This document shows, one piece after another, positions 1 through 64,000 of a stretch of DNA of 64,000 nt. Location of the stretch: the NCBI RefSeq assembly GCF_014655295.1, contig NZ_BNBI01000021.1, forward strand, positions 1 through 64,000, given 5' to 3'. The DNA is from Streptomyces fumanus. GTDB lineage: Bacteria; Actinomycetota; Actinomycetes; Streptomycetales; Streptomycetaceae. A program made the translations under genes and the position numbers. The notes beneath the pieces were generated by a model. It did no database searches. It was not told the origin of the DNA and was given only the letters and a program-made list of their open reading frames with translations. Numbering within the stretch: the first letter of the stretch is position 1; the number at the start of each line of letters is the position of its first letter.

Positions 1-109
1 CTGACCCCGATCCGCGGGTCCGCCGGTGCCCGCGAAGCTCCTCCCAGCCCCCGCGCGACGCAGTGGTCGCGCGGGCGGGCCGGCACCCCCTCGTACCCAA
101 GGGCACACC

Positions 110-1363
110 GTGACAGCACACTCTCCGGCCGCCGCGCACCGCGGACGCTCCCGCAGAACCGTCGCGTCGTTCGCCGCCGTCTCCGTCCTGGTCGCCGGGG
201 CGGCGCTGACCGGCTGCGGACAGCAACGCGACGCCGACGTGTACACCGTGATGAACTCCTCGACCGACGAGTCCTACCACCGCTGGGACGCGGAGGCGAT
301 GGCCCGCTGCGGCAAGCAACTGGGCATCACCATCGAGCAGCAGAGCGTCCCGGCGGCACAGGTCATGACCAAGGCGCTGCGGATGGCGTCCTCGAAGTCG
401 CTGCCGGACATCGTCCAGTTCGACGCCTCCGAGATGCCGACGTTCGCCGAGGCGGGCGGTCTCGTCGACCTCAGGACGCTCGGCCTGAGCACCCGGGACA
501 TCCCCGAGGGCATCGTCAACTTCGGTTCGTACAAGGGTACGTACTACGGTGCCGCCCGGTCGGTGAACACCCTGGCGCTGTTCTACAACAAGGACCTCCT
601 CGACCAGGCCGGCGTCGAGGTGCCCACCACCTGGGACGAGCTGCGCGCGGCCGCCGAGAAGCTCACCCAGGGCAACCGGTACGGGCTGGCGCTCAGCGCG
701 GGCGGCGCGGAGGACGGCGTCTTCCAGTTCACGCCGTTCATGTGGTCCAACGGCGGCGACGAGACCGACCTGGACAGCCCCCAGGTCGTCCAGGCGCTCG
801 ACTACTGGAAGGCCCTCCTGGCGGACGGGTCGCTGTCGAAGTCGACCGTCAACTGGACGCAGGCCGACGTCAACGACCAGTTCATGGCCGGCAACGCGGC
901 CATGATGATCAACGGTCCGTGGCAGGTCGAGACGCTCAACACCAAGAAGTCGCTGCACTGGGAGATCGCGCAGATCCCGGTGCCGAAGGCGGGCGGCGAC
1001 TCGGTCGGCCCGCTGGGCGGTGCCGTGCTCACCGTGCCCAACACGGGCGACGAGCGGCGTGAGAAGATGGCCGGCAAGATCGTCGCGTGTCTGTCCAGCC
1101 AGCGGGAGCAGCTCACCTACGCGCTGAACAGTTGGATGGTCCCGGCCAACTCCAAGGCCGCCGCCGTCTGGCGCCAGCGGGTGCCGGAGCTGGACGCGCT
1201 CGCCGACCAGGTGGCCGCCGCCCGGTCCCGTACCGCCAAGCTGGGCGCCGGCTGGTCGAGCGTGTCGCTCGCCCTGCAGAGCGCCTTCCAGTCCGCCCTG
1301 ACCGGCCAGTCCAGCGAGGCCGCCCTGAAGCGCGCCCAGCAGCGGGCCACGAGCGGGAACTGA
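110..1363 (+). CDS. Sugar ABC transporter substrate-binding lipoprotein
   Basis: Extracellular family 1 solute-binding protein, the receptor of a sugar importer. The GTG start at 110 gives a 417-residue precursor with a basic N-terminus, a hydrophobic stretch and the lipobox LTGC (lipidated Cys about residue 36). An upstream in-frame ATG at 26 would add 28 Pro/Arg-rich residues before the signal peptide, so I reject it. A weak SD (AAGGG) precedes the GTG. Motifs such as NTLALFYNKDLL and TTWDEL are typical of MalE/CebE-like receptors. Two permeases and a GH1 beta-glucosidase follow with short gaps, which points to a beta-glucoside or cello-oligosaccharide ligand. No ATPase gene is present; streptomycete importers of this type usually share MsiK encoded elsewhere. 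The ligand is inferred from context only. Confidence 0.93.
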   Translation: MTAHSPAAAHRGRSRRTVASFAAVSVLVAGAALTGCGQQRDADVYTVMNSSTDESYHRWDAEAMARCGKQLGITIEQQSVPAAQVMTKALRMASSKSLPDIVQFDASEMPTFAEAGGLVDLRTLGLSTRDIPEGIVNFGSYKGTYYGAARSVNTLALFYNKDLLDQAGVEVPTTWDELRAAAEKLTQGNRYGLALSAGGAEDGVFQFTPFMWSNGGDETDLDSPQVVQALDYWKALLADGSLSKSTVNWTQADVNDQFMAGNAAMMINGPWQVETLNTKKSLHWEIAQIPVPKAGGDSVGPLGGAVLTVPNTGDERREKMAGKIVACLSSQREQLTYALNSWMVPANSKAAAVWRQRVPELDALADQVAAARSRTAKLGAGWSSVSLALQSAFQSALTGQSSEAALKRAQQRATSGN

Positions 1364-1375
1364 GGAACCGCGACC

Positions 1376-2329
1376 ATGACCACGTCCACTGTCACCGCAC
1401 AGACGGCCGCGAAGGCCCCGGGAACGGCCGGCGCGTCCGACCCCGACCGGATCAGGCGCCGGCGCCGGCTCACCCAGTGGGGGTTCGTCGCCCCCGCGGT
1501 CGTCTTCATGCTGCTGTTCTTCGGCTACCCGCTCGTCCGCAACGTCGTGATGAGCTTCCAGCACTACACGCCGGAGACCTTCTTCACCGGTGAGTCGCCC
1601 TTCAACGGCACCGACAACTGGTCGAACGTGTTCCAGGACGCCCTGTTCGGCAAGGCGCTCTGGCACACCCTGGTGTTCACGGCCGGATCGCTGCTCGGCC
1701 AGTTCTCCATCGGGCTGGGGCTCGCCGTCTTCTTCAGCCGCCGCTTCCCGCTCAACGGTGTACTGCGGTCGTTGATCCTGCTGCCCTGGCTGGTGCCCAT
1801 GGTGGTGTCCGGCATCGTGTGGCGCCGCATCCTGGACCAGGACACGGGTGTACTGAACTCGTTCCTGGACACGCTGGGCATCGGCGGACACACTCCATGG
1901 TTGACCGATCCACACATGGCCCTGCTCTCCGTCATCCTGGTCAACATCTGGATCGGCATCCCCTTCAACATGGTCATTCTGTACGGCGGTCTGCAGGAGA
2001 TCCCGAAGGACCTGTACGAGGCGTCCGCACTGGACGGGGCGTCCGCATGGCGCACGTTCCGGTCCATCACCCTGCCGATGCTCAAGCCGGTCATCACCGT
2101 CGTGCTGGTCCTCGGCTTCATGTCGACGGTCAAGATCCTCGACCTGATCCTCGCCCTGACCGACGGCGGCCCGGCCGACTCCACCCAGACCCTGGGCACG
2201 CTCACCTACCAGAACTCCTTCGTCCAACTGGACTTCGGGGCGGGCGCGGTCGTCGGCAACGTACTCATCCTGATCTCCGCCGTCTTCGCGGTGTTCTACC
2301 TGCGGGCCAACCGCACCGAGGGGAAGTGA
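1376..2329 (+). CDS. Sugar ABC transporter permease, MalF/CebF type
   Basis: Inner-membrane permease of 317 residues with about six membrane segments. A short Ala-rich and Arg-rich cytoplasmic N-terminus precedes the first segment. The EAA loop that contacts the ATPase is clear near residues 214-240 (EASALDGASAW, then LPMLKP). It lies 12 bp after the binding-protein stop and 5 bp before the second permease, so the three form one operon. The paired MalF/MalG arrangement and the downstream glucosidase support oligosaccharide import. Confidence 0.93.
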   Translation: MTTSTVTAQTAAKAPGTAGASDPDRIRRRRRLTQWGFVAPAVVFMLLFFGYPLVRNVVMSFQHYTPETFFTGESPFNGTDNWSNVFQDALFGKALWHTLVFTAGSLLGQFSIGLGLAVFFSRRFPLNGVLRSLILLPWLVPMVVSGIVWRRILDQDTGVLNSFLDTLGIGGHTPWLTDPHMALLSVILVNIWIGIPFNMVILYGGLQEIPKDLYEASALDGASAWRTFRSITLPMLKPVITVVLVLGFMSTVKILDLILALTDGGPADSTQTLGTLTYQNSFVQLDFGAGAVVGNVLILISAVFAVFYLRANRTEGK

Positions 2330-2334
2330 CGGCC

Positions 2335-3189
2335 ATGGCCTCTCCCACGTCCACGCAGGAGTCCGCCGGCCGGGCCACCACCAGGTCCCGGCGGAAGTGG
2401 GGCTCCACCGTCGCCGGCGTGCTCATCCTGTGCGTGATGCTGTTCCCGCTGTACTGGATGCTCAACACCGCGCTGCAGCCCGAGTCGGGGCTGCTGGAGG
2501 TCGACCCGGTGCCGGGCGGCCTGGACCTGTCCGGGTTCTCCAAGGCCATCAGCGACCAGGGCGGCAACCTGCTGACCTCGCTGGCGGTGTCGCTGGGCGC
2601 GGTGGTGATCTGCCTGGCGATCGCGGCCCCGGCGGCGTACGGGCTGGCGCGGTTCGGGCTGCGCGGCTCGAGGACCATCGTGTTCGGCACGCTGATCACC
2701 CAGATGGTGCCGGGCATCGTCATCGCCAACGCGCTGTACAACTCGTACGTCGATCTGGGCCTGGTGAACTCCTATTTCGGCCTGATGCTGGCGGACGCCT
2801 CGCTGGGCATCCCCTTCTCCATCGTGCTGATGCGATCCTTCATGGTGTCGATCCCCGGCGAGGTGATCGAGGCCGCGCAGATGGACGGTGCCGGCCCGGT
2901 GCGGACGTTCGTCAAGGTGGTGCTGCCGATGAGCCGGAACTCGCTGATCACCTCGGGTCTGTTCGCGTTCCTGTTCTCGTGGAGCGACTTCATGTTCGCG
3001 CTCACCCTGAACACCACCGACGAGGTCAAGCCGGTCACGCTGGGTATCTACCAGTACATCGGCGCGCACGTCGGCGACTGGGGCTCGGTGATGGCGGCGT
3101 CCGTGCTGTCGGCGGTCCCGGCGGCGATCCTGCTCGTGCTCGCCCAGAAGTACATCGCCGCCGGCATCACCGGCGGCTCCGTCAAGTGA
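2335..3189 (+). CDS. Sugar ABC transporter permease, MalG/CebG type
   Basis: Second permease subunit, 284 residues. The ATG at 2335 lies 5 bp after the upstream stop. The EAA motif is near residues 178-201 (EAAQMDGAG, then VLPMSRN), and the C-terminal end ITGGSVK is usual for MalG-like sugar permeases. The last codons overlap a GTG (GTGA at 3186-3189) that could be an alternative start of the glucosidase gene, suggesting translational coupling. Confidence 0.93.
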   Translation: MASPTSTQESAGRATTRSRRKWGSTVAGVLILCVMLFPLYWMLNTALQPESGLLEVDPVPGGLDLSGFSKAISDQGGNLLTSLAVSLGAVVICLAIAAPAAYGLARFGLRGSRTIVFGTLITQMVPGIVIANALYNSYVDLGLVNSYFGLMLADASLGIPFSIVLMRSFMVSIPGEVIEAAQMDGAGPVRTFVKVVLPMSRNSLITSGLFAFLFSWSDFMFALTLNTTDEVKPVTLGIYQYIGAHVGDWGSVMAASVLSAVPAAILLVLAQKYIAAGITGGSVK

Positions 3190-3221
3190 CCACCACGACC
3201 CCAGGAGATGGGCTTTCCCCG

Positions 3222-4601
3222 ATGAGTGACTTCCCCGGCTTCCCGCCCGGTTTCGTCTTCGGTGCCGCGACCGCCTCGTACCAGATCGAGGGCGCGGCAC
3301 GCGAGGACGGCCGCGGCCCGTCGATCTGGGACACCTACAGCCACACCCCGGGCCGGACGGCCAACGGCGACACCGGTGACGTGGCCTGCGACCACTACCA
3401 CCGCTACCCGGAGGACGTGGCGCTGCTGCGCGACCTGGGCGTGGACTCGTACCGCTTCTCGATCGCTTGGCCGCGGATCGTGCCGGACGGCTCCGGTCCG
3501 GTCAACGCCAAGGGGCTGGACTTCTACTCGAAGCTGGTGGACGAGCTGCTGGCGGCCGGCATCGAGCCCGCCGCCACCCTCTACCACTGGGACCTCCCCC
3601 AGGCCCTGGAGGACCGGGGCGGCTGGCGGGTGCGGGAGACGGCGGAGCGGTTCGCCGAGTACACGGCGGTCGTCGCCGAGCACCTGGGCGACCGGGTGCC
3701 GCGCTGGATCACCCTGAACGAGCCGTGGTGCAGCGCCTTCCTCGGCTACTCCATCGGCCGGCACGCGCCGGGCGCCCAGGAGGGCCGGGGCGCGCTGGCC
3801 GCCGCCCACCATCTGCTGGTCGGCCACGGCCTGGCCGTCCAGGCGCTGCGCGCGGCCGGGGTGCGGGAGGCCGGCATCACCCTCAACCTCGACCGCAACC
3901 TGCCCGCCACCGACTCGCCCGCCGACCTCGCGGCGGTGGTCCGCGCCGACACCCAGCACAACCTGGTGTGGACCGAGCCGATCCTGGCCGGCCGCTACCC
4001 GGCCACCGAGGAGGAGACCTGGGGCGAGCTGATCACCGGGGCGGACTTCCGCCGCGACGGCGACCTGGCGCTGATCTCCCAGCCGCTGGACTTCCTCGGC
4101 ATCAACTACTACCGGCCGATCGTGGTCGCCGACGCCCCGTACCGCGAGCCCGACCCGGCGCGGCGCACGGCCACGGACAACCGGTACGAGGAGGTCACGC
4201 TCCCCGGCGTGCGGCACACCGCGATGAACTGGCCGGTGGTCCCCGAGTCCTTCACCGACCTGCTGGTCCAGCTCAAGAAGCAGTACGGCGACACCCTGCC
4301 GCCGGTCCACATCACGGAGAACGGCTCGGCCGAGGACGACGTGGTGGCCGCCGACGGCGCGGTGCACGACGGCGACCGGGTGGAGTACCTGCGCGGCCAC
4401 CTCACCGCGCTGAAGGCGGCGATGGACGCGGGCGTGGACGTGCGCGGCTACTACGTGTGGTCGCTGCTGGACAACTTCGAGTGGGCGTTCGGCTACGACA
4501 AGCGGTTCGGGATCGTCCGGGTCGACTACGAGACGCAGCAGCGCACCCCGAAGGACAGCTTCCGCTGGTACCAGGAGCTGATCGCCAAGCACCGCGCGTG
4601 A
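3222..4601 (+). CDS. Family 1 glycoside hydrolase, beta-glucosidase
   Basis: GH1 retaining beta-glucosidase of 459 residues that hydrolyses terminal beta-D-glucosyl residues, probably intracellularly, since there is no signal peptide. Both catalytic glutamates are visible: the acid/base in TLNEPW (about E167) and the nucleophile in ITENG (about E366). The N-terminal PPGFVFGAATASYQIEG and C-terminal SLLDNFEWAFGY are family hallmarks. I chose the ATG at 3222, with AGGAG 14 bp upstream; a GTG at 3186 overlapping the permease stop would add 12 residues and cannot be excluded. As the last gene of the importer operon it probably splits the imported beta-glucoside to glucose, resembling cebEFG-bglC but without a LacI/CebR gene beside it. 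Confidence 0.95.
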   Translation: MSDFPGFPPGFVFGAATASYQIEGAAREDGRGPSIWDTYSHTPGRTANGDTGDVACDHYHRYPEDVALLRDLGVDSYRFSIAWPRIVPDGSGPVNAKGLDFYSKLVDELLAAGIEPAATLYHWDLPQALEDRGGWRVRETAERFAEYTAVVAEHLGDRVPRWITLNEPWCSAFLGYSIGRHAPGAQEGRGALAAAHHLLVGHGLAVQALRAAGVREAGITLNLDRNLPATDSPADLAAVVRADTQHNLVWTEPILAGRYPATEEETWGELITGADFRRDGDLALISQPLDFLGINYYRPIVVADAPYREPDPARRTATDNRYEEVTLPGVRHTAMNWPVVPESFTDLLVQLKKQYGDTLPPVHITENGSAEDDVVAADGAVHDGDRVEYLRGHLTALKAAMDAGVDVRGYYVWSLLDNFEWAFGYDKRFGIVRVDYETQQRTPKDSFRWYQELIAKHRA

Positions 4602-4695
4602 GGTGACGGGGCGCCGCCCGCTCGCCCCTCACGCACCGCGCGTGACGTGACGGGGCGCCGCCTGCGCCCTCCCTGACGCACCGCGCGTGAGGCCG
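4591..4695. repeat. Three imperfect 44-45 bp tandem repeats at the beta-glucosidase 3' end
   Basis: The block beginning ACCGCGCGTGA recurs at 4591, 4635 and 4680, each followed by GTGACGGGG(G)CGCCGCC-like sequence. The first copy includes the last codons and stop of the glucosidase gene, so the gene end appears to have been duplicated into the spacer. Confidence 0.85.
4603..4632. terminator. Hairpin terminator after the beta-glucosidase gene
   Basis: GTGA-c-GGGGCG pairs with CGCCCC-TCAC across a 9-base loop just after the stop codon. A related hairpin (GTGA-c-GGGGGC / GCCCCCTCAC) lies at 4700-4723 and overlaps the stop of the convergent ROK gene. Together they would insulate the two converging transcripts. 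There is no U-run, as is usual in Streptomyces. Confidence 0.65.
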
Positions 4696-4719
4696 TCGAG
4701 TGACGGGGGCGCCGCCCCC

Positions 4720-5961
4720 TCACTCCCCCACGCGTTCCGCGTACGCCGCCGGGTCCTCCAGCACCTCGCGGACGATCACGCCGGCCGCGCCGCGCGCCGC
4801 GTCCCCCAGCGGGGAGGCGGCGCGCAGCCGTTTGCCGTCCTCGGTCCACAGCCCGGACACCACGCGCAGCGCCAGTTCCCGTTCGACGGCGGGCGCCAGC
4901 CACTCCATCAGCTCCCGGTAGGCGCCGCCGAGCATCACCGCGTCGGGGTCGAAGAGGTTGACCGCGCCCGAGACGACGAGGCCGAGCCTCCGTCCGGCCT
5001 GTTCGATCGCCGCCAGCGCGGCCGGTTCGCCGCGCCGGGCCCGGCGTCCGAGGTCGGTGACGCCGCGTACGCCGGAGTCCGCGTCGATCCCCGCGGCCCG
5101 CAGCAGGGCGGCCTGTCCGGCGTACTGCTCCAGGCAGCCGCGGGCCCCGCAGCGGCAGAGCGGGCCGTCGGGTTCCAGGACCATGTGCCCGATCTCCCCG
5201 GCGAAGCCGTGGGCGCCGCGCAGCAGTTCGCCCCGCAGGACCAGGGCGCCGCCGACGCCGATCTCGCCGGTCAGATAGAGGAAGCTGCGCACGCCCTCGG
5301 TGCCGGCGCCGAACCACAGCTCGGCCAGGGCGGCGGCGTTGGCCTCGTTGTCGGAGCTGACCGGCAGCGCCCGGTGGGCGGGGCGCAGCGCGAGCAGGGC
5401 CTGGGCGAACAGTCCCTCGACGGCGACCCGCTGCCAGCCCAGGTTGGGGGCCTGGCGGACGGTGCCGCCGGTCACCAGGCCGGGCAGGGCGAGGTGGACG
5501 CCGGCCGGCAGCAGGTCCTGCTCGGCCGCCGAGCCGATGGCGCGGGCCGCCAGCCGGGCGGCGTGGGCGAGCACCTGGGAGGGCGGGACGCCACGGTTGT
5601 CGACGTGTTCGACGAGCCGGACCCGGTCGGTGCCGGCCAGGTCGACGACGCATACGGCGACGTAGTCGATGTTGATCTCGACGCCGAGGCCCGCCGGGCC
5701 GGTCCTGGCCACCTTCAGGACGGTGCCGGGGCGGCCCACCTGGCCGCTGCTGGTCTTGCCCCACTCGGTGACGAAGCCGTACTCCAGCAACTGTTCCACC
5801 AGGGACGACACCGCGGCCCGGGTGAGTCCGACGTGCGTGGCGACGCCGGCTCTGGTCGCCTCCCCCGCGTCGTGCACGGCCCGCAGGACCAGACTGAGGT
5901 TGTGCCGTCTGACCGTGGCCTTGTCGGCCTTGGGTCCGAGGGGGGTGAGGTGGTTCTTCAT
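4720..5961 (-). CDS. ROK-family transcriptional repressor
   Basis: Sugar-responsive regulator of 413 residues. A winged-helix MarR-like N-terminus (residues about 15-70, TRAAVSSLVEQLL as recognition region) precedes a ROK sugar-binding/kinase-fold domain. The ROK zinc motif is present as CRCGARGCLEQ, with DNEANAAALAELWFG and EIGHM. It converges on the importer/glucosidase operon across about 120 bp and is the only regulator next to it, so it is the obvious candidate to control that operon. The start is the ATG at 5961, with a TACGCT -10-like box ending ten bases upstream. The effector sugar is unknown. Confidence 0.9.
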   Translation of the reverse strand: MKNHLTPLGPKADKATVRRHNLSLVLRAVHDAGEATRAGVATHVGLTRAAVSSLVEQLLEYGFVTEWGKTSSGQVGRPGTVLKVARTGPAGLGVEINIDYVAVCVVDLAGTDRVRLVEHVDNRGVPPSQVLAHAARLAARAIGSAAEQDLLPAGVHLALPGLVTGGTVRQAPNLGWQRVAVEGLFAQALLALRPAHRALPVSSDNEANAAALAELWFGAGTEGVRSFLYLTGEIGVGGALVLRGELLRGAHGFAGEIGHMVLEPDGPLCRCGARGCLEQYAGQAALLRAAGIDADSGVRGVTDLGRRARRGEPAALAAIEQAGRRLGLVVSGAVNLFDPDAVMLGGAYRELMEWLAPAVERELALRVVSGLWTEDGKRLRAASPLGDAARGAAGVIVREVLEDPAAYAERVGE

Positions 5962-6088
5962 CGTGCTGTCGAGCGTATGCGACCGGGCCGGGCGTCGCCG
6001 TGGCGGTGCTGGCCGGCCGGGGTCCGGGGCGGACGGGGCGGCCGGGACGGAGGCGGCGGCGCGGGGATCGGCGCAGGGGGCGGCACCC

Positions 6089-6117
6089 TTGCCCCGTTTC
6101 CCGTCCCCGCCTAGCCT
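6089..6117 (+). promoter_or_regulatory. Promoter of the MFS gene, leaderless type
   Basis: TTGCCC (6089-6094), 17-bp spacer, TAGCCT (6112-6117). The -10 ends 6 bases before the GTG start at 6124, so transcription should begin at or beside the start codon. Confidence 0.65.
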
Positions 6118-6123
6118 GACTTT

Positions 6124-7332
6124 GTGCCGCTGATAAACAAAACCCGTTCGCACAGCGCCGTGCCGGGTCCCCGTGCCGAACTGGCCCGGCTCCGTGCCGT
6201 ACTGACCGTCTTCTTCGCCCTCGACGGCTTCGTCTTCGCCGGCTGGGTGGTGCGCATCCCCGACATCAAGGAGCGCACCGGCGCCTCCGCCAGCGCCCTG
6301 GGCCTGGCGCTGCTCGGCGTCTCGGCCGGGGCGGTCGTCACCATGACGCTGACCGGCCGGCTCTGCCGCCGCTACGGCAGCCACCCGGTCACCGTCGTCT
6401 GCGCGGTGCTGCTCTCGCTGAGCGTCGCCCTGCCCCCGCTGACCCGCTCCGCGCCCGTCCTCGGCGCCGTGCTGCTGCTCTTCGGGGCCGCGTACGGCGG
6501 GATCAACGTGGCCTTCAACAGCGCCGCCGTCGACCTGGTGGCCGCGCTGCGGCGCCCGATCATGCCGAGTTTCCACGCCGCGTTCAGCCTCGGCGGCATG
6601 GTCGGCGCCGGGCTCGGCGGGCTGGTCGCGGGCTCCCTGTCGCCGGCGGAGCACCTGACCGGGCTGACGGTCGTCGGTCTGCTGGTCACCCTGGTGGCGG
6701 GCCGCGTCCTGCTGCGCTGCCCGGTCCCCGCCCCGCCGGACCGGGCACCCCGCGCGCAGGCGCAGCCGCGGCGGCCGGTCCGCCGCACCCGCGTCCTGGT
6801 GGTCACCTTCGGCCTGATCGCCCTGTGCACGGCGTACGGCGAGGGCGCCATGGCCGACTGGGGCGCGCTGCACCTCAAGGAGGACCTGCACGCCTCGCCG
6901 GGGCTGGCGGCGGCCGGCTACTCCTGTTTCGCGCTCGCCATGACCCTGGGCAGGCTGACCGGCACGACCCTGCTGGAACGCCTCGGCCGCACCCGTACCG
7001 TGGTGGCCGGCGGCACGGTCGCCGCGGCCGGGATGGTGCTGGGCTCGCTGGCGCCGTCGGTGTGGGCGGCGCTGTTCGGCTTCGCGGTCACCGGGCTGGG
7101 CCTGGCCAACATCTTCCCGGTCGCGGTGGAACGGGCGGGGGCGCTGGGCGGCCCCGGCGGTGTCGCCACCGCCTCCACCCTCGGCTACGGCGGCATGCTG
7201 CTCGGGCCGCCCGCGATCGGTTTCATGGCCGACTGGTTCTCCCTGCCGGCGGCCCTCACCAGCGTCGCGGTCCTCGCGGCGATCGCCGTGCTGATCACCC
7301 TGGCGACCCGCCGCGCGGCGGACCCGGCCTGA
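6124..7332 (+). CDS. MFS transporter
   Basis: Integral membrane carrier of 402 residues with about 12 predicted hydrophobic segments. The N-terminal half has FFALDGFVFAGWVVRIPDIK and the loop LTGRLCRRYGSH, close to the major facilitator signature between segments 2 and 3. It resembles the YbjJ/fucose-permease-like MFS group. Substrate is unknown and the neighbours do not indicate one. It is divergent from the ROK regulator (162 bp between starts), so it could be a second target. No SD is visible; the promoter spacing suggests a leaderless transcript from the GTG. Confidence 0.88.
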   Translation: MPLINKTRSHSAVPGPRAELARLRAVLTVFFALDGFVFAGWVVRIPDIKERTGASASALGLALLGVSAGAVVTMTLTGRLCRRYGSHPVTVVCAVLLSLSVALPPLTRSAPVLGAVLLLFGAAYGGINVAFNSAAVDLVAALRRPIMPSFHAAFSLGGMVGAGLGGLVAGSLSPAEHLTGLTVVGLLVTLVAGRVLLRCPVPAPPDRAPRAQAQPRRPVRRTRVLVVTFGLIALCTAYGEGAMADWGALHLKEDLHASPGLAAAGYSCFALAMTLGRLTGTTLLERLGRTRTVVAGGTVAAAGMVLGSLAPSVWAALFGFAVTGLGLANIFPVAVERAGALGGPGGVATASTLGYGGMLLGPPAIGFMADWFSLPAALTSVAVLAAIAVLITLATRRAADPA

Positions 7333-7388
7333 CCGGGCATCGGGCGCGCGGCTCCCGGCGGCGGCCCGCGTCCGGCCCCTGAAACCCG

Positions 7389-7419
7389 TTGCCTCCGGGC
7401 GCACTTCATCGGGCACACT
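7389..7419 (+). promoter_or_regulatory. Candidate leaderless promoter of the MDMPI-family gene
   Basis: TTGCCT (7389-7394), 19-bp spacer, CACACT (7414-7419), which ends 7 bases before the ATG at 7427. No SD is present. The spacer is long and the -10 is poor, so this is weaker than the promoters at 6089 and 8168. Confidence 0.4.
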
Positions 7420-7426
7420 CCCTGCC

Positions 7427-8161
7427 ATGGAAACCGCCGCGTACATACATGTCCTGGACCGGGAAGGCCGGCTGCTCGCCGACGCCGCGGAGGCGGCGGG
7501 GAGCGCCGCCGAGGTGCCGACCTGCCCCGCCTGGCGGGTGCGGGACCTGCTGCGGCACACCGGGGCGGTGCACCGCTGGGCCACCGGGTTCGTCGCCGAG
7601 GGGCACACCGCGCCCCGCCCCCTCGGGGACGAGCCGGACCTGGACGGCACCGCGCTCACGGACTGGTTCCGCGAGGGGCACCGGCGGCTCGTCGACACCC
7701 TCGCGGCGGCCCCGGCCGGCCTGGACTGCTGGCACTTCCTGCCCGCCCCGACCCCGCTGGAGTTCTGGGCGCGGCGGCAGGCCCACGAGACGGCCGTGCA
7801 CCGCTTCGACGCGGAGGCGGCCCGGGGCGGCGAGCCCACCGGCGTCGGCACCGCCTTCGCCGTGGACGGCGTCGACGAACTGCTGCGCGGCTTCCACGCC
7901 CGCGAGAGGAGCCGGGTCCGGGTCCCCGAGCCCCGGGTGCTGCGGGTGCGGGCGACCGACGCGGACGACGCCGTCTGGACCGTACGGCTGTCGGAGCGGG
8001 TGCCCGAGGCCGAGCGGGGCGTGACGGCGGACGCCGACTGCGAGGTGGCCGGTCCGGCGGCGGAGCTGTACCTGGGCCTGTGGAACCGGGTGCCGCTGCC
8101 GGGTGTGACCGGGGACGCCTCCCTCGCGGCCCTGTGGCGGGAGCGGTCGGCGGTCGGCTGA
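7427..8161 (+). CDS. Maleylpyruvate isomerase family mycothiol-dependent enzyme
   Basis: 244-residue protein with the DinB-like four-helix MDMPI N-terminal domain (CPAWRVRDLLRHTGAVHRWA; later ARRQAHETAVHRFDAE supplies candidate metal ligands) and a smaller C-terminal domain. Family members bind a divalent metal and often use mycothiol, the actinobacterial thiol. True maleylpyruvate isomerases sit in gentisate clusters; nothing of that kind is nearby, so the reaction is open. Probably monocistronic. Confidence 0.85.
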   Translation: METAAYIHVLDREGRLLADAAEAAGSAAEVPTCPAWRVRDLLRHTGAVHRWATGFVAEGHTAPRPLGDEPDLDGTALTDWFREGHRRLVDTLAAAPAGLDCWHFLPAPTPLEFWARRQAHETAVHRFDAEAARGGEPTGVGTAFAVDGVDELLRGFHARERSRVRVPEPRVLRVRATDADDAVWTVRLSERVPEAERGVTADADCEVAGPAAELYLGLWNRVPLPGVTGDASLAALWRERSAVG

Positions 8162-8167
8162 GGCGGC

Positions 8168-8196
8168 TTGCCCCGCCGCGCGGACGCTGTGACACT
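8168..8196 (+). promoter_or_regulatory. Leaderless promoter of the small membrane protein gene
   Basis: TTGCCC (8168-8173), exactly 17 bp, GACACT (8191-8196), then six C residues and the ATG at 8203. Confidence 0.55.
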
Positions 8197-8202
8197 CCCC
8201 CC

Positions 8203-8496
8203 ATGACCAGTGACGGGGGACGGCGGACGCAGGCCGAACGGGACGCGATCACCGTGGAGATCGGGTACGCGCTGTGCAGCGCGGTGTTCGCGGCGGCGGT
8301 GCTGTTCGGCGCCGTGGCCGGACCGGCGTACGTGTTCGGTCTGTCGGGCGGCGCGCGGACCACGCTGACCGGGACCGGGGCGACGCTGGCCGCCGTGGTG
8401 TTCGTGGCCCGGGTGGTGAGCGTGCTGGTCCGCTTCCGGGCCGGGACACGGTCCGGTCAGCCCAGCCAGCCCGGCCGGACCAGCCCGGACTCGTAG
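8203..8496 (+). CDS. Small membrane protein, DUF6332-like
   Basis: 97 residues with two hydrophobic segments (ALCSAVFAAAVLFGAV and LAAVVFVARVVSVLV) joined by a short Gly-rich loop. The N-terminus RRTQAERDAITVEIGYAL resembles a small streptomycete family I know as DUF6332; this assignment is from memory. Function unknown. The last 40 bp overlap the 3' end of the response regulator gene on the other strand. The start is fixed by the promoter spacing; no SD is seen. Confidence 0.7.
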   Translation: MTSDGGRRTQAERDAITVEIGYALCSAVFAAAVLFGAVAGPAYVFGLSGGARTTLTGTGATLAAVVFVARVVSVLVRFRAGTRSGQPSQPGRTSPDS

Positions 8497-9122
8497 GCCA
8501 GCACGACCAGTTGGGCCCGGTCGCGGGCGCCGAGCTTGACCATGACGCGGCTGACGTGGGTCTTGGCGGTGAGCGGGCTGACGACCAGCCGGCGGGCGAT
8601 CTCCTCGTTGGACAGGCCCATGCCGACCAGCGTCATCACCTCCCGTTCCCGCTCGGTCAGCCGGGTCGGCGCACCGGCCGCGGCGGGCTCCTTGGACCGG
8701 GCCGCGAACTCGGCGATCAGCCGCCGGGTCACGCCCGGCGAGAGCAGCGCCTCGCCCGCCACCACCGCCCGTACCGCGCGCGGGAGTTCCTCCGGTTCGG
8801 TGTCCTTGACCAGGAACCCCGAGGCGCCCGAGCGGATCGCCTCGAAGACGTACTCGTCGAGTTCGAAGGTGGTCAGCATCACCACCCGCACCTCCGCGAG
8901 GTCCGGGTCGCCGGTGATCCGGCGGGTCGCGGCCAGCCCGTCCAGCACGGGCATCCGGATGTCCATCAGCACCACGTCGGGCCGCAGCGCGCGGACCGCC
9001 CGTACCGCCTCCTCGCCGTCGGCGCACTCCCCGGCCACCTCGATGCCGGGCTGCGCGTCGAGCAGCGCGCGGAACCCGGCCCGCACCAGTGACTGGTCGT
9101 CGGCGAGCAGTACCCGGATCAC
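8457..9122 (-). CDS. NarL/FixJ-family response regulator
   Basis: 221 residues. Receiver domain with acidic pair DD (8-9), phospho-acceptor D54 (VLMDIRMP), the conserved Thr in MLTT and the Lys in LVKD. The C-terminal LuxR-type HTH (LTEREREVMTLV to AKTHVSRVMVKL, about residues 155-215) binds DNA. The GTG start overlaps the kinase stop by 4 bp (GTGA), so the two are translated together. The stimulus is unknown. An inverted repeat upstream of the kinase gene at 10423-10440 may be its binding site. Confidence 0.93.
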   Translation of the reverse strand: MIRVLLADDQSLVRAGFRALLDAQPGIEVAGECADGEEAVRAVRALRPDVVLMDIRMPVLDGLAATRRITGDPDLAEVRVVMLTTFELDEYVFEAIRSGASGFLVKDTEPEELPRAVRAVVAGEALLSPGVTRRLIAEFAARSKEPAAAGAPTRLTEREREVMTLVGMGLSNEEIARRLVVSPLTAKTHVSRVMVKLGARDRAQLVVLAYESGLVRPGWLG

Positions 9123-10363
9123 CGGTCGTCCTCCCTCGTCCCCGCGGCGGCGACCGGCAGGACGGCGAGGACGCGGAAGCCGCCGTCGGGCCGCGGCCCC
9201 GCCTCGATGGTGCCGCCCAGGGCCGCCGCCCGCTCCCGCATCCCGGCGAGTCCGTTGCCGCCGCCGCCCGCGTCGGCCCCGGCCGGGGGCCCGTCGTCGT
9301 CGACCCGGAGCCGCAGCGCGCCCCCGGCCGCGTCGAGCCGCACGCGCGCGTGCCGGGAAGCGGAGTGCCGTACGACGTTGGTGAGGGCCTCCTGCACGAT
9401 GCGGAACGCGGCCAGGTCGGTGCCGGGCGGCAACCGGGGCGGGCGGCCCCGGACCGCGACGGCGAGTCCGGCGGCGGCCGCCTGCTCCACCAGCTCGGGC
9501 AGCCGGTCGAGGCCCGGGGCGGGGGCGCGGGGGGCGTCGCCGGGGGCGCGCAGGGTGTCGAGTACCTGGCGCACCTCGCCGAGCGCCTCCTTGCTCTGGG
9601 CCTTGATGGTGCGGAGCGCGGCGCGGGCCGGCTCGGGGTCGCTGTCGAGCAGGGCGAGGCCGACGCCCGCCTGCACGTTGATGACGGAGAGGCTGTGGGC
9701 GAGGACGTCGTGCAGCTCGCGGGCGATCCGCAGCCGTTCCGCGTCGGCGCGGCGCCGGGCGGCCCGGGCCCGTTCGGCCCGGTCCCGCGCCCCCTGCTCG
9801 CGTCTGACCCGGGCCAGCTCCGACACGGCGACGACGGCCACCGCCCAGGCGGCGACGACCGCCTCCTGGCCCCAGGACGCGGCGGTGTCCCCGGTCGGCG
9901 GCAGCCACCGGTACAGCCAGTGGGCGATCAGTACGTGCCCGGCCCACAGCAGGCCCGCCGCCGCCCACGCGGCCCGCCGGTGCCCCGCGACGACGGCGCC
10001 GAAGCAGGCCACGGCGACGGCGAACAGCACCGGCCCGTACGGGTATCCGGCGCCCAGGTACACCAGGACGACGGCCGCCGTGCCGAACGCCACGGCCACC
10101 GGATGCCGCCGGCGCCACAGCGGCAGCGCCCCGGCGAGCAGCAGCAGCGCCCCCGCGAAGGCGTCCAGGGCGGCCCGCTCGCCCTCCTGGGCCCGCGCGG
10201 CGAAGCCCGACCCGACCAGTACGAACCCCACCAGCACGGCGGTCGACCGCCAGGGCGGGCGGGGCGTCCGCCGGCCGTCCTCCGCGGGGTCCGCCCACGG
10301 GGGACCGTAGCGCCACCACGGCCGCGGCGCCCGCTCCGGCGCCCGCTCCCGCTCTGCGTCCAT
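9119..10363 (-). CDS. Two-component sensor histidine kinase, HisKA_3 type
   Basis: 414-residue membrane kinase. Five or six hydrophobic segments (about residues 40-170) form a sensor without a large extracellular domain, followed by a HisKA_3 dimerisation domain with the phospho-His in RELHDVLAHSLSV (about H217) and a C-terminal HATPase (DDDGPPAG, then GNGLAGMRERAAALGG). Partner of the overlapping NarL regulator. I prefer the ATG at 10363 to the GTG at 10372 because a TAGCGT -10 box (10376-10371 on this strand) covers that GTG and ends 7 bases before the ATG, implying a leaderless mRNA. Confidence 0.9.
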   Translation of the reverse strand: MDAERERAPERAPRPWWRYGPPWADPAEDGRRTPRPPWRSTAVLVGFVLVGSGFAARAQEGERAALDAFAGALLLLAGALPLWRRRHPVAVAFGTAAVVLVYLGAGYPYGPVLFAVAVACFGAVVAGHRRAAWAAAGLLWAGHVLIAHWLYRWLPPTGDTAASWGQEAVVAAWAVAVVAVSELARVRREQGARDRAERARAARRRADAERLRIARELHDVLAHSLSVINVQAGVGLALLDSDPEPARAALRTIKAQSKEALGEVRQVLDTLRAPGDAPRAPAPGLDRLPELVEQAAAAGLAVAVRGRPPRLPPGTDLAAFRIVQEALTNVVRHSASRHARVRLDAAGGALRLRVDDDGPPAGADAGGGGNGLAGMRERAAALGGTIEAGPRPDGGFRVLAVLPVAAAGTREDDR

Positions 10364-10422
10364 GCCGGCCACGCTAGCCGCCGCGCGCCGGGGGCGGCGT
10401 CGTCCGCGTGGGGTGAGACCGC

Positions 10423-10440
10423 GTACTCCTGGGGGAGTAC
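10423..10440. promoter_or_regulatory. Inverted repeat upstream of the kinase/regulator operon
   Basis: Perfect 7-bp arms GTACTCC and GGAGTAC separated by TGGG, centred about 68 bp upstream of the predicted kinase start. The position suits a NarL-type activator controlling its own operon. Confidence 0.55.
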
Positions 10441-10462
10441 GGCGGGCCGACCGGGATCCGGG

Positions 10463-11779
10463 TCAGGAGGGGGTGGCCTCCGCGCCCGGGGCGCCACCGG
10501 ACGCACCACCGGACGCGCCACCGGACGCGCCACCGGACGCATCGGCGGGCGCGGCGTCGGGCGCGGTCGCCGCCCGGCGGTCCATCGCGTTGAGGGCCCG
10601 CTGCGCGACCGGATGGCTGCGGACCAGCTCGCCGAGCGTGGTGGAGCCCTGGGTGATGTCCCGGAACGCCCGCCAGGCCGGCCGGAAACCGGTCAGGGCC
10701 GCGTGGAAGAGGCCGGGGCGGCGCTCGAACACGGACAGCAGGCGCTTGCCGACGCTCATCTCGACGCCGAGCCCGGCCTTGACCGCGAACGCGTAGTTCA
10801 GGGCCTGGCGGCGGGCGTCCACCGCGTCGTGCGCCTCGGCGATCCGCACCGCCCACTCCCCCGCCAGCCGCCCGGAGCGCAGCGCGAAGGAGATGCCCTC
10901 GCGGGTCCACGGCTCCAGCAGCCCGGCCGCGTCGCCGCAGACCAGCACCCGGCCCCGGGACAGCGGCGAGTCGTCGGCGCGGCAGCGGGTCAGGTGCCCG
11001 GAGGAGATGCTCGGTTCGAAACCGGCCAGGCCCAGCCGCCCGATGAAGTCCTCCAGGTAGCGCTTGGTCGCCGCGCCCTCACCGCGGGCGGAGATGACCC
11101 CGACCGTGAGGGTGTCGCCCTTGGGGAAGACCCAGCCGTAACTGCCGGGCATCGGGCCCCAGTCGATGAGGACCCGGCCCTTCCAGTCCTCGGCGACCGG
11201 CTCCGGCACCGGGATCTCCGCCTCCAGGCCCAGGTCCACCTGGTCGAGCTTGACGCCGACGTGGGCGCCTATCCGGCTGGCGCTGCCGTCCGCCCCGACC
11301 ACGGCCCGCGCCAGCACGGTCTCGCCGCCTTGGAGCACCACCGCGGCCGTCCGCCGGTCCGGCACCGCCGAGCCGTGCTGCTCGACCCGCGTCACCGTCA
11401 CCCCGGTGCGCAGCTCGGCGCCCGCCTTCTGCGCGTGCTCGACGAGCTGCTGGTCGAACTCGGGCCGGTTGACCAGCCCGAACAGCATCTGCTTGGAGCG
11501 GCGGGTGCGGGTGAAGCGGCCGTTGTGCGAGAACGTCACCGCGTGCACCCGGTCTTGGAAGGGCAGTTCGAAGCCGGGGGGCAGCGAGTCGCGCGAGGGC
11601 CCGATGATGCCGCCGCCGCAGGTTTTGTAGCGGGGCAGGTCCGCCTTCTCCAGCAACAGCACGCGCCGTCCCGCGACCGCCGCCGCGTAGGCGGCCGAGG
11701 CCCCCGCGGGTCCCGCGCCCACCACGACCACGTCCCAGACCTGACGCGCGTCGTCCGCCGAAGAGTTCTCGCTGCTCAC
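10463..11779 (-). CDS. Geranylgeranyl reductase family flavoprotein
   Basis: 438-residue FAD-dependent oxidoreductase. N-terminal Rossmann motif (VVVGAGPAGASAAYAA, about residues 17-32) and the family signature PRYKTCGGG; later the second FAD motif VLVCGDAAGLLEPWTREGIS. Relatives reduce isoprenoid double bonds, for example in geranylgeranyl chains or menaquinone side chains. The GTG start has an imperfect GGAG upstream. The last 25 residues are a (GGAS)n-like tail from a 12-bp DNA repeat and look dispensable. It is divergent from the M20 dipeptidase gene. The substrate is not evident. Confidence 0.85.
   Translation of the reverse strand: MSSENSSADDARQVWDVVVVGAGPAGASAAYAAAVAGRRVLLLEKADLPRYKTCGGGIIGPSRDSLPPGFELPFQDRVHAVTFSHNGRFTRTRRSKQMLFGLVNRPEFDQQLVEHAQKAGAELRTGVTVTRVEQHGSAVPDRRTAAVVLQGGETVLARAVVGADGSASRIGAHVGVKLDQVDLGLEAEIPVPEPVAEDWKGRVLIDWGPMPGSYGWVFPKGDTLTVGVISARGEGAATKRYLEDFIGRLGLAGFEPSISSGHLTRCRADDSPLSRGRVLVCGDAAGLLEPWTREGISFALRSGRLAGEWAVRIAEAHDAVDARRQALNYAFAVKAGLGVEMSVGKRLLSVFERRPGLFHAALTGFRPAWRAFRDITQGSTTLGELVRSHPVAQRALNAMDRRAATAPDAAPADASGGASGGASGGASGGAPGAEATPS
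10493..10540. repeat. Four 12-bp tandem repeats in the reductase 3' end
   Basis: GCCACCGGACGC occurs at 10493, 10517 and 10529, with ACCACCGGACGC at 10505. In frame on the minus strand they encode repeated GGAS units, so the tail can vary by whole units without breaking the gene. Confidence 0.9.
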
Positions 11780-11863
11780 GATGGTCTACTGCTCCGATCA
11801 AACCGCATGCCGCACCTGTCTCCCGCATCCTACGGCGGGCATCGCCGCAGGCCGCTGTGGGAG

Positions 11864-11906
11864 GATCGACAATCTGATCGACAACTTGATCGACTACCTG
11901 TACGAC
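11864..11906. repeat. 12-bp periodic GATCGAC repeats in the reductase/dipeptidase spacer
   Basis: GATCGAC begins at 11864, 11876 and 11888, and a variant GTACGAC at 11900, an exact 12-bp period. It lies 33 bp upstream of the dipeptidase ATG, between divergent genes, so a regulatory role is possible. Confidence 0.75.
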
Positions 11907-11938
11907 CCCGCAACGTCGCACCCACAAGGAGCGTGCCC

Positions 11939-13294
11939 ATGTCCTCGAACCCGGTCGCCGAGACCGTCGCCTCACTGCTGCCCCGGGCGCGGACGGAGCT
12001 GGCCGAGCTGGTGGCCTTCAAGTCGGTGGCGGACTTCGAGCAGTTCCCCAGGAGCGAGAGCGAGGCCGCCGCCCGGTGGATCGCCGACGCGCTGCGCGCC
12101 GAGGGCTTCACGGACGTGTCCCTGCTCGACACCCCCGACGGCACCCAGTCGGTGTACGGGTACCTGCCCGGCCCCGAGGGCGCGAAGACGGTCCTGCTCT
12201 ACGCCCACTACGACGTGCAGCCGCCGCTGGACGAGGCGGGCTGGGCCACTCCCCCGTTCGAGCTGACCGAGCGCGACGGCCGCTGGTACGGGCGCGGTGC
12301 CGCCGACTGCAAGGGCGGCGTCATCATGCACCTGCTGGCGCTGCGCGCGCTGAAGGCGAACGGCGGCGTCCCGGTGCACGTCAAGGTGATCGCCGAGGGC
12401 TCGGAGGAACAGGGCACGGGCGGCCTGGAGCGGTACGCCGAACAGCACCCGGAGCTGCTCGCCGCGGACACCGTCGTCATCGGCGACGCGGGCAACTTCC
12501 GGGCCGGGCTGCCGACGGTCACCTCGACCCTGCGCGGCATGACCCTGCTGCGCGTCTCGGTGGACACCCTCGAAGGCAACCTGCACTCCGGCCAGTTCGG
12601 CGGGGCCGCGCCCGACGCGCTGGCCGCGCTGATCCGCACCCTGGACTCGCTGCGCGCCGAGGACGGCTCGACCACCGTCGACGGGCTGGCCGGCGACGGC
12701 CGCTGGGAGGGGCTGGAGTACGACGAGGCGCAGTTCCGCAAGGACGCCAAGGTGCTGGACGGCGTGGAGCTGATCGGCTCGGGCACGGTCGCCGACCGCA
12801 TCTGGGCGCGGCCGTCCGTCACGGTGCTCGGCATCGACTGCCCGCCGGTCGTCGGCGCCACCCCGTCCGTGCAGGCGAGCGCGCGGGCGCTGGTGAGCCT
12901 GCGGGTGCCGCCGGGCGTGGACGCCGCCGAGGCGACCAAGCTGCTCCGGGCGCACCTGGAGGCGCACACGCCGTGGGGCGCCCGGGTGGCCGTGGAGCAG
13001 ATCGGCCAGGGCCAGCCGTTCCGCGCCGACACCGGCAGCCCGGCGTACCGGGCGATGGCGGACGCGATGGCGGTGGCGTACCCCGGGCAGGAGATGAGTT
13101 ACGCCGGCCAGGGCGGCTCGATCCCGCTGTGCAACACGCTGGCCGCGCTCTACCCGGAGGCGGAGATCCTGCTGATCGGCCTGAGCGAGCCGGAGGCGCA
13201 GATCCACGCGGTGAACGAGAGCGTCTCGCCCGAGGAGCTGGAGCAACTGTCGGTGGCCGAAGCGCTGTTCCTGCGCAACTACGCGGCGGGCTGA
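11939..13294 (+). CDS. M20 family metallodipeptidase
   Basis: Cytoplasmic zinc peptidase of 451 residues. Metal ligands and catalytic residues are visible: AHYDVQPP (about 92-99), GRGAADCKGG (bridging Asp, about 122-131) and AEGSEEQGT (catalytic Glu pair, about 150-158). The PepV/carnosinase-like dimerisation domain occupies roughly residues 200-310. The ATG at 11939 follows AAGGAG with 7-bp spacing. It ends in a 16-bp overlap with the convergent Nudix fusion gene. Likely releases amino acids from dipeptides; the substrate is not known. Confidence 0.93.
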   Translation: MSSNPVAETVASLLPRARTELAELVAFKSVADFEQFPRSESEAAARWIADALRAEGFTDVSLLDTPDGTQSVYGYLPGPEGAKTVLLYAHYDVQPPLDEAGWATPPFELTERDGRWYGRGAADCKGGVIMHLLALRALKANGGVPVHVKVIAEGSEEQGTGGLERYAEQHPELLAADTVVIGDAGNFRAGLPTVTSTLRGMTLLRVSVDTLEGNLHSGQFGGAAPDALAALIRTLDSLRAEDGSTTVDGLAGDGRWEGLEYDEAQFRKDAKVLDGVELIGSGTVADRIWARPSVTVLGIDCPPVVGATPSVQASARALVSLRVPPGVDAAEATKLLRAHLEAHTPWGARVAVEQIGQGQPFRADTGSPAYRAMADAMAVAYPGQEMSYAGQGGSIPLCNTLAALYPEAEILLIGLSEPEAQIHAVNESVSPEELEQLSVAEALFLRNYAAG

Positions 13295-14349
13295 GGACCG
13301 CCCCCGTCGCCGACCGGGACGCCCGCCTCCAGGTAGAGCGCGGCGCCCCGCTCGCGCGCCCGCAGCGCCCAGCGCAGCCGCTGGTAGCGGACCGGCGGGA
13401 GCAGCCCGGCGGCCTCCTCCTCGGTGACGAAGCGCCAGGCGCGCAGTTCGGGGCCGGGCAGGAGCAGCCGGGCGGCCTCGGCGGAGTCGAGGCGTCCGCC
13501 GTCGAAGAGCAGCCGCAGCCCGCCGTAGCCGGGGGGTGCGGGCGGCTCCCAGTCGACGACCAGCAGCGCCGGTACGTCGTCGAGACGGATGCCGGTCTCC
13601 TCGGCGACCTCGCGGATGCCGGCCCGGGCGGGGGCCTCGCCGGGTTCCACGACTCCGCCGGGGAACTCCCAGCCCGGCTTGTACGTGGGGTCGACGAGCA
13701 GGAAGCGGTCGTGCTCGTCGAAGAGCAGGACGCCGGCGGCGAGCGTCTCGGCGGTGGGTTCCGGGGTCTGCACGATGTCGCAGACGGGCACCTCGCCGCC
13801 GCCGACCGCGTCGGCGATGCGCACGGCGGTCTCGCGCGGGGTGAGGGCGCCGGTGTCGATCGGATGGGCGTCGGCCGCCAGCCAGGAGGCGAGGGCGGCC
13901 CGGTACGGGGCGATGTGGTCGAACGACCACTGCCGTACGCGGATGTCGCCGTCGGGCAGGTCGGGGGGTATCTCGCGGTGGGCGATCCGCTCACGCAGGA
14001 TCGTTTCCGCCGGGGCCAGCAGTATGTGGTGGACGGCTATGCGGCGGGCGGCGAGGCCGCCGAAGATCTCGTCGCGGTACTCCTGGCGCAGCAGGGTCAT
14101 GGGGACCACCAGCGTTCCGCCCAGTTCGGCGAGCATCGCGGCGGCCGTGTCGATCACCAGCCGGCGCCAGATCGGGAGGTCCTGGTAGTCGCCCACCTCG
14201 GCCAGGCGTTTGGGCGGCAGCAGGTGCGCCAGCCCGCCGCCGATGACCTCGGGGTCGAAGAGCGTGCTGTTCGGGATCAGGTCGATCAGTTCCCGTGCGG
14301 TGGTGGTCTTGCCCGCACCGAACGCGCCGTTGATCCAGACGACGGTCAC
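13279..14349 (-). CDS. P-loop kinase-like domain fused to a Nudix hydrolase
   Basis: 356 residues with two recognisable halves. The N-terminus has a Walker A motif at residues 8-15 (GAFGAGKT) and resembles small AAA/zeta-toxin-like kinases. The C-terminal half carries a complete Nudix box (GGVVEPGEAPARAGIREVAE, continuing ETGI, about residues 225-250), so it should hydrolyse a nucleoside-diphosphate-linked substrate with Mg2+. The GTG start at 14349 follows GAGGGGG with good spacing. Such fusions suggest phosphorylation followed by cleavage of a nucleotide-like metabolite, but the substrate is unknown. Overlaps the dipeptidase gene tail to tail. Confidence 0.85.
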   Translation of the reverse strand: MTVVWINGAFGAGKTTTARELIDLIPNSTLFDPEVIGGGLAHLLPPKRLAEVGDYQDLPIWRRLVIDTAAAMLAELGGTLVVPMTLLRQEYRDEIFGGLAARRIAVHHILLAPAETILRERIAHREIPPDLPDGDIRVRQWSFDHIAPYRAALASWLAADAHPIDTGALTPRETAVRIADAVGGGEVPVCDIVQTPEPTAETLAAGVLLFDEHDRFLLVDPTYKPGWEFPGGVVEPGEAPARAGIREVAEETGIRLDDVPALLVVDWEPPAPPGYGGLRLLFDGGRLDSAEAARLLLPGPELRAWRFVTEEEAAGLLPPVRYQRLRWALRARERGAALYLEAGVPVGDGGGPQPAA

Positions 14350-14433
14350 AGGTCCCCCTCTTCTGTTGGCCCCCTGTGGCTTGCCCGCTCCACCCTGCCA
14401 CGGAAACCAGGCCCAGTTGAGGGCGGGCACGAC

Positions 14434-14491
14434 GGCGCCGACGCCCGCCTGCCGGGGGCGTCGGCGCCGCGGGGGCCCCGGAGCGGGGCCC
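14434..14491. terminator. Twin hairpins after the small secreted protein gene
   Basis: First hairpin: 13-bp perfect stem GGCGCCGACGCCC (14434-14446) with GGGCGTCGGCGCC (14456-14468). Second: GGGCCCCG-gag-CGGGGCCC (14473-14491), directly beside the stop codon at 14493. They would end the minus-strand transcript before the Nudix fusion gene. Confidence 0.6.
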
Positions 14492-14492
14492 G

Positions 14493-14681
14493 TCAGTCCC
14501 CGGACCGCTCGTCGTGGTCGAGGGGGGTCAGGTGGTCGGGGGCGTCGGCGACGGCGTCGAGGGCGTCGACCGCCGTGCCGGGGCGGGCCGGGGCCTCGGC
14601 GCCGGCGTGGGAGGGGGTGACGGCCGCGACGACGAAGCCGGTGGCCAGGGAGGCGAGGGCGAGCATGCTGCGCTTCTTCAT
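14493..14681 (-). CDS. Small secreted protein of unknown function
   Basis: 62-residue product with a classical signal peptide: KKR, hydrophobic core (LALASLATGFVVAAV) and probable cleavage after SHA. The mature peptide is about 40 residues, Ala/Pro- and Asp-rich, without Cys. An ATG 21 bp upstream is in frame, but the MKKRS start fits a signal peptide better. No clear SD. I do not recognise the mature part. The strong hairpins immediately downstream support a real transcription unit. Confidence 0.6.
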   Translation of the reverse strand: MKKRSMLALASLATGFVVAAVTPSHAGAEAPARPGTAVDALDAVADAPDHLTPLDHDERSGD

Positions 14682-14894
14682 GCCGGGTTCAACTGCGCGC
14701 ACGGCCAGAAGGTCACCCCCGGCCCCGGCACGGACCGGACCCCGGCCCGGACACCCGCACCGTCACGCCCTTCGGTCAGGGACCCCGACCCGGCTGCGGA
14801 CCGAGCCCGGCGCCCCTGGCTCGGACCCCCGCCCCGCCACCCCCACGAGGCCACCCGGCCACGGACCCGGCCCGGCGCCCCGGGGCGCCCCGGC

Positions 14895-15848
14895 TCAGAC
14901 CCCCGCCACCGTCGCCCCCGCCGCCCGGCTCAGCGCCGCCGCGGCCGCGCCCACCAGGCCCGCGTCGGTGCCCATCCGGGCCGGGGCGACGGTCAGGCGC
15001 TGGACGAAGGAGAGGGTGGCGTACCGGGTCAGCGCCCGGCGCAGCGGGGCGAACAGCACCTCGCCCGCCTTGCCGACGCCGCCGCCGATCACGGCGATGT
15101 CGATCTCGACGAGGGTCGCGGTGGCCGCGATGCCGGCGGCGAGCGCCTGCGCGGCCCGTTCGAAGGAGGCGACGGCGACCGGGTCGCCGGCCCGGGCGGC
15201 GGCGGCCACCGCGGCGGCGGAGGTGTCGCCGTCCGGGCCGGGCCGCCAGCCGCCCTCCAGGGCGCGCCGGGCGATGTTCGGGCCGCTGGCGATGCGCTCC
15301 ACGCAGCCGCGCGCCCCGCACGGGCAGGGGTCGCCGTCGAGGTCGACGCTGATGTGGCCGATGTGACCGGCGTTGCCGGTCGGGCCGGGGTGCAGTCTGC
15401 CGCCGAGGACCAGCCCGCCGCCGACGCCGGTGGACACCACCATGCACAGCGCGTTGTCGTGCCCCCGCGCGGCGCCCTGCCAGTGCTCGGCGGCGGTGAT
15501 CGCCACGCCGTCGCCGATCAGCTCGACCGGCAGGTGCCCGGTGGCCGCCCGGACCCGCGCGACCAGGGGGTAGCCGCGCCAGCCCGGCACGTTGACCGGG
15601 CTGACCGTGCCCGCCGAGGCGTCCACCGGGCCGGCGCTGCCGATGCCGACGGCCCGGACGCGCGCCCACAGCGGGGCGGCGGTCAGCTCGCCGAGCACCT
15701 CCTCGACGGCCCGCATCACGGTGTCGCCGTCCTCCCGCGCGGGCGTGGCCCGCTGGGCGCGCACCAGGAGGCGGCCGTCGCCGTCCACCAGCGCGCCGGC
15801 GATCTTGGTGCCGCCGATGTCCAGCGCGGCCACGAGGTCGGTGTGCAT
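14895..15848 (-). CDS. ROK-family sugar kinase, glucokinase-like
   Basis: 317 residues. ATP-binding DIGGTK (10-15), GIGSAGPVD, a phosphate-2 region GVGGGLVLGG and the ROK zinc motif CPCGARGCVERIASGPN. There is no DNA-binding extension, so this is an enzyme. It should phosphorylate glucose or a related hexose in the cytoplasm. I chose the ATG at 15848, with GGGGGAG upstream; an ATG at 15875 lacks an SD. It is divergent from a LacI-family gene, with two palindromes between them. About 210 bp without a gene (14682-14894) follows its stop on the left: strand-biased, C-rich sequence in which I see no feature. Confidence 0.9.
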   Translation of the reverse strand: MHTDLVAALDIGGTKIAGALVDGDGRLLVRAQRATPAREDGDTVMRAVEEVLGELTAAPLWARVRAVGIGSAGPVDASAGTVSPVNVPGWRGYPLVARVRAATGHLPVELIGDGVAITAAEHWQGAARGHDNALCMVVSTGVGGGLVLGGRLHPGPTGNAGHIGHISVDLDGDPCPCGARGCVERIASGPNIARRALEGGWRPGPDGDTSAAAVAAAARAGDPVAVASFERAAQALAAGIAATATLVEIDIAVIGGGVGKAGEVLFAPLRRALTRYATLSFVQRLTVAPARMGTDAGLVGAAAAALSRAAGATVAGV

Positions 15849-15938
15849 CAGAGTCGGATCTCCCCCGTCGAGCATGAGAAACACAGGAGGACGGTGCGGG
15901 GCCGGCGCGTACCGGGCACGCGGGCCGCAGGGTCCGGT

Positions 15939-15970
15939 GGACAGTGTCCCCCGAGCCTGACAACGTTGTC
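15939..15970. promoter_or_regulatory. Candidate LacI-family operators
   Basis: GACAACGTTGTC at 15959-15970 is a perfect 12-bp palindrome with a central CG, as LacI-family operators have, and is flanked by AGCCT and AGGCT. A second palindrome, GGACA-G-TGTCC, is at 15939-15949. Both lie between the sugar kinase and the LacI gene, so one repressor could control both directions. Confidence 0.65.
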
Positions 15971-16051
15971 CAGGCTCTATGCTCGACGCCACATCCTCAT
16001 ACAAACTCATGGGAGCCGCACCCCTCGTGCCGGGGGACGGCGCTCGCGAGC

Positions 16052-16094
16052 CCCGTGGACGACAGGAGCCGACCCATTCCCGTGGACGACAGGA
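16052..16094. repeat. 16-bp direct repeat before the LacI gene
   Basis: CCCGTGGACGACAGGA occurs at 16052-16067 and 16079-16094, a 27-bp period, ending 14 bp before the GTG start. Each copy contains an in-frame GTG, so the duplication may have created spare start codons. Confidence 0.75.
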
Positions 16095-16108
16095 CAGGAC
16101 ACCCGACC

Positions 16109-17161
16109 GTGCCCCAGACGCCCCGCCGCGCAGAGCGCCCCCAGGGGAACCGCTACGGCAACCGGCCGACCATGAAGGACGTCGCCGCCCGTGCCGGAGT
16201 GGGCCTGAAGACGGTCTCCCGCGTGGTCAACGGGGAGCCGGGGGTGACCCCGGACACCGAGCGCCGTGTCCAGGAGGCCATCGACGCGCTCGGTTTCCGC
16301 CGCAACGACAGCGCGCGGGTGCTGCGCAAGGGGCGCACCGCCAGCATCGGCCTGGTCCTGGAGGACCTCGCCGACCCGTTCTACGGGCCGCTGAGCCGGG
16401 CGGTGGAGGAGGTGGCCCGGGAACACGGCGCGCTGCTCATCAACGGGTCCAGCGCGGAGGACCCGGACCGGGAGCAGGAGCTGGTCCTGGCGCTGTGCGC
16501 GCGGCGGGTGGACGGGCTGGTGGTGATCCCGGCCGGGGACGACCACCGGTATCTGGAGCCGGAGCTGCGGGCCGGGGTGGCGACGGTGTTCGTGGACCGT
16601 CCGGCGGGCGGCATCGACGCGGACGTGGTGCTCTCCGACAACTTCGGCGGTGCCCGGGACGGCGTGGCCCATCTGATCGCCCACGGGCACCGCAGGATCG
16701 GCTTCATCGGCGACATGCCCCGCATCCACACCGCCGCCGAGCGGCTGCGCGGCTACCGGGCGGCCATGGAGGACGCGGGCATACCGGTGGAGGAGTCCTG
16801 GATGTCGCTGGGCGTCACCGATCCGGAGCGGGTCCGGCGGGCCGCCGAGGAGATGCTCGCCGGCCCCGATCCGGTCACCGCGGTCTTCACCGGCAACAAC
16901 CGGGTGACGGTCACCGTGGTCCGGGTGCTGGCCGAGCACCCGCGCGGGGTGGCGCTGGTCGGCTTCGACGACATCGAGCTGGCCGATCTGCTGCGGCCGG
17001 GGGTGACCGTGGTCGCCCAGGACGCGGCGGCGCTCGGCCGGACCGCCGCCGAGCGCCTCTTCCGGCAACTGGACGGCAGCCTGCTGGTGCCCGAGCGCAT
17101 AGAGCTGCCGACCCGGCTGATCACCCGCGGCTCGGGCGAGCTGCCGCCGGCGGAGGGCTGA
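16109..17161 (+). CDS. LacI-family transcriptional repressor
   Basis: 350 residues. LacI HTH with hinge at about residues 22-72 (TMKDVAARAGVGLKTVSRVV, then NGEPGV), followed by a periplasmic-binding-protein-like effector domain (IGLVLEDLADPFYGPLSRAV; FTGNNRVTVTVV; VALVGFDDIELADLL). It should repress sugar genes until a sugar ligand binds. The GTG at 16109 is preferred; a GTG at 16082 within a direct repeat is in frame. Likely targets are the divergent ROK kinase gene and its own operon through GACAACGTTGTC. Confidence 0.92.
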   Translation: MPQTPRRAERPQGNRYGNRPTMKDVAARAGVGLKTVSRVVNGEPGVTPDTERRVQEAIDALGFRRNDSARVLRKGRTASIGLVLEDLADPFYGPLSRAVEEVAREHGALLINGSSAEDPDREQELVLALCARRVDGLVVIPAGDDHRYLEPELRAGVATVFVDRPAGGIDADVVLSDNFGGARDGVAHLIAHGHRRIGFIGDMPRIHTAAERLRGYRAAMEDAGIPVEESWMSLGVTDPERVRRAAEEMLAGPDPVTAVFTGNNRVTVTVVRVLAEHPRGVALVGFDDIELADLLRPGVTVVAQDAAALGRTAAERLFRQLDGSLLVPERIELPTRLITRGSGELPPAEG

Positions 17162-17167
17162 CGGCGC

Positions 17168-18016
17168 GTGACGGACCGCACGCTGGCCGCGCTGGGGCTC
17201 GCCGAGGCGCCGCGCGAGCACCCGCTGCGCTATCCCGGGGCGTGGCCGCGGGAGTCGGGGCTGCTCGACGGGGACCGGCTGCTGCCGCTGGAGGTGCTGG
17301 TGCACCCGGACCGCACCCCGGTGGTGGCGATCGGCTCCAACGGCTGCCCCGGCCAGTTGCGGCACAAGATGGCCGAGTTCGGCATCGCCTCGCCGGTCCC
17401 GATGGTGAAGGCGGAGGTCACCGGCCTGGACATCGGGGTCTCGGCGCATGTGAGCCGCATGGGCTACGTGTCGGCCTCGCCGGTCGCCGCCCCGGGCACG
17501 GTCCGGGAGCTGTTCGTGCTCTGGCTGGACGCCGAGCAGTTGGCGGTGATCGACGCCAGCGAGGGCGTACCGCTGCCGGCCGGCAACTACCGGCGGGCCT
17601 GGCTGCCCGCGCCGGAGGTGCGGATCGCGCTGGCGGACGGCACGGTGCTGCCGGGCGCGTACGCGTACGTCAACCGGCACGGGGTGCTGCACGACGGCAC
17701 CGGTGTGCCGCGCCGGCATCCGGGCCAGCGGGCGCTGATCTCCGGGCTGCTGGCCACCTCGGCCCGGTTGCGGGAGCTGTTCGGCAGCACGCCGGAGGAG
17801 TTCTGCGCGCGGGCCCGCGGCGACCGGCTGCTGTGCGCGCTCGGCACCGGGCTGCTGGCCGAGGAGGGCTGGGTCACGGCCTGTGGCCTGGAGCGGTACG
17901 TACGCGCGGACGCCGGCCGGCCGGAAGCGGGGCCGGCCGGCGGGGACGCTAGCGCGCCGAGGCGGTCAGGTCGCCGCGCCGGGGCGCCGCGAAGCGCTCC
18001 AGGTCGGCCCGGGTGA
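17168..18016 (+). CDS. Uncharacterised protein coupled to the LacI gene
   Basis: 282 residues, start GTG 6 bp after the LacI stop with GGAGGG about 10 bp upstream, so probably co-transcribed. The conserved-looking core has VVAIGSNGCPGQLRHKM, faintly like the YGSN motif of gamma-glutamylcyclotransferase folds, then SAHVSRMGYVSASP and WLDAEQLAVIDASEG. I do not recognise a characterised family. The last ~30 residues are Arg/Ala/Pro-rich and lie in a 68-bp antisense overlap with the next gene. No signal peptide or membrane segment. Confidence 0.7.
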   Translation: MTDRTLAALGLAEAPREHPLRYPGAWPRESGLLDGDRLLPLEVLVHPDRTPVVAIGSNGCPGQLRHKMAEFGIASPVPMVKAEVTGLDIGVSAHVSRMGYVSASPVAAPGTVRELFVLWLDAEQLAVIDASEGVPLPAGNYRRAWLPAPEVRIALADGTVLPGAYAYVNRHGVLHDGTGVPRRHPGQRALISGLLATSARLRELFGSTPEEFCARARGDRLLCALGTGLLAEEGWVTACGLERYVRADAGRPEAGPAGGDASAPRRSGRRAGAPRSAPGRPG

Positions 18017-19238
18017 GGCCGGTGAGCCGGGCGACCTCGGCGGTGTCGAGGGCGCCGCAGTCCAGGCCGCGCAGCAGGTAGCCGCCGAGGGCCTTGGCGG
18101 TGGCGGGCTCGTCCATGACGTCGCCGCCGCCCTGGCCGGCGTAGCGGGCGAGGCGGGCGGCGGCCTGCTCGAAGCCCTCGCGGTAGAAGGCGAAGACGGC
18201 CGCGTACCGGGTGGGGAGGTGCCCGGGGTGCATGTCCCAGCCCTGGTAGTAGGCGCGGGCCAGGGCGCGGCGGGTGAGGCCGTAGTGCAGCTTCCAGGCG
18301 TCGTGGACCTGGGCGGTGGGGCCGACCGGGAGCACGTTGGTGGAGCCGTCGCAGACGCGGACGCCGGTGCCGGCGGCGGCGACCTGCATGACCGCCTTGG
18401 CGTGGTCGGCGGCCGGGTGGTCGCTGGCCTGGTGGGCGGCGGAGACGCCGAGGCAGGCGCTGTAGTCGAAGGTGCCGTAGTGCAGCCCGGTGGCGCGGCC
18501 CTCGGCGGCCTCGATCATGCGGGCGACGGTGGCGGTGCCGTCGGGGCCGAGGATGGACTGGCTGGTCTCGATCTGGATCTCGAAGCCGATCCGGCCGGGC
18601 GCGAGGCCGTGCGTCTCCTCGAACGCCGCCAGCAGTCGCGCCATGGCGGTGACCTGCTCGGCGTAGGTCACCTTGGGCAGGGTGAGGACGAGTCCCTCGG
18701 GCAGGCCGCCGGCCGCCATCAGGCCGGTGAGGAAGATGTCAAGGGTGCGGATGCCCCGGTCGCGGACGGCCGCCTCCATGCACTTCATGCGGATGCCCAT
18801 ATAGGGGGCGGCGGTGCCGGCGGCGTACGCCTCGGCGATCAGCCGGGCGGCGCGGGCCGCGTCCTGGTCCTCGTCCCGACCCTGGTAGCCGTCCTCGAAG
18901 TCGACGCGGAGGTCCTCGATCGGCTCGCGCTCCAGCTTGGCGCGTACCCGGTCGTGGACGGGCCCGGCGAGGTCCTCGGCCAGACCGAGGACGGCGGCGA
19001 GGGAGGCGGCGTCGGGGGCGTGTTCGTCGAGGGCGGCGAGGGCGGCGTCGCCCCAGGTGCGGATCGTGCCGGCGGCGAAGGCGTCGCCGGGGACGTAGAC
19101 GGTGTGGACCGGCTGGCGGGTGCCGGGGTCTCCGGGGTAGCGGCGCGCCAGCTCGGCGTCGACCGGTGCGAGGGAGGCGCCGATCTCCTCGCCGACGGCG
19201 CCCGCGAGGCTCGTGGCCACCTTCTCCTGCTGCCCCAT
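17949..19238 (-). CDS. DUF6986 family, HpcH/HpaI aldolase-like protein
   Basis: 429 residues with a citrate-lyase/HpcH-type TIM-barrel signature: EDLRVDFEDGYQGRDEDQD and FEIQIETSQSILG (acidic metal-binding residues), and GLHYGTFDYSACLGV. Relatives cleave or form C-C bonds of 2-oxo acids with Mg2+; in my memory this DUF occurs near purine/allantoin catabolism genes in streptomycetes, but none flank it here. The ATG at 19238 is preferred because GGAGGG precedes it by 7 bp; the ATG at 19253 lies on top of that SD. Confidence 0.82.
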   Translation of the reverse strand: MGQQEKVATSLAGAVGEEIGASLAPVDAELARRYPGDPGTRQPVHTVYVPGDAFAAGTIRTWGDAALAALDEHAPDAASLAAVLGLAEDLAGPVHDRVRAKLEREPIEDLRVDFEDGYQGRDEDQDAARAARLIAEAYAAGTAAPYMGIRMKCMEAAVRDRGIRTLDIFLTGLMAAGGLPEGLVLTLPKVTYAEQVTAMARLLAAFEETHGLAPGRIGFEIQIETSQSILGPDGTATVARMIEAAEGRATGLHYGTFDYSACLGVSAAHQASDHPAADHAKAVMQVAAAGTGVRVCDGSTNVLPVGPTAQVHDAWKLHYGLTRRALARAYYQGWDMHPGHLPTRYAAVFAFYREGFEQAAARLARYAGQGGGDVMDEPATAKALGGYLLRGLDCGALDTAEVARLTGLTRADLERFAAPRRGDLTASAR

Positions 19239-19263
19239 TCCCACACCCTCCATCGTCCTTGTT

Positions 19264-19278
19264 TTCCGCTTTATGGAA
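19264..19278. promoter_or_regulatory. AT-rich inverted repeat upstream of the DUF6986 gene
   Basis: TTCC-7 nt-GGAA within an unusually AT-rich stretch (19257-19306), about 30 bp upstream of the start. It is the only such stretch in this 5-kb region and probably holds the promoter and an operator. Confidence 0.4.
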
Positions 19279-19347
19279 TCAACAATCCGTAGAGTGAAGT
19301 TATCCGGCGGTCGTCCCGCCGGTCAACACCCCCCTGCGACGACGGCG

Positions 19348-19386
19348 CGAGGCCCCCGCGACCACGGACGGGTCGCGGGGGCCTCG
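19348..19386. terminator. Strong terminator after etfA
   Basis: 16-bp perfect stem, CGAGGCCCCCGCGACC (19348-19363) with its complement at 19371-19386 and a 7-base loop, 25 bp beyond the etfA stop. It separates the etf transcript from the DUF6986 promoter region. Confidence 0.85.
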
Positions 19387-19410
19387 GATGTGCCGCGGAT
19401 GCCGGGGGGC

Positions 19411-20373
19411 TCAGCCCTTGCGGGCCTTGATCTCCTCGGTGAGCTGCGGGACGACGGCGAAGAGGTCGCCGACCACGCCGTAGTCGACCAGGTCGAAGAT
19501 CGGGGCCTCGGCGTCCTTGTTGATCGCCACGATCGTCTTCGAGGTCTGCATGCCGGCGCGGTGCTGGATGGCGCCGGAGATGCCGGAGGCGATGTAGAGC
19601 TGCGGCGAGACGGACTTGCCGGTCTGGCCGACCTGGTTGGTGTGCGGGTACCAGCCCGCGTCCACCGCGGCGCGGGAGGCGCCGACGGCCGCGCCGAGCG
19701 AGTCGGCGAGCGCCTCGATGATCGCGAAGTTCTCCGCGCCGTTGACACCGCGGCCGCCGGAGACGACGATCGCGGCCTCGGTCAGCTCCGGGCGGCCGGT
19801 GGACTCGCGCGGCGTGCGCGAGGTGACCTTCGTGCCGGTGGCCTGGTCGGAGAAGGTGACCGACAGGGCCTCGACGGCGCCGGCGGCCGGGGCGGGCTCG
19901 ACGGCGGCGCTGTTGGGCTTGACCGTGATGACCGGGGTGCCCTTGGAGACGCGGGACTTGGTGGTGAATGCGGCGGCGAACACCGACTGGGTGGCCACCG
20001 GACCGGAGTCGCCGGCCTCCAGGTCGACGGCGTCGGTGATGATGCCGGAACCGATGCGCAGCGCCAGGCGGGCGGCGATCTCCTTGCCCTCGGCGGAGGA
20101 CGGCACCAGCACGGCGGCCGGGGAGACGGCCTCGACGGCGGCCTGGAGGGCGTCGACCTTGGGGACGACCAGGTAGTCGGCGTACTCGGCGGCCTCGTGG
20201 GTGAGGACCTTCACCGCGCCGTGCTCGGCGAGCGCGGCGGCGGTGTCACCGGCGCCGTTGCCCAGCGCGACGGCGACCGGCTCGCCGACGCGGCGGGCCA
20301 GGGTCAGCAGCTCCAGGGTCGGCTTGCGGACGGCACCGTCCACGTGGTCGACGTAGACGAGGACTTCAGCCAT
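19411..20373 (-). CDS. etfA: Electron transfer flavoprotein alpha subunit
   Basis: 320 residues. The C-terminal FAD-binding domain has the EtfA signature from about residue 235 to 310 ([53 protein letters not shown]). With EtfB it accepts electrons from acyl-CoA and related dehydrogenases and passes them to ETF:quinone oxidoreductase. It lies 54 bp after etfB in the same operon. An acyl-CoA dehydrogenase gene at 43-44.7 kb could be one donor. Confidence 0.97.
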
Positions 20374-20427
20374 GGGACTTCTTCTCTCCTGCTCGGATCA
20401 GACGATGGGCGGTCGGCGGGGCGGGGC

Positions 20428-21216
20428 TCAGATGAACTTCTGGCCCGCCAGGAACTCGGCGAGCTGCTTGCCGCCCTCGCCCTCGTCCTTGACGATCGTG
20501 CCCGCGGTGCGCGCCGGGCGCTCGGCCGCCGACTCCACCACGGTGTAGGCGTTCTCCAGGCCGACCTCGTCCTCGTCGATGTCGAGGTCGGACAGGTCCC
20601 AGGACTCCACCGGCTTCTTCTTGGCCGCCATGATGCCCTTGAAGGACGGGTAACGCGCCTCGCCCGACTGGTCGGTGACGGACACGACCGCCGGCAGGGA
20701 CGCCTCCAACTGCTCGGAGGCGGCGTCGCCGTCGCGGCGGCCCTTGACCGTGCCGTCCTCGACGGAGACCTCGGAGAGCAGGGTCACCTGGGGTACGCCC
20801 AGGCGCTCGGCGAGCAGCGCGGGAACGACGCCCATGGTGCCGTCGGTGGAGGCCATGCCGGAGATCACCAGGTCGTAGCCGGCCTTCTCGATCGCCTTGG
20901 CCAGCACCAGGGAGGTGCCGATGGCGTCGGTGCCGTGCAGGTCGTCGTCCTCCACGTGGATCGCCTTGTCGGCGCCCATGGACAGCGCCTTGCGCAGCGC
21001 GTCCTTGGCGTCCTCCGGGCCCACGGTCAGGACCGTGATCTCCACGTCGTCATCGGAGTTCTCCGAGATCTGCAGCGCCTGCTCGACCGCGTACTCGTCC
21101 AGTTCGGAGAGCAGACCGTCCACGTCGTCCCGGTCGACGGTCAGGTCATCGGCGAAGTGCCGGTCGCCGGTGGCGTCGGGCACGTACTTCACAGTGACAA
21201 CGATCCTCAAGCTCAC
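20428..21216 (-). CDS. etfB: Electron transfer flavoprotein beta subunit
   Basis: 262 residues, EtfB family: VTVKYVPDATGDRHF at the N-terminus, DEYAVEQALQISE, and GMASTDGTMGVVPALLAERLG in the AMP-binding region. Forms the ETF heterodimer with EtfA. The start is a GTG with GGAG 9 bp upstream. The leader carries a 21-bp inverted repeat overlapping a TATGCT -10 box, and two further palindromes lie farther up, so expression is probably regulated. Confidence 0.97.
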   Translation of the reverse strand: MSLRIVVTVKYVPDATGDRHFADDLTVDRDDVDGLLSELDEYAVEQALQISENSDDDVEITVLTVGPEDAKDALRKALSMGADKAIHVEDDDLHGTDAIGTSLVLAKAIEKAGYDLVISGMASTDGTMGVVPALLAERLGVPQVTLLSEVSVEDGTVKGRRDGDAASEQLEASLPAVVSVTDQSGEARYPSFKGIMAAKKKPVESWDLSDLDIDEDEVGLENAYTVVESAAERPARTAGTIVKDEGEGGKQLAEFLAGQKFI

Positions 21217-21247
21217 GCCGGCTCTCCTACTGCGTCGACATTTCCGT

Positions 21248-21268
21248 TGCTGCCTCTTGCAGGCAGCA
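21248..21268. promoter_or_regulatory. Operator/hairpin over the etfB -10 box
   Basis: TGCTGCCT-cttgc-AGGCAGCA is a perfect 8-bp inverted repeat. On the minus strand a TATGCT -10 box (21270-21265) overlaps it, so it may be a repressor site or a 5'-end RNA hairpin. Confidence 0.55.
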
Positions 21269-21324
21269 TAGGCGCCCCAAGCGGCCGATCCCGGGCGGGG
21301 CGTCCTGCGCCTCCACGCGGAATA

Positions 21325-21371
21325 TTACTCGTCAGTACATCCAGTTCCTGCCCGCTAAGCAAGCGCTTTGA
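21325..21371. promoter_or_regulatory. Palindromic sites upstream of etfBA
   Basis: TTACTCGTCAGTA at 21325-21337 (TACT-4-AGTA) and GCAAGCGCTTTG at about 21359-21370 (AAGCGCTT core). The second resembles the CAAGnnCTTG core bound by TetR regulators of sterol/fatty-acid catabolism such as KstR2; the match is imperfect. Regulation of etf genes by lipid catabolism is inferred. Confidence 0.45.
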
Positions 21372-21445
21372 ACTGTGACCTGTGCAACGCAGCGTAACCG
21401 GAACCCGACGGCCGCGCGGGACCGCCCCGGGGACCGTCCGCGCGC

Positions 21446-21955
21446 TCAGTCCCGCAGGCCGCCGAAGCGTCCCTGGTGGTACAGGAGCGGGCTGCCGGCG
21501 CCGGTGGGATCGCCGAGGAGGACCTCGGCCAGCACGATGCGGTGGTCACCGGCGGGGACCCGGGCGGTGACCCGGCAGACCAGCCACGCCAGCACCCCGT
21601 CCAGCACGGGTACGCCCTCGGGCCCGGTGCGCCAGGAGGTGGCCGGGCCGAAGCGGTCGGCGCCGCTGCGGGCGAAGGTGGCGGCCGTCTCCCGCTGGTG
21701 CTCGCCGAGTATGTGCACGCCGACGTGCTCGGCCTCGGCCAGCACGGGCCAACTGGAGGAGCCGGTGCCGACGCCGAAGGAGAGCAGCGGCGGCTCGGCG
21801 GAGACGGAGGTGAGGGAGGTGGCGGTGAAGCCGACCGGGCCCTCCTCGCCACGTGCCGTGATCACGGCGACGCCCGCGGCGTGCCGCCGGAAGACGGACC
21901 GGAACAGGTCGGGGGCGGCGAGCCGCAGGCGGGCCAGATCGGGGGTGGCCGTCAT
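21446..21955 (-). CDS. Flavin reductase family protein
   Basis: 169 residues with the FMN-binding split-barrel fold of small flavin reductases: FRRHAAGVAVITA, VGFTATSLTSVSAEPPLLSFGV, and DHRIVLAEVLLGD near the end. Family members use NAD(P)H to supply reduced FMN/FAD to a monooxygenase. No monooxygenase gene is adjacent, so the partner is unknown. The ATG at 21955 is the only plausible start. Confidence 0.9.
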   Translation of the reverse strand: MTATPDLARLRLAAPDLFRSVFRRHAAGVAVITARGEEGPVGFTATSLTSVSAEPPLLSFGVGTGSSSWPVLAEAEHVGVHILGEHQRETAATFARSGADRFGPATSWRTGPEGVPVLDGVLAWLVCRVTARVPAGDHRIVLAEVLLGDPTGAGSPLLYHQGRFGGLRD

Positions 21956-22094
21956 GCGCGGTGTCCTTCCGTGCTGCGCCCCCAGCCGGACGGAGCGGGA
22001 CCGGAGGGCATGGGGGCGGAATGACGACGGTAGGGGCCGGGGGCCGGCGGGCGCCCGGTCCGGGGCGGCCGTCCCGCGTCCGGCGCGGCGGTGC

Positions 22095-22415
22095 TCACAG
22101 GGCCTGCCCGAGGGCGGCGATCACGTCCGCCTTGCGGGGCTGTCCGGCGGCCCGCCGGACCACCCGGCCGCCCGCGTCCAGTACCAGCACGGTGGGGGTC
22201 TTCACCACCTCCAGCGCGCGCACCAGGTCGAGCCGGGCCTCGGCGTCGATCTCGACGTGGGCCACGCCCGGCACCAGGGCGGCGACCTCGCCGAGCACCC
22301 GCCGGGTGGCCCGGCAGGGGGCGCAGAAGGCGGTGGAGAACTGCACGAGCGTGGCCCGCTCGCCGAGTTCGGCGCCCAGTTCCGCCGGATCGAGCCGGCT
22401 GTCCTCCTCGCGCAC
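22095..22415 (-). CDS. Thioredoxin family protein
   Basis: 106 residues, single thioredoxin fold with active site CAPC at residues 31-34 (FCAPC rather than the usual WCGPC) and the cis-Pro loop KTPTVLVLD. I place the start at the GTG 22415 because GGGAGAGGC precedes it; upstream in-frame starts would add an unrelated basic extension. Cytoplasmic disulfide reductase. It precedes the flavin reductase gene on the same strand (139 bp gap). The CAPC site suggests altered redox potential. Confidence 0.88.
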   Translation of the reverse strand: MREEDSRLDPAELGAELGERATLVQFSTAFCAPCRATRRVLGEVAALVPGVAHVEIDAEARLDLVRALEVVKTPTVLVLDAGGRVVRRAAGQPRKADVIAALGQAL

Positions 22416-22587
22416 GCCTCTCCCTTCCGTCCCGTCGGTCCGTGACACGACAGCGCTCCGGAGGGCGCGGAGATTCCCGGCCGCCATGACGTGCGGGGAC
22501 GACGTGACGAGAATCTCGCCGCGCGCGGGCACCAGGGCTGGTTCCCCGCCCGTTCTTCGGGCACGATCTGCGACAAGCCCGTAAACC

Positions 22588-22625
22588 TACGGATGCGTAA
22601 CTTCCGACTGGGAGCCCCTTCCCAG
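22588..22625 (+). promoter_or_regulatory. plsC upstream palindrome and leader hairpin
   Basis: TACG-gatg-CGTA at 22588-22599, followed by a hairpin CTGGGA-6-TCCCAG at 22608-22625, 29 bp before the ATG. The palindrome may be an operator of a lipid-responsive regulator; this is inference from the gene's function. Confidence 0.4.
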
Positions 22626-22653
22626 CCAGAGCAGGAAAGGGTCCGTCCGACCC

Positions 22654-23382
22654 ATGGCAGAACTTGTCTACCGCCCGGTCATCGGTGTGGCCCGCACGCT
22701 GTTCAAGGCGTGGGACCTCAAGATCGATTGCCGTGGTTCGGAGAACATCCCGCGCTCGGGCGGCGCCGTGCTGGTGAGCAACCACATCAGCTACCTGGAC
22801 TTCGTCTTCAACGGCCTGGCGGCGCTGCCGCAGAAGCGGCTGGTGCGTTTCATGGCGAAGGAGTCCGTGTTCCGGCACCGGATCTCGGGTCCCCTGATGC
22901 GCGGCATGAAGCACATCCCGGTGGACCGCAAGCAGGGCGAGGCGGCGTACGCGCACGCCCTGGACTCGCTGAGATCGGGCGAGATCATCGGGGTCTTCCC
23001 GGAGGCGACCATCTCGGAGTCGTTCACGCTCAAGAGCTTCAAGTCGGGCGCCGCGCGCCTGGCGCAGGAGGCGGGCGTGCCGCTGATCCCGATGGCGGTG
23101 TGGGGCACCCAGCGGCTGTGGACCAAGGGCCACCCGCGCAACTTCAAGCGCCACCACATCCCGATCACCATCCGGGTCGGCGAGGCGATGGAGGCCGGCC
23201 GCGACCAGTACGCGGGGGCGATCACGCGCAAGCTGCGCGAGCGGGTGCAGGAGCTGCTGGAGGCCGCGCAGCGCGCCTACCCGGTGCGGCCCAAGGGCCC
23301 GGACGACACCTGGTGGATGCCGGCCCACCTCGGCGGCACGGCCCCGACGCCGGAGCAGGTCCGCGCGGCCGAGGCCCACTGA
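22654..23382 (+). CDS. 1-acyl-sn-glycerol-3-phosphate acyltransferase (PlsC-like)
   Basis: 242 residues with the acyltransferase H(X4)D motif NHISYLD (about residues 43-49), the substrate-binding FPEATIS (116-122, a variant of FPEGTRS) and VPLIPMAVWGTQ. It transfers an acyl chain to lysophosphatidic acid at the membrane in phospholipid synthesis. No SD is strong; the ATG at 22654 begins the conserved AELVYRPVIGVART. The C-terminal 20 residues are extended compared with minimal PlsC. Confidence 0.92.
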   Translation: MAELVYRPVIGVARTLFKAWDLKIDCRGSENIPRSGGAVLVSNHISYLDFVFNGLAALPQKRLVRFMAKESVFRHRISGPLMRGMKHIPVDRKQGEAAYAHALDSLRSGEIIGVFPEATISESFTLKSFKSGAARLAQEAGVPLIPMAVWGTQRLWTKGHPRNFKRHHIPITIRVGEAMEAGRDQYAGAITRKLRERVQELLEAAQRAYPVRPKGPDDTWWMPAHLGGTAPTPEQVRAAEAH

Positions 23383-23389
23383 CGGGCGG

Positions 23390-23995
23390 TCACCGGCCGT
23401 CCGGCAGCTCGGCGGGCAGGGTCCGCCACAGGTGCGGCCGGTCGGTGGCGGCCTTGAGGGCGTCCAGGACCGCCGGGAGCGGCGCGGCGTACAGCACCGG
23501 GTGGTCCGCCTCCCCCTGCTCCGGGTCCGGGGTGAAGGCCAGGTGCTCGCCGTCGAGGGAGAAGCGGGCGTCGACGCCCGGTTTGTTGCCGCGCGGGTCC
23601 TGCCGGTGCCAGGCGCCGTGGAAGCGGACGGCGACCAGGCCGTGCAGGACGTGTCCGCTGCCGTCGTCGTGCAGCAGGCGCTGGTAGCAGAGCGCGGTGG
23701 GGATGTCCTCGGCGCGCAGCAGCGCGGCGAGCGCGTGCGCCTTGGCGTGGCAGATGCCGGTGCGCTCGGCCAGTACGTCGGAGGCCCGCCAGGTGACGCG
23801 GAGATCACCGAAGTCCTGCGAGTGCGGCACCGTGTCGCGGACGAACTCGTAGGCGAGCCGCGCATAGGCATACGAGTCCTGCGCGTCCCTGGCGAGGCGC
23901 GCGGCCGTCTCCCGGACCCGGGGATGGTGGTGGTCGATGACCTCGTCGGCGGCGAGATACGCGGAGAGGTCGGGGTTTTCCTGGATCAGCTCCAT
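23390..23995 (-). CDS. Transglutaminase-like (cysteine protease fold) protein
   Basis: 201 residues. Catalytic Cys82 in ERTGICHAKAHALAALL, His near 118 (SGHVLHGLVAV) and a downstream Asp/Asn region. This is the small bacterial transglutaminase-domain group, whose members mostly act as peptidases or amidases. I prefer the ATG at 23995 over an in-frame GTG at 24022; neither has a convincing SD. It ends 7 bp from the convergent PlsC gene. Cytoplasmic; substrate unknown. Confidence 0.85.
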   Translation of the reverse strand: MELIQENPDLSAYLAADEVIDHHHPRVRETAARLARDAQDSYAYARLAYEFVRDTVPHSQDFGDLRVTWRASDVLAERTGICHAKAHALAALLRAEDIPTALCYQRLLHDDGSGHVLHGLVAVRFHGAWHRQDPRGNKPGVDARFSLDGEHLAFTPDPEQGEADHPVLYAAPLPAVLDALKAATDRPHLWRTLPAELPDGR

Positions 23996-24070
23996 GTCCG
24001 GAGAGCATAGGAAAGCGATCACCCGAAGGTCAATGACTTTTCAGGTGACCGCATATCTATGCAGAGCGGC

Positions 24071-25141
24071 TCAGTGCGCCATCTCCTCCTTGAGGGCGGC
24101 CACGAACGCGTCCACGTCGTCCTCGGTGGTGTCGAAGGCGCACATCCAGCGCACGTCACCGGCGGCCTCGTCCCAGAAGTAGAACCGGAACCGCCGCTGC
24201 AGGCGCTCGCTCACCTCGTGCGGCAGCCGGGCGAAGACCGCGTTGGACTGCACCGGGTAGAGGATCTCCACCCCGTGCACCGCGCGGACGCCCTCGGCCA
24301 GGCGCTGGGCCATCTCGTTGGCGTGCCGGGCGTTGCGCAGCCACAGGTCCTTGGCGAGCAGCGCCTCCAACTGCACGGAGACGAACCGCATCTTGGAGGC
24401 GAGCTGCATGGACAGCTTGCGCAGGTGCTTCATGTGCCGCACGGCGTCCTGGTCGATGACCACGACGGCCTCGCCGAACAGGGCGCCGTTCTTGGTGCCG
24501 CCCAGGGAGAGGATGTCCACGCCGACCGCGTTGGTGAACGTCCGCATGGGCACGTCCAGGGAGGCGGCGGCGTTGGCTATCCGGGAGCCGTCCAGGTGCA
24601 CCCGCATGCCGCGGGCGTGGGCGTGCTCGCAGATCGCCCGGATCTCGTCGGGCGTGTAGAGGGTGCCCAGCTCGGTGGACTGGGTGATCGAGACGACCTG
24701 CGGCATCGCGCGGTGCTCGTCCTCCCAGCCGTACGCCTGCCGGTCGATCAGCTCGGGGGTGAGCTTGCCGTCGGGGGTGGGGACGGTGAGGAGCTTCAGC
24801 CCGCCCATGCGCTCGGGGGCGCCGCCCTCGTCGACGTTGATGTGGGCGCTCTCGGCGCAGATCACCGCGCCCCAGCGGTCGGTGACCGCCTGGAGCGCGA
24901 CGACGTTGGCACCGGTGCCGTTGAAGACCGGGAACGCCTCGGCGGTGGGGCCGAAGTGGCCCCGGATCACGCGCTGGAGGTTGGCGGTGTAGTCGTCCTC
25001 GCCGTACGCGACCTGGTGCCCGCCGTTGGCCAGGGCCAGGGCGGCGAGCACCTCCGGGTGGGCCCCGGCGTAGTTGTCGCTGGCGAAACCGCGGACCTCG
25101 GGGTCGTGATGGCGACGCGCGTCGGTCTTCGGGGGGTTCAC
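24071..25141 (-). CDS. Low-specificity threonine aldolase
   Basis: 356-residue PLP enzyme of fold type I. FNGTGANVVAL, the Asp in VHLDGSRIANAA and the PLP lysine in LSLGGTKNGALFG (about K214) mark the beta-eliminating lyase/threonine aldolase family, which cleaves L-threonine or other beta-hydroxy amino acids to glycine and an aldehyde. Its GTG start overlaps the SDR stop (GTGA), so it is the third gene of the DUF6421 operon. The context suggests a beta-hydroxy amino acid other than threonine may be the real substrate. Confidence 0.92.
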   Translation of the reverse strand: MNPPKTDARRHHDPEVRGFASDNYAGAHPEVLAALALANGGHQVAYGEDDYTANLQRVIRGHFGPTAEAFPVFNGTGANVVALQAVTDRWGAVICAESAHINVDEGGAPERMGGLKLLTVPTPDGKLTPELIDRQAYGWEDEHRAMPQVVSITQSTELGTLYTPDEIRAICEHAHARGMRVHLDGSRIANAAASLDVPMRTFTNAVGVDILSLGGTKNGALFGEAVVVIDQDAVRHMKHLRKLSMQLASKMRFVSVQLEALLAKDLWLRNARHANEMAQRLAEGVRAVHGVEILYPVQSNAVFARLPHEVSERLQRRFRFYFWDEAAGDVRWMCAFDTTEDDVDAFVAALKEEMAH

Positions 25142-25884
25142 GGCTTCTCGGTCAGCCACAGACGGTTTCCGTTCACTTCCGCGGCGGGCTTCTGCCAGAC
25201 TCCGGCGACCGCCTCGGCGAGGTCCTTGACGTCCGTGAAGCCCGCGAACTTCGCGTTGGGGCGCTCGGCGCGCATCGCGTCGTGCACCAACGCCTTGACC
25301 ACCAGGATCGCAGCCGCCGAGGTGGGCCCCTGCTCGCCCCCCGCCTTGCGGAAGTGGTCCGCCAGCGCCAGCGTCCACGCCTCGGCGGCGGCCTTGGCGG
25401 CGGAGTAGGCGGCGTTGCCCGCGGTCGGCCGGGTCGCGCCGGCCGCGCTGATCAGGACGTAGCGGCCGCGGTCGCTGCGCTGGAGGGCCTCGTGGAAGGC
25501 GAGGGAGGTGTGCTGGACGGTGCGGACCAGCAGTTTCTCCAGCAGGTCCCAGTCGGCGAGGTCGGTGGCGGTGAAGCTCGCGCTGCCGCGCCAGCCGCCG
25601 ACGAGGTGGACCAGGCCGTCGACCCGGCCGTGGTCCTTCTCGATCCGGCCCGCCCAGTCCCGGGCGGCGGCCGGGTCGAGCAGGTCGACCGTCTCACCGG
25701 TGACGGTGGCGCCGCCGTGCGCGGAGCGGGCCGCGTCGACGGCCTCCGCCAGCCTCTGCGGGTCGTTGTCCGAACCGACGACCGTCGCCCCCGCCTCGGC
25801 GAGCCGCAGCAGCGCGGCCCGCCCCGCGGGACCGCCGGCCCCGGCCACCGCGACCACCGCGCCGTCGAGAGTGCCGTTCCCCAT
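25138..25884 (-). CDS. SDR family NAD(P)-dependent oxidoreductase
   Basis: 248 residues, short-chain dehydrogenase. Nucleotide motif AVAGAGGPAGRAAL is a variant of TGxxxGxG; the catalytic Ser is in VLISAAG and the YxxxK site in AAYSAAKAAAE (about Y160, K164). I choose the ATG at 25884, preceded by GGAGG; a GTG at 25923 overlapping the DUF6421 stop has no SD. Located between DUF6421 and threonine aldolase in one operon. A redox step on a hydroxy/oxo intermediate is plausible; the substrate is unknown. Confidence 0.9.
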   Translation of the reverse strand: MGNGTLDGAVVAVAGAGGPAGRAALLRLAEAGATVVGSDNDPQRLAEAVDAARSAHGGATVTGETVDLLDPAAARDWAGRIEKDHGRVDGLVHLVGGWRGSASFTATDLADWDLLEKLLVRTVQHTSLAFHEALQRSDRGRYVLISAAGATRPTAGNAAYSAAKAAAEAWTLALADHFRKAGGEQGPTSAAAILVVKALVHDAMRAERPNAKFAGFTDVKDLAEAVAGVWQKPAAEVNGNRLWLTEKP

Positions 25885-25919
25885 CGTCGCCTCCAGCGAT
25901 GCTTCGTCGGTGCGGTCGC

Positions 25920-27317
25920 TCACGCGGCGGCCCGCTCGGCGCCGTCCGCCGTGATGCCCCGGGTCGAGGCGATGACGTTCTTGAGCTTCTTGGCCAGCGC
26001 CTCGTAGAACATGCTCAGCGGAAACTCGTCCGGGAGCACGTCGTCGACGAGTTTGCGCGGCGGCTGGGTCAGGTCCAGGGCGTCGGGGCCCTTGGCCCAG
26101 GTGGAGCCCGGGTGCGGGGCGAGGTAGGTGGAGACCAGCTCGTACCCGGCGAACCAGTGGACCAGCTTGGGGCGGTCGATGCCGTCCCGGTAGAGGCGCT
26201 CGATCTGAGCGCACAGGCGGTTGGTGACCTCGGGGGCGCGCTCCCAGTCGATGGAGAGCTTGTTGTCGGTCCAGCGGACGACGTCGTGCTTGTGCAGGTA
26301 GGCGAAGAGGAGCTGGCCGCCGAGCCCGTCGTAGTTGCGGACCCGGGCGCCGGTGACGGGGAACCGGAACATGCGGTCGAACAGGACCGCGACCTGCACG
26401 TCACGCGCCTGCGGGACGCCCTCGCCGGCGAGCTTCACGGCCTCCTTGAAGGCGGTGAGGTCGCAGCGCAGCTCCTCCAGGCCGTACATCCAGAACGGCT
26501 GGCGCTGCTTGATCATGAAGGGGTCGAAAGGCAGGTCGCCGTGGCTGTGGGTGCGGTCGTGGATCATGTCCCACAGGACGAACGCCTCCTCGCAGCGCTT
26601 CTGGTCGTGCACCAGCGCGGCGACGTCCGCGGGCAGCTCCAGGCCGAGGAGGTCGACGGCGGCGGCGGTGACGCGGCGGAACCGGGCGGCCTCGCGGTCG
26701 CAGAAGATGCCGCCCCAGGAGAACCGCTCGGGGGCCTCGCGCACGGCGATGGTCTCCGGGAAGAGGACGGCGGAGTTGGTGTCGTACCCGGAGGTGAAGT
26801 CCTCGAAGGTGATGCCGCAGAACAGCGGGTTGTCGTAGCGGGTGCGCTCCAGTTCGGCCAGCCAGTCCGGCCAGACCATGCGCAGCACGACCGCTTCGAG
26901 GTTGCGGTCGGGGTTGCCGTTCTGCGTGTACATCGGGAAGACGACCAGGTGCTGGAGGCCGTCGCGGCGGTCCGCGGCCGGCTGGAAGGCCAGCAGCGAG
27001 TCCAGGAAGTCGGGCACCTGGAAGCCGCCCTCGGCCCACCGGCCCAGGTCCGTCACGAGGGCCTCGTGGTAGGCGCGGTCGTGGGGCAGCAGCGGCGACA
27101 GCTCGCGTACGGCGCCGGCGACCCGGCGTACGGTCTCCTCGGCGGTGGCACGGTCCGGGGCGCCCTCGGCGGTGAAGTCGATCGAGCCGTCCTTGGACTG
27201 CCAGGGCCGGATGCGCTCCACGGCATCCTTGAGCACGGGCCACGCCGGGTGCTCCACCACCCTGCTCACCGGAGGAACCTGTACCTCCGGACCCACCTGC
27301 ACAAGAATTTCCGTCAT
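25920..27317 (-). CDS. DUF6421 family protein
   Basis: 465 residues of a large uncharacterised actinobacterial family; the DUF number is from memory. No signal peptide or membrane segment. A striking His/Asp cluster, WDMIHDRTHSHGDLPFDPF (about 246-264), looks like a metal-binding site, and there are many aromatic residues (FSWGGIFCD; QRQPFWMYGLEELRCDL). First gene of an operon with an SDR and a threonine aldolase: 35 bp to the SDR start and a 4-bp overlap after it. GGAGG lies 8 bp before the ATG. An enzyme role, perhaps metal- or oxygen-dependent, is inference. Confidence 0.85.
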   Translation of the reverse strand: MTEILVQVGPEVQVPPVSRVVEHPAWPVLKDAVERIRPWQSKDGSIDFTAEGAPDRATAEETVRRVAGAVRELSPLLPHDRAYHEALVTDLGRWAEGGFQVPDFLDSLLAFQPAADRRDGLQHLVVFPMYTQNGNPDRNLEAVVLRMVWPDWLAELERTRYDNPLFCGITFEDFTSGYDTNSAVLFPETIAVREAPERFSWGGIFCDREAARFRRVTAAAVDLLGLELPADVAALVHDQKRCEEAFVLWDMIHDRTHSHGDLPFDPFMIKQRQPFWMYGLEELRCDLTAFKEAVKLAGEGVPQARDVQVAVLFDRMFRFPVTGARVRNYDGLGGQLLFAYLHKHDVVRWTDNKLSIDWERAPEVTNRLCAQIERLYRDGIDRPKLVHWFAGYELVSTYLAPHPGSTWAKGPDALDLTQPPRKLVDDVLPDEFPLSMFYEALAKKLKNVIASTRGITADGAERAAA

Positions 27318-27352
27318 GTTCCATCCTCCACGGGAGAACCTCGCGTAAGGAC

Positions 27353-27382
27353 ACCGTATGGGTACAGGCTTTCCCCCAGCAA
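27353..27382 (-). promoter_or_regulatory. Promoter of the DUF6421 operon
   Basis: On the minus strand TTGCTG (27382-27377), 18-bp spacer, TACGGT (27358-27353). The leader to the ATG at 27317 is about 30 nt and contains GGAGG. Confidence 0.6.
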
Positions 27383-27525
27383 GGGGAGACTCGGGAAATT
27401 ATCCTGCCGCACCCCCTGGTTCACCGCACTTTTTCCTGTGGGTCATGCGGGACGGGTACGTCTTGTCGACGGACGGTTAGGCTGCGGCCCTGCCACCGCC
27501 GCCGTCCACGGAAGCGAGTCGCGTC

Positions 27526-28209
27526 GTGAACTTCCTGACCATCGGACACCGGGGCGTCATGGGTGTCGAGCCGGAGAACACCCTGCGTTCCTTCACCGCC
27601 GCCGAGCGGGCCGGCCTCGACATGATCGAACTCGATCTGCATCTGAGCAGGGACGGCGCCCTGGTCGTCATGCACGACGAGTACGTGGACCGCACCACCG
27701 ACGGCACCGGTCCGATCGCCGAGCGGACCCTCGCCGAACTGCGGGCGCTGGACGCGGGGCGCGAGGAGCGCGTACCGGTCTTCGAGGAGGTGCTCGACGC
27801 GGTGTCGCTGCCGTTGCAGGCGGAGATCAAGGACGTGGCGGCGGCCCGCGTGCTGGCCGAGGTGATGACCGCGCGGGACCTGACCGGGCGGGTGGAGGTC
27901 TCCTCGTTCCACGACGAGGCGGTCGCCGAGATCGCCCGCCTGGTGCCGGGGGTACGCACCGCCCTGATCGCCAGCCGCTACGGAACGGACGTGGTGGACC
28001 GCGCGGTCCACGTCGGTGCCGCGACGCTCTGTCTGAACATCCGCCGGCTCACCCTGGAGATCGTCGAGCGGGCCCGGAAGGCCGACCTGCGGATCATCGG
28101 CTGGGTGGTCAACACCCAGGACCACCTGCGGCTGGTGCGGGCCCTGGGGCTGGACGGGGCGACCACCGACTACCCCGAGATCAAGCGGACCGGCCGCTTC
28201 ACCGCGTGA
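27526..28209 (+). CDS. Glycerophosphodiester phosphodiesterase
   Basis: 227 residues, GDPD TIM-barrel. Catalytic HR pair in GHRG (H8), PENT, ELDLHLSRDGALVVMHDE with the metal-binding acidic residues and second His, and the Lys in LQAEIKD. Hydrolyses glycerophosphodiesters to sn-glycerol-3-phosphate and an alcohol. No signal peptide, so it acts in the cytoplasm. GTG start; a TAGGCT -10-like box is at 27478-27483. Ends 3 bp before a convergent GNAT gene. Confidence 0.93.
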   Translation: MNFLTIGHRGVMGVEPENTLRSFTAAERAGLDMIELDLHLSRDGALVVMHDEYVDRTTDGTGPIAERTLAELRALDAGREERVPVFEEVLDAVSLPLQAEIKDVAAARVLAEVMTARDLTGRVEVSSFHDEAVAEIARLVPGVRTALIASRYGTDVVDRAVHVGAATLCLNIRRLTLEIVERARKADLRIIGWVVNTQDHLRLVRALGLDGATTDYPEIKRTGRFTA

Positions 28210-28212
28210 GGG

Positions 28213-28761
28213 TCAGCCGAGCGGCTTGACCAGCAGCTCGAACCGCAGGTCGTCGCGGAGCGGGATGCCGAACCGCTCGTCGCCGTACGGGAAGGGGCTC
28301 GTCTCGCCGGTACGGCGGTAGCCGCGGCGCTCGTACCAGGCGATGAGGTCCTCGCGCGCGGTGATCACGGTCATCCGCATCTCGCCGGCGCCCCACTCGG
28401 CGCGGGCCCGCCGCTCCGCCTCCGCGAGGACCGCCCGGCCGAGACCGGCGCCCTGCAGGGCCGGGCTGACCGCGAACATCCCGAAGTAGGCGTGGTCGCC
28501 CCGGTGTTCCACCTGGCAGCAGGCGACGATCCGGCCGTCCCGCTCCACGGCGAGCAGCGTGCCGTCCGGTCCCTCGACGACCTCCCGCACGCCCTCGGGG
28601 TCGGTGCGCTGTCCCGCCAGGATGTCCGCCTCCGTGGTCCACCCGGCCCGGCTGGCCTCGCCCCGGTACGCCGACTCGATCAGCGCGACGAGCGCGTCGA
28701 CGTCCGCTTCGGTGGCGTCCCGGAAGGTCAGGTCGGTCGGGTCGGTCACGGCGGTGTCCAT
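28213..28761 (-). CDS. GNAT family N-acetyltransferase
   Basis: 182 residues. The acetyl-CoA-binding motif A is visible (VSPALQGAGLGRAVLAEAE), with a following ITAREDLIAWYERRGYRRTGE typical of GNAT motif B. Acceptor unknown. The ATG at 28761 gives a short Asp/Thr-rich N-terminus before the fold. It lies back to back with the VOC gene (75 bp). Confidence 0.9.
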   Translation of the reverse strand: MDTAVTDPTDLTFRDATEADVDALVALIESAYRGEASRAGWTTEADILAGQRTDPEGVREVVEGPDGTLLAVERDGRIVACCQVEHRGDHAYFGMFAVSPALQGAGLGRAVLAEAERRARAEWGAGEMRMTVITAREDLIAWYERRGYRRTGETSPFPYGDERFGIPLRDDLRFELLVKPLG

Positions 28762-28836
28762 GGTGCGGTCTCTCCGGTCTCTCTGGTCTCTGCGGCGGCA
28801 CCGTCGAGAGTAGCGCTGCCGTTAGGCTCCGTTCGC

Positions 28837-29229
28837 ATGGTTCATGTACTCAGCAGCCGTATCCTGCTCCGCCCCACGGACCCCGACCGCTCCCGCGCCT
28901 TCTACGGCGAACAGCTCGGCCTCGCCGTCCACCGCGAGTTCGGCACCGGACCGGAGCGCGGCACCGTCTACTTCCTCGGCGGCGGCTTCCTGGAGGTCTC
29001 CGGCCGGGCCGAGGCCCCGCCGGGCCCGGGGCCCCGGCTCTGGCTCCAGGTGGCGGACGCGGCGGCGGCCGAGGCCGAACTGCGCGGCCGCGGCGTGGAG
29101 ATCGTCCGGCCGCCGGTCAAGGAGCCGTGGGGCCTGGTGGAGATGTGGATCGAGGACCCGGACGGCACGCCGATCGTCCTGGTGGAGATCCCGGCGGACC
29201 ATCCGCTGCGCTACCGGCCCGGCATCTGA
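28837..29229 (+). CDS. VOC (glyoxalase/bleomycin-resistance) family protein
   Basis: 130 residues, one vicinal-oxygen-chelate unit pair: ILLRPTDPDRSRAFYGEQLGL at the N-terminus and EPWGLVEMWIEDPDGTPIVLVEIP at the C-terminus, with candidate metal ligands His/Glu. Could be an isomerase, dioxygenase or resistance protein; not decidable here. No SD; TAGGCT (28823-28828) ends 8 bases before the ATG, so probably leaderless. The 3' end overlaps the next gene's 3' end by 19 bp. Confidence 0.88.
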   Translation: MVHVLSSRILLRPTDPDRSRAFYGEQLGLAVHREFGTGPERGTVYFLGGGFLEVSGRAEAPPGPGPRLWLQVADAAAAEAELRGRGVEIVRPPVKEPWGLVEMWIEDPDGTPIVLVEIPADHPLRYRPGI

Positions 29230-30146
29230 CCTCGTCCCGGGCGGTGCTCCCAGCCCCGGTCGGTGCGGGTCAGCTCGGTGAACCCGGCGCCGGTCAGCTC
29301 CGCGATCGCCGCCCGGTCGGTCTCCGCCTCGTAGGCGGCGAGCCGGTCCACGCCGCACAGCTCCAGCCACTCGGCGGCGCGGGCGAGCAGCCGCCGCTCC
29401 AGTCCGGTGCCCCGCTCCCCGGGTTCGACGTGCAGGTTGCCGATGTCGGCGAGACCGGCGGCGCGGACGTGCCGCTCGGGCCGGGCCAGGCCGGTGTCGA
29501 CCTCGATGAAGCCCAGGGCGCGGCGCTCGGCGTACGCGGTGAGGCGGGTGCCGCACTCCCCCACCGTGCGCTCGACGGTGACCCCCGCGCCGGCCGGGTC
29601 GGCGGGCAGGTCGCCCACCCGGGCCAGGAGGATCACCTGGGTGTCCCCGACGTGCCGGAAACCGGCGCGTTCCCAGGCGGCGCGGACGTGCGGCCAGGCG
29701 CGGGGCAGTCCGTGGACGACCGGCGCGGGCAGTGCCCCGTCGGCGTACCGGACGCGGACGTTCCAGCGGGCGAGCTGGGCCAGGCAGGCGTGGGCCAGCA
29801 GATCGGCGGCCCGCTCGGCGTCCGGCCGGAAGGAGGCCGGCGGGTGGCACACGAACCAGTCGACCGCACCGGCGTCCCGGTAGTGCGGGCCGACGTCGGG
29901 GTCGTCGCGGTAGCGCAGCAGATGGGCGGCGGCGAGGACGTGCCGGCGCTGTTCGGCGACGAGGGTGAGGCGCTCGCTCACCCAGGGGTCGGTGAGGAAC
30001 TCGTCGGGCTGCCGCTCCAGTTCGCCGAGGACGGTGTTCACCGAGACGGAGACGCCGGGGACGACGGCGGCGATGTGCCGGTTGACGAGATCGGTGAGCT
30101 GATCGCGGTCGTCGCGGCGGAACGGGCGGACCGTGGGCGCGGGCAT
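29211..30146 (-). CDS. GNAT N-acetyltransferase, probable tandem-domain
   Basis: 311 residues. The C-terminal GNAT domain has IGNLHVEPGERGTGLERRLLARA (motif A) and ELTGAGFTELTRTDRGWEH. The N-terminal half, beginning with VRPFRRDDRDQLTDLVNRHIA, looks like a second, degenerate GNAT. The ATG at 30146 follows GGAGG with 5-bp spacing, which rules out the longer start at 30188. Substrate unknown. Confidence 0.87.
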   Translation of the reverse strand: MPAPTVRPFRRDDRDQLTDLVNRHIAAVVPGVSVSVNTVLGELERQPDEFLTDPWVSERLTLVAEQRRHVLAAAHLLRYRDDPDVGPHYRDAGAVDWFVCHPPASFRPDAERAADLLAHACLAQLARWNVRVRYADGALPAPVVHGLPRAWPHVRAAWERAGFRHVGDTQVILLARVGDLPADPAGAGVTVERTVGECGTRLTAYAERRALGFIEVDTGLARPERHVRAAGLADIGNLHVEPGERGTGLERRLLARAAEWLELCGVDRLAAYEAETDRAAIAELTGAGFTELTRTDRGWEHRPGRGQMPGR

Positions 30147-30251
30147 GGGGACCTCCGGGCAGGCTAGGCCGGTTCGGGAGGCCGCCACGCGGTGCGGTAC
30201 GGGGCCGAGGGTACGTCGGTCCGGCCGCCGGGCACCACCGGTTTCCCGCCG

Positions 30252-30809
30252 TCAGCCGCGCGGGGCGACCAGGCGGCCCTCCAGTTGGACGAGGAGGTCG
30301 CCGAGGAGCGCGGCCAGGTGTCCCCGGTCGGGGGTGTCCAGGCCGGAGAGGGCGGCGGTCTCGTAGGCGAGCTGTTCGGGCAGGATGCCGTCGACCAGGT
30401 CGCGTCCGGCGTCGGTGAGGCGGACGTGCGCGACGCGGCGGTCGCGGGTGTCGCCGCGGCGCTCGACCAGGCCGCGTTCGGTGAGCTGCTTGAGGCGCTT
30501 GGTGACGGCGGCGCCGGAGGAGAAGGTCTCCCGGGCCAGCTCGCCGGGGGTCAGCTCGTGCCCGGTGCGGCGCAGCGCGCCGAGCAGGTCGAACTCGGCC
30601 CGGCTCAGGCCCGCCCGGCGCAGCGGCGCGTCCTCGGCCTGCTGGAGCAGGGCGGCGCAGCGGTTGATGCGGCCGATGATCTCCATGGGCCCGGTGTCCA
30701 GGTCGGGGTGGACGGCCCGCCACTGGCGGACCACCCCGGCGACGGTGTCGTTCTTGGCCGTGCCCGCGGGGTCGTTCCCGGGTACCGCGCGCCGGTCGGT
30801 TGCCGTCAT
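30252..30809 (-). CDS. MarR-family transcriptional regulator
   Basis: 185 residues, winged HTH of MarR type: LSRAEFDLLGALRRTGHELTPGELA, SGAAVTKRLKQLTERGLVERR and RVAHVRLTDAGRDLVDG. The ATG overlaps the FUSC stop by 4 bp (ATGA), so it is co-translated after the transporter. The palindrome at 32498-32519 over the FUSC promoter is its likely operator, giving a self-contained repressor/efflux unit. The inducer is unknown, possibly a phenolic acid as for many MarR/FUSC pairs. Confidence 0.92.
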   Translation of the reverse strand: MTATDRRAVPGNDPAGTAKNDTVAGVVRQWRAVHPDLDTGPMEIIGRINRCAALLQQAEDAPLRRAGLSRAEFDLLGALRRTGHELTPGELARETFSSGAAVTKRLKQLTERGLVERRGDTRDRRVAHVRLTDAGRDLVDGILPEQLAYETAALSGLDTPDRGHLAALLGDLLVQLEGRLVAPRG

Positions 30810-32482
30810 GGCCGTACGTCCTCCGTTGTCGAGCCCGTGTCCTGGTCGGCGCGGGCCGTGCGACCGCGCACCGTAGCGGCGAGCGTACGGTGTCCGTCCC
30901 GCTCGGCGAGCACGACCCTCTCCTGGGGCAGGGAACGCTGCCACCACTCGCCGGCCGCGGCGTCGGCGGTGGCGCGCAGGTCGACCAGGGCGGCGGCCAG
31001 TTCGCGCCGGGCGGCGTCCAGGGCGGCGGGGTCGGGCGCGGGGGCGGCCAGCAGCCGGGCGGCGTGCTCGCGGGCCCGGTCGGCGGCGGCGACGGCCCGT
31101 TCGACGCGGGAGCCGGCGCGGCGGTTGGTGACGGCCACCGCGGCCAGGAAGCCGACCAGGGCGCCGACGAGGGTGTCGGCCACGCGCTCGGTCATCAGCT
31201 CGCCGGGGTCCTGGTAGCGGGTGAACTCGCTGATGAGCAGCGCCATCGGGGTCACGCAGACGCTGCCGAGCCAGTAGTTGCGGCTGATCAGGGCCTCGGC
31301 GCCGAAGGCGCAGACCAGGCAGATCAGGACGAGGAACGCCTGGTGCAGATGGGCGAGCGGGGCGAGGGCGGCGAAGACCAGCACCCCGGCGATGTTGCCG
31401 ACGACGCGCTGGACGGCGCGGCTCCAGGTGAGGCTCAGGTTGGCCTGGTAGAGGGAGGCGGCGGTGACCAGCGCCCAGTAGGGACGGCCGACGCCGAGGG
31501 CGAGGGAGGCGTATCCGGCGAGGGCGCAGCCGACGGCGGTGCGGGCGCCGAGGGGGGCGAGCGGGCCGAGGCGGTGCCACAGCGGCTCGGGGCGGACACG
31601 CGCCTCGGCCCGGACGCCGAGGAGATCGTCGGCGCCGGCCCGGGTGCCGGCCACCCGCGGGACGCGGCCGGTGCCGCGCAGTTGCCGGGCCCAGGCGCGC
31701 AGGCGGGCCGGGTCGGTGTCGGCGGGGGCGGCGAGGGCGACCTCGGCGCGGACCAGGAGGTGTTCCAGGGCGTGCCGGGTGGCGGCGCGGGCGCCGGTCG
31801 CGGGCAGCGCGAACAGGGCCTGCCAGGCGGCCTGCACGGCGGCGTACCCGGCGGCGCGGGCGCCGGGGTGGCCGTCGTCCGCGGGGTCGGTGCCGGCGTA
31901 CGCGGCGGCGGCGTCCAGGGCGGCGGCGGTGGCGCGGCGCTCGGGGCCGTGCGGGCGGACCAGGCCGGGTGCCATGCCGACGGCCCAGGCCCAGGCGCCG
32001 GCCGCGAGGGCCAGGGCGACGTGGCCGGGGACCTGGCCGATGCTCTGCGGTACGAAGAGGGCGGCGGAGGTGATGAAGGTGAGGACGACGTTGCCCGGGG
32101 GGCCGACCCGGGTGGCGTCGGTGAGCACCTTCTGCGCGGCGGCCAGCAGGGCGCCGACGGTCACCAGGACGACGGCGCTGCCGGTGAGGGAGGCGGCGGT
32201 CAGGGCGACGGCGAGGCCGCCGACCATGCCGAGGACCACCCACGCCAGGGTGCGGGCCCGGGCGGCGTAGGGGCGGTTGTGGGCGTAGAGGGCGCACATC
32301 GACCCGGCCATCGTGTACATCGCGAGGTCGAGCCGGCCGAGCGCGAGCAGGGTGAGGTTGGGCGGGGCGAGCGAGGCGACGACACTGAGCGCCGGCTTGA
32401 ACCAGATGTCGGAGGGACGGCGGAGCCGCAGCGTGCCGACCAGGGGAAGACGGCCGCGGAGGGTGGGGGTCGCACTGCGCAT
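30806..32482 (-). CDS. FUSC family membrane protein, putative aromatic-acid exporter
   Basis: 558 residues with two blocks of membrane helices (about residues 35-175 and 315-430) separated by a soluble region, the layout of FUSC/AaeB-like proteins. LGSVCVTPMALLISEFT and RAVQRVVGNIAGVLVF match the family's conserved C-terminal block. AaeB relatives export aromatic carboxylic acids; substrate here is inferred. The ATG at 32482 is 6 bases from a TAAAAT -10 box, so a leaderless mRNA is likely. Confidence 0.88.
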   Translation of the reverse strand: MRSATPTLRGRLPLVGTLRLRRPSDIWFKPALSVVASLAPPNLTLLALGRLDLAMYTMAGSMCALYAHNRPYAARARTLAWVVLGMVGGLAVALTAASLTGSAVVLVTVGALLAAAQKVLTDATRVGPPGNVVLTFITSAALFVPQSIGQVPGHVALALAAGAWAWAVGMAPGLVRPHGPERRATAAALDAAAAYAGTDPADDGHPGARAAGYAAVQAAWQALFALPATGARAATRHALEHLLVRAEVALAAPADTDPARLRAWARQLRGTGRVPRVAGTRAGADDLLGVRAEARVRPEPLWHRLGPLAPLGARTAVGCALAGYASLALGVGRPYWALVTAASLYQANLSLTWSRAVQRVVGNIAGVLVFAALAPLAHLHQAFLVLICLVCAFGAEALISRNYWLGSVCVTPMALLISEFTRYQDPGELMTERVADTLVGALVGFLAAVAVTNRRAGSRVERAVAAADRAREHAARLLAAPAPDPAALDAARRELAAALVDLRATADAAAGEWWQRSLPQERVVLAERDGHRTLAATVRGRTARADQDTGSTTEDVRP

Positions 32483-32488
32483 ACCTGT

Positions 32489-32519
32489 ATTTTAGCAGGT
32501 GTTTTACTAGTGAAACACC
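32489..32519 (-). promoter_or_regulatory. FUSC promoter with MarR operator
   Basis: On the minus strand TGTTTC (32517-32512), 17-bp spacer, TAAAAT (32494-32489). A 22-bp near-perfect palindrome (GGTGTTT ... ACTAGT ... AAACACC, one mismatched pair) at 32498-32519 covers the -35 and spacer, so a bound repressor would block polymerase. Confidence 0.75.
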
Positions 32520-32665
32520 AGAGAAGCGGCCCCCGGGTCCGGCCGTGTGCTCCGGCGCATGCACCCCGAGGTGCACCCTTGCGCTCGTATGCGCACCGCG
32601 TGGCCCGGGCATCCCCTGACCGACCCGTCCGGCTCCGGGCCGGACACCGTCCACGGGAGGCGCGC

Positions 32666-33211
32666 GTGCACGGACCGGACTCGTCGGCCTGGCTGCTGGT
32701 CGCGCTCTGCGCCGCGACCGGCGCCTACTGCCTGCTGCGGATGCGCAGCGGGGTCCCGGAGCAGCGCCGCGCCGCGGGCGGCGAGGCCCTCATGGGGTTC
32801 GGGATGGCCGCGATGGCGGTACCGGCCGCGGTGTTCAGCCCGCCGGCCTGGGCCTGGCCCGCGTACGCCGTGCTGTTCGCCGCGACCGGTCTGCGCGCCC
32901 TGTGGGCGGCTCGCGACAGCCGCCGCCATCTGCACCACCTGGTCGGCGCCGGGGCGATGGTCTACATGTCGCTGGTGATGGCCGGCTCCCCCGGCCATGC
33001 GCACGGCGGCTCGGGCAGCCCCCCGCTCACCGGCGCCCTGCTGCTCTACTTCACCGGGTACGTGCTGCTGACCGGGGTCCGCCTGGTGCCGGTCGCCGCG
33101 GTCGCCGACCCCGGCGGCGCGGTACGGGGCTGGGGGGACCGGCCGGAACTGGCCCGGGCCTGCCGCCTGTCCATGGGCATCGCGATGCTGGCCATGCTGC
33201 TGACCCTGTGA
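32666..33211 (+). CDS. DUF5134-like integral membrane protein
   Basis: 181 residues with five or six hydrophobic segments and a His-containing stretch (DSRRHLHHLVGAGAMVYMSL, then a GHAHGG loop). It resembles DUF5134 proteins that accompany copper or multicopper systems in actinobacteria; that link is weak. GTG start at 32666 with GGGAGG 6 bp upstream. It ends 47 bp before the PAP2 gene. Confidence 0.75.
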   Translation: MHGPDSSAWLLVALCAATGAYCLLRMRSGVPEQRRAAGGEALMGFGMAAMAVPAAVFSPPAWAWPAYAVLFAATGLRALWAARDSRRHLHHLVGAGAMVYMSLVMAGSPGHAHGGSGSPPLTGALLLYFTGYVLLTGVRLVPVAAVADPGGAVRGWGDRPELARACRLSMGIAMLAMLLTL

Positions 33212-33258
33212 CGCGCCGGGATTGGCCTCCGGGCGCCCCGGTCGGCGAGTATCGCGGG

Positions 33259-33963
33259 ATGGAGACCTCGTCCGTCGACTCCCCGCCCCGTCCGCCGCGG
33301 TCCCGTGCCGTGCTCGGCACCGCCTGGCTCCTTGCCCTGTGCTCGGCGCTGCTGACCGTGCTGGTCGCCGCCGAGTGGGGCCCGCTGCTCGCCGTGGACG
33401 GCGACATCTCCCGCACCACGCACCGCTGGGCGGTGGACGAGCGGGGCCTGACCCAGACGTTCCGCGTCCTGACCGACTGGGTCTGGGACCCGCTGACGAT
33501 GCGGCTGCTGTGCGCGGTGGCGGTGCTGTGGCTGGGGCTGCGGGGCGGTGCCTGGTGGACGGCGGTGTGGCTGGGGCTCACGGTGGCGCTGGGCACGGTG
33601 GTGCAGCAGGGGCTGAAGGCGGCGGTGGACCGGGCGCGTCCGGTCTGGCCCGACCCGGTGGACAGCGCGCACTACGCGGCCTTTCCCTCGGGGCACGCCA
33701 TGACGGCGACGGTCGTGTGCGGCCTGCTGGTGTGGCTGCTGCACCGGCACGGCGCCGCCCGTGCCCTGCGGCGCGCGGCGCTGGCGGTGGCGGTGGTCTC
33801 CGTGGCCGGGGTCGGCCTGACCCGGGTCTGGCTGGGCGTGCACTGGCCGACGGACGTCCTCGGCGGCTGGCTGCTCGGCGCCCTGGTGGTGACGGTGGCG
33901 GTACTGGCGTACGGACGGTGGTCGCCGCAGCGGGCGGGCCGGGTGGGCGCGACGGCACCCTGA
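33259..33963 (+). CDS. PAP2 family phosphatase
   Basis: 234 residues, about six membrane segments. The three phosphatase motifs are complete: KAAVDRARP (about 119-127), PSGH (143-146) and RVWLGVHWPTD (188-198). Dephosphorylates lipid phosphates such as phosphatidate or undecaprenyl pyrophosphate at the membrane. No SD; GAGTAT (33247-33252) ends 6 bases before the ATG, with TTGGCC 19 bp farther up, suggesting a leaderless mRNA. Confidence 0.92.
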   Translation: METSSVDSPPRPPRSRAVLGTAWLLALCSALLTVLVAAEWGPLLAVDGDISRTTHRWAVDERGLTQTFRVLTDWVWDPLTMRLLCAVAVLWLGLRGGAWWTAVWLGLTVALGTVVQQGLKAAVDRARPVWPDPVDSAHYAAFPSGHAMTATVVCGLLVWLLHRHGAARALRRAALAVAVVSVAGVGLTRVWLGVHWPTDVLGGWLLGALVVTVAVLAYGRWSPQRAGRVGATAP

Positions 33964-34136
33964 CGCCGGCGGGGCGCCGTGGCGTCCGCTCAAGACCCTT
34001 GCACGGATTGGCGGGACGCGCCCCCGTACACCGCCGCAGTCAGTCGATGTCGGCCGTCCCGGGCGATCCCCCGTTTCGCCCGGGACGGCCGGCCGCCGGG
34101 ATCGCCGTGGGACGGCGGGCCCGGTCCGCTGCCGAG

Positions 34137-34161
34137 TATAGTTGGCTGGCAGCCAGTCAAC
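34137..34161 (+). promoter_or_regulatory. TetR promoter and operator
   Basis: TATAGT (-10, 34137-34142) overlaps a 21-bp palindrome, GTTGGCTGGC-a-GCCAGTCAAC (34141-34161), with one mismatched pair. The SD TAGGAG follows at 34163. Autorepression by the downstream TetR is very likely. Confidence 0.75.
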
Positions 34162-34176
34162 ATAGGAGTTTTCCGC

Positions 34177-34845
34177 ATGTCCCCGCGCAGCGCCTCGGTC
34201 AACGAAGAGCTGCGGAGGCGTTCGAAGGAGCGGCTCCTGCAGGCCGCGGTGGAACTGGTCGGCGAGCGCGGCTACGACGCGACCACCCTCGGGGACATCG
34301 CCGACCGCGCGGGATCGGCCCGGGGACTGGTGTCGTACTACTTCCCCAGCAAGCGCCAGCTCGTGCAGTCCGCCGTGCACCGGCTGATGCACCGCACGCT
34401 GGAGGAGGCGCTGGAGCGCGAGCCGCGCACCGGTGACGGCGCCGAGCGGATGGCCCGGGCCATCGACGCGATCCTCGGACTGGCCCGGGACCGGCCGGTG
34501 CTGATGCGCCAGCACATGGCGGGCCTGCTCCAGGCCGAGGGGTTCCTGATCTGCCCCGAGCAGCGCCGGCTGGCCGAACTGCTGCGCGACACCGTCGCCC
34601 GGCACGGCTCCCAGGACGTCGACGGCGACTACCCGATGCTGCGGGCCCTGCTGATGGGCGCCGTCTACGCCGCACTGGTGCCCGGCGCGCCGATGCCCGT
34701 GCCGGTGCTGCGCGCCGAACTCTTCAAGCGCTACCGGCTGGAGTGGGAGCGCGGCGTCCCGCCGGACGAGCCGGCGTCCGGCGGGACGGGCGACACGGAT
34801 CTGTCGCGGTTCTTCGAGGCCGGACCGGAGGGTCAGTCGAAGTAG
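34177..34845 (+). CDS. TetR-family transcriptional regulator
   Basis: 222 residues. TetR HTH at about residues 14-60 (RLLQAAVELVGERGYDATTL; IADRAGSARGLVSYYF). Short leader with TAGGAG 8 bp before the ATG. The C-terminal ligand domain is unassigned. The 3' end overlaps the convergent LVIVD gene by 13 bp. No transporter or enzyme gene sits divergently next to it, so targets other than itself are unclear; the PAP2 gene upstream is a candidate. Confidence 0.92.
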   Translation: MSPRSASVNEELRRRSKERLLQAAVELVGERGYDATTLGDIADRAGSARGLVSYYFPSKRQLVQSAVHRLMHRTLEEALEREPRTGDGAERMARAIDAILGLARDRPVLMRQHMAGLLQAEGFLICPEQRRLAELLRDTVARHGSQDVDGDYPMLRALLMGAVYAALVPGAPMPVPVLRAELFKRYRLEWERGVPPDEPASGGTGDTDLSRFFEAGPEGQSK

Positions 34846-36335
34846 TCCGGCTGGGTCTGCACGTTCAGCTCGCCCACGCGGACCCGCTTGGCCGGGTCCG
34901 TGCGCCGGTCGGAGAGCTTCAGCACGTCGAAGCCCTTGGCGATGTCGTTGGAGTAGATGTAGCCGTTGTAGTAGTACGCCGACCAGGAGCCGCCGGTGAC
35001 CAGCGAGGTGGTGCTCAGCGGGCCGCGCTCGAAGTAGGCGATCTCCTTCGGCCGGGAGGAGTCGGTGAAGTCCCAGACGGAGACGCCGCCCTGGTACCAC
35101 GCCTGGACCATGAGGTCCTTGCCCTTGACCGGGATCAGCGAGCCGTTGTGGGCGACGCAGTTCTCGGTCTCGGCCTGGTGGCGCGGGATCTTGAAGTAGT
35201 TGCGGAAGACGAGCTTGCTCTTCTCGCCCCGGCCGACGATGTCGTAGATGCCGTCGGCACCGCGGTTCGGGCCGATCTCCGCGTTGCAGGTGGGCGCGCC
35301 GCCGCCGCCGAGCTCGTCGGTGAAGACGACCTTGTCGGCCTTCTGGTTGAAGGTGGCGGAGTGCCAGAACGCGAAGTTGACGTTGTCCTGGACCCGGTCG
35401 ACGACCTTCGGGTGCTCGGGATCCTTGATGGAGAACAGGATGCCGTCGCCCATGCAGGCGCCCGCGGCGAGGTCCTTGGACGGCAGCACGGTGATGTCGT
35501 GGCAGCCGGTGGTCTTGGTGACACCCGGGTTGGTGGGCGCGCCGGGGTTGCCGCCGCCGTCCGGGCCCTCACCGGGGAACAGCACCGGGAAGCCCACGAC
35601 GGCCGCCTTCTCGGGGGCGTTGCGCGGCACCTTGATGACCGAGATGCCGTCGTGCGGCGGCTGGCAGTCGGGGTAGGCGGCGTTCGGCGCGTACGAGGAG
35701 ACGTAGATGTAGACGTCGCGGCGCTCGGGGACCAGCGTGTGGGTGTGCGAGCCGCAGGCGGTCTCGACGGCGGCGACGTAGCGGGGGTTGCGCTTGTCGC
35801 TGATGTCGAAGACCTTCATGCCCTCCCAGGACGACTTCTCGGTCGCGGGCTGGGTGGTGCTGTTGCAACTGTCGTCGCTGCGCGAGGAGTCGGTCGACAG
35901 GAACAGCAGGTCGCCGGAGACGGAGATGTCGTTCTGCGAGCCGGGGCAGAGCACCTGCGAGACCGTCTTGGGCTTCTTCGGGTTGCTGATGTCGAAGATG
36001 CGGAAGCCGTCGTAGTTGCCGGCGAAGGCGTACTTGCCCTGGAAGGCCAGGTCCGAGTTGGTGCCCGGCAGCACGTCCTTGGGGATGTTGGCGAGGTGCT
36101 CGATGTTGGCGGAGTGGACGATCTCGTCCTGGCCGGGTATCTCACCGTCCGCGATCGCGTCGCGCACTTCGGCCCGCACGCTCCCGGAGACCTTCTCGGA
36201 CGCGGCGGGACCGTCCCCCGGGTCGGGGATCGCGGCCGCCGGTCCGGCGGTGAGCAGCGCGGACAGGAGGCCGGCGGCGGCCGCCGCGACTCCCAGGCGT
36301 CTGCGCCGCGTTCTCGGGTCGTTCAACAGGATCAC
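34833..36335 (-). CDS. Secreted LVIVD-repeat protein
   Basis: 500 residues with a Sec signal peptide (RRRR, hydrophobic core, cleavage near PAAA, about residue 35). The mature part is a beta-propeller of LVIVD-type repeats: YDGFRIFDISNPKKPK, GMKVFDISDKRNPRYV, GILFSIKDPEHPKVV, GGVSVWDFTDSSRPKEI. Several Cys (about eight) may form disulfides. Function unknown; such proteins are exported and often called choice-of-anchor or LVIVD proteins. It is divergent from the DUF305 lipoprotein (192 bp), and both act outside the cytoplasm. Confidence 0.88.
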   Translation of the reverse strand: MILLNDPRTRRRRLGVAAAAAGLLSALLTAGPAAAIPDPGDGPAASEKVSGSVRAEVRDAIADGEIPGQDEIVHSANIEHLANIPKDVLPGTNSDLAFQGKYAFAGNYDGFRIFDISNPKKPKTVSQVLCPGSQNDISVSGDLLFLSTDSSRSDDSCNSTTQPATEKSSWEGMKVFDISDKRNPRYVAAVETACGSHTHTLVPERRDVYIYVSSYAPNAAYPDCQPPHDGISVIKVPRNAPEKAAVVGFPVLFPGEGPDGGGNPGAPTNPGVTKTTGCHDITVLPSKDLAAGACMGDGILFSIKDPEHPKVVDRVQDNVNFAFWHSATFNQKADKVVFTDELGGGGAPTCNAEIGPNRGADGIYDIVGRGEKSKLVFRNYFKIPRHQAETENCVAHNGSLIPVKGKDLMVQAWYQGGVSVWDFTDSSRPKEIAYFERGPLSTTSLVTGGSWSAYYYNGYIYSNDIAKGFDVLKLSDRRTDPAKRVRVGELNVQTQPDYFD

Positions 36336-36527
36336 TGTTTCCTCCCTGGTTCCCGTTCCCGGGGGAACGGTGCACGGACCTCCGCAGTATCGTCTTCGCC
36401 ATGCTCATACCAACAGGGGGCAACAGAGCTGTAATGAAGTTTTTTGATCAGTGCGGCGCGGAAGCGTGCTAGGACGGTCATGGCACTCACGAGGTGTCGT
36501 CCGCTCCCCCTTCCACAGGAGGTCGTC

Positions 36528-37193
36528 GTGCTCTTCCGCCCCGCGTCCCGCGCGTCGCTCGTCGCGGCCTCGCTGACCGCCCTGGCCGTGTGCGGCCTGA
36601 GCGCCTGCGACTCCGGGGGAAAGGCCGATCCGGCCGGTCCCACGGGCCCTTCGGTGATCGCGCCGGGCAAGCCGGGCGAGGCCAACCGCACCCTGTCCGC
36701 CCAGGACGCCGACAAGCGGCGCGCCGACGACGACACCCCCAATACGGCGGACGTGGACTACGCGCGGATGATGATCCAGCACCACTCCCAGGCCCTGAAG
36801 ATGACCGAACTCGTCCCGGAACGCGCCGAGTCGGGCAAGCTCAAGCGGCTCGCGGAGCGGATCGCCGCCGCGCAGGGACCCGAGATCACCGCGATGCGGG
36901 GCTGGTTGAAGGAGTACGGCAAGAAGGAGACGGAGCCGGGCGGGCAGGGCGGGCACGACCACGCCGCGATGCCCGGGATGGCGACCGAGGCGCAGTTGGC
37001 GAAGTTGCGGGCGGCGCGCGGCAAGGCGTTCGACCAGCTCTTCCTGACCCTGATGATCACCCATCACCAGGGCGCGCTGACCATGGCCGCGGAGGTCAAG
37101 GGGCAGGGCAACAACGTCCGGATCGAGGAGATGGCCGACGACGTGGTGGCCCAGCAGACGAGCGAGATCTCCCGGATGCGCGGCATGCTCTGA
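36528..37193 (+). CDS. DUF305 lipoprotein
   Basis: 221 residues. GTG start with AGGAGG at 5-bp spacing; lipobox LSAC with Cys27. Two ferritin-like DUF305 helices-pairs carry the signature dyads MMIQHHSQALKM and MITHHQGALTMA, likely metal ligands, and an extra GGHDHAAMPGM linker rich in His/Met as in copper-binding proteins. Located on the outer face of the membrane. With the divergent LVIVD protein it may handle metal or oxidative stress; inference only. Confidence 0.9.
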   Translation: MLFRPASRASLVAASLTALAVCGLSACDSGGKADPAGPTGPSVIAPGKPGEANRTLSAQDADKRRADDDTPNTADVDYARMMIQHHSQALKMTELVPERAESGKLKRLAERIAAAQGPEITAMRGWLKEYGKKETEPGGQGGHDHAAMPGMATEAQLAKLRAARGKAFDQLFLTLMITHHQGALTMAAEVKGQGNNVRIEEMADDVVAQQTSEISRMRGML

Positions 37194-37209
37194 CCGCCCC
37201 GGCAGCCCC

Positions 37210-37233
37210 CTGACCGGCCCCGGGGTCGGTCAG
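37210..37233. terminator. Bidirectional terminator between the DUF305 gene and the next gene
   Basis: 24-nt palindrome CTGACCG-G-CCCC / GGGG-T-CGGTCAG with a single mismatch, 17 bp after the DUF305 stop and overlapping the stop codon of the convergent gene. Confidence 0.65.
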
Positions 37234-37757
37234 CGGCGGGCCCGGCGCGGGCTGAGCAGGCCCGCGTCGCGGGCCCGCCCGATCAGCCGCAGGGCCCCCC
37301 GGCGGCCGTGCCCGGTCGCGTGCATCACCGCGAGGACGGGATCGGTGCCGCGCTCCCGGGCGGCGAGGTACTCGTCCGCCACCAGTCGCTGTTCCGCGTC
37401 GCCGCGCGGCGGGTCGGGGCGGGCGTGCCGCCGGGCGCCCGGCGCGGCCGGCGTGGCCGCGGCCCCGAGTCCGCAGGCCGTGGCGAGCGGCCCTTCGAGC
37501 CAGTCGCCGAGCGCGGTCAGGTCGTCGAGGGAGAGCGCCGGCCGGGCCCGTACGTCCTCCAGGCGCACGGACGCCTCGGTGACCACGGCGAGGGCCTCGA
37601 CCCGGGCGCCGTCGGCGAAGACCAGCCGGACGTCGTACCAGGAGACGGTGGCGGCGCCCTCCCGCACGTGCCACACGTTCCGCACGGACGTCTCGCCGTC
37701 CTCGGGACAGCGGTCGGAGAGCCGGAGGGCACGGTGAGCGCGGGATGCTTCGGGCAC
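37230..37757 (-). CDS. DUF6214-like protein
   Basis: 175 residues. Central conserved-looking block VWHVREGAATVSWYDVRLVF, FADGARVEALAVV and ALSLDDLTALGDWLEGPL; the C-terminus (HARPDPPRGDAEQRLVADEY, then GRRGALRLIGRARDAGLL) resembles a small helical DNA- or protein-binding tail. DUF6214 is my recollection, moderate confidence; function unknown. The GTG start is supported by TACGTT (37769-37764 on this strand) ending 6 bases before it, implying a leaderless mRNA. Confidence 0.72.
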   Translation of the reverse strand: MPEASRAHRALRLSDRCPEDGETSVRNVWHVREGAATVSWYDVRLVFADGARVEALAVVTEASVRLEDVRARPALSLDDLTALGDWLEGPLATACGLGAAATPAAPGARRHARPDPPRGDAEQRLVADEYLAARERGTDPVLAVMHATGHGRRGALRLIGRARDAGLLSPRRARR

Positions 37758-37882
37758 CCACGGAACGTAACCGCATGATCACACTCCATACGAACGGACA
37801 CGCGTCGGGCACCCGCTCCGGCACCCTGTCAGCGGACCGCCTCCGGTGCGATGCTGGAAGCCGCAGGCGAAGGAGGTCCGCC

Positions 37883-39226
37883 GTGCTGCGTGTCGCCGTC
37901 GTCGGCTCCGGGCCCAGCGGGTGCTACACCGCCCAGAGCCTCGTCCAGCAGGATCCAGGGGTGTGCGTCGACGTCCTGGACCGGCTGCCCTGCCCGTACG
38001 GACTGGTGCGGTACGGGGTGGCGCCGGACCACGAGAAGATCAAGTCCCTCCAGGGCGCCCTGCGGACGGTCCTGGAGCACGAGCGGGTGCGCTTCCTCGG
38101 CGGCGTCCCGGTCGGCGCCCAGGGCGTGTCCTGCGCCGGGCTGCGGGAGCTGTACGACGCGGTGGTGTACTGCGTGGGCGCCGCCGCCGACCGCCGGCTC
38201 GGCATCCCCGGCGAGGACCTGCCGGGCAGTTGGTCGGCGACCGAGTTCGTCTCCTGGTACAGCGCCCACCCGGACGCGGCCGACGCCGGGTACGTGCGGG
38301 ACGCGCGGTCGGCGGTGGTCATCGGCGTGGGCAATGTCGCCGTGGACGTGGCCCGGATGCTGGCCCGCGGCAGGGCGGAGCTGACCGGTACGGACATGCC
38401 GCAGGCGGCGCTGACCGCGCTGGCCGCCGGGCGGATCGCCGACATCCACTTGGTCGGCCGGCGCGGCCCCTCGGGGGCCCGGTTCACCACCAAGGAGCTG
38501 CGCGAGCTGGGTGCCCTGCCGGACACGGACGTGCTGGTGGACCCGGCGGAGGCGGCGCTCGACCCGGCCTACCGGGACCCCGCCGCGCTGCCCGGTGTGC
38601 GGCGGCGCAACGTGGCGGTGGTGCGCGACTGGGCGGGGGCGCCGGCCTCGGGTGCCGCGCGCCGCATCCGGCTGCGGTTCTTCCTGCGGCCGGTGGAACT
38701 GCTCGCCCGCGACGGACGGGTGGGCGCCGTGCGCTTCGAGCGGACGGCGCCGGACGGGCCCGGCGGGATCACCGGGACCGGGGTGTTCGAGGAGATCGAG
38801 GCCCAGATGGTGCTGCGGTCGGTGGGCTACCGCGGGGTGCCGCTGGAGGGGCTGCCGTTCGACGCGGCGACCGGCACGGTGCCGCACCGGGCCGGGCGCG
38901 TCCTGCGCGACGGCGCGGTCGTGCCCGGTGTGTACGTGGCGGGCTGGATCAAGCGCGGCCCGACCGGCGTCATCGGCACCAACCGGCCGTGCGCGAAGGA
39001 GACGGTGGCGTCCCTGCTGGCCGACGCGCCCGCGCTGGCCCGCGCGGGCGGGTCCCCCGATCCGCTGCCCGCGCTGCGCGCCGGGGGCGCCGAGCCGGTC
39101 GAGTGGCCGGGCTGGCGGGCCATCGAGCGGGCGGAGGCGGCCCTGGGCGCGTCCCTCGGCCGGAAAGTGGTGAAACTCCCCGACTGGGCGTCCCTGTTGG
39201 AAGCCGCCCGCACCGGGTCCGGTTAG
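37883..39226 (+). CDS. FprA-like ferredoxin-NADP+ reductase
   Basis: 447 residues, adrenodoxin-reductase type. FAD motif VAVVGSGPSGCYTAQ (residues 4-18), CPYGLVRYGVAPDH, NADPH motif VVIGVGNVAVDVARML, and C-terminal YVAGWIKRGPTGVIGTNR (FAD). Passes electrons between NADPH and ferredoxin, for example to P450s. I set the start at the GTG 37883, with AAGGAGG 6 bp upstream; a longer reading from 37745 has an Arg-rich unconserved N-terminus. No ferredoxin or P450 gene is adjacent. Confidence 0.93.
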   Translation: MLRVAVVGSGPSGCYTAQSLVQQDPGVCVDVLDRLPCPYGLVRYGVAPDHEKIKSLQGALRTVLEHERVRFLGGVPVGAQGVSCAGLRELYDAVVYCVGAAADRRLGIPGEDLPGSWSATEFVSWYSAHPDAADAGYVRDARSAVVIGVGNVAVDVARMLARGRAELTGTDMPQAALTALAAGRIADIHLVGRRGPSGARFTTKELRELGALPDTDVLVDPAEAALDPAYRDPAALPGVRRRNVAVVRDWAGAPASGAARRIRLRFFLRPVELLARDGRVGAVRFERTAPDGPGGITGTGVFEEIEAQMVLRSVGYRGVPLEGLPFDAATGTVPHRAGRVLRDGAVVPGVYVAGWIKRGPTGVIGTNRPCAKETVASLLADAPALARAGGSPDPLPALRAGGAEPVEWPGWRAIERAEAALGASLGRKVVKLPDWASLLEAARTGSG

Positions 39227-39312
39227 GCGGCGAACGGTCCGGCCGGGCCGACACCTGGTGGCAACACCGCGGAAATCAACAAACTGTTCAAGGCGCCTAC
39301 GTTCCTGGCTGT

Positions 39313-39331
39313 CCGGTGGTTCCGCCGCCGG
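39313..39331 (+). promoter_or_regulatory. Hairpin in the permease leader
   Basis: CCGGTGG-ttccg-CCGCCGG folds with one G-U pair, 33 nt before the ATG of the NCS2 gene. Upstream lies GGCGCCTACGTTCC, resembling conserved leader-RNA sequence. A riboswitch is possible but unproven. Confidence 0.35.
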
Positions 39332-39364
39332 CACCCGTCCCTTCCGCGCAGCCCAGGAGCGCCC

Positions 39365-40765
39365 ATGGCACCGACGTCCCCCGTGCATCCCGTCGACGAG
39401 GTCCCGCCCGTACGGCGGTTGGCGGCCTTCGGCCTCCAGCACGTGCTCGCCATGTACGCGGGCGCGGTGGCCGTCCCGCTGATCGTCGGCGGGGCGATGA
39501 AGCTGCCGCCCGCGGACCTGGCGTATCTGATCACCGCCGATCTGCTGGTGTGCGGCATCGCCACGCTGGTCCAGTGCGTGGGCCTCTGGCGGTTCGGCGC
39601 CCGGCTGCCGATCATGCAGGGCTGTACGTTCGCCGCCGTGTCGCCGATGGTGATGATCGGGACGACCGGCGGCGGACTGCCCGCGATCTACGGGGCGGTG
39701 ATCGTCGCCGGGCTCGCGATCATGCTGCTGGCACCGGTCTTCGGCAGGCTGCTGCGGTTCTTCCCGCCGCTGGTGACCGGCACGGTGATCCTGATCATCG
39801 GGGTGACGCTGCTGCCGGTGGCGGGCAACTGGGCCGCGGGCGGCTCGGGCGCGGCCGGCTTCGGCGCGCCGGAGAACCTGGGGCTGGCGGCGTTCGTGCT
39901 GCTGGTCGTGGTCGGCGTGCAGCGGTTCGCGCCGCCGTTCCTCGGCCGGATCGCGGTGCTGACCGGCATCGTCGTGGGGGTGGCGGTCGCGGTGCCGCTG
40001 GGCCTCACGGACTTCGGCCCGGTCGCGGACGCCGACTGGGTCGGGATCAGCACGCCGTTCCACTTCGGGGCGCCGGCCTTCGAGGCGTCGGCGATCGTGT
40101 CGATGCTGGTGGTGGCGCTGGTCTGCATGACCGAGACGACCGGCGACTTCATCGCGGTCGGCGAGCTGACCGACCGCCCGGTGGGGCCGCGCGCCCTCGC
40201 CGACGGGCTGCGCGCCGACGGGCTCTCCACCGTCCTCGGCGGCGTCTTCAACACCTTCCCGTACACGGCGTACGCGCAGAACGTGGGGCTGGTCGGGATG
40301 ACCCGAGTGCGCAGCCGCTGGGTGGTCGCGGCGGCGGGCGGCCTGCTGGTGCTGCTCGGGCTGCTGCCCAAGCTGGGCGCGGTGGTGGCGGCGGTGCCCG
40401 CGCCGGTGCTGGGCGGGGCGGGCCTGGTGATGTTCGGGACGGTCGCCGCCAGCGGGCTGCGCACCCTCGCCCGGGTCGACTTCAAGGACAACCACAATCT
40501 GACGGTGGTCGCCGTGTCGGTGGCGGTCGGCGTGCTGCCGGTCGGGGTGCCGACCGTCTACGACCGGTTCCCGGACTGGTTCCAGACGGTGATGCACAGC
40601 GGCATCAGCGCGGGCTGCGTCACGGCGATCCTGCTCAACCTGCTCTTCAACCACCTGCCGGGACGCACCGCCCCGGCCCCGGCCTCAGCCCTCGCCGAGC
40701 CGGGCGGACTGCCGGGCGGCGGCGCCGAGCAGGGCGTCGAGCAGCCCCGGGAAGAGGTCGTCTAG
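39365..40765 (+). CDS. NCS2 nucleobase:cation symporter (xanthine/uric acid type)
   Basis: 466 residues, about 12-14 membrane segments. Family motifs: QH pair in AFGLQHVLAMYAGAVAVPL, MTETTGDFIAVGE (TM8 acidic residue) and the NCS2 signature FNTFPYTAYAQNVGLVGMTRV. The QNVGL form is typical of xanthine/urate rather than uracil carriers. SD CAGGAGC lies 8 bp before the ATG. The last 81 bp overlap the convergent ArsR gene, and the C-terminal Pro/Gly tail lies in that overlap. May feed purines to the xanthine dehydrogenase at 60-64 kb. Confidence 0.92.
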   Translation: MAPTSPVHPVDEVPPVRRLAAFGLQHVLAMYAGAVAVPLIVGGAMKLPPADLAYLITADLLVCGIATLVQCVGLWRFGARLPIMQGCTFAAVSPMVMIGTTGGGLPAIYGAVIVAGLAIMLLAPVFGRLLRFFPPLVTGTVILIIGVTLLPVAGNWAAGGSGAAGFGAPENLGLAAFVLLVVVGVQRFAPPFLGRIAVLTGIVVGVAVAVPLGLTDFGPVADADWVGISTPFHFGAPAFEASAIVSMLVVALVCMTETTGDFIAVGELTDRPVGPRALADGLRADGLSTVLGGVFNTFPYTAYAQNVGLVGMTRVRSRWVVAAAGGLLVLLGLLPKLGAVVAAVPAPVLGGAGLVMFGTVAASGLRTLARVDFKDNHNLTVVAVSVAVGVLPVGVPTVYDRFPDWFQTVMHSGISAGCVTAILLNLLFNHLPGRTAPAPASALAEPGGLPGGGAEQGVEQPREEVV

Positions 40766-41041
40766 GTCGTCCCGGCGCAGCCCGTTGAGCTTGGCGGTGC
40801 CCCGGTAGATCTGCCGGATCACCCCGCTCTCCCGCAGCACCCGGAAGTGGTGCGTGGTGGTCGACTTGGTCACCGGCAGGTCGAACTGCGAACAGGTCAG
40901 CTCGTCGGCGTCGCCGGCGAGCTCCCGCACGATCCGCAGCCGCATGGGGTCGGAGAGCGCGTGCAGCACGCTCTCCAGCCGGATCTCCTCGCGCGCCGGG
41001 TGCGGCAGGGCTCGGCTGCTGGGGGCGATGGCGGGCGTCAC
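40685..41041 (-). CDS. ArsR-family transcriptional regulator
   Basis: 118 residues, winged HTH: ALSDPMRLRIVRELAG, SQFDLPVTKSTTTHHFRVLRESGVIRQIYRGT. The classical metal site ELCVCDL reads ELTCSQFDL, with a single Cys, so it probably senses something other than arsenite or zinc at that position. Its 3' end overlaps the permease gene by 81 bp on the opposite strand. Target unknown. Confidence 0.92.
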   Translation of the reverse strand: MTPAIAPSSRALPHPAREEIRLESVLHALSDPMRLRIVRELAGDADELTCSQFDLPVTKSTTTHHFRVLRESGVIRQIYRGTAKLNGLRRDDLDDLFPGLLDALLGAAARQSARLGEG

Positions 41042-41251
41042 GGCGGCTCCAGTCGGTCCGGGAGGACCCCATTGTACGAGGAGAGTCGTAGTACCAGGCC
41101 GGAGTTCCGGTGCGGGTGGCTACGCCGGGCCGCAGCGGCGGACCGGCCCGGCACCGGAGAGGCACCAGTCCGGGACCGGAGTGGCACCGGCCGGGCTCCG
41201 GAGGGGCACCGGCCCGGCACCGGAGTGGCCGAATCCGTACTGCGCGAGGCG
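41042..41251. other. G+C-rich gene-free stretch with short degenerate repeats
   Basis: No gene seen. From about 41148 to 41226 the sequence is built from variants of GGCACCGG(cc)CGG and CCGGAGTGGC units at a loose 18-20-bp spacing. It may be slipped simple sequence or a structured region upstream of the pectate lyase promoter. Confidence 0.5.
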
Positions 41252-41280
41252 TTGACTAGAAAGCGCTTGCACTCTACGTT
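41252..41280 (+). promoter_or_regulatory. Pectate lyase promoter with operator in the spacer
   Basis: TTGACT (41252-41257), 17-bp spacer, TACGTT (41275-41280). The spacer contains GAAAGCGCTTGC (41259-41270) with the palindromic core AAGCGCTT, the kind of site a LacI-family repressor uses, placed to block polymerase. The leader to the ATG is about 115 nt. Confidence 0.75.
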
Positions 41281-41403
41281 CCGTTCAGCAGTGTGACCCG
41301 CTCGCCAACATGGCGTACGTCATTCACGTACATGACCCATCGGGGGTCGGCGGCGGGGCGCGCTCGCGCGACACCCCCACATCCGACACGAAGGAAGCAG
41401 CAC

Positions 41404-42207
41404 ATGACGTCTGCGACACGACCCCGCGCACGCGGGCGCGCCCTGACCGGCGCGCTGGCCACGCTCGGCCTCTCGGTTGGCATGGTCATGGCAACGGGGA
41501 CCGGTTCGGCCCACGCCGCCACCTGGCCGACCGCCAACGGCAGCCAGGGCGTCTCCTCCACCATCTCGGTGTCCGGCACCAAGGACTACGCGATGAAGCG
41601 CCTGTACGGCACGGGCGACCTGGGCTCCGGCGGCCAGGACGAGGACCAGGGACCGATCCTGGAGCTGGCCCCGGGCGCGGTGCTGAAGAACGTCATCATC
41701 GGCGCGCCCGCCGCCGACGGCATCCACTGCAAGGGCAGTTGCACCCTGCAGAACGTGTGGTGGGAGGACGTCGGCGAGGACGCGGCGACCTTCCGCGGCT
41801 CCTCCTCCTCGAACGTCTACACCGTCTCCGGCGGCGGCGCGAAGGAGGCCAGCGACAAGGTGTTCCAGTTCAACGGCGCCGGGACGCTGAACGTGTCCAA
41901 CTTCGCCGTGCAGAACTTCGGCACCTTCGTCCGCTCCTGCGGCAACTGCTCCACGCAGTACAAGCGGACGATCAACCTGAACACGATCGAGGCGACCTAC
42001 AAGGGCAGCCGGCTCGTCGGCATCAACACCAACTACGGCGACAGCGCGACCCTGCGGGGCATCACGATCGTCGGGGACACCAGCAAGAAGATCGTCCCGT
42101 GCCAGAAGTACATCGGCAACGACGACGGCGACGAGCCGAGCAGCAACGGCTCCGGCCCGGACGGCACGTACTGCAAGTACTCGGCGTCGGACATCACCTA
42201 CAAGTGA
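41404..42207 (+). CDS. Secreted pectate lyase, PL3 family
   Basis: 267 residues. Signal peptide with RPRARGR basic region and hydrophobic core; cleavage after SAHA (about residue 38). The mature enzyme is a PL3 beta-helix: GAVLKNVIIGAPAADGIHCKG, NVWWEDVGEDAATFRG, DKVFQFNGAGTLNVSNFAVQ, with Cys pairs. Cleaves polygalacturonate by beta-elimination with Ca2+. AAGGAAG precedes the ATG. Monocistronic between a regulated promoter and a strong hairpin. Confidence 0.94.
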   Translation: MTSATRPRARGRALTGALATLGLSVGMVMATGTGSAHAATWPTANGSQGVSSTISVSGTKDYAMKRLYGTGDLGSGGQDEDQGPILELAPGAVLKNVIIGAPAADGIHCKGSCTLQNVWWEDVGEDAATFRGSSSSNVYTVSGGGAKEASDKVFQFNGAGTLNVSNFAVQNFGTFVRSCGNCSTQYKRTINLNTIEATYKGSRLVGINTNYGDSATLRGITIVGDTSKKIVPCQKYIGNDDGDEPSSNGSGPDGTYCKYSASDITYK

Positions 42208-42213
42208 CCCGCC

Positions 42214-42249
42214 CGGAAGCGGCCGCACGCGCGCGTGCGGCCGCTTCCG
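42214..42249. terminator. Long perfect hairpin after the pectate lyase gene
   Basis: 17-bp stem: CGGAAGCGGCCGCACGC (42214-42230) and its exact complement at 42233-42249 with only two bases between. Lies 6 bp after the pectate lyase stop and 3 bp from the convergent PaaX stop, so it serves both. Confidence 0.85.
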
Positions 42250-42252
42250 CGT

Positions 42253-43002
42253 TCACGGCCGGGCGCCGGGGCCGCCGAGCCGCCCCGCCTGCTCGCGCTG
42301 GTAGTCCCGGTAGGCGTCGCGCAGGGCCGGGCCCGGCCAGTCGCCGGGCAGCAGCGCCTCGGGCAGCACGGGGTCGGCGAGCAGATGGCGGACGGCGGCG
42401 GCGTAGGCGGCCAGGCGGCCGGCCGGGCGGCGGGCCCGCCCGACCTCGGCGAGCAGGCGCCGCGCGGTGGCCGCCCAGGTCTCCAGCGGCCACAGGGCGG
42501 CGGCCAGTTCGCGGTCCGGGCGGCCGGGCCGCGCGGTGCAGCACTCGGCCACCTCGCAGAGGTCGCCGGGGAGCGGGCGGCACAGGTTGGCGGGGCGCAG
42601 CCAGACGCCCTCGCGCAGTTCGGCCAGGCGCAGGGCGGCGAGCCGGGCGCGCAGGTCGGCGCGGGCGGCGGGGCCGCGTCCCGTCGCGGTGATCACGACC
42701 ATCTCCCAGTCGCCGTCCCACGCGCGCGTGCGGGGGCGTACCGCCTCGTCCTGGCGCCGCTGGCGCTCCAGGAGCCGGTCGCTGAGGCGGTAACCGGTCT
42801 CCGTGCGCCGCAGGTCGCCGGCGGCCGCCATCCGGCTGAGCGCCGCCCGCGCGGTGGAGGCGCCGATGCCGAACTCCGCGACCAGTTGGACCAGGTCCCG
42901 CCCCGGCAGTTCGGGCGGGTGCGCGCCCAGCAGCAGGCTCAGCACCACCGACCGCGCGGACAGCGGGCGCGGCCCGGGCGGCGCGGGCTCGTCGATCGAC
43001 AT
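42253..43002 (-). CDS. PaaX-family transcriptional regulator
   Basis: 249 residues. N-terminal winged helix (SVVLSLLLGAHPPELPGRDLV; ASTARAALSRMAAAGDLRRTETGYRL) and PaaX C-terminal domains (WDGDWEMVVITATGRG, GVWLRPANL). PaaX represses phenylacetyl-CoA catabolism in E. coli; here it is divergent from an acyl-CoA dehydrogenase, its likely target. On the minus strand TACAGT (43016-43011) ends 8 bases before the ATG, so a leaderless mRNA is likely. Confidence 0.92.
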   Translation of the reverse strand: MSIDEPAPPGPRPLSARSVVLSLLLGAHPPELPGRDLVQLVAEFGIGASTARAALSRMAAAGDLRRTETGYRLSDRLLERQRRQDEAVRPRTRAWDGDWEMVVITATGRGPAARADLRARLAALRLAELREGVWLRPANLCRPLPGDLCEVAECCTARPGRPDRELAAALWPLETWAATARRLLAEVGRARRPAGRLAAYAAAVRHLLADPVLPEALLPGDWPGPALRDAYRDYQREQAGRLGGPGARP

Positions 43003-43006
43003 GGAG

Positions 43007-43067
43007 CCGTACTGTACGGGGCCGGGTGTGTTGCAGTATTGCTGCGGTCGCAGAAGCGGTGCAACAC
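43007..43067. promoter_or_regulatory. Two palindromes between paaX and the acyl-CoA dehydrogenase
   Basis: CCGTAC-T-GTACGG (43007-43019, perfect) covers the PaaX -10 box. A 40-bp dyad (43028-43067) has outer arms GTGTTGCA/TGCAACAC and inner arms CTGCG/CGCAG, ending 7 bp before the dehydrogenase ATG. Both are well placed for a shared PaaX-type repressor. Confidence 0.7.
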
Positions 43068-43074
43068 TCGCCGT

Positions 43075-44742
43075 ATGACGACACTCGCGCACGAGCCCGG
43101 ACCGGTGCGGCCCGCGGGGCACGCCACCCACGAGGTCACCAACCAGCCCCCTCCCCTGGCCCCGTACGACGCCTCCGAGGACACCGCCCTGCTGGAGGGG
43201 CTGCGCCGGGAGGGCGCCGGGTGGGCGGAGGAGGAGCTGCGGCGGCTGGGCCGGCGGGCGGGCAGCGCGGAGGCGCAGGAGTGGGGCGAGCTGGCCAACC
43301 GGCACGAGCCGGTGCTGCGCACCCACGACCGGTACGGCCACCGGGTCGACGAGGTCGAGTACCACCCGAGCTGGCACCACCTGATGCGGGTGGCGGTCGG
43401 CGAGGGGCTGGCCGGCGCCGCCTGGGCGGACGGCCGGCCCGGCGCCCATGTGGCGCGGACCGCGGGCGGGCTCGTCTGGGGGCACACCGAGGCGGGCCAC
43501 GGCTGCCCGGTGTCGATGACGTACGCGGCCGTCCCCGTGCTGCGCCGGGAGCCGCGCCTCGCCGAGGTCTACGAGCCGCTGCTCACCAGCCGCGTCTACG
43601 ACCCGGAGCTGCGGGCGCCCGCCGAGAAGCGGGGCCTGCTGGCCGGGATGGGGATGACCGAGAAGCAGGGCGGCTCCGACGTCCGCGCCAACACCACCAC
43701 GGCCACGCCGACCGCCGAGCCCGGCGTGTTCACGCTGCGCGGGCACAAGTGGTTCACCTCGGCGCCGATGTGCGACGTGTTCCTGGTGCTGGCGCAGGCC
43801 CCCGGCGGGCTGTCCTGCTTCCTGGTGCCGCGGGTGCTGCCGGACGGCACCCGCAACACCTTCCGCGTCCAGCGGCTGAAGGACAAGCTGGGCAACCGGT
43901 CCAACGCGTCCGCCGAACCCGAGTTCGACGGGACCGTGGCCTGGCGGGTCGGGCCGGAGGGACAGGGCGTCAAGACGATCATCGAGATGGTCAACTGCAC
44001 CCGGCTGGACTGCGTGATGTCCTCGGCGACGCTGATGCGCAAGACGCTGGTGGAGGCCGGTCACCACGCCCGCTACCGCCACGCCTTCGGGGCCCGGCTG
44101 CTGGACCAGCCGCTGATGCGCAACGTGCTGGCCGACCTGGCGCTGGAGTCGGAGGCCGCGACGGCGCTGACGCTGCGGCTGGCCGGGGCGGCGGACCGGG
44201 CGGTGCGCGGGGACGCCGGGGAGGCGGCGTTCCGGCGGATCGCCACGGCCGTCGGCAAGTACTGGGTGACCAAGCGGGGCCCGGCGTTCACCGCGGAGGC
44301 CCTGGAGTGCCTGGGCGGCAACGGGTACGTCGAGGATTCGGGCATGCCCCGGCACTACCGGGAGGCCCCCCTGCTGTCGATCTGGGAGGGCTCGGGCAAC
44401 GTCAACGCGCTGGACGTGCTGCGGGCCCTGCGCCGGGAGCCGCACACGGCCGACGCCCTGTTCGGGGAGCTCGCCCTGGCCCGGGGCGCCGACGCCCGCC
44501 TGGACGCGGCCGTGGCCCGGCTCGAGGACCTGCTGGCCGGGGCCGGTCCGGCCGGGGCGCGGCGGCTGGTGGAGCTGATGGCCCTCACCCTCCAGGCGTC
44601 CCTGCTGGTCCGGCACGCCCCGCCCGCGGTCGCCGACGCCTTCTGCGCCAGCCGGCTGGGCGGCGACTGGGGGCACTCCTTCGGCACCCTCCCCGAGGGC
44701 GCCGACCTGGACGCGGTGCTCGGCCGGGCGCTTCCGCACTGA
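43075..44742 (+). CDS. Acyl-CoA dehydrogenase, AidB/isovaleryl-like
   Basis: 555 residues, larger than canonical 380-residue acyl-CoA dehydrogenases and close to AidB. FAD-site motifs GMGMTEKQGGSDVRANTT and GHKWFTSAPMCDVFLVLAQ; C-terminal ALECLGGNGYVEDSGMPRHY and REAPLLSIWEGSGNVNALDVLR, the usual region of the AidB group. It would oxidise an acyl-CoA and hand electrons to ETF, or act as an alkylation-stress flavoprotein like AidB. No SD at the ATG. Controlled with paaX through the dyads upstream. Confidence 0.93.
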   Translation: MTTLAHEPGPVRPAGHATHEVTNQPPPLAPYDASEDTALLEGLRREGAGWAEEELRRLGRRAGSAEAQEWGELANRHEPVLRTHDRYGHRVDEVEYHPSWHHLMRVAVGEGLAGAAWADGRPGAHVARTAGGLVWGHTEAGHGCPVSMTYAAVPVLRREPRLAEVYEPLLTSRVYDPELRAPAEKRGLLAGMGMTEKQGGSDVRANTTTATPTAEPGVFTLRGHKWFTSAPMCDVFLVLAQAPGGLSCFLVPRVLPDGTRNTFRVQRLKDKLGNRSNASAEPEFDGTVAWRVGPEGQGVKTIIEMVNCTRLDCVMSSATLMRKTLVEAGHHARYRHAFGARLLDQPLMRNVLADLALESEAATALTLRLAGAADRAVRGDAGEAAFRRIATAVGKYWVTKRGPAFTAEALECLGGNGYVEDSGMPRHYREAPLLSIWEGSGNVNALDVLRALRREPHTADALFGELALARGADARLDAAVARLEDLLAGAGPAGARRLVELMALTLQASLLVRHAPPAVADAFCASRLGGDWGHSFGTLPEGADLDAVLGRALPH

Positions 44743-44864
44743 CCGGTCCGGACGATGCCGACCCGCGGCGGAGCCGGTCGCGGGGGTGGTTGTCAGTGGT
44801 GGGGTGCAGACTGGCCGGTGTCCTAGACGAAGGCGTCGACGCGGACGCCGCGGAGGTGATCGGC

Positions 44865-45950
44865 ATGACCGAGGTACTGCTCGCCGTGGGCACCCGAAAG
44901 GGCCTGTTCATCGGGCGCCGGCGACGGGGCGCCTGGGAGTTCGACGAATCCCCCTGTTTCAGCGCGCAGGCCGTGTACTCGGTGGCCGTCGACACCCGGG
45001 GCGACACCCCGCGCCTGCTGGCCGGCGGCGACAGCGCGCACTGGGGACCGTCCGTGTTCCACTCCGACGACCTGGGCCGCACCTGGACCGAGCCGGCGGC
45101 GCCCGCGGTGAGGTTCCCCCAGGACACCGGTGCCTCCCTGGAGCGGGTCTGGCAGTTGCACCCGGCCGCCGCCGAACCCGACGTGGTGTACGCGGGCACC
45201 GAGCCGGCCGCGCTGTACCGCTCGGTGGACCGCGGGGAGAGCTTCGAGCTGGTCCGGCCGCTGTGGGAGCACCCGACCCGGTCGCGGTGGGTGCCGGGCG
45301 GCGGCGGCGAGGGCCTGCACACCGTCGTCACCGACCCCCGCGACCCGGCCGCCGTGACGGTCGCCGTCTCCACCGCCGGGGTGTTCCGCACCACCGACGG
45401 CGGCGCGAGCTGGGCGCCGTCCAACTCCGGGGTCTCCGCGGTCTTCCTGCCCGACCCGGACCCGGAGTTCGGCCAGTGCGTGCACAAGATCGCGCAGGAC
45501 GCGGCGACCCCGGACCGGCTGTACCTGCAGAACCACTGGGGGGTGTACCGCAGCGACGACGCGGGGGCGCACTGGACGGACATCGGCGAGGGCCTGCCGT
45601 CCACGTTCGGCTTCGCGGTCGCCGCCCATCCGCACCGCGGTGACACGGCGTACGTCTTCCCGATCAACGCCGACTCGGACCGGGTCCCGGCCGACCGGCG
45701 CTGCCGTGTCTTCCGCACGGCGGACGCGGGCAGGAGCTGGGAGCCGCTCACGGCGGGCCTGCCCGGCGCCGACCACTACGGCACGGTGCTGCGCGACGCG
45801 CTGTGCACGGACGACGCGCAGCGCGCGGGCGTGTACTTCGGCAATCGCAACGGCGAGGTGTACGCGTCGGCGGACGACGGCGACAGTTGGCGGCAGTTGG
45901 CCGCCCACCTGCCGGACGTGCTGTGCGTCCGGGCCGCGGTGGTCGGATGA
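44865..45950 (+). CDS. BNR/sialidase-fold repeat protein
   Basis: 361 residues forming a beta-propeller with several Asp-box repeats: FHSDDLGRTWTEP, YRSVDRGESFELV, FRTTDGGASWAPS, YRSDDAGAHWTDI, FRTADAGRSWEPL, YASADDGDSWRQL. No signal peptide, so cytoplasmic. Such exo-alpha-sialidase-like proteins in actinobacteria have no proven activity. ATG at 44865 with GGAGG 8 bp upstream; an in-frame GTG at 44856 overlaps that SD. Confidence 0.87.
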   Translation: MTEVLLAVGTRKGLFIGRRRRGAWEFDESPCFSAQAVYSVAVDTRGDTPRLLAGGDSAHWGPSVFHSDDLGRTWTEPAAPAVRFPQDTGASLERVWQLHPAAAEPDVVYAGTEPAALYRSVDRGESFELVRPLWEHPTRSRWVPGGGGEGLHTVVTDPRDPAAVTVAVSTAGVFRTTDGGASWAPSNSGVSAVFLPDPDPEFGQCVHKIAQDAATPDRLYLQNHWGVYRSDDAGAHWTDIGEGLPSTFGFAVAAHPHRGDTAYVFPINADSDRVPADRRCRVFRTADAGRSWEPLTAGLPGADHYGTVLRDALCTDDAQRAGVYFGNRNGEVYASADDGDSWRQLAAHLPDVLCVRAAVVG

Positions 45951-45956
45951 GGCGGC

Positions 45957-45984
45957 GGGCCGCCGCGGCGTCTCCCGGCGGCCC
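45957..45984. terminator. Bidirectional terminator between the BNR gene and ung
   Basis: GGGCCGCCG (45957-45965) pairs with CGGCGGCCC (45976-45984), 10-base loop, immediately beside both convergent stop codons. Confidence 0.6.
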
Positions 45985-45985
45985 C

Positions 45986-46663
45986 CTACGGCAGGCGCCA
46001 GTCCACCGGCGCGGCGCCCTGGCGGACGAGGAAGTCGTTGGTGCGGCTGAAGGGGCGGGAGCCGAAGAAGCCCCGGTCGGCGGAGCGCGGCGAGGGGTGG
46101 GCGGACTCGATCACCGGGTAGCGGTCGAGGTGCGGGCGGAGGTTGCGGGCGTCCCGGCCCCACAGGATGGACACCAGCGGCGTGCCCCGCTCGGCGAGCG
46201 CGCGGATCGCCTGCTCGGTGACCTCCTCCCAGCCCTTGTCCCGGTGCGAGCCGGGGCTGTTGGGCCGGGTCGTCAGCGCCCTGTTGAGCAGCAGCACCCC
46301 TTGCCGCGTCCAGGGGGTGAGGTCACCGTTGGAGGGCTGCGGCAGGCCGAGGTCGCCGCGCAGCTCCTGGAAGATGTTGATCAGGCTGCCGGGCAGCCGG
46401 CGCACTTCGGGGGCCACGGCGAAGCTCAGGCCGATCGCCATCCCGGGCGTGGGGTAGGGGTCCTGACCGACGATCAGGACCCGTACGTCCTCGAAGGGCT
46501 GCTGGAAGGCGCGCAGGACGTTCGGCCCGGACGGCAGATAGGTGCGGCCCGCCGCGAGTTCGGCGCGCAGGAAGTCACCCATGGCGGCGATGCGCCCGGC
46601 CACGGGTTCCAGGGCCTTCGCCCAGCCGGGTTCGACGAGTTCGTGAAGGGGTCGTGGTGCCAC
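45986..46663 (-). CDS. ung: Uracil-DNA glycosylase
   Basis: 225 residues, family 1 UDG. Water-activating Asp in GQDPYPTPG (D68), [11 protein letters not shown] and [21 protein letters not shown] with the catalytic His. Removes uracil from DNA in base-excision repair, important in a G+C-rich genome with frequent cytosine deamination. The GTG start lies 8 bases from TAGAGT (46677-46672 on this strand), so it may be leaderless. Confidence 0.96.
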
Positions 46664-46776
46664 AGCCGGTCACTCTACTGGCGGGGCGCCCCCGCCGGGC
46701 ACCCGAGCCGGAGACCGTGACCGGCGGCGCTACCCTGGCCGGGCCGTGCGGGACGACAGCGGGGAGACCGAGTCCA

Positions 46777-47784
46777 GTGAGCCACCCCCAGCGCCGGTCC
46801 GAGCCGGGCCCGTCCGCCGGGGCCGACGGGTTCCTCGCCGTGGACTCCGGGGGCTCGGGCCTCCGGGTCGCCGCGGGGATACCGGGGCGCGGGCCGGCCG
46901 GGCGGCGGGTGACGCGGGAGCCGGTGCGGACCGGGCAGCGGGGCATCGACGCCGGGCACCTGCTGGCCCAACTGGTGCCGCTGGCGCGGGAGCTGGCGGC
47001 GCAGGCGGGGATCGGCCGGTTCACGGCGGTGGCGGTCGGGGCGGCCGGGCTGGCCACCCTCGGGGACGCGCTGCGCGCCGACCTCCCCGGCGCCCTGGCC
47101 CGGGACCTGGGGGCCCGGCGGGTCGCGCTGGCCGCCGACGCCGTCACCGCCTACGCCGGGGCCCTCGGCGTCCGGCCCGGCGCGGTGGTCGCCGCGGGCA
47201 CGGGGCTGATCGCGGTCGGCACCGACCTGACCCGGTGGCGCCGGGCGGACGGCTGGGGCCATCTCCTCGGCGACTGCGGGGGCGGCGCCTGGATCGGGCG
47301 GGCCGGTCTGGAGGCGGCGCTGCGCGCGCACGACGGCCGCCGGGGCGGCTCGGCGGAGCTGCTGGCCCGCGCCCGGGAGCGGTTCGGGCCGGTGACCGGG
47401 CTGCCCGGCGCGCTGTATCCGCGGTCCGACCGGGCCGCCGTCCTCGCCTCGTTCGCGCCCGAGGTGGCCGCCTGCGCCGACGGCGACCCGGTCAGCGCGG
47501 GCATCCTGGGCGAGGCCGCCCGGCACGTGGCCGACGCGGCCGCCGCGGTCCACCCGGCCGGGACCCCGGTGACCGTCACCGGGGGGCTGCTGAAGCTGGG
47601 CGACGCCTTCGCCGTACCGCTGGCGCGGGAGCTGGCCGAGCGGCTGCCGGACGCGCCGCGGGTGGCGGCCGAGGGCGATCCGCTGGACGGGGCGGTGCGG
47701 ATCGCGGAACGGCTCGCGACCGGCCCGCTCACCCTTCCGGAGGACGGGCGGATGCTGTCGGTGACGACCCTTCCGGGTGGCTGA
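46777..47784 (+). CDS. N-acetylglucosamine kinase-like (BadF/BadG ATPase family) protein
   Basis: 335 residues, actin-like ATPase fold: FLAVDSGGSGLRVA (phosphate 1), VAVGAAGLATLGDALRADL, LAADAVTAYAGALG and VVAAGTGLIAVGTD, WGHLLGDCGGGAWIGRAGLEAAL. Relatives phosphorylate N-acetylglucosamine. GTG start at 46777 with GGGAG about 9 bp upstream. It lies 137 bp before the chelatase-fold gene; whether they share a promoter is not clear. Confidence 0.85.
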   Translation: MSHPQRRSEPGPSAGADGFLAVDSGGSGLRVAAGIPGRGPAGRRVTREPVRTGQRGIDAGHLLAQLVPLARELAAQAGIGRFTAVAVGAAGLATLGDALRADLPGALARDLGARRVALAADAVTAYAGALGVRPGAVVAAGTGLIAVGTDLTRWRRADGWGHLLGDCGGGAWIGRAGLEAALRAHDGRRGGSAELLARARERFGPVTGLPGALYPRSDRAAVLASFAPEVAACADGDPVSAGILGEAARHVADAAAAVHPAGTPVTVTGGLLKLGDAFAVPLARELAERLPDAPRVAAEGDPLDGAVRIAERLATGPLTLPEDGRMLSVTTLPGG

Positions 47785-47921
47785 CTCCGGTCCCCCGGCG
47801 CGGCGAATCGTGCCCATGTCGTCCGATCCGTACATCACTCATCAGACAAAACCGGACGGATACCGCTCAGCTCCCCCCTCCCCGAACAGAGGAGCCCAGG
47901 AAGCCAGTAACATGCGGCGCC

Positions 47922-48845
47922 ATGAGCTCCCCCACTGGGCCCGCGTCCGGCCTGCCCGTACGAATGCCGCGCCCCCGCCAGCCCGGACGGCACCGCCGTC
48001 CCGAACCCCTGGTGGCTCCCGAGGGCGCGCCCGCGCTCGTCCTCGCCGTGCCCGGGACGCCCAGTGACGCCACCCGGGGCCTGGCCGAGGAGGTCGTGAG
48101 CATCGCCCGCTCCGAGCTGCCCGGCCTGGACGCCCGGATCGGGTACGTGGACGGCGACGACGCGGCGTTCACGTCGCTGCCGTCGGTGCTGGCGCAGGCC
48201 GCCGAGGAGCGTACCGCCCGGCACGAGCAGGCCGTCGCCGCCGGGTCCGACGCCAAGGAGCCCGACGGTCCGGTCGCGGTGGTGGTGCCGCTGCTGGCCG
48301 GCCCGGACAGCGCGCTGCTGCGCCAGGTCCGCCAGGCCGTGATGGACAGCCGGGTCGCGGCCGAGCTGACCGACGTGCTGGGCCCGCACCCGCTGCTCGC
48401 CGAGGCGCTGCACGTGCGGCTCTCCGAGGCGGGCCTGGCCCGCGCCGACCGGGCGAGGCTGTTCACCGTGGCGACCGCCGCGGACGGCATCATCCTGGCC
48501 ACCGTGGGCGGCGAGGAGGCGGTGCAGGCGGCCGGGATCACCGGCATGCTGCTCGCCGCGCGGCTGGCGGTGCCGGTGATGGCGGCCGCCCTGGACCAGG
48601 AGGGTTCGATCGCCTCCGTGGCCGAGCAGCTCCGCACCGCGGGCTCCCGGCAACTGGCGCTCGCCCCGTACCTGATCGGCCCGGAGATCGACGCGAGCCT
48701 GCTGGCGGAGGCGGCCAAGGAGGCCGACTGCCCCACCGCCGAGCCGCTCGGCCCCTACCCGGCCATCGGCAAGCTGGCGCTGGCCAAGTACACGACGGCG
48801 CTGGGCATCGCGCCGCAGCAGGCGCAGAGCGCGCCGGTGCGCTGA
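47922..48845 (+). CDS. CbiX/sirohydrochlorin chelatase-fold protein lacking catalytic His
   Basis: 307 residues. Sequence order matches two-domain CbiX/SirB: PALVLAVPGTPSDATRGLAEE, then VAVVVPLLAGPDSALLRQVRQAV, and TVATAADGIILATVGGEE. In active chelatases the first block reads ..HGSRDP and the second ends in a His before ..D; here they read VPGTPSDA and AGPDS, so both metal-binding histidines are gone. I infer a non-chelatase role. N-terminal ~45 residues are Pro/Arg-rich. ATG at 47922 has no clear SD. In my memory close relatives are widespread in Streptomyces under the chelatase name. Confidence 0.8.
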   Translation: MSSPTGPASGLPVRMPRPRQPGRHRRPEPLVAPEGAPALVLAVPGTPSDATRGLAEEVVSIARSELPGLDARIGYVDGDDAAFTSLPSVLAQAAEERTARHEQAVAAGSDAKEPDGPVAVVVPLLAGPDSALLRQVRQAVMDSRVAAELTDVLGPHPLLAEALHVRLSEAGLARADRARLFTVATAADGIILATVGGEEAVQAAGITGMLLAARLAVPVMAAALDQEGSIASVAEQLRTAGSRQLALAPYLIGPEIDASLLAEAAKEADCPTAEPLGPYPAIGKLALAKYTTALGIAPQQAQSAPVR

Positions 48846-48866
48846 CCGGCGCACCTCCGGTCCGGG

Positions 48867-48906
48867 GCCGCGGGGCCCGCTCCTTCTCGGGAGCGGGCCC
48901 CGCGGC
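48867..48906. terminator. Strong bidirectional terminator
   Basis: 17-bp perfect stem GCCGCGGGGCCCGCTCC (48867-48883) with complement at 48890-48906, 6-base loop TTCTCG. Sits between two convergent stop codons (48845 and 48910). Confidence 0.9.
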
Positions 48907-48909
48907 GCG

Positions 48910-49950
48910 TCAGGCGCCGGCCTCGTCGAAGACCACGCAGGACGCGGCCGGGACGCGGAGCACGCCCGCCCGGCGGGGGGTGCCGGTGGCGGGGTCCGTG
49001 GTGAACCAGGTGACGTTGCCGGAGCGCTCGTTGGCCACGTAGAGCCGGCCGCCGGACTCGGTCAGGGCGCGGGGCCAGTGGCCGCCGCAGGGCACCGTGC
49101 CGGCCGGCCGCAGGGTCTCCCCCTCGACGGCGAAGACGGTCAGCAGGTCGGCGCCCCGGGTCGCGGTCCACACGAACCGGCCGTCGGCGGAGGCCACGAT
49201 GCCGGACGGGAAGACGTCGCCGGACGGGGTGCCGGGCAGGACCGGGATCTCGGTGAGGGGCCGCAGCACCCCGTCCGGGGCGTCCCAGCGGCAGACGGTG
49301 ACGGTCGGCGCGAGTTCGTTGACCACGTAGGCGCGGGTGCCGTCCGGGTGGAAGGCCAGGTGCCGGGGGCCCGAGCCGGGGCGCAGCGCGATCTCCCGGT
49401 GCACGGTGAGGGCGCCGTCGGCCAGAGCGCACACCCGTACCGAGTCGGTGCCGAGGTCCACGCTGACCGCCCAGCGCCCGCTGGGGTCGGGCTGCACCTG
49501 GTGGGCGTGCGGGCCCTGCTGACGGGGCACGTGCGGGCCGGAGCCGGTGTGCCGCAGGACGGCGGAGGCGGACCGGGCGAGGGTGCCGTCGGGCCGCAGC
49601 GGCACGGCGGTGACGCTGCCGGAGCCGTAGTTGGCGGTCAGGACATGGCCCCGGAAGAGGCTGAGGTGGGTGGGGCCGCTGCCGTCGACGGGGACCCGGG
49701 GCCCGGCCCGCTCGGGCTTCTCGCCGTGCACGCGGTAGGCGGCCACCGTGCCCTCGGCGGTCTCGCTGACCGCGTACAGCATGTCACCGCCGGGCGAGAG
49801 GGCCAGATAGGAGGGGTCGGGCAGGGAGTTCAGGCTGCCGCGGGCGGTCAGCGCGCCGCTGTCCGGGTCGACCGTCGCGGTCACGATGCCGGGACCCCCG
49901 GCCGCCGTGAACGACCCGATGAACGCCCGCCGCCTGTCGCCGTCTGCCAC
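48910..49950 (-). CDS. Lactonase family protein (YVTN beta-propeller)
   Basis: 346 residues, seven-bladed propeller of the 6-phosphogluconolactonase (Pgl/YbhE) family: LNSLPDPSYLALSPGGDMLYAVSE, GPHAHQVQPDPSGRWAVSVD, GSGPRHLAFHPDGTRAYVVNE, FPSGIVASADGRFVWTATRG. The DLGTD blade and conserved His/Arg are present. May hydrolyse 6-phosphogluconolactone or another lactone. No signal peptide. Ends 49 bp before the FUSC gene on the same strand. Confidence 0.9.
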   Translation of the reverse strand: MADGDRRRAFIGSFTAAGGPGIVTATVDPDSGALTARGSLNSLPDPSYLALSPGGDMLYAVSETAEGTVAAYRVHGEKPERAGPRVPVDGSGPTHLSLFRGHVLTANYGSGSVTAVPLRPDGTLARSASAVLRHTGSGPHVPRQQGPHAHQVQPDPSGRWAVSVDLGTDSVRVCALADGALTVHREIALRPGSGPRHLAFHPDGTRAYVVNELAPTVTVCRWDAPDGVLRPLTEIPVLPGTPSGDVFPSGIVASADGRFVWTATRGADLLTVFAVEGETLRPAGTVPCGGHWPRALTESGGRLYVANERSGNVTWFTTDPATGTPRRAGVLRVPAASCVVFDEAGA

Positions 49951-49999
49951 CGCTGACCCCTTCCGTCCCTGTGCCGTCCGGGGTGACGGTAGCAGCCGG

Positions 50000-51490
50000 T
50001 CAACCCTGGTCTAGACCGAGCGGGGTACGGGTGCGCAGCGGCGCGGCGAGTTCCGCCAGGGCGCGTTCCAGACCGTGCAGATGGGCGAGGGCGGGTCCGG
50101 CGGCGTGCTCGCGCTCGGCGCGTTCGGGGACGGCTCCGCCGCCGGTGAGAGCCTCGACCGCGGCCTCGACGCGCCAGCAGGCGGCGGCCAGCCGGGCGTC
50201 GTGCGAGGCTTCCGGGTCGGCGGCGACCGCGACCAGGCCGCGGATCTCCCGGGCGCACTCGTCGAGCAGGGCGAGCACCCGGCGGGCCCGCCGCTTGCGG
50301 TGCCGCATCGGGTTGAGCGGGTGCACCAGGGGCGCGACCGAGAGCCGGACCCGGCCGAGCAGCGCCTCCAGTTCGGCGACCCGGGGCGCCGGGTCGGCGC
50401 CCTCCGTGCCGGCCAGGCGGGCGGCGGCCTCGGCGGTGCAGGCGTGCACGCAGCGCAGGGCCCGCTGGATCCAGGCGTCGGTGACGGCGTGCGTGGTGAC
50501 CGGCAGCAACAGCAGCACCGCGAGCGCGGCGCCGAGCGCGCCGACGGCCGTCTCGGCGAGGCGCAGGGCGAGCAGGCCGGGGGTGAGCACGCCGAGCAGG
50601 CCGTAGAGCAACTCGGCGAGGAGGGTGACGCAGAGCATCATCCAGGTGTAGGACACGGCGGCCGAGTAGAAGATGCCGAAGACGCAGCCCGCGGCGAGCA
50701 CGGCCGAGGGCACGGCGGCGCCGTCCACGGGGACGGCGACCAGCAGTCCGAGGCCGATGCCGATGACCGTGCCGAGGACCCGGCGGAAGCCGCGGACCAG
50801 GGTCTCGCCGCGCGAGGTGGTGTTGACGAAGATCCACCAGGTGGCGCCCACCGCCCAGTACCAGCGCTGCCCGGAGACCAGGTGCCCGACGACCAGGGCG
50901 AAGCCCGCACCGGCCGTCGCCTGCACGGCCTGGCGGGTGGTGATCCGGGCGAGTCCGGTGCCGGCCGGCGGGGCGGGCACGGCGGGCGGCGGCAGTCGGC
51001 GCTCGTAGCACCACAGCCCGAAGCGGACCGCGGCGGCGGTGGCCACGGAGAGCAGCACGGCCGCGGACAGCTCGGGCAGTTGCCCGGGGACGGCGTGCAG
51101 GAACTGGGCGATGAAGAAGGTCATGAACGCGAACACGCCGAGGCTGTGGCCGCGCGGACCCCAGCGGCGGGCGTAGACGCCGACGCCGACCACGGCGAGG
51201 AAGGCCAGGTCCCGGGCGACCGGCTGGGCGTGCAGCCCGGCGGCGAGGGCGAGCACGGGCAGCCCGACGACGGGGAGCAGCGCGGTGGTGACCGCCTGGC
51301 CGCGCACGGTGGCGTCGGTGACGGTGAACAGGGCGAGCAGCGCGGCGAGACCGCCGGTGACGGCGCCCGGCAGGGAGTGTCCGGCGAGGCCGCAGAGGGC
51401 GACGGCCGACCCGATGCCGAGCACGGCCCGCCCGGCGAAGCGCAGCCGCACCCGGCCCGGGTCCGGCGCCACGAACATCCGCTTCAGCAC
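50000..51490 (-). CDS. FUSC family membrane protein (second copy)
   Basis: About 496 residues, two blocks of hydrophobic segments and a soluble C-terminal region: ALFTVTDATVRGQAVTTALLPVV, FAFMTFFIAQFLHAVPGQL; second block GQRWYWAVGATWWIFVNTTSRGETL and RVLGTVIGIGLGLLVAV, the conserved FUSC C-terminal module. Probable exporter or permease of an aromatic or related compound. The start is uncertain (GTG 51490, or 51508); I used 51490. It is divergent from an Lrp gene with a palindrome between. Confidence 0.85.
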   Translation of the reverse strand: MLKRMFVAPDPGRVRLRFAGRAVLGIGSAVALCGLAGHSLPGAVTGGLAALLALFTVTDATVRGQAVTTALLPVVGLPVLALAAGLHAQPVARDLAFLAVVGVGVYARRWGPRGHSLGVFAFMTFFIAQFLHAVPGQLPELSAAVLLSVATAAAVRFGLWCYERRLPPPAVPAPPAGTGLARITTRQAVQATAGAGFALVVGHLVSGQRWYWAVGATWWIFVNTTSRGETLVRGFRRVLGTVIGIGLGLLVAVPVDGAAVPSAVLAAGCVFGIFYSAAVSYTWMMLCVTLLAELLYGLLGVLTPGLLALRLAETAVGALGAALAVLLLLPVTTHAVTDAWIQRALRCVHACTAEAAARLAGTEGADPAPRVAELEALLGRVRLSVAPLVHPLNPMRHRKRRARRVLALLDECAREIRGLVAVAADPEASHDARLAAACWRVEAAVEALTGGGAVPERAEREHAAGPALAHLHGLERALAELAAPLRTRTPLGLDQG

Positions 51491-51623
51491 TGAGTACCGC
51501 CCCCTCACTTCCCTCGGTCCCGGACGGCACGTGGACCGCCGACGGGGCGGCACGTGTTCCGGCATGAAAAAGGCGCCGCGGGGTCCGCAGCGCCATCGAC
51601 CCCTCCATATCAACATCACTGCC

Positions 51624-51641
51624 ACCAGTTGCTCAACTGGT
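51624..51641. promoter_or_regulatory. Perfect palindrome between FUSC and Lrp genes
   Basis: ACCAGTTG-ct-CAACTGGT, 8-bp perfect arms. Together with a TACAGT box at 51664-51669 for the Lrp transcript, it is a good candidate Lrp-family operator controlling both genes. Confidence 0.6.
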
Positions 51642-51741
51642 CTCCGTAGAGGTGTGCCATTGGTACAGTGCTGACGGTCTTCCTAAGGCCAACGGGGAGC
51701 CATTGGCCGAGGCAGAGAGCGGAGAGCGGAGAGGGGACACC

Positions 51742-52218
51742 GTGGCGGTGGACGTGCTGGACACCCGCATCCTGCGGTTGCTGCTGGAGCAGCCGCGCAC
51801 CAGCGTGCGCGAGTACGCCCGCATCCTCGGGGTCGCCCGGGGCACCGTGCAGGCCCGGCTGGACAGGCTGGAGCGGGACGGCGTGATCACCGGCACCGGT
51901 CCCAGCCTCTCCCCCGCCGCGCTCGGCCATCCGGTGCTGGCCTTCGTCCACATCGAGGTCACCCAGGGCCATCTCGACGACGTCGGGGACGCGCTGGCCG
52001 AGGTCCCCGAGATCGTCGAGGCGTTCTCGATCACGGGCGGCGGGGATCTGCTGACCCGGGTGGTGGCGCGGGACAACGCGCACCTGGAGGACGTGATCCA
52101 GAAGCTGATCAGCCTGCCCGGCGTGGTCCGCACCCGCACGGAGGTGGCCCTGCGCGAGCGGGTCCCGCACCGGCTGCTCCCGCTGGTGGAGTCGCTCGGC
52201 CGTACGACCGGGAAGTGA
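51742..52218 (+). CDS. Lrp/AsnC-family transcriptional regulator
   Basis: 158 residues. N-terminal HTH (LDTRILRLLLEQPRTSVREY, ARILGVARGTVQARLDRLE) and C-terminal RAM ligand-binding domain (AFVHIEVTQGHLDDVGDAL; FSITGGGDLLTRVVARDN). GTG at 51742 has GAGGGG 5 bp upstream. Senses an amino acid or related metabolite. The FUSC gene is the divergent neighbour and probable target; a pairing of Lrp with an exporter recalls LysE/ArgP-like circuits, but the ligand is unknown. Confidence 0.9.
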   Translation: MAVDVLDTRILRLLLEQPRTSVREYARILGVARGTVQARLDRLERDGVITGTGPSLSPAALGHPVLAFVHIEVTQGHLDDVGDALAEVPEIVEAFSITGGGDLLTRVVARDNAHLEDVIQKLISLPGVVRTRTEVALRERVPHRLLPLVESLGRTTGK

Positions 52219-52268
52219 ACCGCTCGTACGCGGGTCGATGCACGGGGCTCAGTGGGTGTGGGGTGTTA

Positions 52269-52365
52269 CGGGCCGGGAGCAGCGGGGCGCGTCGCGGGAC
52301 GGGAGTCGCGGGGCGTTGCGGGCCGGGAGCAGCGGGGCGCGTCGCGGGACGGGAGTCGCGGGGCG
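52269..52365. repeat. 50-bp tandem repeat in the spacer before DUF4142
   Basis: A 47-base segment (52269-52315) is repeated exactly at 52319-52365, a 50-bp period, followed by a partial third copy (CGTCGCGGGGC) to about 52380. It fills most of the 250-bp gap between the Lrp gene and the DUF4142 gene. No gene is seen there. Confidence 0.9.
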
Positions 52366-52471
52366 CGTCGCGGGGCGGGGGTAACGGAGGACACACGCGC
52401 GGCGGTGACTGGTTCGCCGTCGGCGTCCGTATCCCCCGGTGTCCGAGCCTGTCCTCACCCCAGGAGGAGCC

Positions 52472-53218
52472 ATGCGCGTCACGCGCGCCACCGCGGGAAC
52501 CGCCTTCGTCTGCGGTGCCCTGGTCCTCACCCTCACCGCGCTCGCCTACCCGACCGTGCTCGGGGTGCGGAACACGACCGGCGGCCCGGACCGGATCGTC
52601 GCCGAGACCCGCTACGGGCCGCTCACCGAGGCCGACCGGGACTTCGTGGTCAAGGTCCGGGCCGCCGGGCTGTGGGAGCACCCGCTCGGGCTGCTGGCCA
52701 TGGAACGGGGGACGACACCGGAGATGAAGGAGGCCGGTGAGCACCTGGTCGTGGGGCACTCCCGGCTCGACGCCACCTGCCGCCGGATCGCGATCGAGCT
52801 GGGGATCACGCTGCCCAACCGGGCCTCGCCGCAGCAGCAGCGGTTCGTGGCCTCCGTGACGGGCAGCACGGGCAAGCAGTTCGACACCACCGCGGTCAAC
52901 ATCATGCGGGTGACCCACGGGCAGATCTTCCCGGCCATCGCCACCATCCGCGCCAACACCGGGAACAGCCTGGTCCGCCTGCTCGCCGACCAGGCCAACG
53001 ACACCGTCCTGGACCACATCACGGTCCTGGAGAAGACCGGGCTGGTCAACTTCGACCAGACCAACTTCCAGCAGACCGCCGCGCCGAAGCTGCCCGCCGA
53101 CCAGGTGACGCCGCCGGCGCCGCAGCCGGGCGAGCCGGTGCTGTCGCTGACCCAGCCGCCGGGACTGGACGTGAACACCACGTCCCCGGCGCCGAGCACC
53201 GACCCGGCCATGCGCTGA
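52472..53218 (+). CDS. DUF4142 domain protein, probably exported
   Basis: 248 residues. An N-terminal hydrophobic segment (residues about 8-30) suggests membrane anchoring or a signal peptide without a clear cleavage site. The DUF4142 ferritin-like helix bundle follows: LTEADRDFVVKVRAAGLWEH, MKEAGEHLVVGHSRLDATCR, FDTTAVNIMRVTHGQIFPA. The Pro-rich C-terminus is disordered. AGGAGGAG precedes the ATG. Function of the family is unknown. Confidence 0.87.
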   Translation: MRVTRATAGTAFVCGALVLTLTALAYPTVLGVRNTTGGPDRIVAETRYGPLTEADRDFVVKVRAAGLWEHPLGLLAMERGTTPEMKEAGEHLVVGHSRLDATCRRIAIELGITLPNRASPQQQRFVASVTGSTGKQFDTTAVNIMRVTHGQIFPAIATIRANTGNSLVRLLADQANDTVLDHITVLEKTGLVNFDQTNFQQTAAPKLPADQVTPPAPQPGEPVLSLTQPPGLDVNTTSPAPSTDPAMR

Positions 53219-53236
53219 CCGGACCCGCCAAGGGCG

Positions 53237-54037
53237 CTACGGGCGGCGGCGGGGCCGGCCGCCCTTCTGCCCCTTGGGGGCGCGGCGGGGGCCGCCGGTC
53301 TGCTGCGCGCGGCCGCCACCGCCGCGCTCCGGCTTCTTCGCGCCGGACCTCTTCGCGTCGGACTTCTTCGCGTCGGGCTTCTTGGTACCGGCCTTCTTCG
53401 TGTCGGCCTCGGTCCGCTGACGGCCCCGGGTGCTGTTGACGGTGCGGCCCCGGACGACGCCGATGAAGTCCTCCACCAGGTCGGTGTGCGCCTCCACCGG
53501 CCAGGACAGCGCCACACCGGAGGCGGGGGCGTCGGTCAGCGGGCGGTGGGTGAGGTCCTTGCGGTGGTGCAGCCGGGCCAGGGACAGCGGCACGACCAGC
53601 ACGCCGATGCCCGCCGCGACCAGTTCGACGGCGTCCGCCGTGGTGGCGGGGCGTTCCAGGGCGGGCCGGCCGGGCGGCGCCTGCCAGCCGAGCACGTCGT
53701 CCAGGGGGTGCAGCACGATCTCGTCCGCCAGGTCGTCGACGCCCACCTCGTCGGCCGCCGTGACGAGGTGGTCCTTGGGGACGACGACGACCGTCGTCTC
53801 CGTGTAGAGGGGGATCGCACTGAGCACGTCCCGGTCGACGGGCAGCCGGACCAGTCCCGCGTCCGCCTCCCCGGCCAGCAGCGCGCCGGGCGCCTCGGCG
53901 GCGGTCACCTGGGTCAGCTCCAGCGGGACGCCGGGCTGCCGCTCGCGCCAGATCCGCACCCACTTGTCGGGCATCACACCGGGGACGTACACGAGGCGGA
54001 ACGAGGGGGCGGCTGCCGGGTCTTCCGAGGCTGTCAC
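53237..54037 (-). CDS. LysR substrate-binding domain protein without HTH
   Basis: 266 residues. Residues about 12-195 match the periplasmic-binding-like effector domain of LysR regulators (FRLVYVPGVMPDKWVRIWRE, EADAGLVRLPVD, VAAGIGVLVVPLSLARL), but there is no N-terminal HTH: the start at 54037 begins the domain. From about residue 200 a Lys/Arg-rich tail with repeated KK/DAKK/GAKK units resembles histone H1-like DNA-binding tails. Divergent from DUF5997 (57 bp), a pairing I recall as conserved. Could be a transcription factor with split DNA binding. Confidence 0.87.
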   Translation of the reverse strand: MTASEDPAAAPSFRLVYVPGVMPDKWVRIWRERQPGVPLELTQVTAAEAPGALLAGEADAGLVRLPVDRDVLSAIPLYTETTVVVVPKDHLVTAADEVGVDDLADEIVLHPLDDVLGWQAPPGRPALERPATTADAVELVAAGIGVLVVPLSLARLHHRKDLTHRPLTDAPASGVALSWPVEAHTDLVEDFIGVVRGRTVNSTRGRQRTEADTKKAGTKKPDAKKSDAKRSGAKKPERGGGGRAQQTGGPRRAPKGQKGGRPRRRP

Positions 54038-54094
54038 CTGGCCAGGTTACCGGCCGTGGTCAGGGGTCGCGCACATGCTCGATACCCTGGAGGA

Positions 54095-54490
54095 ATGACC
54101 GAGCACCAGAGCACCCAGACGATGAAGCCCGCGACCGCGGCGAAGAAGCTGGGTGTGTACCTCGACGCCACCCCCGCCGACTTCCGGGACGGCACGGTGA
54201 CCCGCGCCGAGCTGAACGCGCTCCAGGCCGACCCGCCGCAGTGGCTGCGGGACCTGCGGCGCGACGGTCCGCACCCCCGGCCGGTGGTCGCCGCCAAGCT
54301 GGGCGTCTCCATCGCCGGTCTGCGCCGCGGCGGGGTCACCGAGGCGCTCACCACCGAGCAGATCGAGGCGCTCAAGGAGGAGCGGCCCGAGTGGCTGGAG
54401 CGGGAGCGCGCCGTGCAGGCCGACGTCCGCAAGGAGGCGGCCCGGGTGAAGAAGCTGCACGCCGAGCGCGCCGCCGGGGCCGAGGGCTGA
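54095..54490 (+). CDS. DUF5997 family protein
   Basis: 131 residues, all-helical, charged. Two stretches look like short HTH-type elements: TAAKKLGVYLDATPADFRDG and VVAAKLGVSIAGLRRGGV, and a Lys/Arg/Glu-rich C-terminal helix. No signal peptide. TACCCT (54083-54088) ends 6 bases before the ATG, and an adjacent GGAGGA is too close to serve as SD, so the mRNA is probably leaderless. Function unknown; partner of the LysR-domain protein is inferred from position. Confidence 0.82.
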   Translation: MTEHQSTQTMKPATAAKKLGVYLDATPADFRDGTVTRAELNALQADPPQWLRDLRRDGPHPRPVVAAKLGVSIAGLRRGGVTEALTTEQIEALKEERPEWLERERAVQADVRKEAARVKKLHAERAAGAEG

Positions 54491-54503
54491 GCCCCTCGGC
54501 AGG

Positions 54504-55040
54504 TCAGCCGCCCGCTCCGGCATCCGGTCCGGCACTCGGGCCGGCAGGCGGTCCGGCAGGCGGTCCGGCATCCGGTCCGGCAGTCAGGGCTTCGCGTACG
54601 GCGAAGCCGCCCCGCCCGTCGAAGGTCACCTCGTACACGGCGTCGAAGCCGTCGGCGGGGGTGGGGCGGCGCAGCCTGCTCAGGGTGGCGCGGACGCCGG
54701 TCTCCGGGACCCGGTCGCGGCCCGCGCGGGCGGCGTTGCGCCGGAGCGAGCCGGCGGGGTCGGGCGGGAACCAGTAGGCGGCGACCCGGGCACCGTAGGT
54801 GTGCCCGGCCGCCACCAGCGGGGCCCACTCCTGCGGGGAGGGGTTGGTGTTGTCGACCACCACCGGGCGGCCCTCGGCGAGCGCCCGGCCGACCTCCCGC
54901 ATCTGCCGGGCCTGCTTGTGCCGGGCGCTCCTCGGATAGCGGTCCTTGCTCACCCGTACCCAGCGGCCGCTGAACCGCTGCCCGGCGAAGGTGGACTTCC
55001 CGGCGGCCTGGAGTCCGACCAGGACCGCCAGTTCGGGCAT
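54504..55040 (-). CDS. P-loop ATPase/kinase (polynucleotide kinase-like)
   Basis: 178 residues. Walker A GLQAAGKST at about 9-17, followed by RPVVVDNTNPSPQEW, the DNTN region of PNK-like and zeta-toxin-like kinases, and AYWFPPDPAGSLRRNAAR. Phosphorylates a nucleic-acid end or small molecule; unknown. The last 25 residues are PAG/PPAG repeats from a 12-bp DNA repeat. Last gene of the four-gene minus operon; starts 5 bp after DUF1360. Confidence 0.85.
   Translation of the reverse strand: MPELAVLVGLQAAGKSTFAGQRFSGRWVRVSKDRYPRSARHKQARQMREVGRALAEGRPVVVDNTNPSPQEWAPLVAAGHTYGARVAAYWFPPDPAGSLRRNAARAGRDRVPETGVRATLSRLRRPTPADGFDAVYEVTFDGRGGFAVREALTAGPDAGPPAGPPAGPSAGPDAGAGG
54516..54587. repeat. Six 12-bp tandem repeats in the kinase 3' end
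   Basis: Units of TCCGGCAnncGG at 54516, 54528, 54540, 54552, 54564 and 54576, coding the PPAG/PDAG tail. The repeat preserves the reading frame. Confidence 0.85.
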
Positions 55041-55045
55041 GTCCG

Positions 55046-55537
55046 TCAGACCCCGGACTTCTTCTCGGTCAGGCTCCACGCGTACTGCAGCCAGTCCGAC
55101 AGGGCGACCGCGCTCAGGCCGGCGGTCACCAGCCGGGTGGCCCGGGGCGCGCAGGCGTACGAGGCGACGAGCCCGCCGGCCACCCACGCGGAGGTGCAGA
55201 ACGGGCAGGTCATCAGGTCGCCGACGGCCCGTTGCAGACCGGTGCCGCGCGAGGTGTCGTTGACCTCGGGGCCACCGGCCGCGCTCTCCCGGCGGGTGAA
55301 CGGTGCCCGCAGGAAACTGGTCACCTTGGCCTTGGACAGCAGCCGGGACGCCTTGAAGGTGGCCGTGGCCAGCAGCGCCAGGTCCCACGGCGGCACCCCG
55401 TCGGGCAGCCGCACCCCGCGCCGACGCGCGACCGCGGTGAACACCCCGGCCCCCGCCGCGAAGGTCGTCGCCAGGGCGGCGTACCCGCCGAGCGGCGTGT
55501 CCTCCTCCGCCCCGTAAGGCCGTTCACCGTCGGTCAT
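55046..55537 (-). CDS. DUF1360 domain protein
   Basis: 163 residues. Segments PPWDLALLATATFKASRLLSK and VGDLMTCPFCTSAWVAGGLV with the CPFC motif define DUF1360, a membrane-associated family of unknown role. The ATG at 55537 overlaps the DUF2267 stop by 14 bp. Member of a four-gene operon after the glycosyltransferase. Confidence 0.87.
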   Translation of the reverse strand: MTDGERPYGAEEDTPLGGYAALATTFAAGAGVFTAVARRRGVRLPDGVPPWDLALLATATFKASRLLSKAKVTSFLRAPFTRRESAAGGPEVNDTSRGTGLQRAVGDLMTCPFCTSAWVAGGLVASYACAPRATRLVTAGLSAVALSDWLQYAWSLTEKKSGV

Positions 55538-55943
55538 GCGTGCCTCCTTCGCGGACCGTGCGGTCCTCCGTACGGCCGAACAGGTCCGCCCAGTCGGGCG
55601 GCAGTTGATCCAGAAGATGGCCGACCTGGCCCGCGGACACCGTCTCGGCGACCGTGGACAGGACGGCACCGGTGTCCCACTCCGCGGTGCGCGGGCGGGC
55701 CCCGGTCTGCTCCGCCACCCGCCGCAGGAACTCCTCGCGGTCGAACGGCTCGGGGCGTCCCCGCTCCAGGCGGAGCGCGTCGTCCAGCGGGGCGGGCAAC
55801 TGCTCCGCCAGATCGGTGGCCTCCTCGGGCACGATCCGGGACGCGAGGACCCACAGCACCGCCTCGGTGACCTGTTCGGCCTCCTCCTGGCTGTGGTACT
55901 CGCCGCGGTCGCGGACCCGGGCCAGGAATTCGTCCGCTCTCAT
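55524..55943 (-). CDS. DUF2267 domain protein
   Basis: 139 residues in two similar halves, as in DUF2267: MRADEFLARVRDRGEYHSQEE, then PFDREEFLRRVAEQTGARPRT, each followed by AxxVLxxL-like helices. Function unknown; acidic and helical. The ATG at 55943 follows GAGG with 6-bp spacing; the ATG at 55958 lies within that SD. Located 11 bp from the glycosyltransferase stop. Confidence 0.87.
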   Translation of the reverse strand: MRADEFLARVRDRGEYHSQEEAEQVTEAVLWVLASRIVPEEATDLAEQLPAPLDDALRLERGRPEPFDREEFLRRVAEQTGARPRTAEWDTGAVLSTVAETVSAGQVGHLLDQLPPDWADLFGRTEDRTVREGGTHDRR

Positions 55944-55954
55944 CACGTGCCTCC

Positions 55955-57163
55955 TCATGTCGATCCCTGCCCGGGTGCCCTCGGGTCGCGGACGGTAACC
56001 GGCTCCCGCCGATGCCCGGCGAGGGCCAGCGCGAGGGTCACCGGGTCGTCCCGGAAGAGGGCCTGACCGGCGGCGATCCGTTCCCGGCGGAGGGGACCGC
56101 CGGCGGTGAGGCGGCGCAGCGCGGCGAGCAGGGCCGGGCCGTCGGGCGCCGCCTCCGTCAGGCCCAGCGCGGCCATGCGCCGCACGCCGTCGGCGCCGTG
56201 CCCCGGGATCGGGCGGTGCCCGACGACCGGGAGACCGGCGGCGAGGGCCTGTACGGCGGTCTGGCCGGCGGCGTTGTCGACCAGGGCGCGGGCGGCGTGC
56301 AGCAGGCCGGGCATGTCGGTCACCCAGCCCAGGGCGAGCACCCCCGGCACGCCGGACAGCTCGCGGCGCAGCCGCTCGTTCGTCCCGCACAGCACCACGG
56401 GCAGGAAACCGTGCCCGGCCAGCATCCGGACGGTGGTGTCCAGGCGCGAGGCGACGCCCCAGGCACCGGAGGACAGCAGCACCGGCGGGCGGCCGGGCGC
56501 GTGCCGCGCGAACAGCCGCCGCCAGCCCTCCGCCCCGGTGCCCTCCGTGAAGCCCGGCGCCACCACCGGACCGCACACCGCGGCGGACGCCCCGATGCCC
56601 TCCCGCACCTGGCGGGCGGCGTCCTCGGTGAGGCAGAGGTACTGGTCGTTGCCGGGGTGCAGCCACTGCCGGTGGACCAGGAAGTCGATCACCAGGACGA
56701 CGCTGGGCACGGGCAGCTCGCCCCGGGCCCGGAGATGGCCGGTGATCTGCGCGCCGACATGGAAGACGGGCACCACCACATCGGCGCCGGTCCGGTCGAC
56801 GAGGTCCCGCAGCCGACGGCCGGCCAGCCGGGCGAGGGCGGTGTCGCCGGGGCGGCGGCCGGGGCCAGGGCGCAGGAAGAGGCGGTACAGGGCCGCGTAA
56901 GCCCAGGGGAGGTGGCGTACCGACGTCCGGTAGAAGTGCCGCAGCCCGGCGCCGAGCCGGTACGGCAGCAGGTCCAGGACATCGGCGGTCACCGCGTCGG
57001 CGCCGCGCTCCCGGGCACGGCGGACCAGCTCGGCGGCGACCGTGTCGTGCCCGGCACCCATGCGGGCGCTGAGCACCAGCAGCGTTCCGGCGGACGGTGC
57101 GGGCGGTGCGGGCGGGGGCGCGGGGCCGGCGGGGGACGGGGACGCGGAGACCGCAGGGGTCAT
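55955..57163 (-). CDS. GT28-like glycosyltransferase (MGDG synthase/processive type)
   Basis: 402 residues. MurG/MGDG synthase-like GT-B fold: LVLSARMGAGHDTVAAELVRR with the MGAGH loop, FRTSVRHLPWAYAALYRLF, and C-terminal GWVTDMPGLLHAARALVDNAAGQTAVQALAAGLPVVGHRPIPGH. Transfers a sugar from UDP-sugar to a lipid or carotenoid-type acceptor at the membrane. Pro/Ala-rich N-terminus (about 30 residues) and no clear SD; the start is uncertain. First gene of the operon with DUF2267, DUF1360 and the kinase. Confidence 0.87.
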   Translation of the reverse strand: MTPAVSASPSPAGPAPPPAPPAPSAGTLLVLSARMGAGHDTVAAELVRRARERGADAVTADVLDLLPYRLGAGLRHFYRTSVRHLPWAYAALYRLFLRPGPGRRPGDTALARLAGRRLRDLVDRTGADVVVPVFHVGAQITGHLRARGELPVPSVVLVIDFLVHRQWLHPGNDQYLCLTEDAARQVREGIGASAAVCGPVVAPGFTEGTGAEGWRRLFARHAPGRPPVLLSSGAWGVASRLDTTVRMLAGHGFLPVVLCGTNERLRRELSGVPGVLALGWVTDMPGLLHAARALVDNAAGQTAVQALAAGLPVVGHRPIPGHGADGVRRMAALGLTEAAPDGPALLAALRRLTAGGPLRRERIAAGQALFRDDPVTLALALAGHRREPVTVRDPRAPGQGST

Positions 57164-57403
57164 GGGCGGGGACGGGGGCGGGGGTGAGGAGGCAGGCGGG
57201 GGCGGGGACTGCGGGCGGGGCGGGTCGGTGGGGCGCACGGGGGTCGGGGTTGCCCGCCCACCGCGGAGCAAACCGTACAAACAGGGACGTTTCACCTGCC
57301 GCTCGCCGGGAACTCCAAGACCGCCCGTCCCGCCGGACGCCGGAGCGACGACCGCCGGTCGACCGCTCGGCCGGTGACCGGCCCGCAGCCGAGGTGGTCC
57401 GTC

Positions 57404-58258
57404 ATGGTCCCTGCGTTCTCCCGCGCCCGGTCTCTGTCCGCGCCGCCGGCCACCGCGCCCGGCGCGGACTCCGCGAAGGCCGTCCGGCACCCGGACCCGG
57501 CGGCCACCCGGACCCGTACCGCCCTGGTGACCGGGGCGTCGTCCGGGATCGGCGCGGCCGTGGCCAGGCTGCTGGGCGACGAGGGCACCTGGGACCTGGT
57601 GCTCAGCGGACGCGACCCGGCGCGGCTGCGGGCCGTCGCCGAGGAGGCGTCGGCCACCGCCTTCGCCGCCGACCTCACCGAGCCGGGCGCCGACCGGCGG
57701 CTCGCCGACTTCACCCTGGCCGCCGTGGGCGGCCCGGTGGACCTGCTGGTGGCGGGCGCCGGGATCGGCTGGGCCGGGCAGTTCCGCGAGATGCCCCCGC
57801 ACGCCATCGACGAGGTGTTCGGCACCGACGTGATCGCCACCCTGCGGCTGGTACGGCTGCTGCTGCCGGGCATGGTGGCCGCCGGCACCGGCCGGGTGGT
57901 GCTGGTCGGGTCGCTGGCGGGCGCGGTCGGGGTGCGGGACGAGGCCGTGTACTCCGCCGCCAAGGCCGCGCTGGGCACCTTCGCCGACGCCCTGCGCTAC
58001 GAGCTGCGCGGCACCGGTGTCGGGGTCAGCCATGTGGTGCCCGGGGTCGTCGACACCCCGTTCTTCGAACGCCGTGGCAAGCCCTACCGGCGGTCCCGGC
58101 CGCGCCCGGTCCCGGCGGAGCGGGTCGCCGAGGCGGTCCGCGCCGCGGCCGAGCGCGGTCTCGCCGAGGTGTACGTGCCGGGCTGGCTCCGGCTGCCCTG
58201 CCGGGTCCGGGGGGCGGCGCCGGGGCTCTACCGGTTGCTGGCCGGCCGGTTCGGATGA
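57404..58258 (+). CDS. SDR family short-chain dehydrogenase
   Basis: 284 residues. NAD(P)-binding TGASSGIG (about 42-49), catalytic Ser in VLVGSLAG, YSAAK site (Y about 185) and PGVVDTPFFERRG. Oxidoreductase of the cytoplasm; the C-terminal hydrophobic RLPCRVRGAAPGLYRLLAGR may touch the membrane. Start at ATG 57404 with GAGG upstream; a GTG at 57374 would add ten residues. 6 bp before the DMT transporter gene: same operon. Confidence 0.9.
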   Translation: MVPAFSRARSLSAPPATAPGADSAKAVRHPDPAATRTRTALVTGASSGIGAAVARLLGDEGTWDLVLSGRDPARLRAVAEEASATAFAADLTEPGADRRLADFTLAAVGGPVDLLVAGAGIGWAGQFREMPPHAIDEVFGTDVIATLRLVRLLLPGMVAAGTGRVVLVGSLAGAVGVRDEAVYSAAKAALGTFADALRYELRGTGVGVSHVVPGVVDTPFFERRGKPYRRSRPRPVPAERVAEAVRAAAERGLAEVYVPGWLRLPCRVRGAAPGLYRLLAGRFG

Positions 58259-58264
58259 GCGGCG

Positions 58265-59230
58265 GTGAGCGCGGTGAGCGCCCTCACCGTCCTCCTCGCC
58301 CTGCTCGCGGCGCTGTCCAACGCCGCCGCCTCGGTACTGCAGCGCCGGGCCGCCGCCCAGGACGCCGCGGGCGCCGAACCCGGCCGTCCGGTGCGCTGGC
58401 TGCTGCGGCTGCTGCGCGACCCGTACTGGGTGGGGGGTGCCGCCCTGCTCGCGGTGACGACGGTGCTCCAGGCGGCGGCGCTGGCGGTGGGCAGTCTGGC
58501 CGTGGTCCAGCCGCTGATGGCGACCGAACTGCTGTTCACCCTGGTGGTCGGCAGCGCGGTCTTCCACCGGCGTCCCGACCGGCGGACCTGGCTGGCGTTC
58601 GGGGCTCTTGCGGTGGGGCTGGCGCTGTTCCTGGGCGCCGCCGCGCCCTCCGCGGGCCGGGACACGGCGTCCTCCGGCCGGTGGGCGGTGGCCGGGGCGG
58701 TGCTGCTCGGTGCGGTGGCCGCGCTCGCCGCGGCCGGACGGCTGACCCGGGGTGCCCCGCGTGCGGCGCTGTTCGGCTCGGCGTCGGCGGTGGCGTTCGG
58801 CGCGACGGCGGCGCTGCTCAAGGAGTTCACCGGGCGGCTTCCCCAGGGGGTGGGCACCGCGCTGACCCAGTGGCCGCCGTACGTCACCGCGGCCGTGGGC
58901 GCGATCAGCTTCCTGCTGCTGCAGAGCGCGCTGCGCGCCGGGACGCTGGCCGCCTCCCAGCCCGCGCTCACCCTCGGCGACGCCCTGACCAGCGTGGCGC
59001 TGGGCTGGGCGCTGTTCGGCGAGCAGATCGCGCTCGGGCTGCGGATCGTGCCCGAGGTGCTCGGCGTGGCCCTCATCGGCGTCGGCAGCGTGGGCCTGGC
59101 CCGCGCACCCTCGGTGCACGGCACGTGGGACACGGCGTCGCCGGCGGCGAACGGATCGGGCTTCGCCCCACGGCACCCCGAGGAACCACCCGCCACCGGT
59201 CCCGGGCGCCGGAAGGAGGGTGACGGATGA
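58265..59230 (+). CDS. DMT (drug/metabolite) family transporter
   Basis: 321 residues, about nine or ten membrane segments. LAALSNAAASVLQRRAA, AVGSLAVVQPLMATELLFTLV, ASQPALTLGDALTSVALGWALFGE fit the EamA/NIPA-like DMT group, often called magnesium or lipid-related transporters, substrate unproven. The hydrophilic tail (last ~30 residues) extends into a 4-bp overlap (ATGA) with the deacetylase gene. Confidence 0.87.
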   Translation: MSAVSALTVLLALLAALSNAAASVLQRRAAAQDAAGAEPGRPVRWLLRLLRDPYWVGGAALLAVTTVLQAAALAVGSLAVVQPLMATELLFTLVVGSAVFHRRPDRRTWLAFGALAVGLALFLGAAAPSAGRDTASSGRWAVAGAVLLGAVAALAAAGRLTRGAPRAALFGSASAVAFGATAALLKEFTGRLPQGVGTALTQWPPYVTAAVGAISFLLLQSALRAGTLAASQPALTLGDALTSVALGWALFGEQIALGLRIVPEVLGVALIGVGSVGLARAPSVHGTWDTASPAANGSGFAPRHPEEPPATGPGRRKEGDG

Positions 59231-59334
59231 GCGGACGGGTGTCCGACGGGCGGGCGGTGCGGATGAATGGACGGGGGTCCGGCGGACGGGCGGTGCGAAT
59301 GAGCAGACAGGCACCCGGCGGGCGCCCGCTCCGC
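59227..59334 (+). repeat. Three 36-bp repeats at the start of the deacetylase gene, each with an ATG
   Basis: The gene start repeats as MSGRVSDGRAVR (59227), MNGRGSGGRAVR (59263) and MSRQAPGGRPLR (59299). Each unit begins with ATG, so there are three in-frame candidate starts; only the first has an SD (GGAGGG). Immediately after, a second 21-bp repeat encodes LAPCAVV/LAPCAVA. Confidence 0.85.
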
Positions 59335-60156
59335 GTACTGGCGCCGTGCGCCGTGGTGCTGGCCCCGTGCGCCGTGGCGCTCGCGCACATCGGGCCGGCC
59401 GCGACCTGGCTGCCGGGGGTGCGCCGCCGCTGGTGGCCCGGCCTGGCCGGACAGGGCCACCCCGGCCATGTCGCCCTCACCTTCGACGACGGCCCCGACC
59501 CGGTGTCGACGCCGCGCTTCCTCGACGTCCTGGACGACCTCGGCGTACGGGCGACCTTCTTCGTGCTGGGCGAGAACGTGTCGCGGTACCCGGCGGTGGC
59601 CCGCGAGACGGTCTCGCGGGGCCATGAACTCGCCGTGCACGGCTGGCGGCACGACCGGCCCTGGCTGCCGGCGCCGGGCCGGGACGCCCGCGAGCTGTAC
59701 CGGGCCGCCCGCGTGGTGTACGACGTGACCGGTCACCGGCCGCGCTGGTACCGCCCGCCCTACGGCATCCTCACCTCCGGTCGCTGGGCCGCCGCACGCC
59801 GCTGCGGACTGCGGCCGGTGCTGTGGACGGCGTGGGGCAGGGACTGGACGGCGGACGCCACCCCCGCGTCCGTACGGGCCACCGTCGCCGCCGATCTGCG
59901 CGGGGGCGGCACGGTGCTGCTGCACGACACCGACCACGCCTCCGCCCCCGGCAGTTGGCGGTCCGCCCTGGGCGCCCTCCCGCACATCGTCGACGCCTGC
60001 CGCACCGCGGCCCTGACGGTGGGCCCGCTCACCGGACACGGCATACGCGGCGAACCGGCCGCCCACCGGGAGGGGCCGGAACCCCCGTACCCGATGAGGC
60101 CGGTCACGCCGCCGTCTCCGACAGGTCCCGGTGGATCGGGGTGGTCGCTCCCGTGA
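59227..60156 (+). CDS. Polysaccharide deacetylase
   Basis: 309 residues with a NodB domain: TFDDGPDPVSTPRF (metal-binding Asp pair), HGWRHDRPW (His ligands), RPPYG and TVLLHDTDHA with the C-terminal catalytic His. The N-terminus is an Arg/Gly-rich cytoplasmic region followed by a hydrophobic segment, so membrane-anchored. Deacetylates an N-acetyl polysaccharide such as peptidoglycan. Co-transcribed with the DMT gene by a 4-bp overlap. Confidence 0.9.
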   Translation: MSGRVSDGRAVRMNGRGSGGRAVRMSRQAPGGRPLRVLAPCAVVLAPCAVALAHIGPAATWLPGVRRRWWPGLAGQGHPGHVALTFDDGPDPVSTPRFLDVLDDLGVRATFFVLGENVSRYPAVARETVSRGHELAVHGWRHDRPWLPAPGRDARELYRAARVVYDVTGHRPRWYRPPYGILTSGRWAAARRCGLRPVLWTAWGRDWTADATPASVRATVAADLRGGGTVLLHDTDHASAPGSWRSALGALPHIVDACRTAALTVGPLTGHGIRGEPAAHREGPEPPYPMRPVTPPSPTGPGGSGWSLP

Positions 60157-61234
60157 GCGGGACCCCCGTGCCCCCGCGGCGGAGGGCGATGATCTCCGCG
60201 GCGACGGACACCGCCGTCTCCTCCGGGGTACGGGCGCCCAGGTCGAGGCCGATCGGGGAGCGCAGCCGGGCCAGCTCGCGGTCGGTGAGGCCGGCCTCGC
60301 GGAGCTTGCGGAGACGGTCGGCGTGGGTGCGGCGCGAGCCCATCGCGCCGACGAACGCGACCGGCATCCGCAGGGCCTCGGTCAGCAGCGGTATGTCGAA
60401 CTTGGCGTCGTGGGTGAGCACGCACAGCACGGTCCGCGGGTCGGTGGCGGTGCCCCGCAGATAGCGGTGCGGCCAGTCGACGACGACCTCGTCGGCCTCC
60501 GGGAACCGGGCCGGCGTGGCGAAGACGGGCCGCGCGTCGCACACGGTCACGTGGTAGCCGAGGAACTTGCCGGCCCGTACCAGCGCCGAGGCGAAGTCCA
60601 CCGCGCCGAAGACGATCATCCGGGGCGGCGGCACGCTGGACTCGACGAGCAGGGTGAGGCCGCCGGGGCAGTGCGAACCGTCCTCGGACAGCTCGACCGT
60701 GCCGGTGCGGCCGGTGTCGAGCAGGGCCCTGGCCTGGTCCGCCGCCGTCCGGTCCAGCCCGGGGTGGCCGCCGAGGGTGCCCTCGGCCGGACCGTCGGAC
60801 CGGACGAGCAGTGCCCGCCCGAGCAGGTCGGCGGGGCCCCGGACCACCCGGGCGAGGGCGGCGGCCCCGCCCCGGGCCGCGGCCGCCAGCGCCTGCCGGA
60901 ACAGCTCCCGCTCGGCCGTGTCCGCGCGGACCGGCGTGACCAGCACGTCGATGACCCCGCCGCAGGTCAGGCCGACCGCGAAGGCGTCGTCGTCGCTGTA
61001 CCCGAACCGCTCGCGGACCGCCTCGCCGTCCCGCAGGGCCTGGGCGCACAGCTCGTACACCGCGCCCTCCACGCAGCCGCCGGAGACCGAGCCGATCGCG
61101 GTGCCCCCGGCGTCGACGGCGAGGGCGGCGCCGGGGCCGCGCGGGGCGCTGCCGCCGACGGAGGTGACGGTGGCGACGGCGAAGTCCCGGCCCTCCTCGA
61201 TCCAGCGGTGCAGCTCACCGGCGAGATCAAGCAT
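60104..61234 (-). CDS. XdhC family protein
   Basis: 376 residues. N-terminal XdhC_CoxI domain (FAVATVTSVGGSAPRGPGAAL, GSVSGGCVEGAVYE) and C-terminal Rossmann domain (MIVFGAVDFASALVRAGKFLG; HDAKFDIPLLTEAL). XdhC binds and inserts the sulfurated molybdenum cofactor into xanthine dehydrogenase-type enzymes. Its start overlaps the catalytic-subunit stop by 8 bp; its last 53 bp overlap the convergent deacetylase gene. Confidence 0.92.
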   Translation of the reverse strand: MLDLAGELHRWIEEGRDFAVATVTSVGGSAPRGPGAALAVDAGGTAIGSVSGGCVEGAVYELCAQALRDGEAVRERFGYSDDDAFAVGLTCGGVIDVLVTPVRADTAERELFRQALAAAARGGAAALARVVRGPADLLGRALLVRSDGPAEGTLGGHPGLDRTAADQARALLDTGRTGTVELSEDGSHCPGGLTLLVESSVPPPRMIVFGAVDFASALVRAGKFLGYHVTVCDARPVFATPARFPEADEVVVDWPHRYLRGTATDPRTVLCVLTHDAKFDIPLLTEALRMPVAFVGAMGSRRTHADRLRKLREAGLTDRELARLRSPIGLDLGARTPEETAVSVAAEIIALRRGGTGVPLTGATTPIHRDLSETAA

Positions 61235-63350
61235 GGCCGCCCGCCTCCAGGACGCGGTCGGGCCGGATCGGCAGGGTCCGGTGCCGTACGCCCGTGGCGT
61301 GCCAGACGGCGTTGGTGATCGCCGCCGCCGCGCCGACGATGCCGATCTCGCCGACGCCCTTGATGCCGACCGGGTCGTCCGGGTCGGGGTCGTCGACCCA
61401 GTCGGCCTCCACGCGGAGCACGTCGGCGTTGGTGGCGACGTGGTAGCCGGCGAGGTCGGCGCCGTAGAGGCCGCCGGTGTGGTCGCGGACCGCCTCCTCG
61501 TGCAGGGCCATGGAGATGCCCCAGATCATGCCGCCGACCAACTGGTTGCGCGCGGTGAGGGGGTTGACGATCCGGCCGGCGGCGAAGATGCCGAGCATCC
61601 GGCGCACCCGTATCTCGCCGGTGGTGGTGTCCACGGCGACCTCGGCGAACTGCGCCCCGAAGGAGTGCCGTTCCTTCTGCGCGAGGGAGGCCAGCGCCTC
61701 GGTGGTGTCGGACCGTACGGTGATGCCCTCGGGCGGGATGCCGGTGCCGAGGGCGAGCCGCTCGCGCAGTTCGGCGGCGGCGGCGCCCACCGCCCAGGCC
61801 CAGGAGCGGGTGCCCATGGAGCCGCCGGCGATCCCGGCCGGCCCGAAGTCGCTGTCGCCGATGTGCACCCGGACCCGGTCCGGCGTGGTCGCCAGGGCGT
61901 CGGCGGCGACCAGGGTGATGGCGGTACGGGCGCCGGTGCCGATGTCGGCGGCGGCGATCCGCACGGTGAAGGTGCCGTCCGGCTCGGCGGTCACCAGGGC
62001 CGTGGAGGGCAGGGCGCCGGCGCCGAAGGAGGCGGCGGCGGTGCCGGTGCCGAGCAGCCAGCGGCCCTCGCGGCGCACGCCGGGGCGGGGGTCGCGGTCG
62101 GCCCAGCCGAACCGGCGGGCGCCCTCGCGGAAGCAGGCGGCCAGGTTGCGGCTGCTGAAGGGCAGTCCGGAGACGGGCCCGGTCTCCGGCTCGTTGCGCA
62201 GGCGCAGGTCGATCGGGTCCAGGCCGCACTTCTCGGCGAGTTCGTCGAGGGCGGCCTCCAGGGCGAACGACCCGGGGGCCTCGCCCGGCGCGCGCATCCA
62301 GGTCGGGGAGGGCACGTCGAGGGGGACGACGTGGTTGGCGGTGCGGTGGGCGGCGGCGTCGTACATCACGCGGGCCACCCCGGCGCTCGGCTCGACGAAC
62401 TGGTAGACGGTGGACGTCTGGTTGAGCGAGCGGTGCTCCAGGGCGCGCAGCCGGCCGTCGGCGTCGGCGCCGAGCCGCACCCGCTGCACGGTGGGGCTGC
62501 GGTAGCCGGCCAGCGAGAACATCTGACGGCGGGCCAGCACCACGCGCACCGGGCGTTGCAGCATGGTGGCGGCCATGACGGCGGAGACCTGGTGGACGCG
62601 GAGGCCCTTGCTGCCGAAGCCGCCGCCGATGTGCTCGGAGCGGACCCGGACCGCGGACTCGTCCAGCGAGAACATCTTGGCCAGTTCGCCCTGGACCCAG
62701 GTGGTGCCCTGGTTGGAGTCGACGAGTTCCAGCCGGCCGCCGTCCCAGTAGGCGGTGGCCGCGTGCGGCTCCATCATGCTGTGGTGCTCTTCGGGGGTGC
62801 GGTACTCGACGTCCACCACGTGCGCGGACGCGGCGAGTTCGGCCGCCAGGTCGCCCTTCTCGGTCACCGCGGGCATATGGCCGTCGGCGGGGCGGGCGTC
62901 GGGACGGTCGCCGTCCAGGGCGGTGTCGTGCGGCTCGGTGTCGTAGTGCACGACGAGCGCCTCGGCGGCCTCCCGGGCCTGTTCGGGCGTCTCGGCGACG
63001 ACCAGGGCGACCGGCCAGCCGGCGTGCGGCACCCGGTCGTGCTGGAAGACGGCGGCGGTCGGGTCGGGGGCGCCGAGCATGCCGACGTAATCGGTCTCCA
63101 CGCGCGGGGCGTTGCCGTGGTGCAGCACGGTGAGCACGCCGGGCATGTCCAGGACGGGCCCGGTCTCGATGGCGCGGATCCGGCCGCGGGTGACGCTGGA
63201 GAGCACCAGCCAGCCGTGGGCGAGGTCGGCGAAGGGGATGTCGCCGGCGTAGCGGGCGGCGCCGGTGACCTTGTCGCGGCCCTCGACGCGGGTGTGCGCG
63301 GTGCCGACGGCGCCTTTCCGGGTCGTACGGCCGGTGGTGGCGGTGGTCAT
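61227..63350 (-). CDS. Xanthine dehydrogenase-type molybdopterin-binding subunit
   Basis: 707 residues, YagR/XdhA-like. MoCo-site signatures: EHHSMMEPHAATAYWDGG, SEHIGGGFGSKG, AADIGTGARTAITLVAADAL and VGIKGVGEIGIVGAAAAI with the catalytic Glu. Oxidises a purine or aldehyde with water as oxygen source. Length is typical of periplasmic-type YagR but no twin-arginine signal is visible, so it is probably cytoplasmic. ATG overlaps the FAD subunit stop by 4 bp. Confidence 0.94.
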   Translation of the reverse strand: MTTATTGRTTRKGAVGTAHTRVEGRDKVTGAARYAGDIPFADLAHGWLVLSSVTRGRIRAIETGPVLDMPGVLTVLHHGNAPRVETDYVGMLGAPDPTAAVFQHDRVPHAGWPVALVVAETPEQAREAAEALVVHYDTEPHDTALDGDRPDARPADGHMPAVTEKGDLAAELAASAHVVDVEYRTPEEHHSMMEPHAATAYWDGGRLELVDSNQGTTWVQGELAKMFSLDESAVRVRSEHIGGGFGSKGLRVHQVSAVMAATMLQRPVRVVLARRQMFSLAGYRSPTVQRVRLGADADGRLRALEHRSLNQTSTVYQFVEPSAGVARVMYDAAAHRTANHVVPLDVPSPTWMRAPGEAPGSFALEAALDELAEKCGLDPIDLRLRNEPETGPVSGLPFSSRNLAACFREGARRFGWADRDPRPGVRREGRWLLGTGTAAASFGAGALPSTALVTAEPDGTFTVRIAAADIGTGARTAITLVAADALATTPDRVRVHIGDSDFGPAGIAGGSMGTRSWAWAVGAAAAELRERLALGTGIPPEGITVRSDTTEALASLAQKERHSFGAQFAEVAVDTTTGEIRVRRMLGIFAAGRIVNPLTARNQLVGGMIWGISMALHEEAVRDHTGGLYGADLAGYHVATNADVLRVEADWVDDPDPDDPVGIKGVGEIGIVGAAAAITNAVWHATGVRHRTLPIRPDRVLEAGGHA

Positions 63351-64000
63351 CGGGCGGTCTCCTCGGCGAGTTCGGTCAGGACGGCCACGGCGAGGTTGCG
63401 CATGAGGGGCACCTTGTATCCGTTGTGGGGCAGGGGCCGGGCCGCGGCCAGCTCGGCGTCGGCGGCGGCGGCGAACGCCGCGGCGTCGGCCGGTGCCCCG
63501 GTCAGCGCCCGCTCCGCCGCGCGGGCCCGCCACGGCCGGGAGGCGACCGCGCCGAAGGCGAGGCGGGCCTCGTGGACGACGCCGTCGCGGACGTCGAGGG
63601 CGGCGGCGACCGAGCCGATCGCGAAGGCGTAGGAGGCGCGCTCGCGGACCTTGCGGTAGCGGGAGCGGGCGGCGACCGGGGCGGGCGGCAGGGTGACGCC
63701 GGTGATCAGCGCGCCCGGCGGCAGGGCGGTCTCCCGGTGCGGGGTGTCGCCCACCGGCAGGTAGAAGTCGCTCAGCGGCAACTCGCCCGGCCCGTCGGCG
63801 CTTTCGTAGGTGACGACGGCGTCGAAGGCGGTGAGGGCGACGCCCATGTCGGAGGGGTGCACGGCGACGCAGTGGTCGGAGGCGCCGAGGACGGCGTGGT
63901 TGTGGTGCTCGCCCTCGATCGCGGAGCAGCCGCTGCCGGGCTCGCGCTTGTTGCAGGGCCGGGTCACGTCGGTGAAGTAGCCGCAGCGGGTGCGCTGCAG
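63347..64000 (-). CDS. Xanthine dehydrogenase-type FAD-binding subunit, partial
   Basis: YagS/XdhB-like FAD subunit of a molybdenum hydroxylase, cut by the window edge. The visible part has the NKREPGSGCSAIEG block and HHNHAVLGASDHCVAVHPSDMG, then the CO-dehydrogenase flavoprotein C-terminal domain (SRYRKVRERASYAFAIGSVA). The reading frame stays open to 64000 without a stop, so the true start lies beyond. The FeS subunit should be farther out. Confidence 0.92.
   Translation of the reverse strand: MQRTRCGYFTDVTRPCNKREPGSGCSAIEGEHHNHAVLGASDHCVAVHPSDMGVALTAFDAVVTYESADGPGELPLSDFYLPVGDTPHRETALPPGALITGVTLPPAPVAARSRYRKVRERASYAFAIGSVAAALDVRDGVVHEARLAFGAVASRPWRARAAERALTGAPADAAAFAAAADAELAAARPLPHNGYKVPLMRNLAVAVLTELAEETAR

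Follow-up and report, generated by a model that had tools for sequence, protein, structure and literature searches.

The window analyzed here is a 64,000-nucleotide stretch of Streptomyces fumanus DNA (assembly GCF_014655295.1, contig NZ_BNBI01000021.1, positions 1 to 64,000) from a genome of 8.15 Mb in 45 contigs. It carries a compact group of minus-strand genes, whose features are as follows, in the direction of transcription:

27318..27393, minus strand: leader with a GGAGGA ribosome site and a promoter-like TTGCTG-18-TACGGT element
25920..27317, minus strand: DUF6421 protein (PF19985), a PolE-family putative Fe/pterin-dependent amino-acid oxidase, 465 aa, SCO1089 counterpart
26544..26561, minus strand: HDRTHS, approximate codons 253-258 (from translation and alignment columns), opening the putative Fe-binding HDxxHx23E motif
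about 26475-26477, minus strand: putative third ligand E281, downstream of the HDRTHS codons
25138..25884, minus strand: SDR, candidate quinonoid dihydropterin reductase or product dehydrogenase, 248 aa, SCO1088 counterpart, GGW replacing NNAG
24071..25141, minus strand: PLP-dependent L-threonine/beta-hydroxy amino acid aldolase (PF01212), 356 aa, SCO1087 counterpart
24047..24066, no strand assigned: ArgR-box-like site 2, with 3 mismatches to the SCO1086 box printed in PMC5839063
24027..24046, no strand assigned: ArgR-box-like site 1, with 2 mismatches to the same box
23390..24022, minus strand: transglutaminase-like protein (PF01841, by Pfam), SCO1086 counterpart, start codon not fixed

Open-frame and translation checks showed the DUF6421, SDR, and aldolase genes to be open frames on the minus strand. 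The DUF6421 gene begins with an ATG at 27317 and its stop ends at 25920. After a gap of 35 bp, the SDR gene runs from an ATG at 25884 to 25138, and the aldolase gene starts with a GTG at 25141, where GTGA forms a 4-bp overlap with the SDR stop, and ends at 24071. The coordinates of the motif codons were computed from the DUF6421 start codon at 27317, and SCO numbers were assigned by gene order and by the product names in PMC8346170. A first-pass annotation of this DNA had described three linked genes on one strand with this spacing, an HDRTHSHGD cluster in the DUF6421 protein (residues 253-261), and a TTGCTG-18-TACGGT promoter with a ribosome site before the first gene, all of which are present in the sequence. 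Its three-gene operon is indeed a conserved one, but the description missed a fourth gene (23390-24022), which the published operon in S. coelicolor also contains, and the two ArgR-box-like sites between genes 3 and 4 were likewise absent from it. A search of 22000-29500 against Rfam found no RNA elements.

Membership of the first gene product in the PolE family is well supported. In Pfam it matches PF19985 with 747.6 bits against a curated cut-off of 25 (NCBIfam gave no match for the protein), and phmmer matched it to PDB chains of PolE with an E-value near 1e-12, the identity of the window subfamily to PolE being 19-30% depending on the alignment. The HDRTHSHGD cluster corresponds to the HE/DxxHx(21-23)E motif of the family: HDRTH is followed after 23 residues by E281. 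In an alignment of 17 family members that included a true PolE (from locus L033), all 17 sequences agree at the columns of the putative ligands H253, H257, and E281, and the residue after the first motif histidine is Asp in the window subfamily and Glu in PolE. SnPolE F140 and Y280, both mutated in deposited SnPolE structures, align with the invariant F186 and Y329, and two aligners put SnPolE Y157 at different positions of the window protein. The AlphaFold model has a mean pLDDT of 81.8, with low confidence for residues 259-271 in the motif region, and PolE chains take the first six places in a Foldseek search with it (E 1e-14 to 1e-13; TM 0.76 on the target). The metal-site-like character initially ascribed to this protein thus gains in substance: a metal site is predicted and probable, its His, Asp, and Glu residues are conserved in the family, and the predicted structure retrieves the PolE fold first.

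PolE is a DUF6421 member that functions as an Fe/pterin-dependent L-Ile desaturase requiring Fe(II), O2, and BH4, and soluble mutants of its HExxHxnE motif are inactive; its authors put DUF6421 forward as a new Fe/pterin family and noted that many members adjoin other amino-acid-modifying enzymes (PMC12614342). The designation of DUF6421 as a family of unknown function, on which the first-pass annotation relied, is therefore outdated, and the first gene product is likely an Fe/pterin oxidase of an amino acid. It is highly improbable that the window subfamily is instead metallopeptidase-like or non-catalytic and merely shares the fold of dipeptidyl-peptidase III. Structures of that enzyme do come next after PolE in the fold search, a likeness already described for PolE by its authors (PMC12614342), but PolE matches far better (E 1e-14 versus 8e-9), and the site carries the PolE motif, with HDRTHSHGD in place of the HExxGH zinc motif.

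Other members of the family occur in different surroundings. The second DUF6421 protein of one Streptomyces genome (L033, 8956-10077, G162:C1) is a true PolE, matching SnPolE with 692 bits along its whole length, and its very long flanking frames resemble peptide-synthetase genes, suggesting a cluster that uses dehydro-isoleucine. In two genomes of another class, DUF6421 is fused to an N-terminal DUF4350-like domain (L031, 7391-9553, and L032, 8125-10413), and the fusion gene of L031 adjoins dnaG.

DUF6421 was found in 15 of 246 genomes in a spread sample of the phylum and in all 151 Streptomyces genomes (150 at full-length score), nine of which were also checked for the SDR and the aldolase. 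The SDR is the next gene after DUF6421 in 16/16 full-length loci examined. An intact aldolase follows this pair in 13 of the 16, once with an inserted gene; one of the remaining loci has a broken aldolase remnant, and in two the aldolase lies 17-26 kb off. The 4-bp overlap between aldolase and SDR recurs in most Streptomyces loci. In Micrococcales, the SDR is next to DUF6421 in 80/80 loci and the aldolase is within 4 kb in 71/80; these loci, the top matches to a query of Arthrobacter type built from non-Streptomyces members, come mostly from Arthrobacter, Pseudarthrobacter, Sinomonas, and Cryobacterium and are mutually related rather than 80 independent events. Gene calls in related loci are approximate, having been made with a simple script based on codon-position G+C. 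Since the linkage is also present in a different class of the phylum (G157 and G234), it must be old. The joint occurrence anticipated by the first-pass annotation is thus borne out across actinobacteria, where the genes are neighbors in nearly all cases. A record titled Vibrio cholerae strain 35D (L176, WNZI01000002.1), in all probability misnamed or contaminated, also contains an Arthrobacter-like operon (76% identity).

DUF6421-SDR loci without an intact aldolase form a second Arthrobacter clade, and these adjoin either an amino-acid-type ABC importer that includes a family-3 solute-binding protein or a PF00324 amino-acid permease. This neighborhood suggests an amino-acid substrate, and the clade also suggests that the oxidase is more tightly associated with the SDR than with the aldolase. 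In L019, L020, L022, L157, L163, L173, and L174, which have no aldolase or a broken one, the SDR still comes directly after DUF6421, and it thus tracks the oxidase more closely than the aldolase.

The SDR matches adh_short with 79 bits in Pfam. Alignment of 15 operon SDRs revealed an invariant YxxxK and an invariant GGW at the position where most SDRs have NNAG; GGW is also found in the QDPR of human, rat, C. elegans, and Dictyostelium. A QDPR profile scored 12 operon SDRs at 25-35 bits, compared to at most 22.6 bits for 67 other SDR stretches from the window genome, and the SDRs of L021 and the f8 genomes did not outscore ordinary SDRs. The human QDPR sequence used here matches 1HDR from end to end. 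QDPR increased the activity of PolE 2-3 fold (PMC12614342). Counting against a role in pterin recycling, the overall profile and the modeled fold of the SDR appear nearest to classical SDRs, and the QDPR margin is small. Classical SDRs come first when the operon SDR profile is searched against the PDB, with no QDPR among the matches listed; a single-sequence PDB search listed no QDPR at 1e-6; and a VIA-align comparison of the SDR model returned classical SDRs, with no QDPR among the best 50 listed, a comparison in which QDPR is not separable from other SDRs. Since an acidic residue ends the second strand in most Streptomyces members, the enzyme probably uses NADH. The first-pass annotation envisaged a dehydrogenase acting on an aldehyde product; the SDR need not act on an aldehyde, and pterin recycling is at least as plausible. 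On the sequence comparisons above, we slightly favor pterin recycling over a product role, with a probability that falls just short of even.

The SDR is also found in other settings. Three genomes retain it without DUF6421. In G053 (L105, 3524-6000), it directly adjoins dnaG, and DUF6421 and the aldolase are missing, as if lost from between. In G166 (L107, 7695-10374), where DUF6421 is missing, some 1.6 kb and two opposite-strand genes separate an SDR of the operon type from a pterin-4a-carbinolamine dehydratase gene, a linkage too weak to use. The window genome itself has a pterin-4a-carbinolamine dehydratase, and no aromatic amino-acid hydroxylase was found in it, a combination in keeping with the pathway proposed below. 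The dehydratase occurs in 14 of 15 DUF6421 genomes, being missing from one, versus 124 of 231 others (p 0.002, uncorrected). We rejected this co-occurrence as support because it is confounded: nearly all genomes of the class have the gene.

The aldolase matches PF01212 with 171.5 bits in Pfam and the L-threonine aldolases 5vye, 7yvr, and 1v72 over its full length. It was found in 15/15 DUF6421 genomes versus 21/231 others, counts that ignore relatedness. Its occurrence in those 21 genomes without DUF6421 means that its presence alone says little and that it may have a general role. A close relative in G133 (L110, 6927-9624), without DUF6421, adjoins LysE-exporter and LysR-regulator genes.

The upstream region was compared among nine Streptomyces genomes. 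The -10 TACGGT is invariant in these, and the -35 keeps only TTG in most; a promoter-like element upstream of DUF6421 is, by this sequence comparison, conserved. In the intergenic region towards the divergent GDPD gene (27318-27525), a block GACAGGAAAAAGTGCGGTGA and a stretch GGCAGGATAATTTCCCG are each conserved in most of the nine. The S. coelicolor SCO1089-1088-1087-1086 operon has a SigB-dependent promoter and is SigB-dependent under osmotic stress (PMC8346170), and ArgR binds SCO1086, which carries ArgR boxes and is 125-fold up in an argR mutant (PMC3293853, PMC5839063). The first-pass annotation spoke of a candidate undescribed pathway, which is fair for the chemistry, but the operon and its control by SigB were already described in S. 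coelicolor. In the window, the two ArgR-box-like sites lie just before the SCO1086 counterpart, and sequence comparison found several relatives to be alike in this respect. A pattern search allowing up to 3 substitutions found no match to the SigB-type SCO1089p sequence upstream of the window operon, so its control may differ from that in S. coelicolor.

The gene content initially led to the suggestion of a defined route on a beta-hydroxy amino acid or its aldehyde product; an amino-acid route is probable. In the scheme that we propose, the DUF6421 protein would bind Fe(II) via H253, H257, and E281 and, using O2 and a tetrahydropterin, would attack one of the C-H bonds in a free amino acid, yielding a beta-hydroxylated or desaturated amino acid. 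The SDR would then re-reduce the quinonoid dihydropterin, as slightly favored above, or act on the product. Finally, the PLP aldolase would cleave the beta-hydroxy amino acid to glycine and an aldehyde. A desaturated product is no substrate for the aldolase, which requires a beta-hydroxy group. Since PolE desaturates, the window subfamily would thus have to hydroxylate, and hydroxylation is plausible for an Fe(IV)-oxo enzyme. The desaturation by PolE, together with the identity of only 19-30% between it and the window subfamily, counts against the pathway, and we regard an oxidative amino-acid pathway encoded by the operon as a whole as a tentative reading that does not quite reach the level of probable.

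Two other arrangements of the same enzymes have to be weighed. It is possible, if rather doubtful, that the DUF6421 protein is an Fe/pterin oxidase whose pterin other cellular reductases recycle, and that the SDR is an ordinary pathway dehydrogenase or reductase, oxidizing the hydroxylated amino acid or reducing the aldehyde freed by the aldolase. An aldolase and an aldehyde reductase form a natural pair, the sequence profile and predicted fold of the SDR group it with FabG and ribitol/butanediol dehydrogenases, and its survival in three genomes without DUF6421 is consistent with such a role. Against this arrangement, the SDR is found behind DUF6421 also in the loci with a missing or broken aldolase, and it shares with the QDPRs the replacement of NNAG by GGW.

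Alternatively, the aldolase could stand outside the route and merely share its transcript, with the DUF6421 protein being a PolE-like desaturase that makes a dehydro amino acid and the aldolase being an ordinary threonine or allo-threonine aldolase, for example one that supplies glycine. The only characterized DUF6421 member desaturates, the aldolase is related over its full length to general L-threonine aldolases and also occurs without DUF6421, in one genome beside LysE and LysR genes instead, and SCO1087 has been discussed as a glycine-related protein (PMC13170358). Nevertheless, we consider this arrangement unlikely, given that 71/80 Micrococcales loci, and also members of another class, keep the aldolase close to DUF6421-SDR, and that its 4-bp overlap with the SDR in most Streptomyces loci is more than loose co-transcription would need.

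For a long time, to our knowledge, no Fe/pterin enzymes of this sort were known other than the aromatic amino-acid hydroxylases; a second family was added in 2025 with PolE. The enzyme family, the operon, and its regulation are already known. The window subfamily is present in every sampled Streptomyces genome, with constant partners that suggest cofactor recycling and a fate for the product. If the proposed pathway is true, it would provide a function for a core, stress-regulated operon of a well-studied genus. In its fullest form, the proposal would be a self-contained bacterial pathway of Fe/pterin amino-acid oxidation, complete with an SDR that recycles its pterin and an aldolase that cleaves its product, forming part of core metabolism in Streptomyces as well as many Micrococcales and controlled by stress; this version as a whole is rather unlikely.

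Among the closest known systems is PolE of polyoxin biosynthesis (PDB 9J2E, 9J33, and 9J3G; PMC12614342), with which the window DUF6421 protein shares the family, the predicted fold, the HE/DxxHx(21-23)E motif, and the residues equivalent to F140 and Y280. The window protein differs in being about 90 residues longer and in having HD instead of HE, and while PolE belongs to an antibiotic cluster, the window protein is encoded in a core chromosomal operon with an SDR and an aldolase. That operon has its counterpart in SCO1089-SCO1086 (PMC8346170), which encodes its products in the same order (hypothetical protein, oxidoreductase, threonine aldolase, and transglutaminase-like protein) and whose SCO1086 ArgR boxes resemble the window sites; the S. 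coelicolor operon has been described for its regulation by SigB, osmotic stress, and ArgR, without an assigned function. The SDR resembles QDPR (PDB 1HDR, 1DHR, 1OOE, and 3ORF) in its length, in having GGW in the NNAG position, and in YxxxK, but overall similarity is weak, and the PDB profile search gives classical SDRs higher scores. The aldolase is similar over its full length, including the GGTKNG region, to aldolases of the L-threonine/phenylserine type (PDB 5VYE, 7YVR, and 1V72), from which the window enzyme differs in its operon context.
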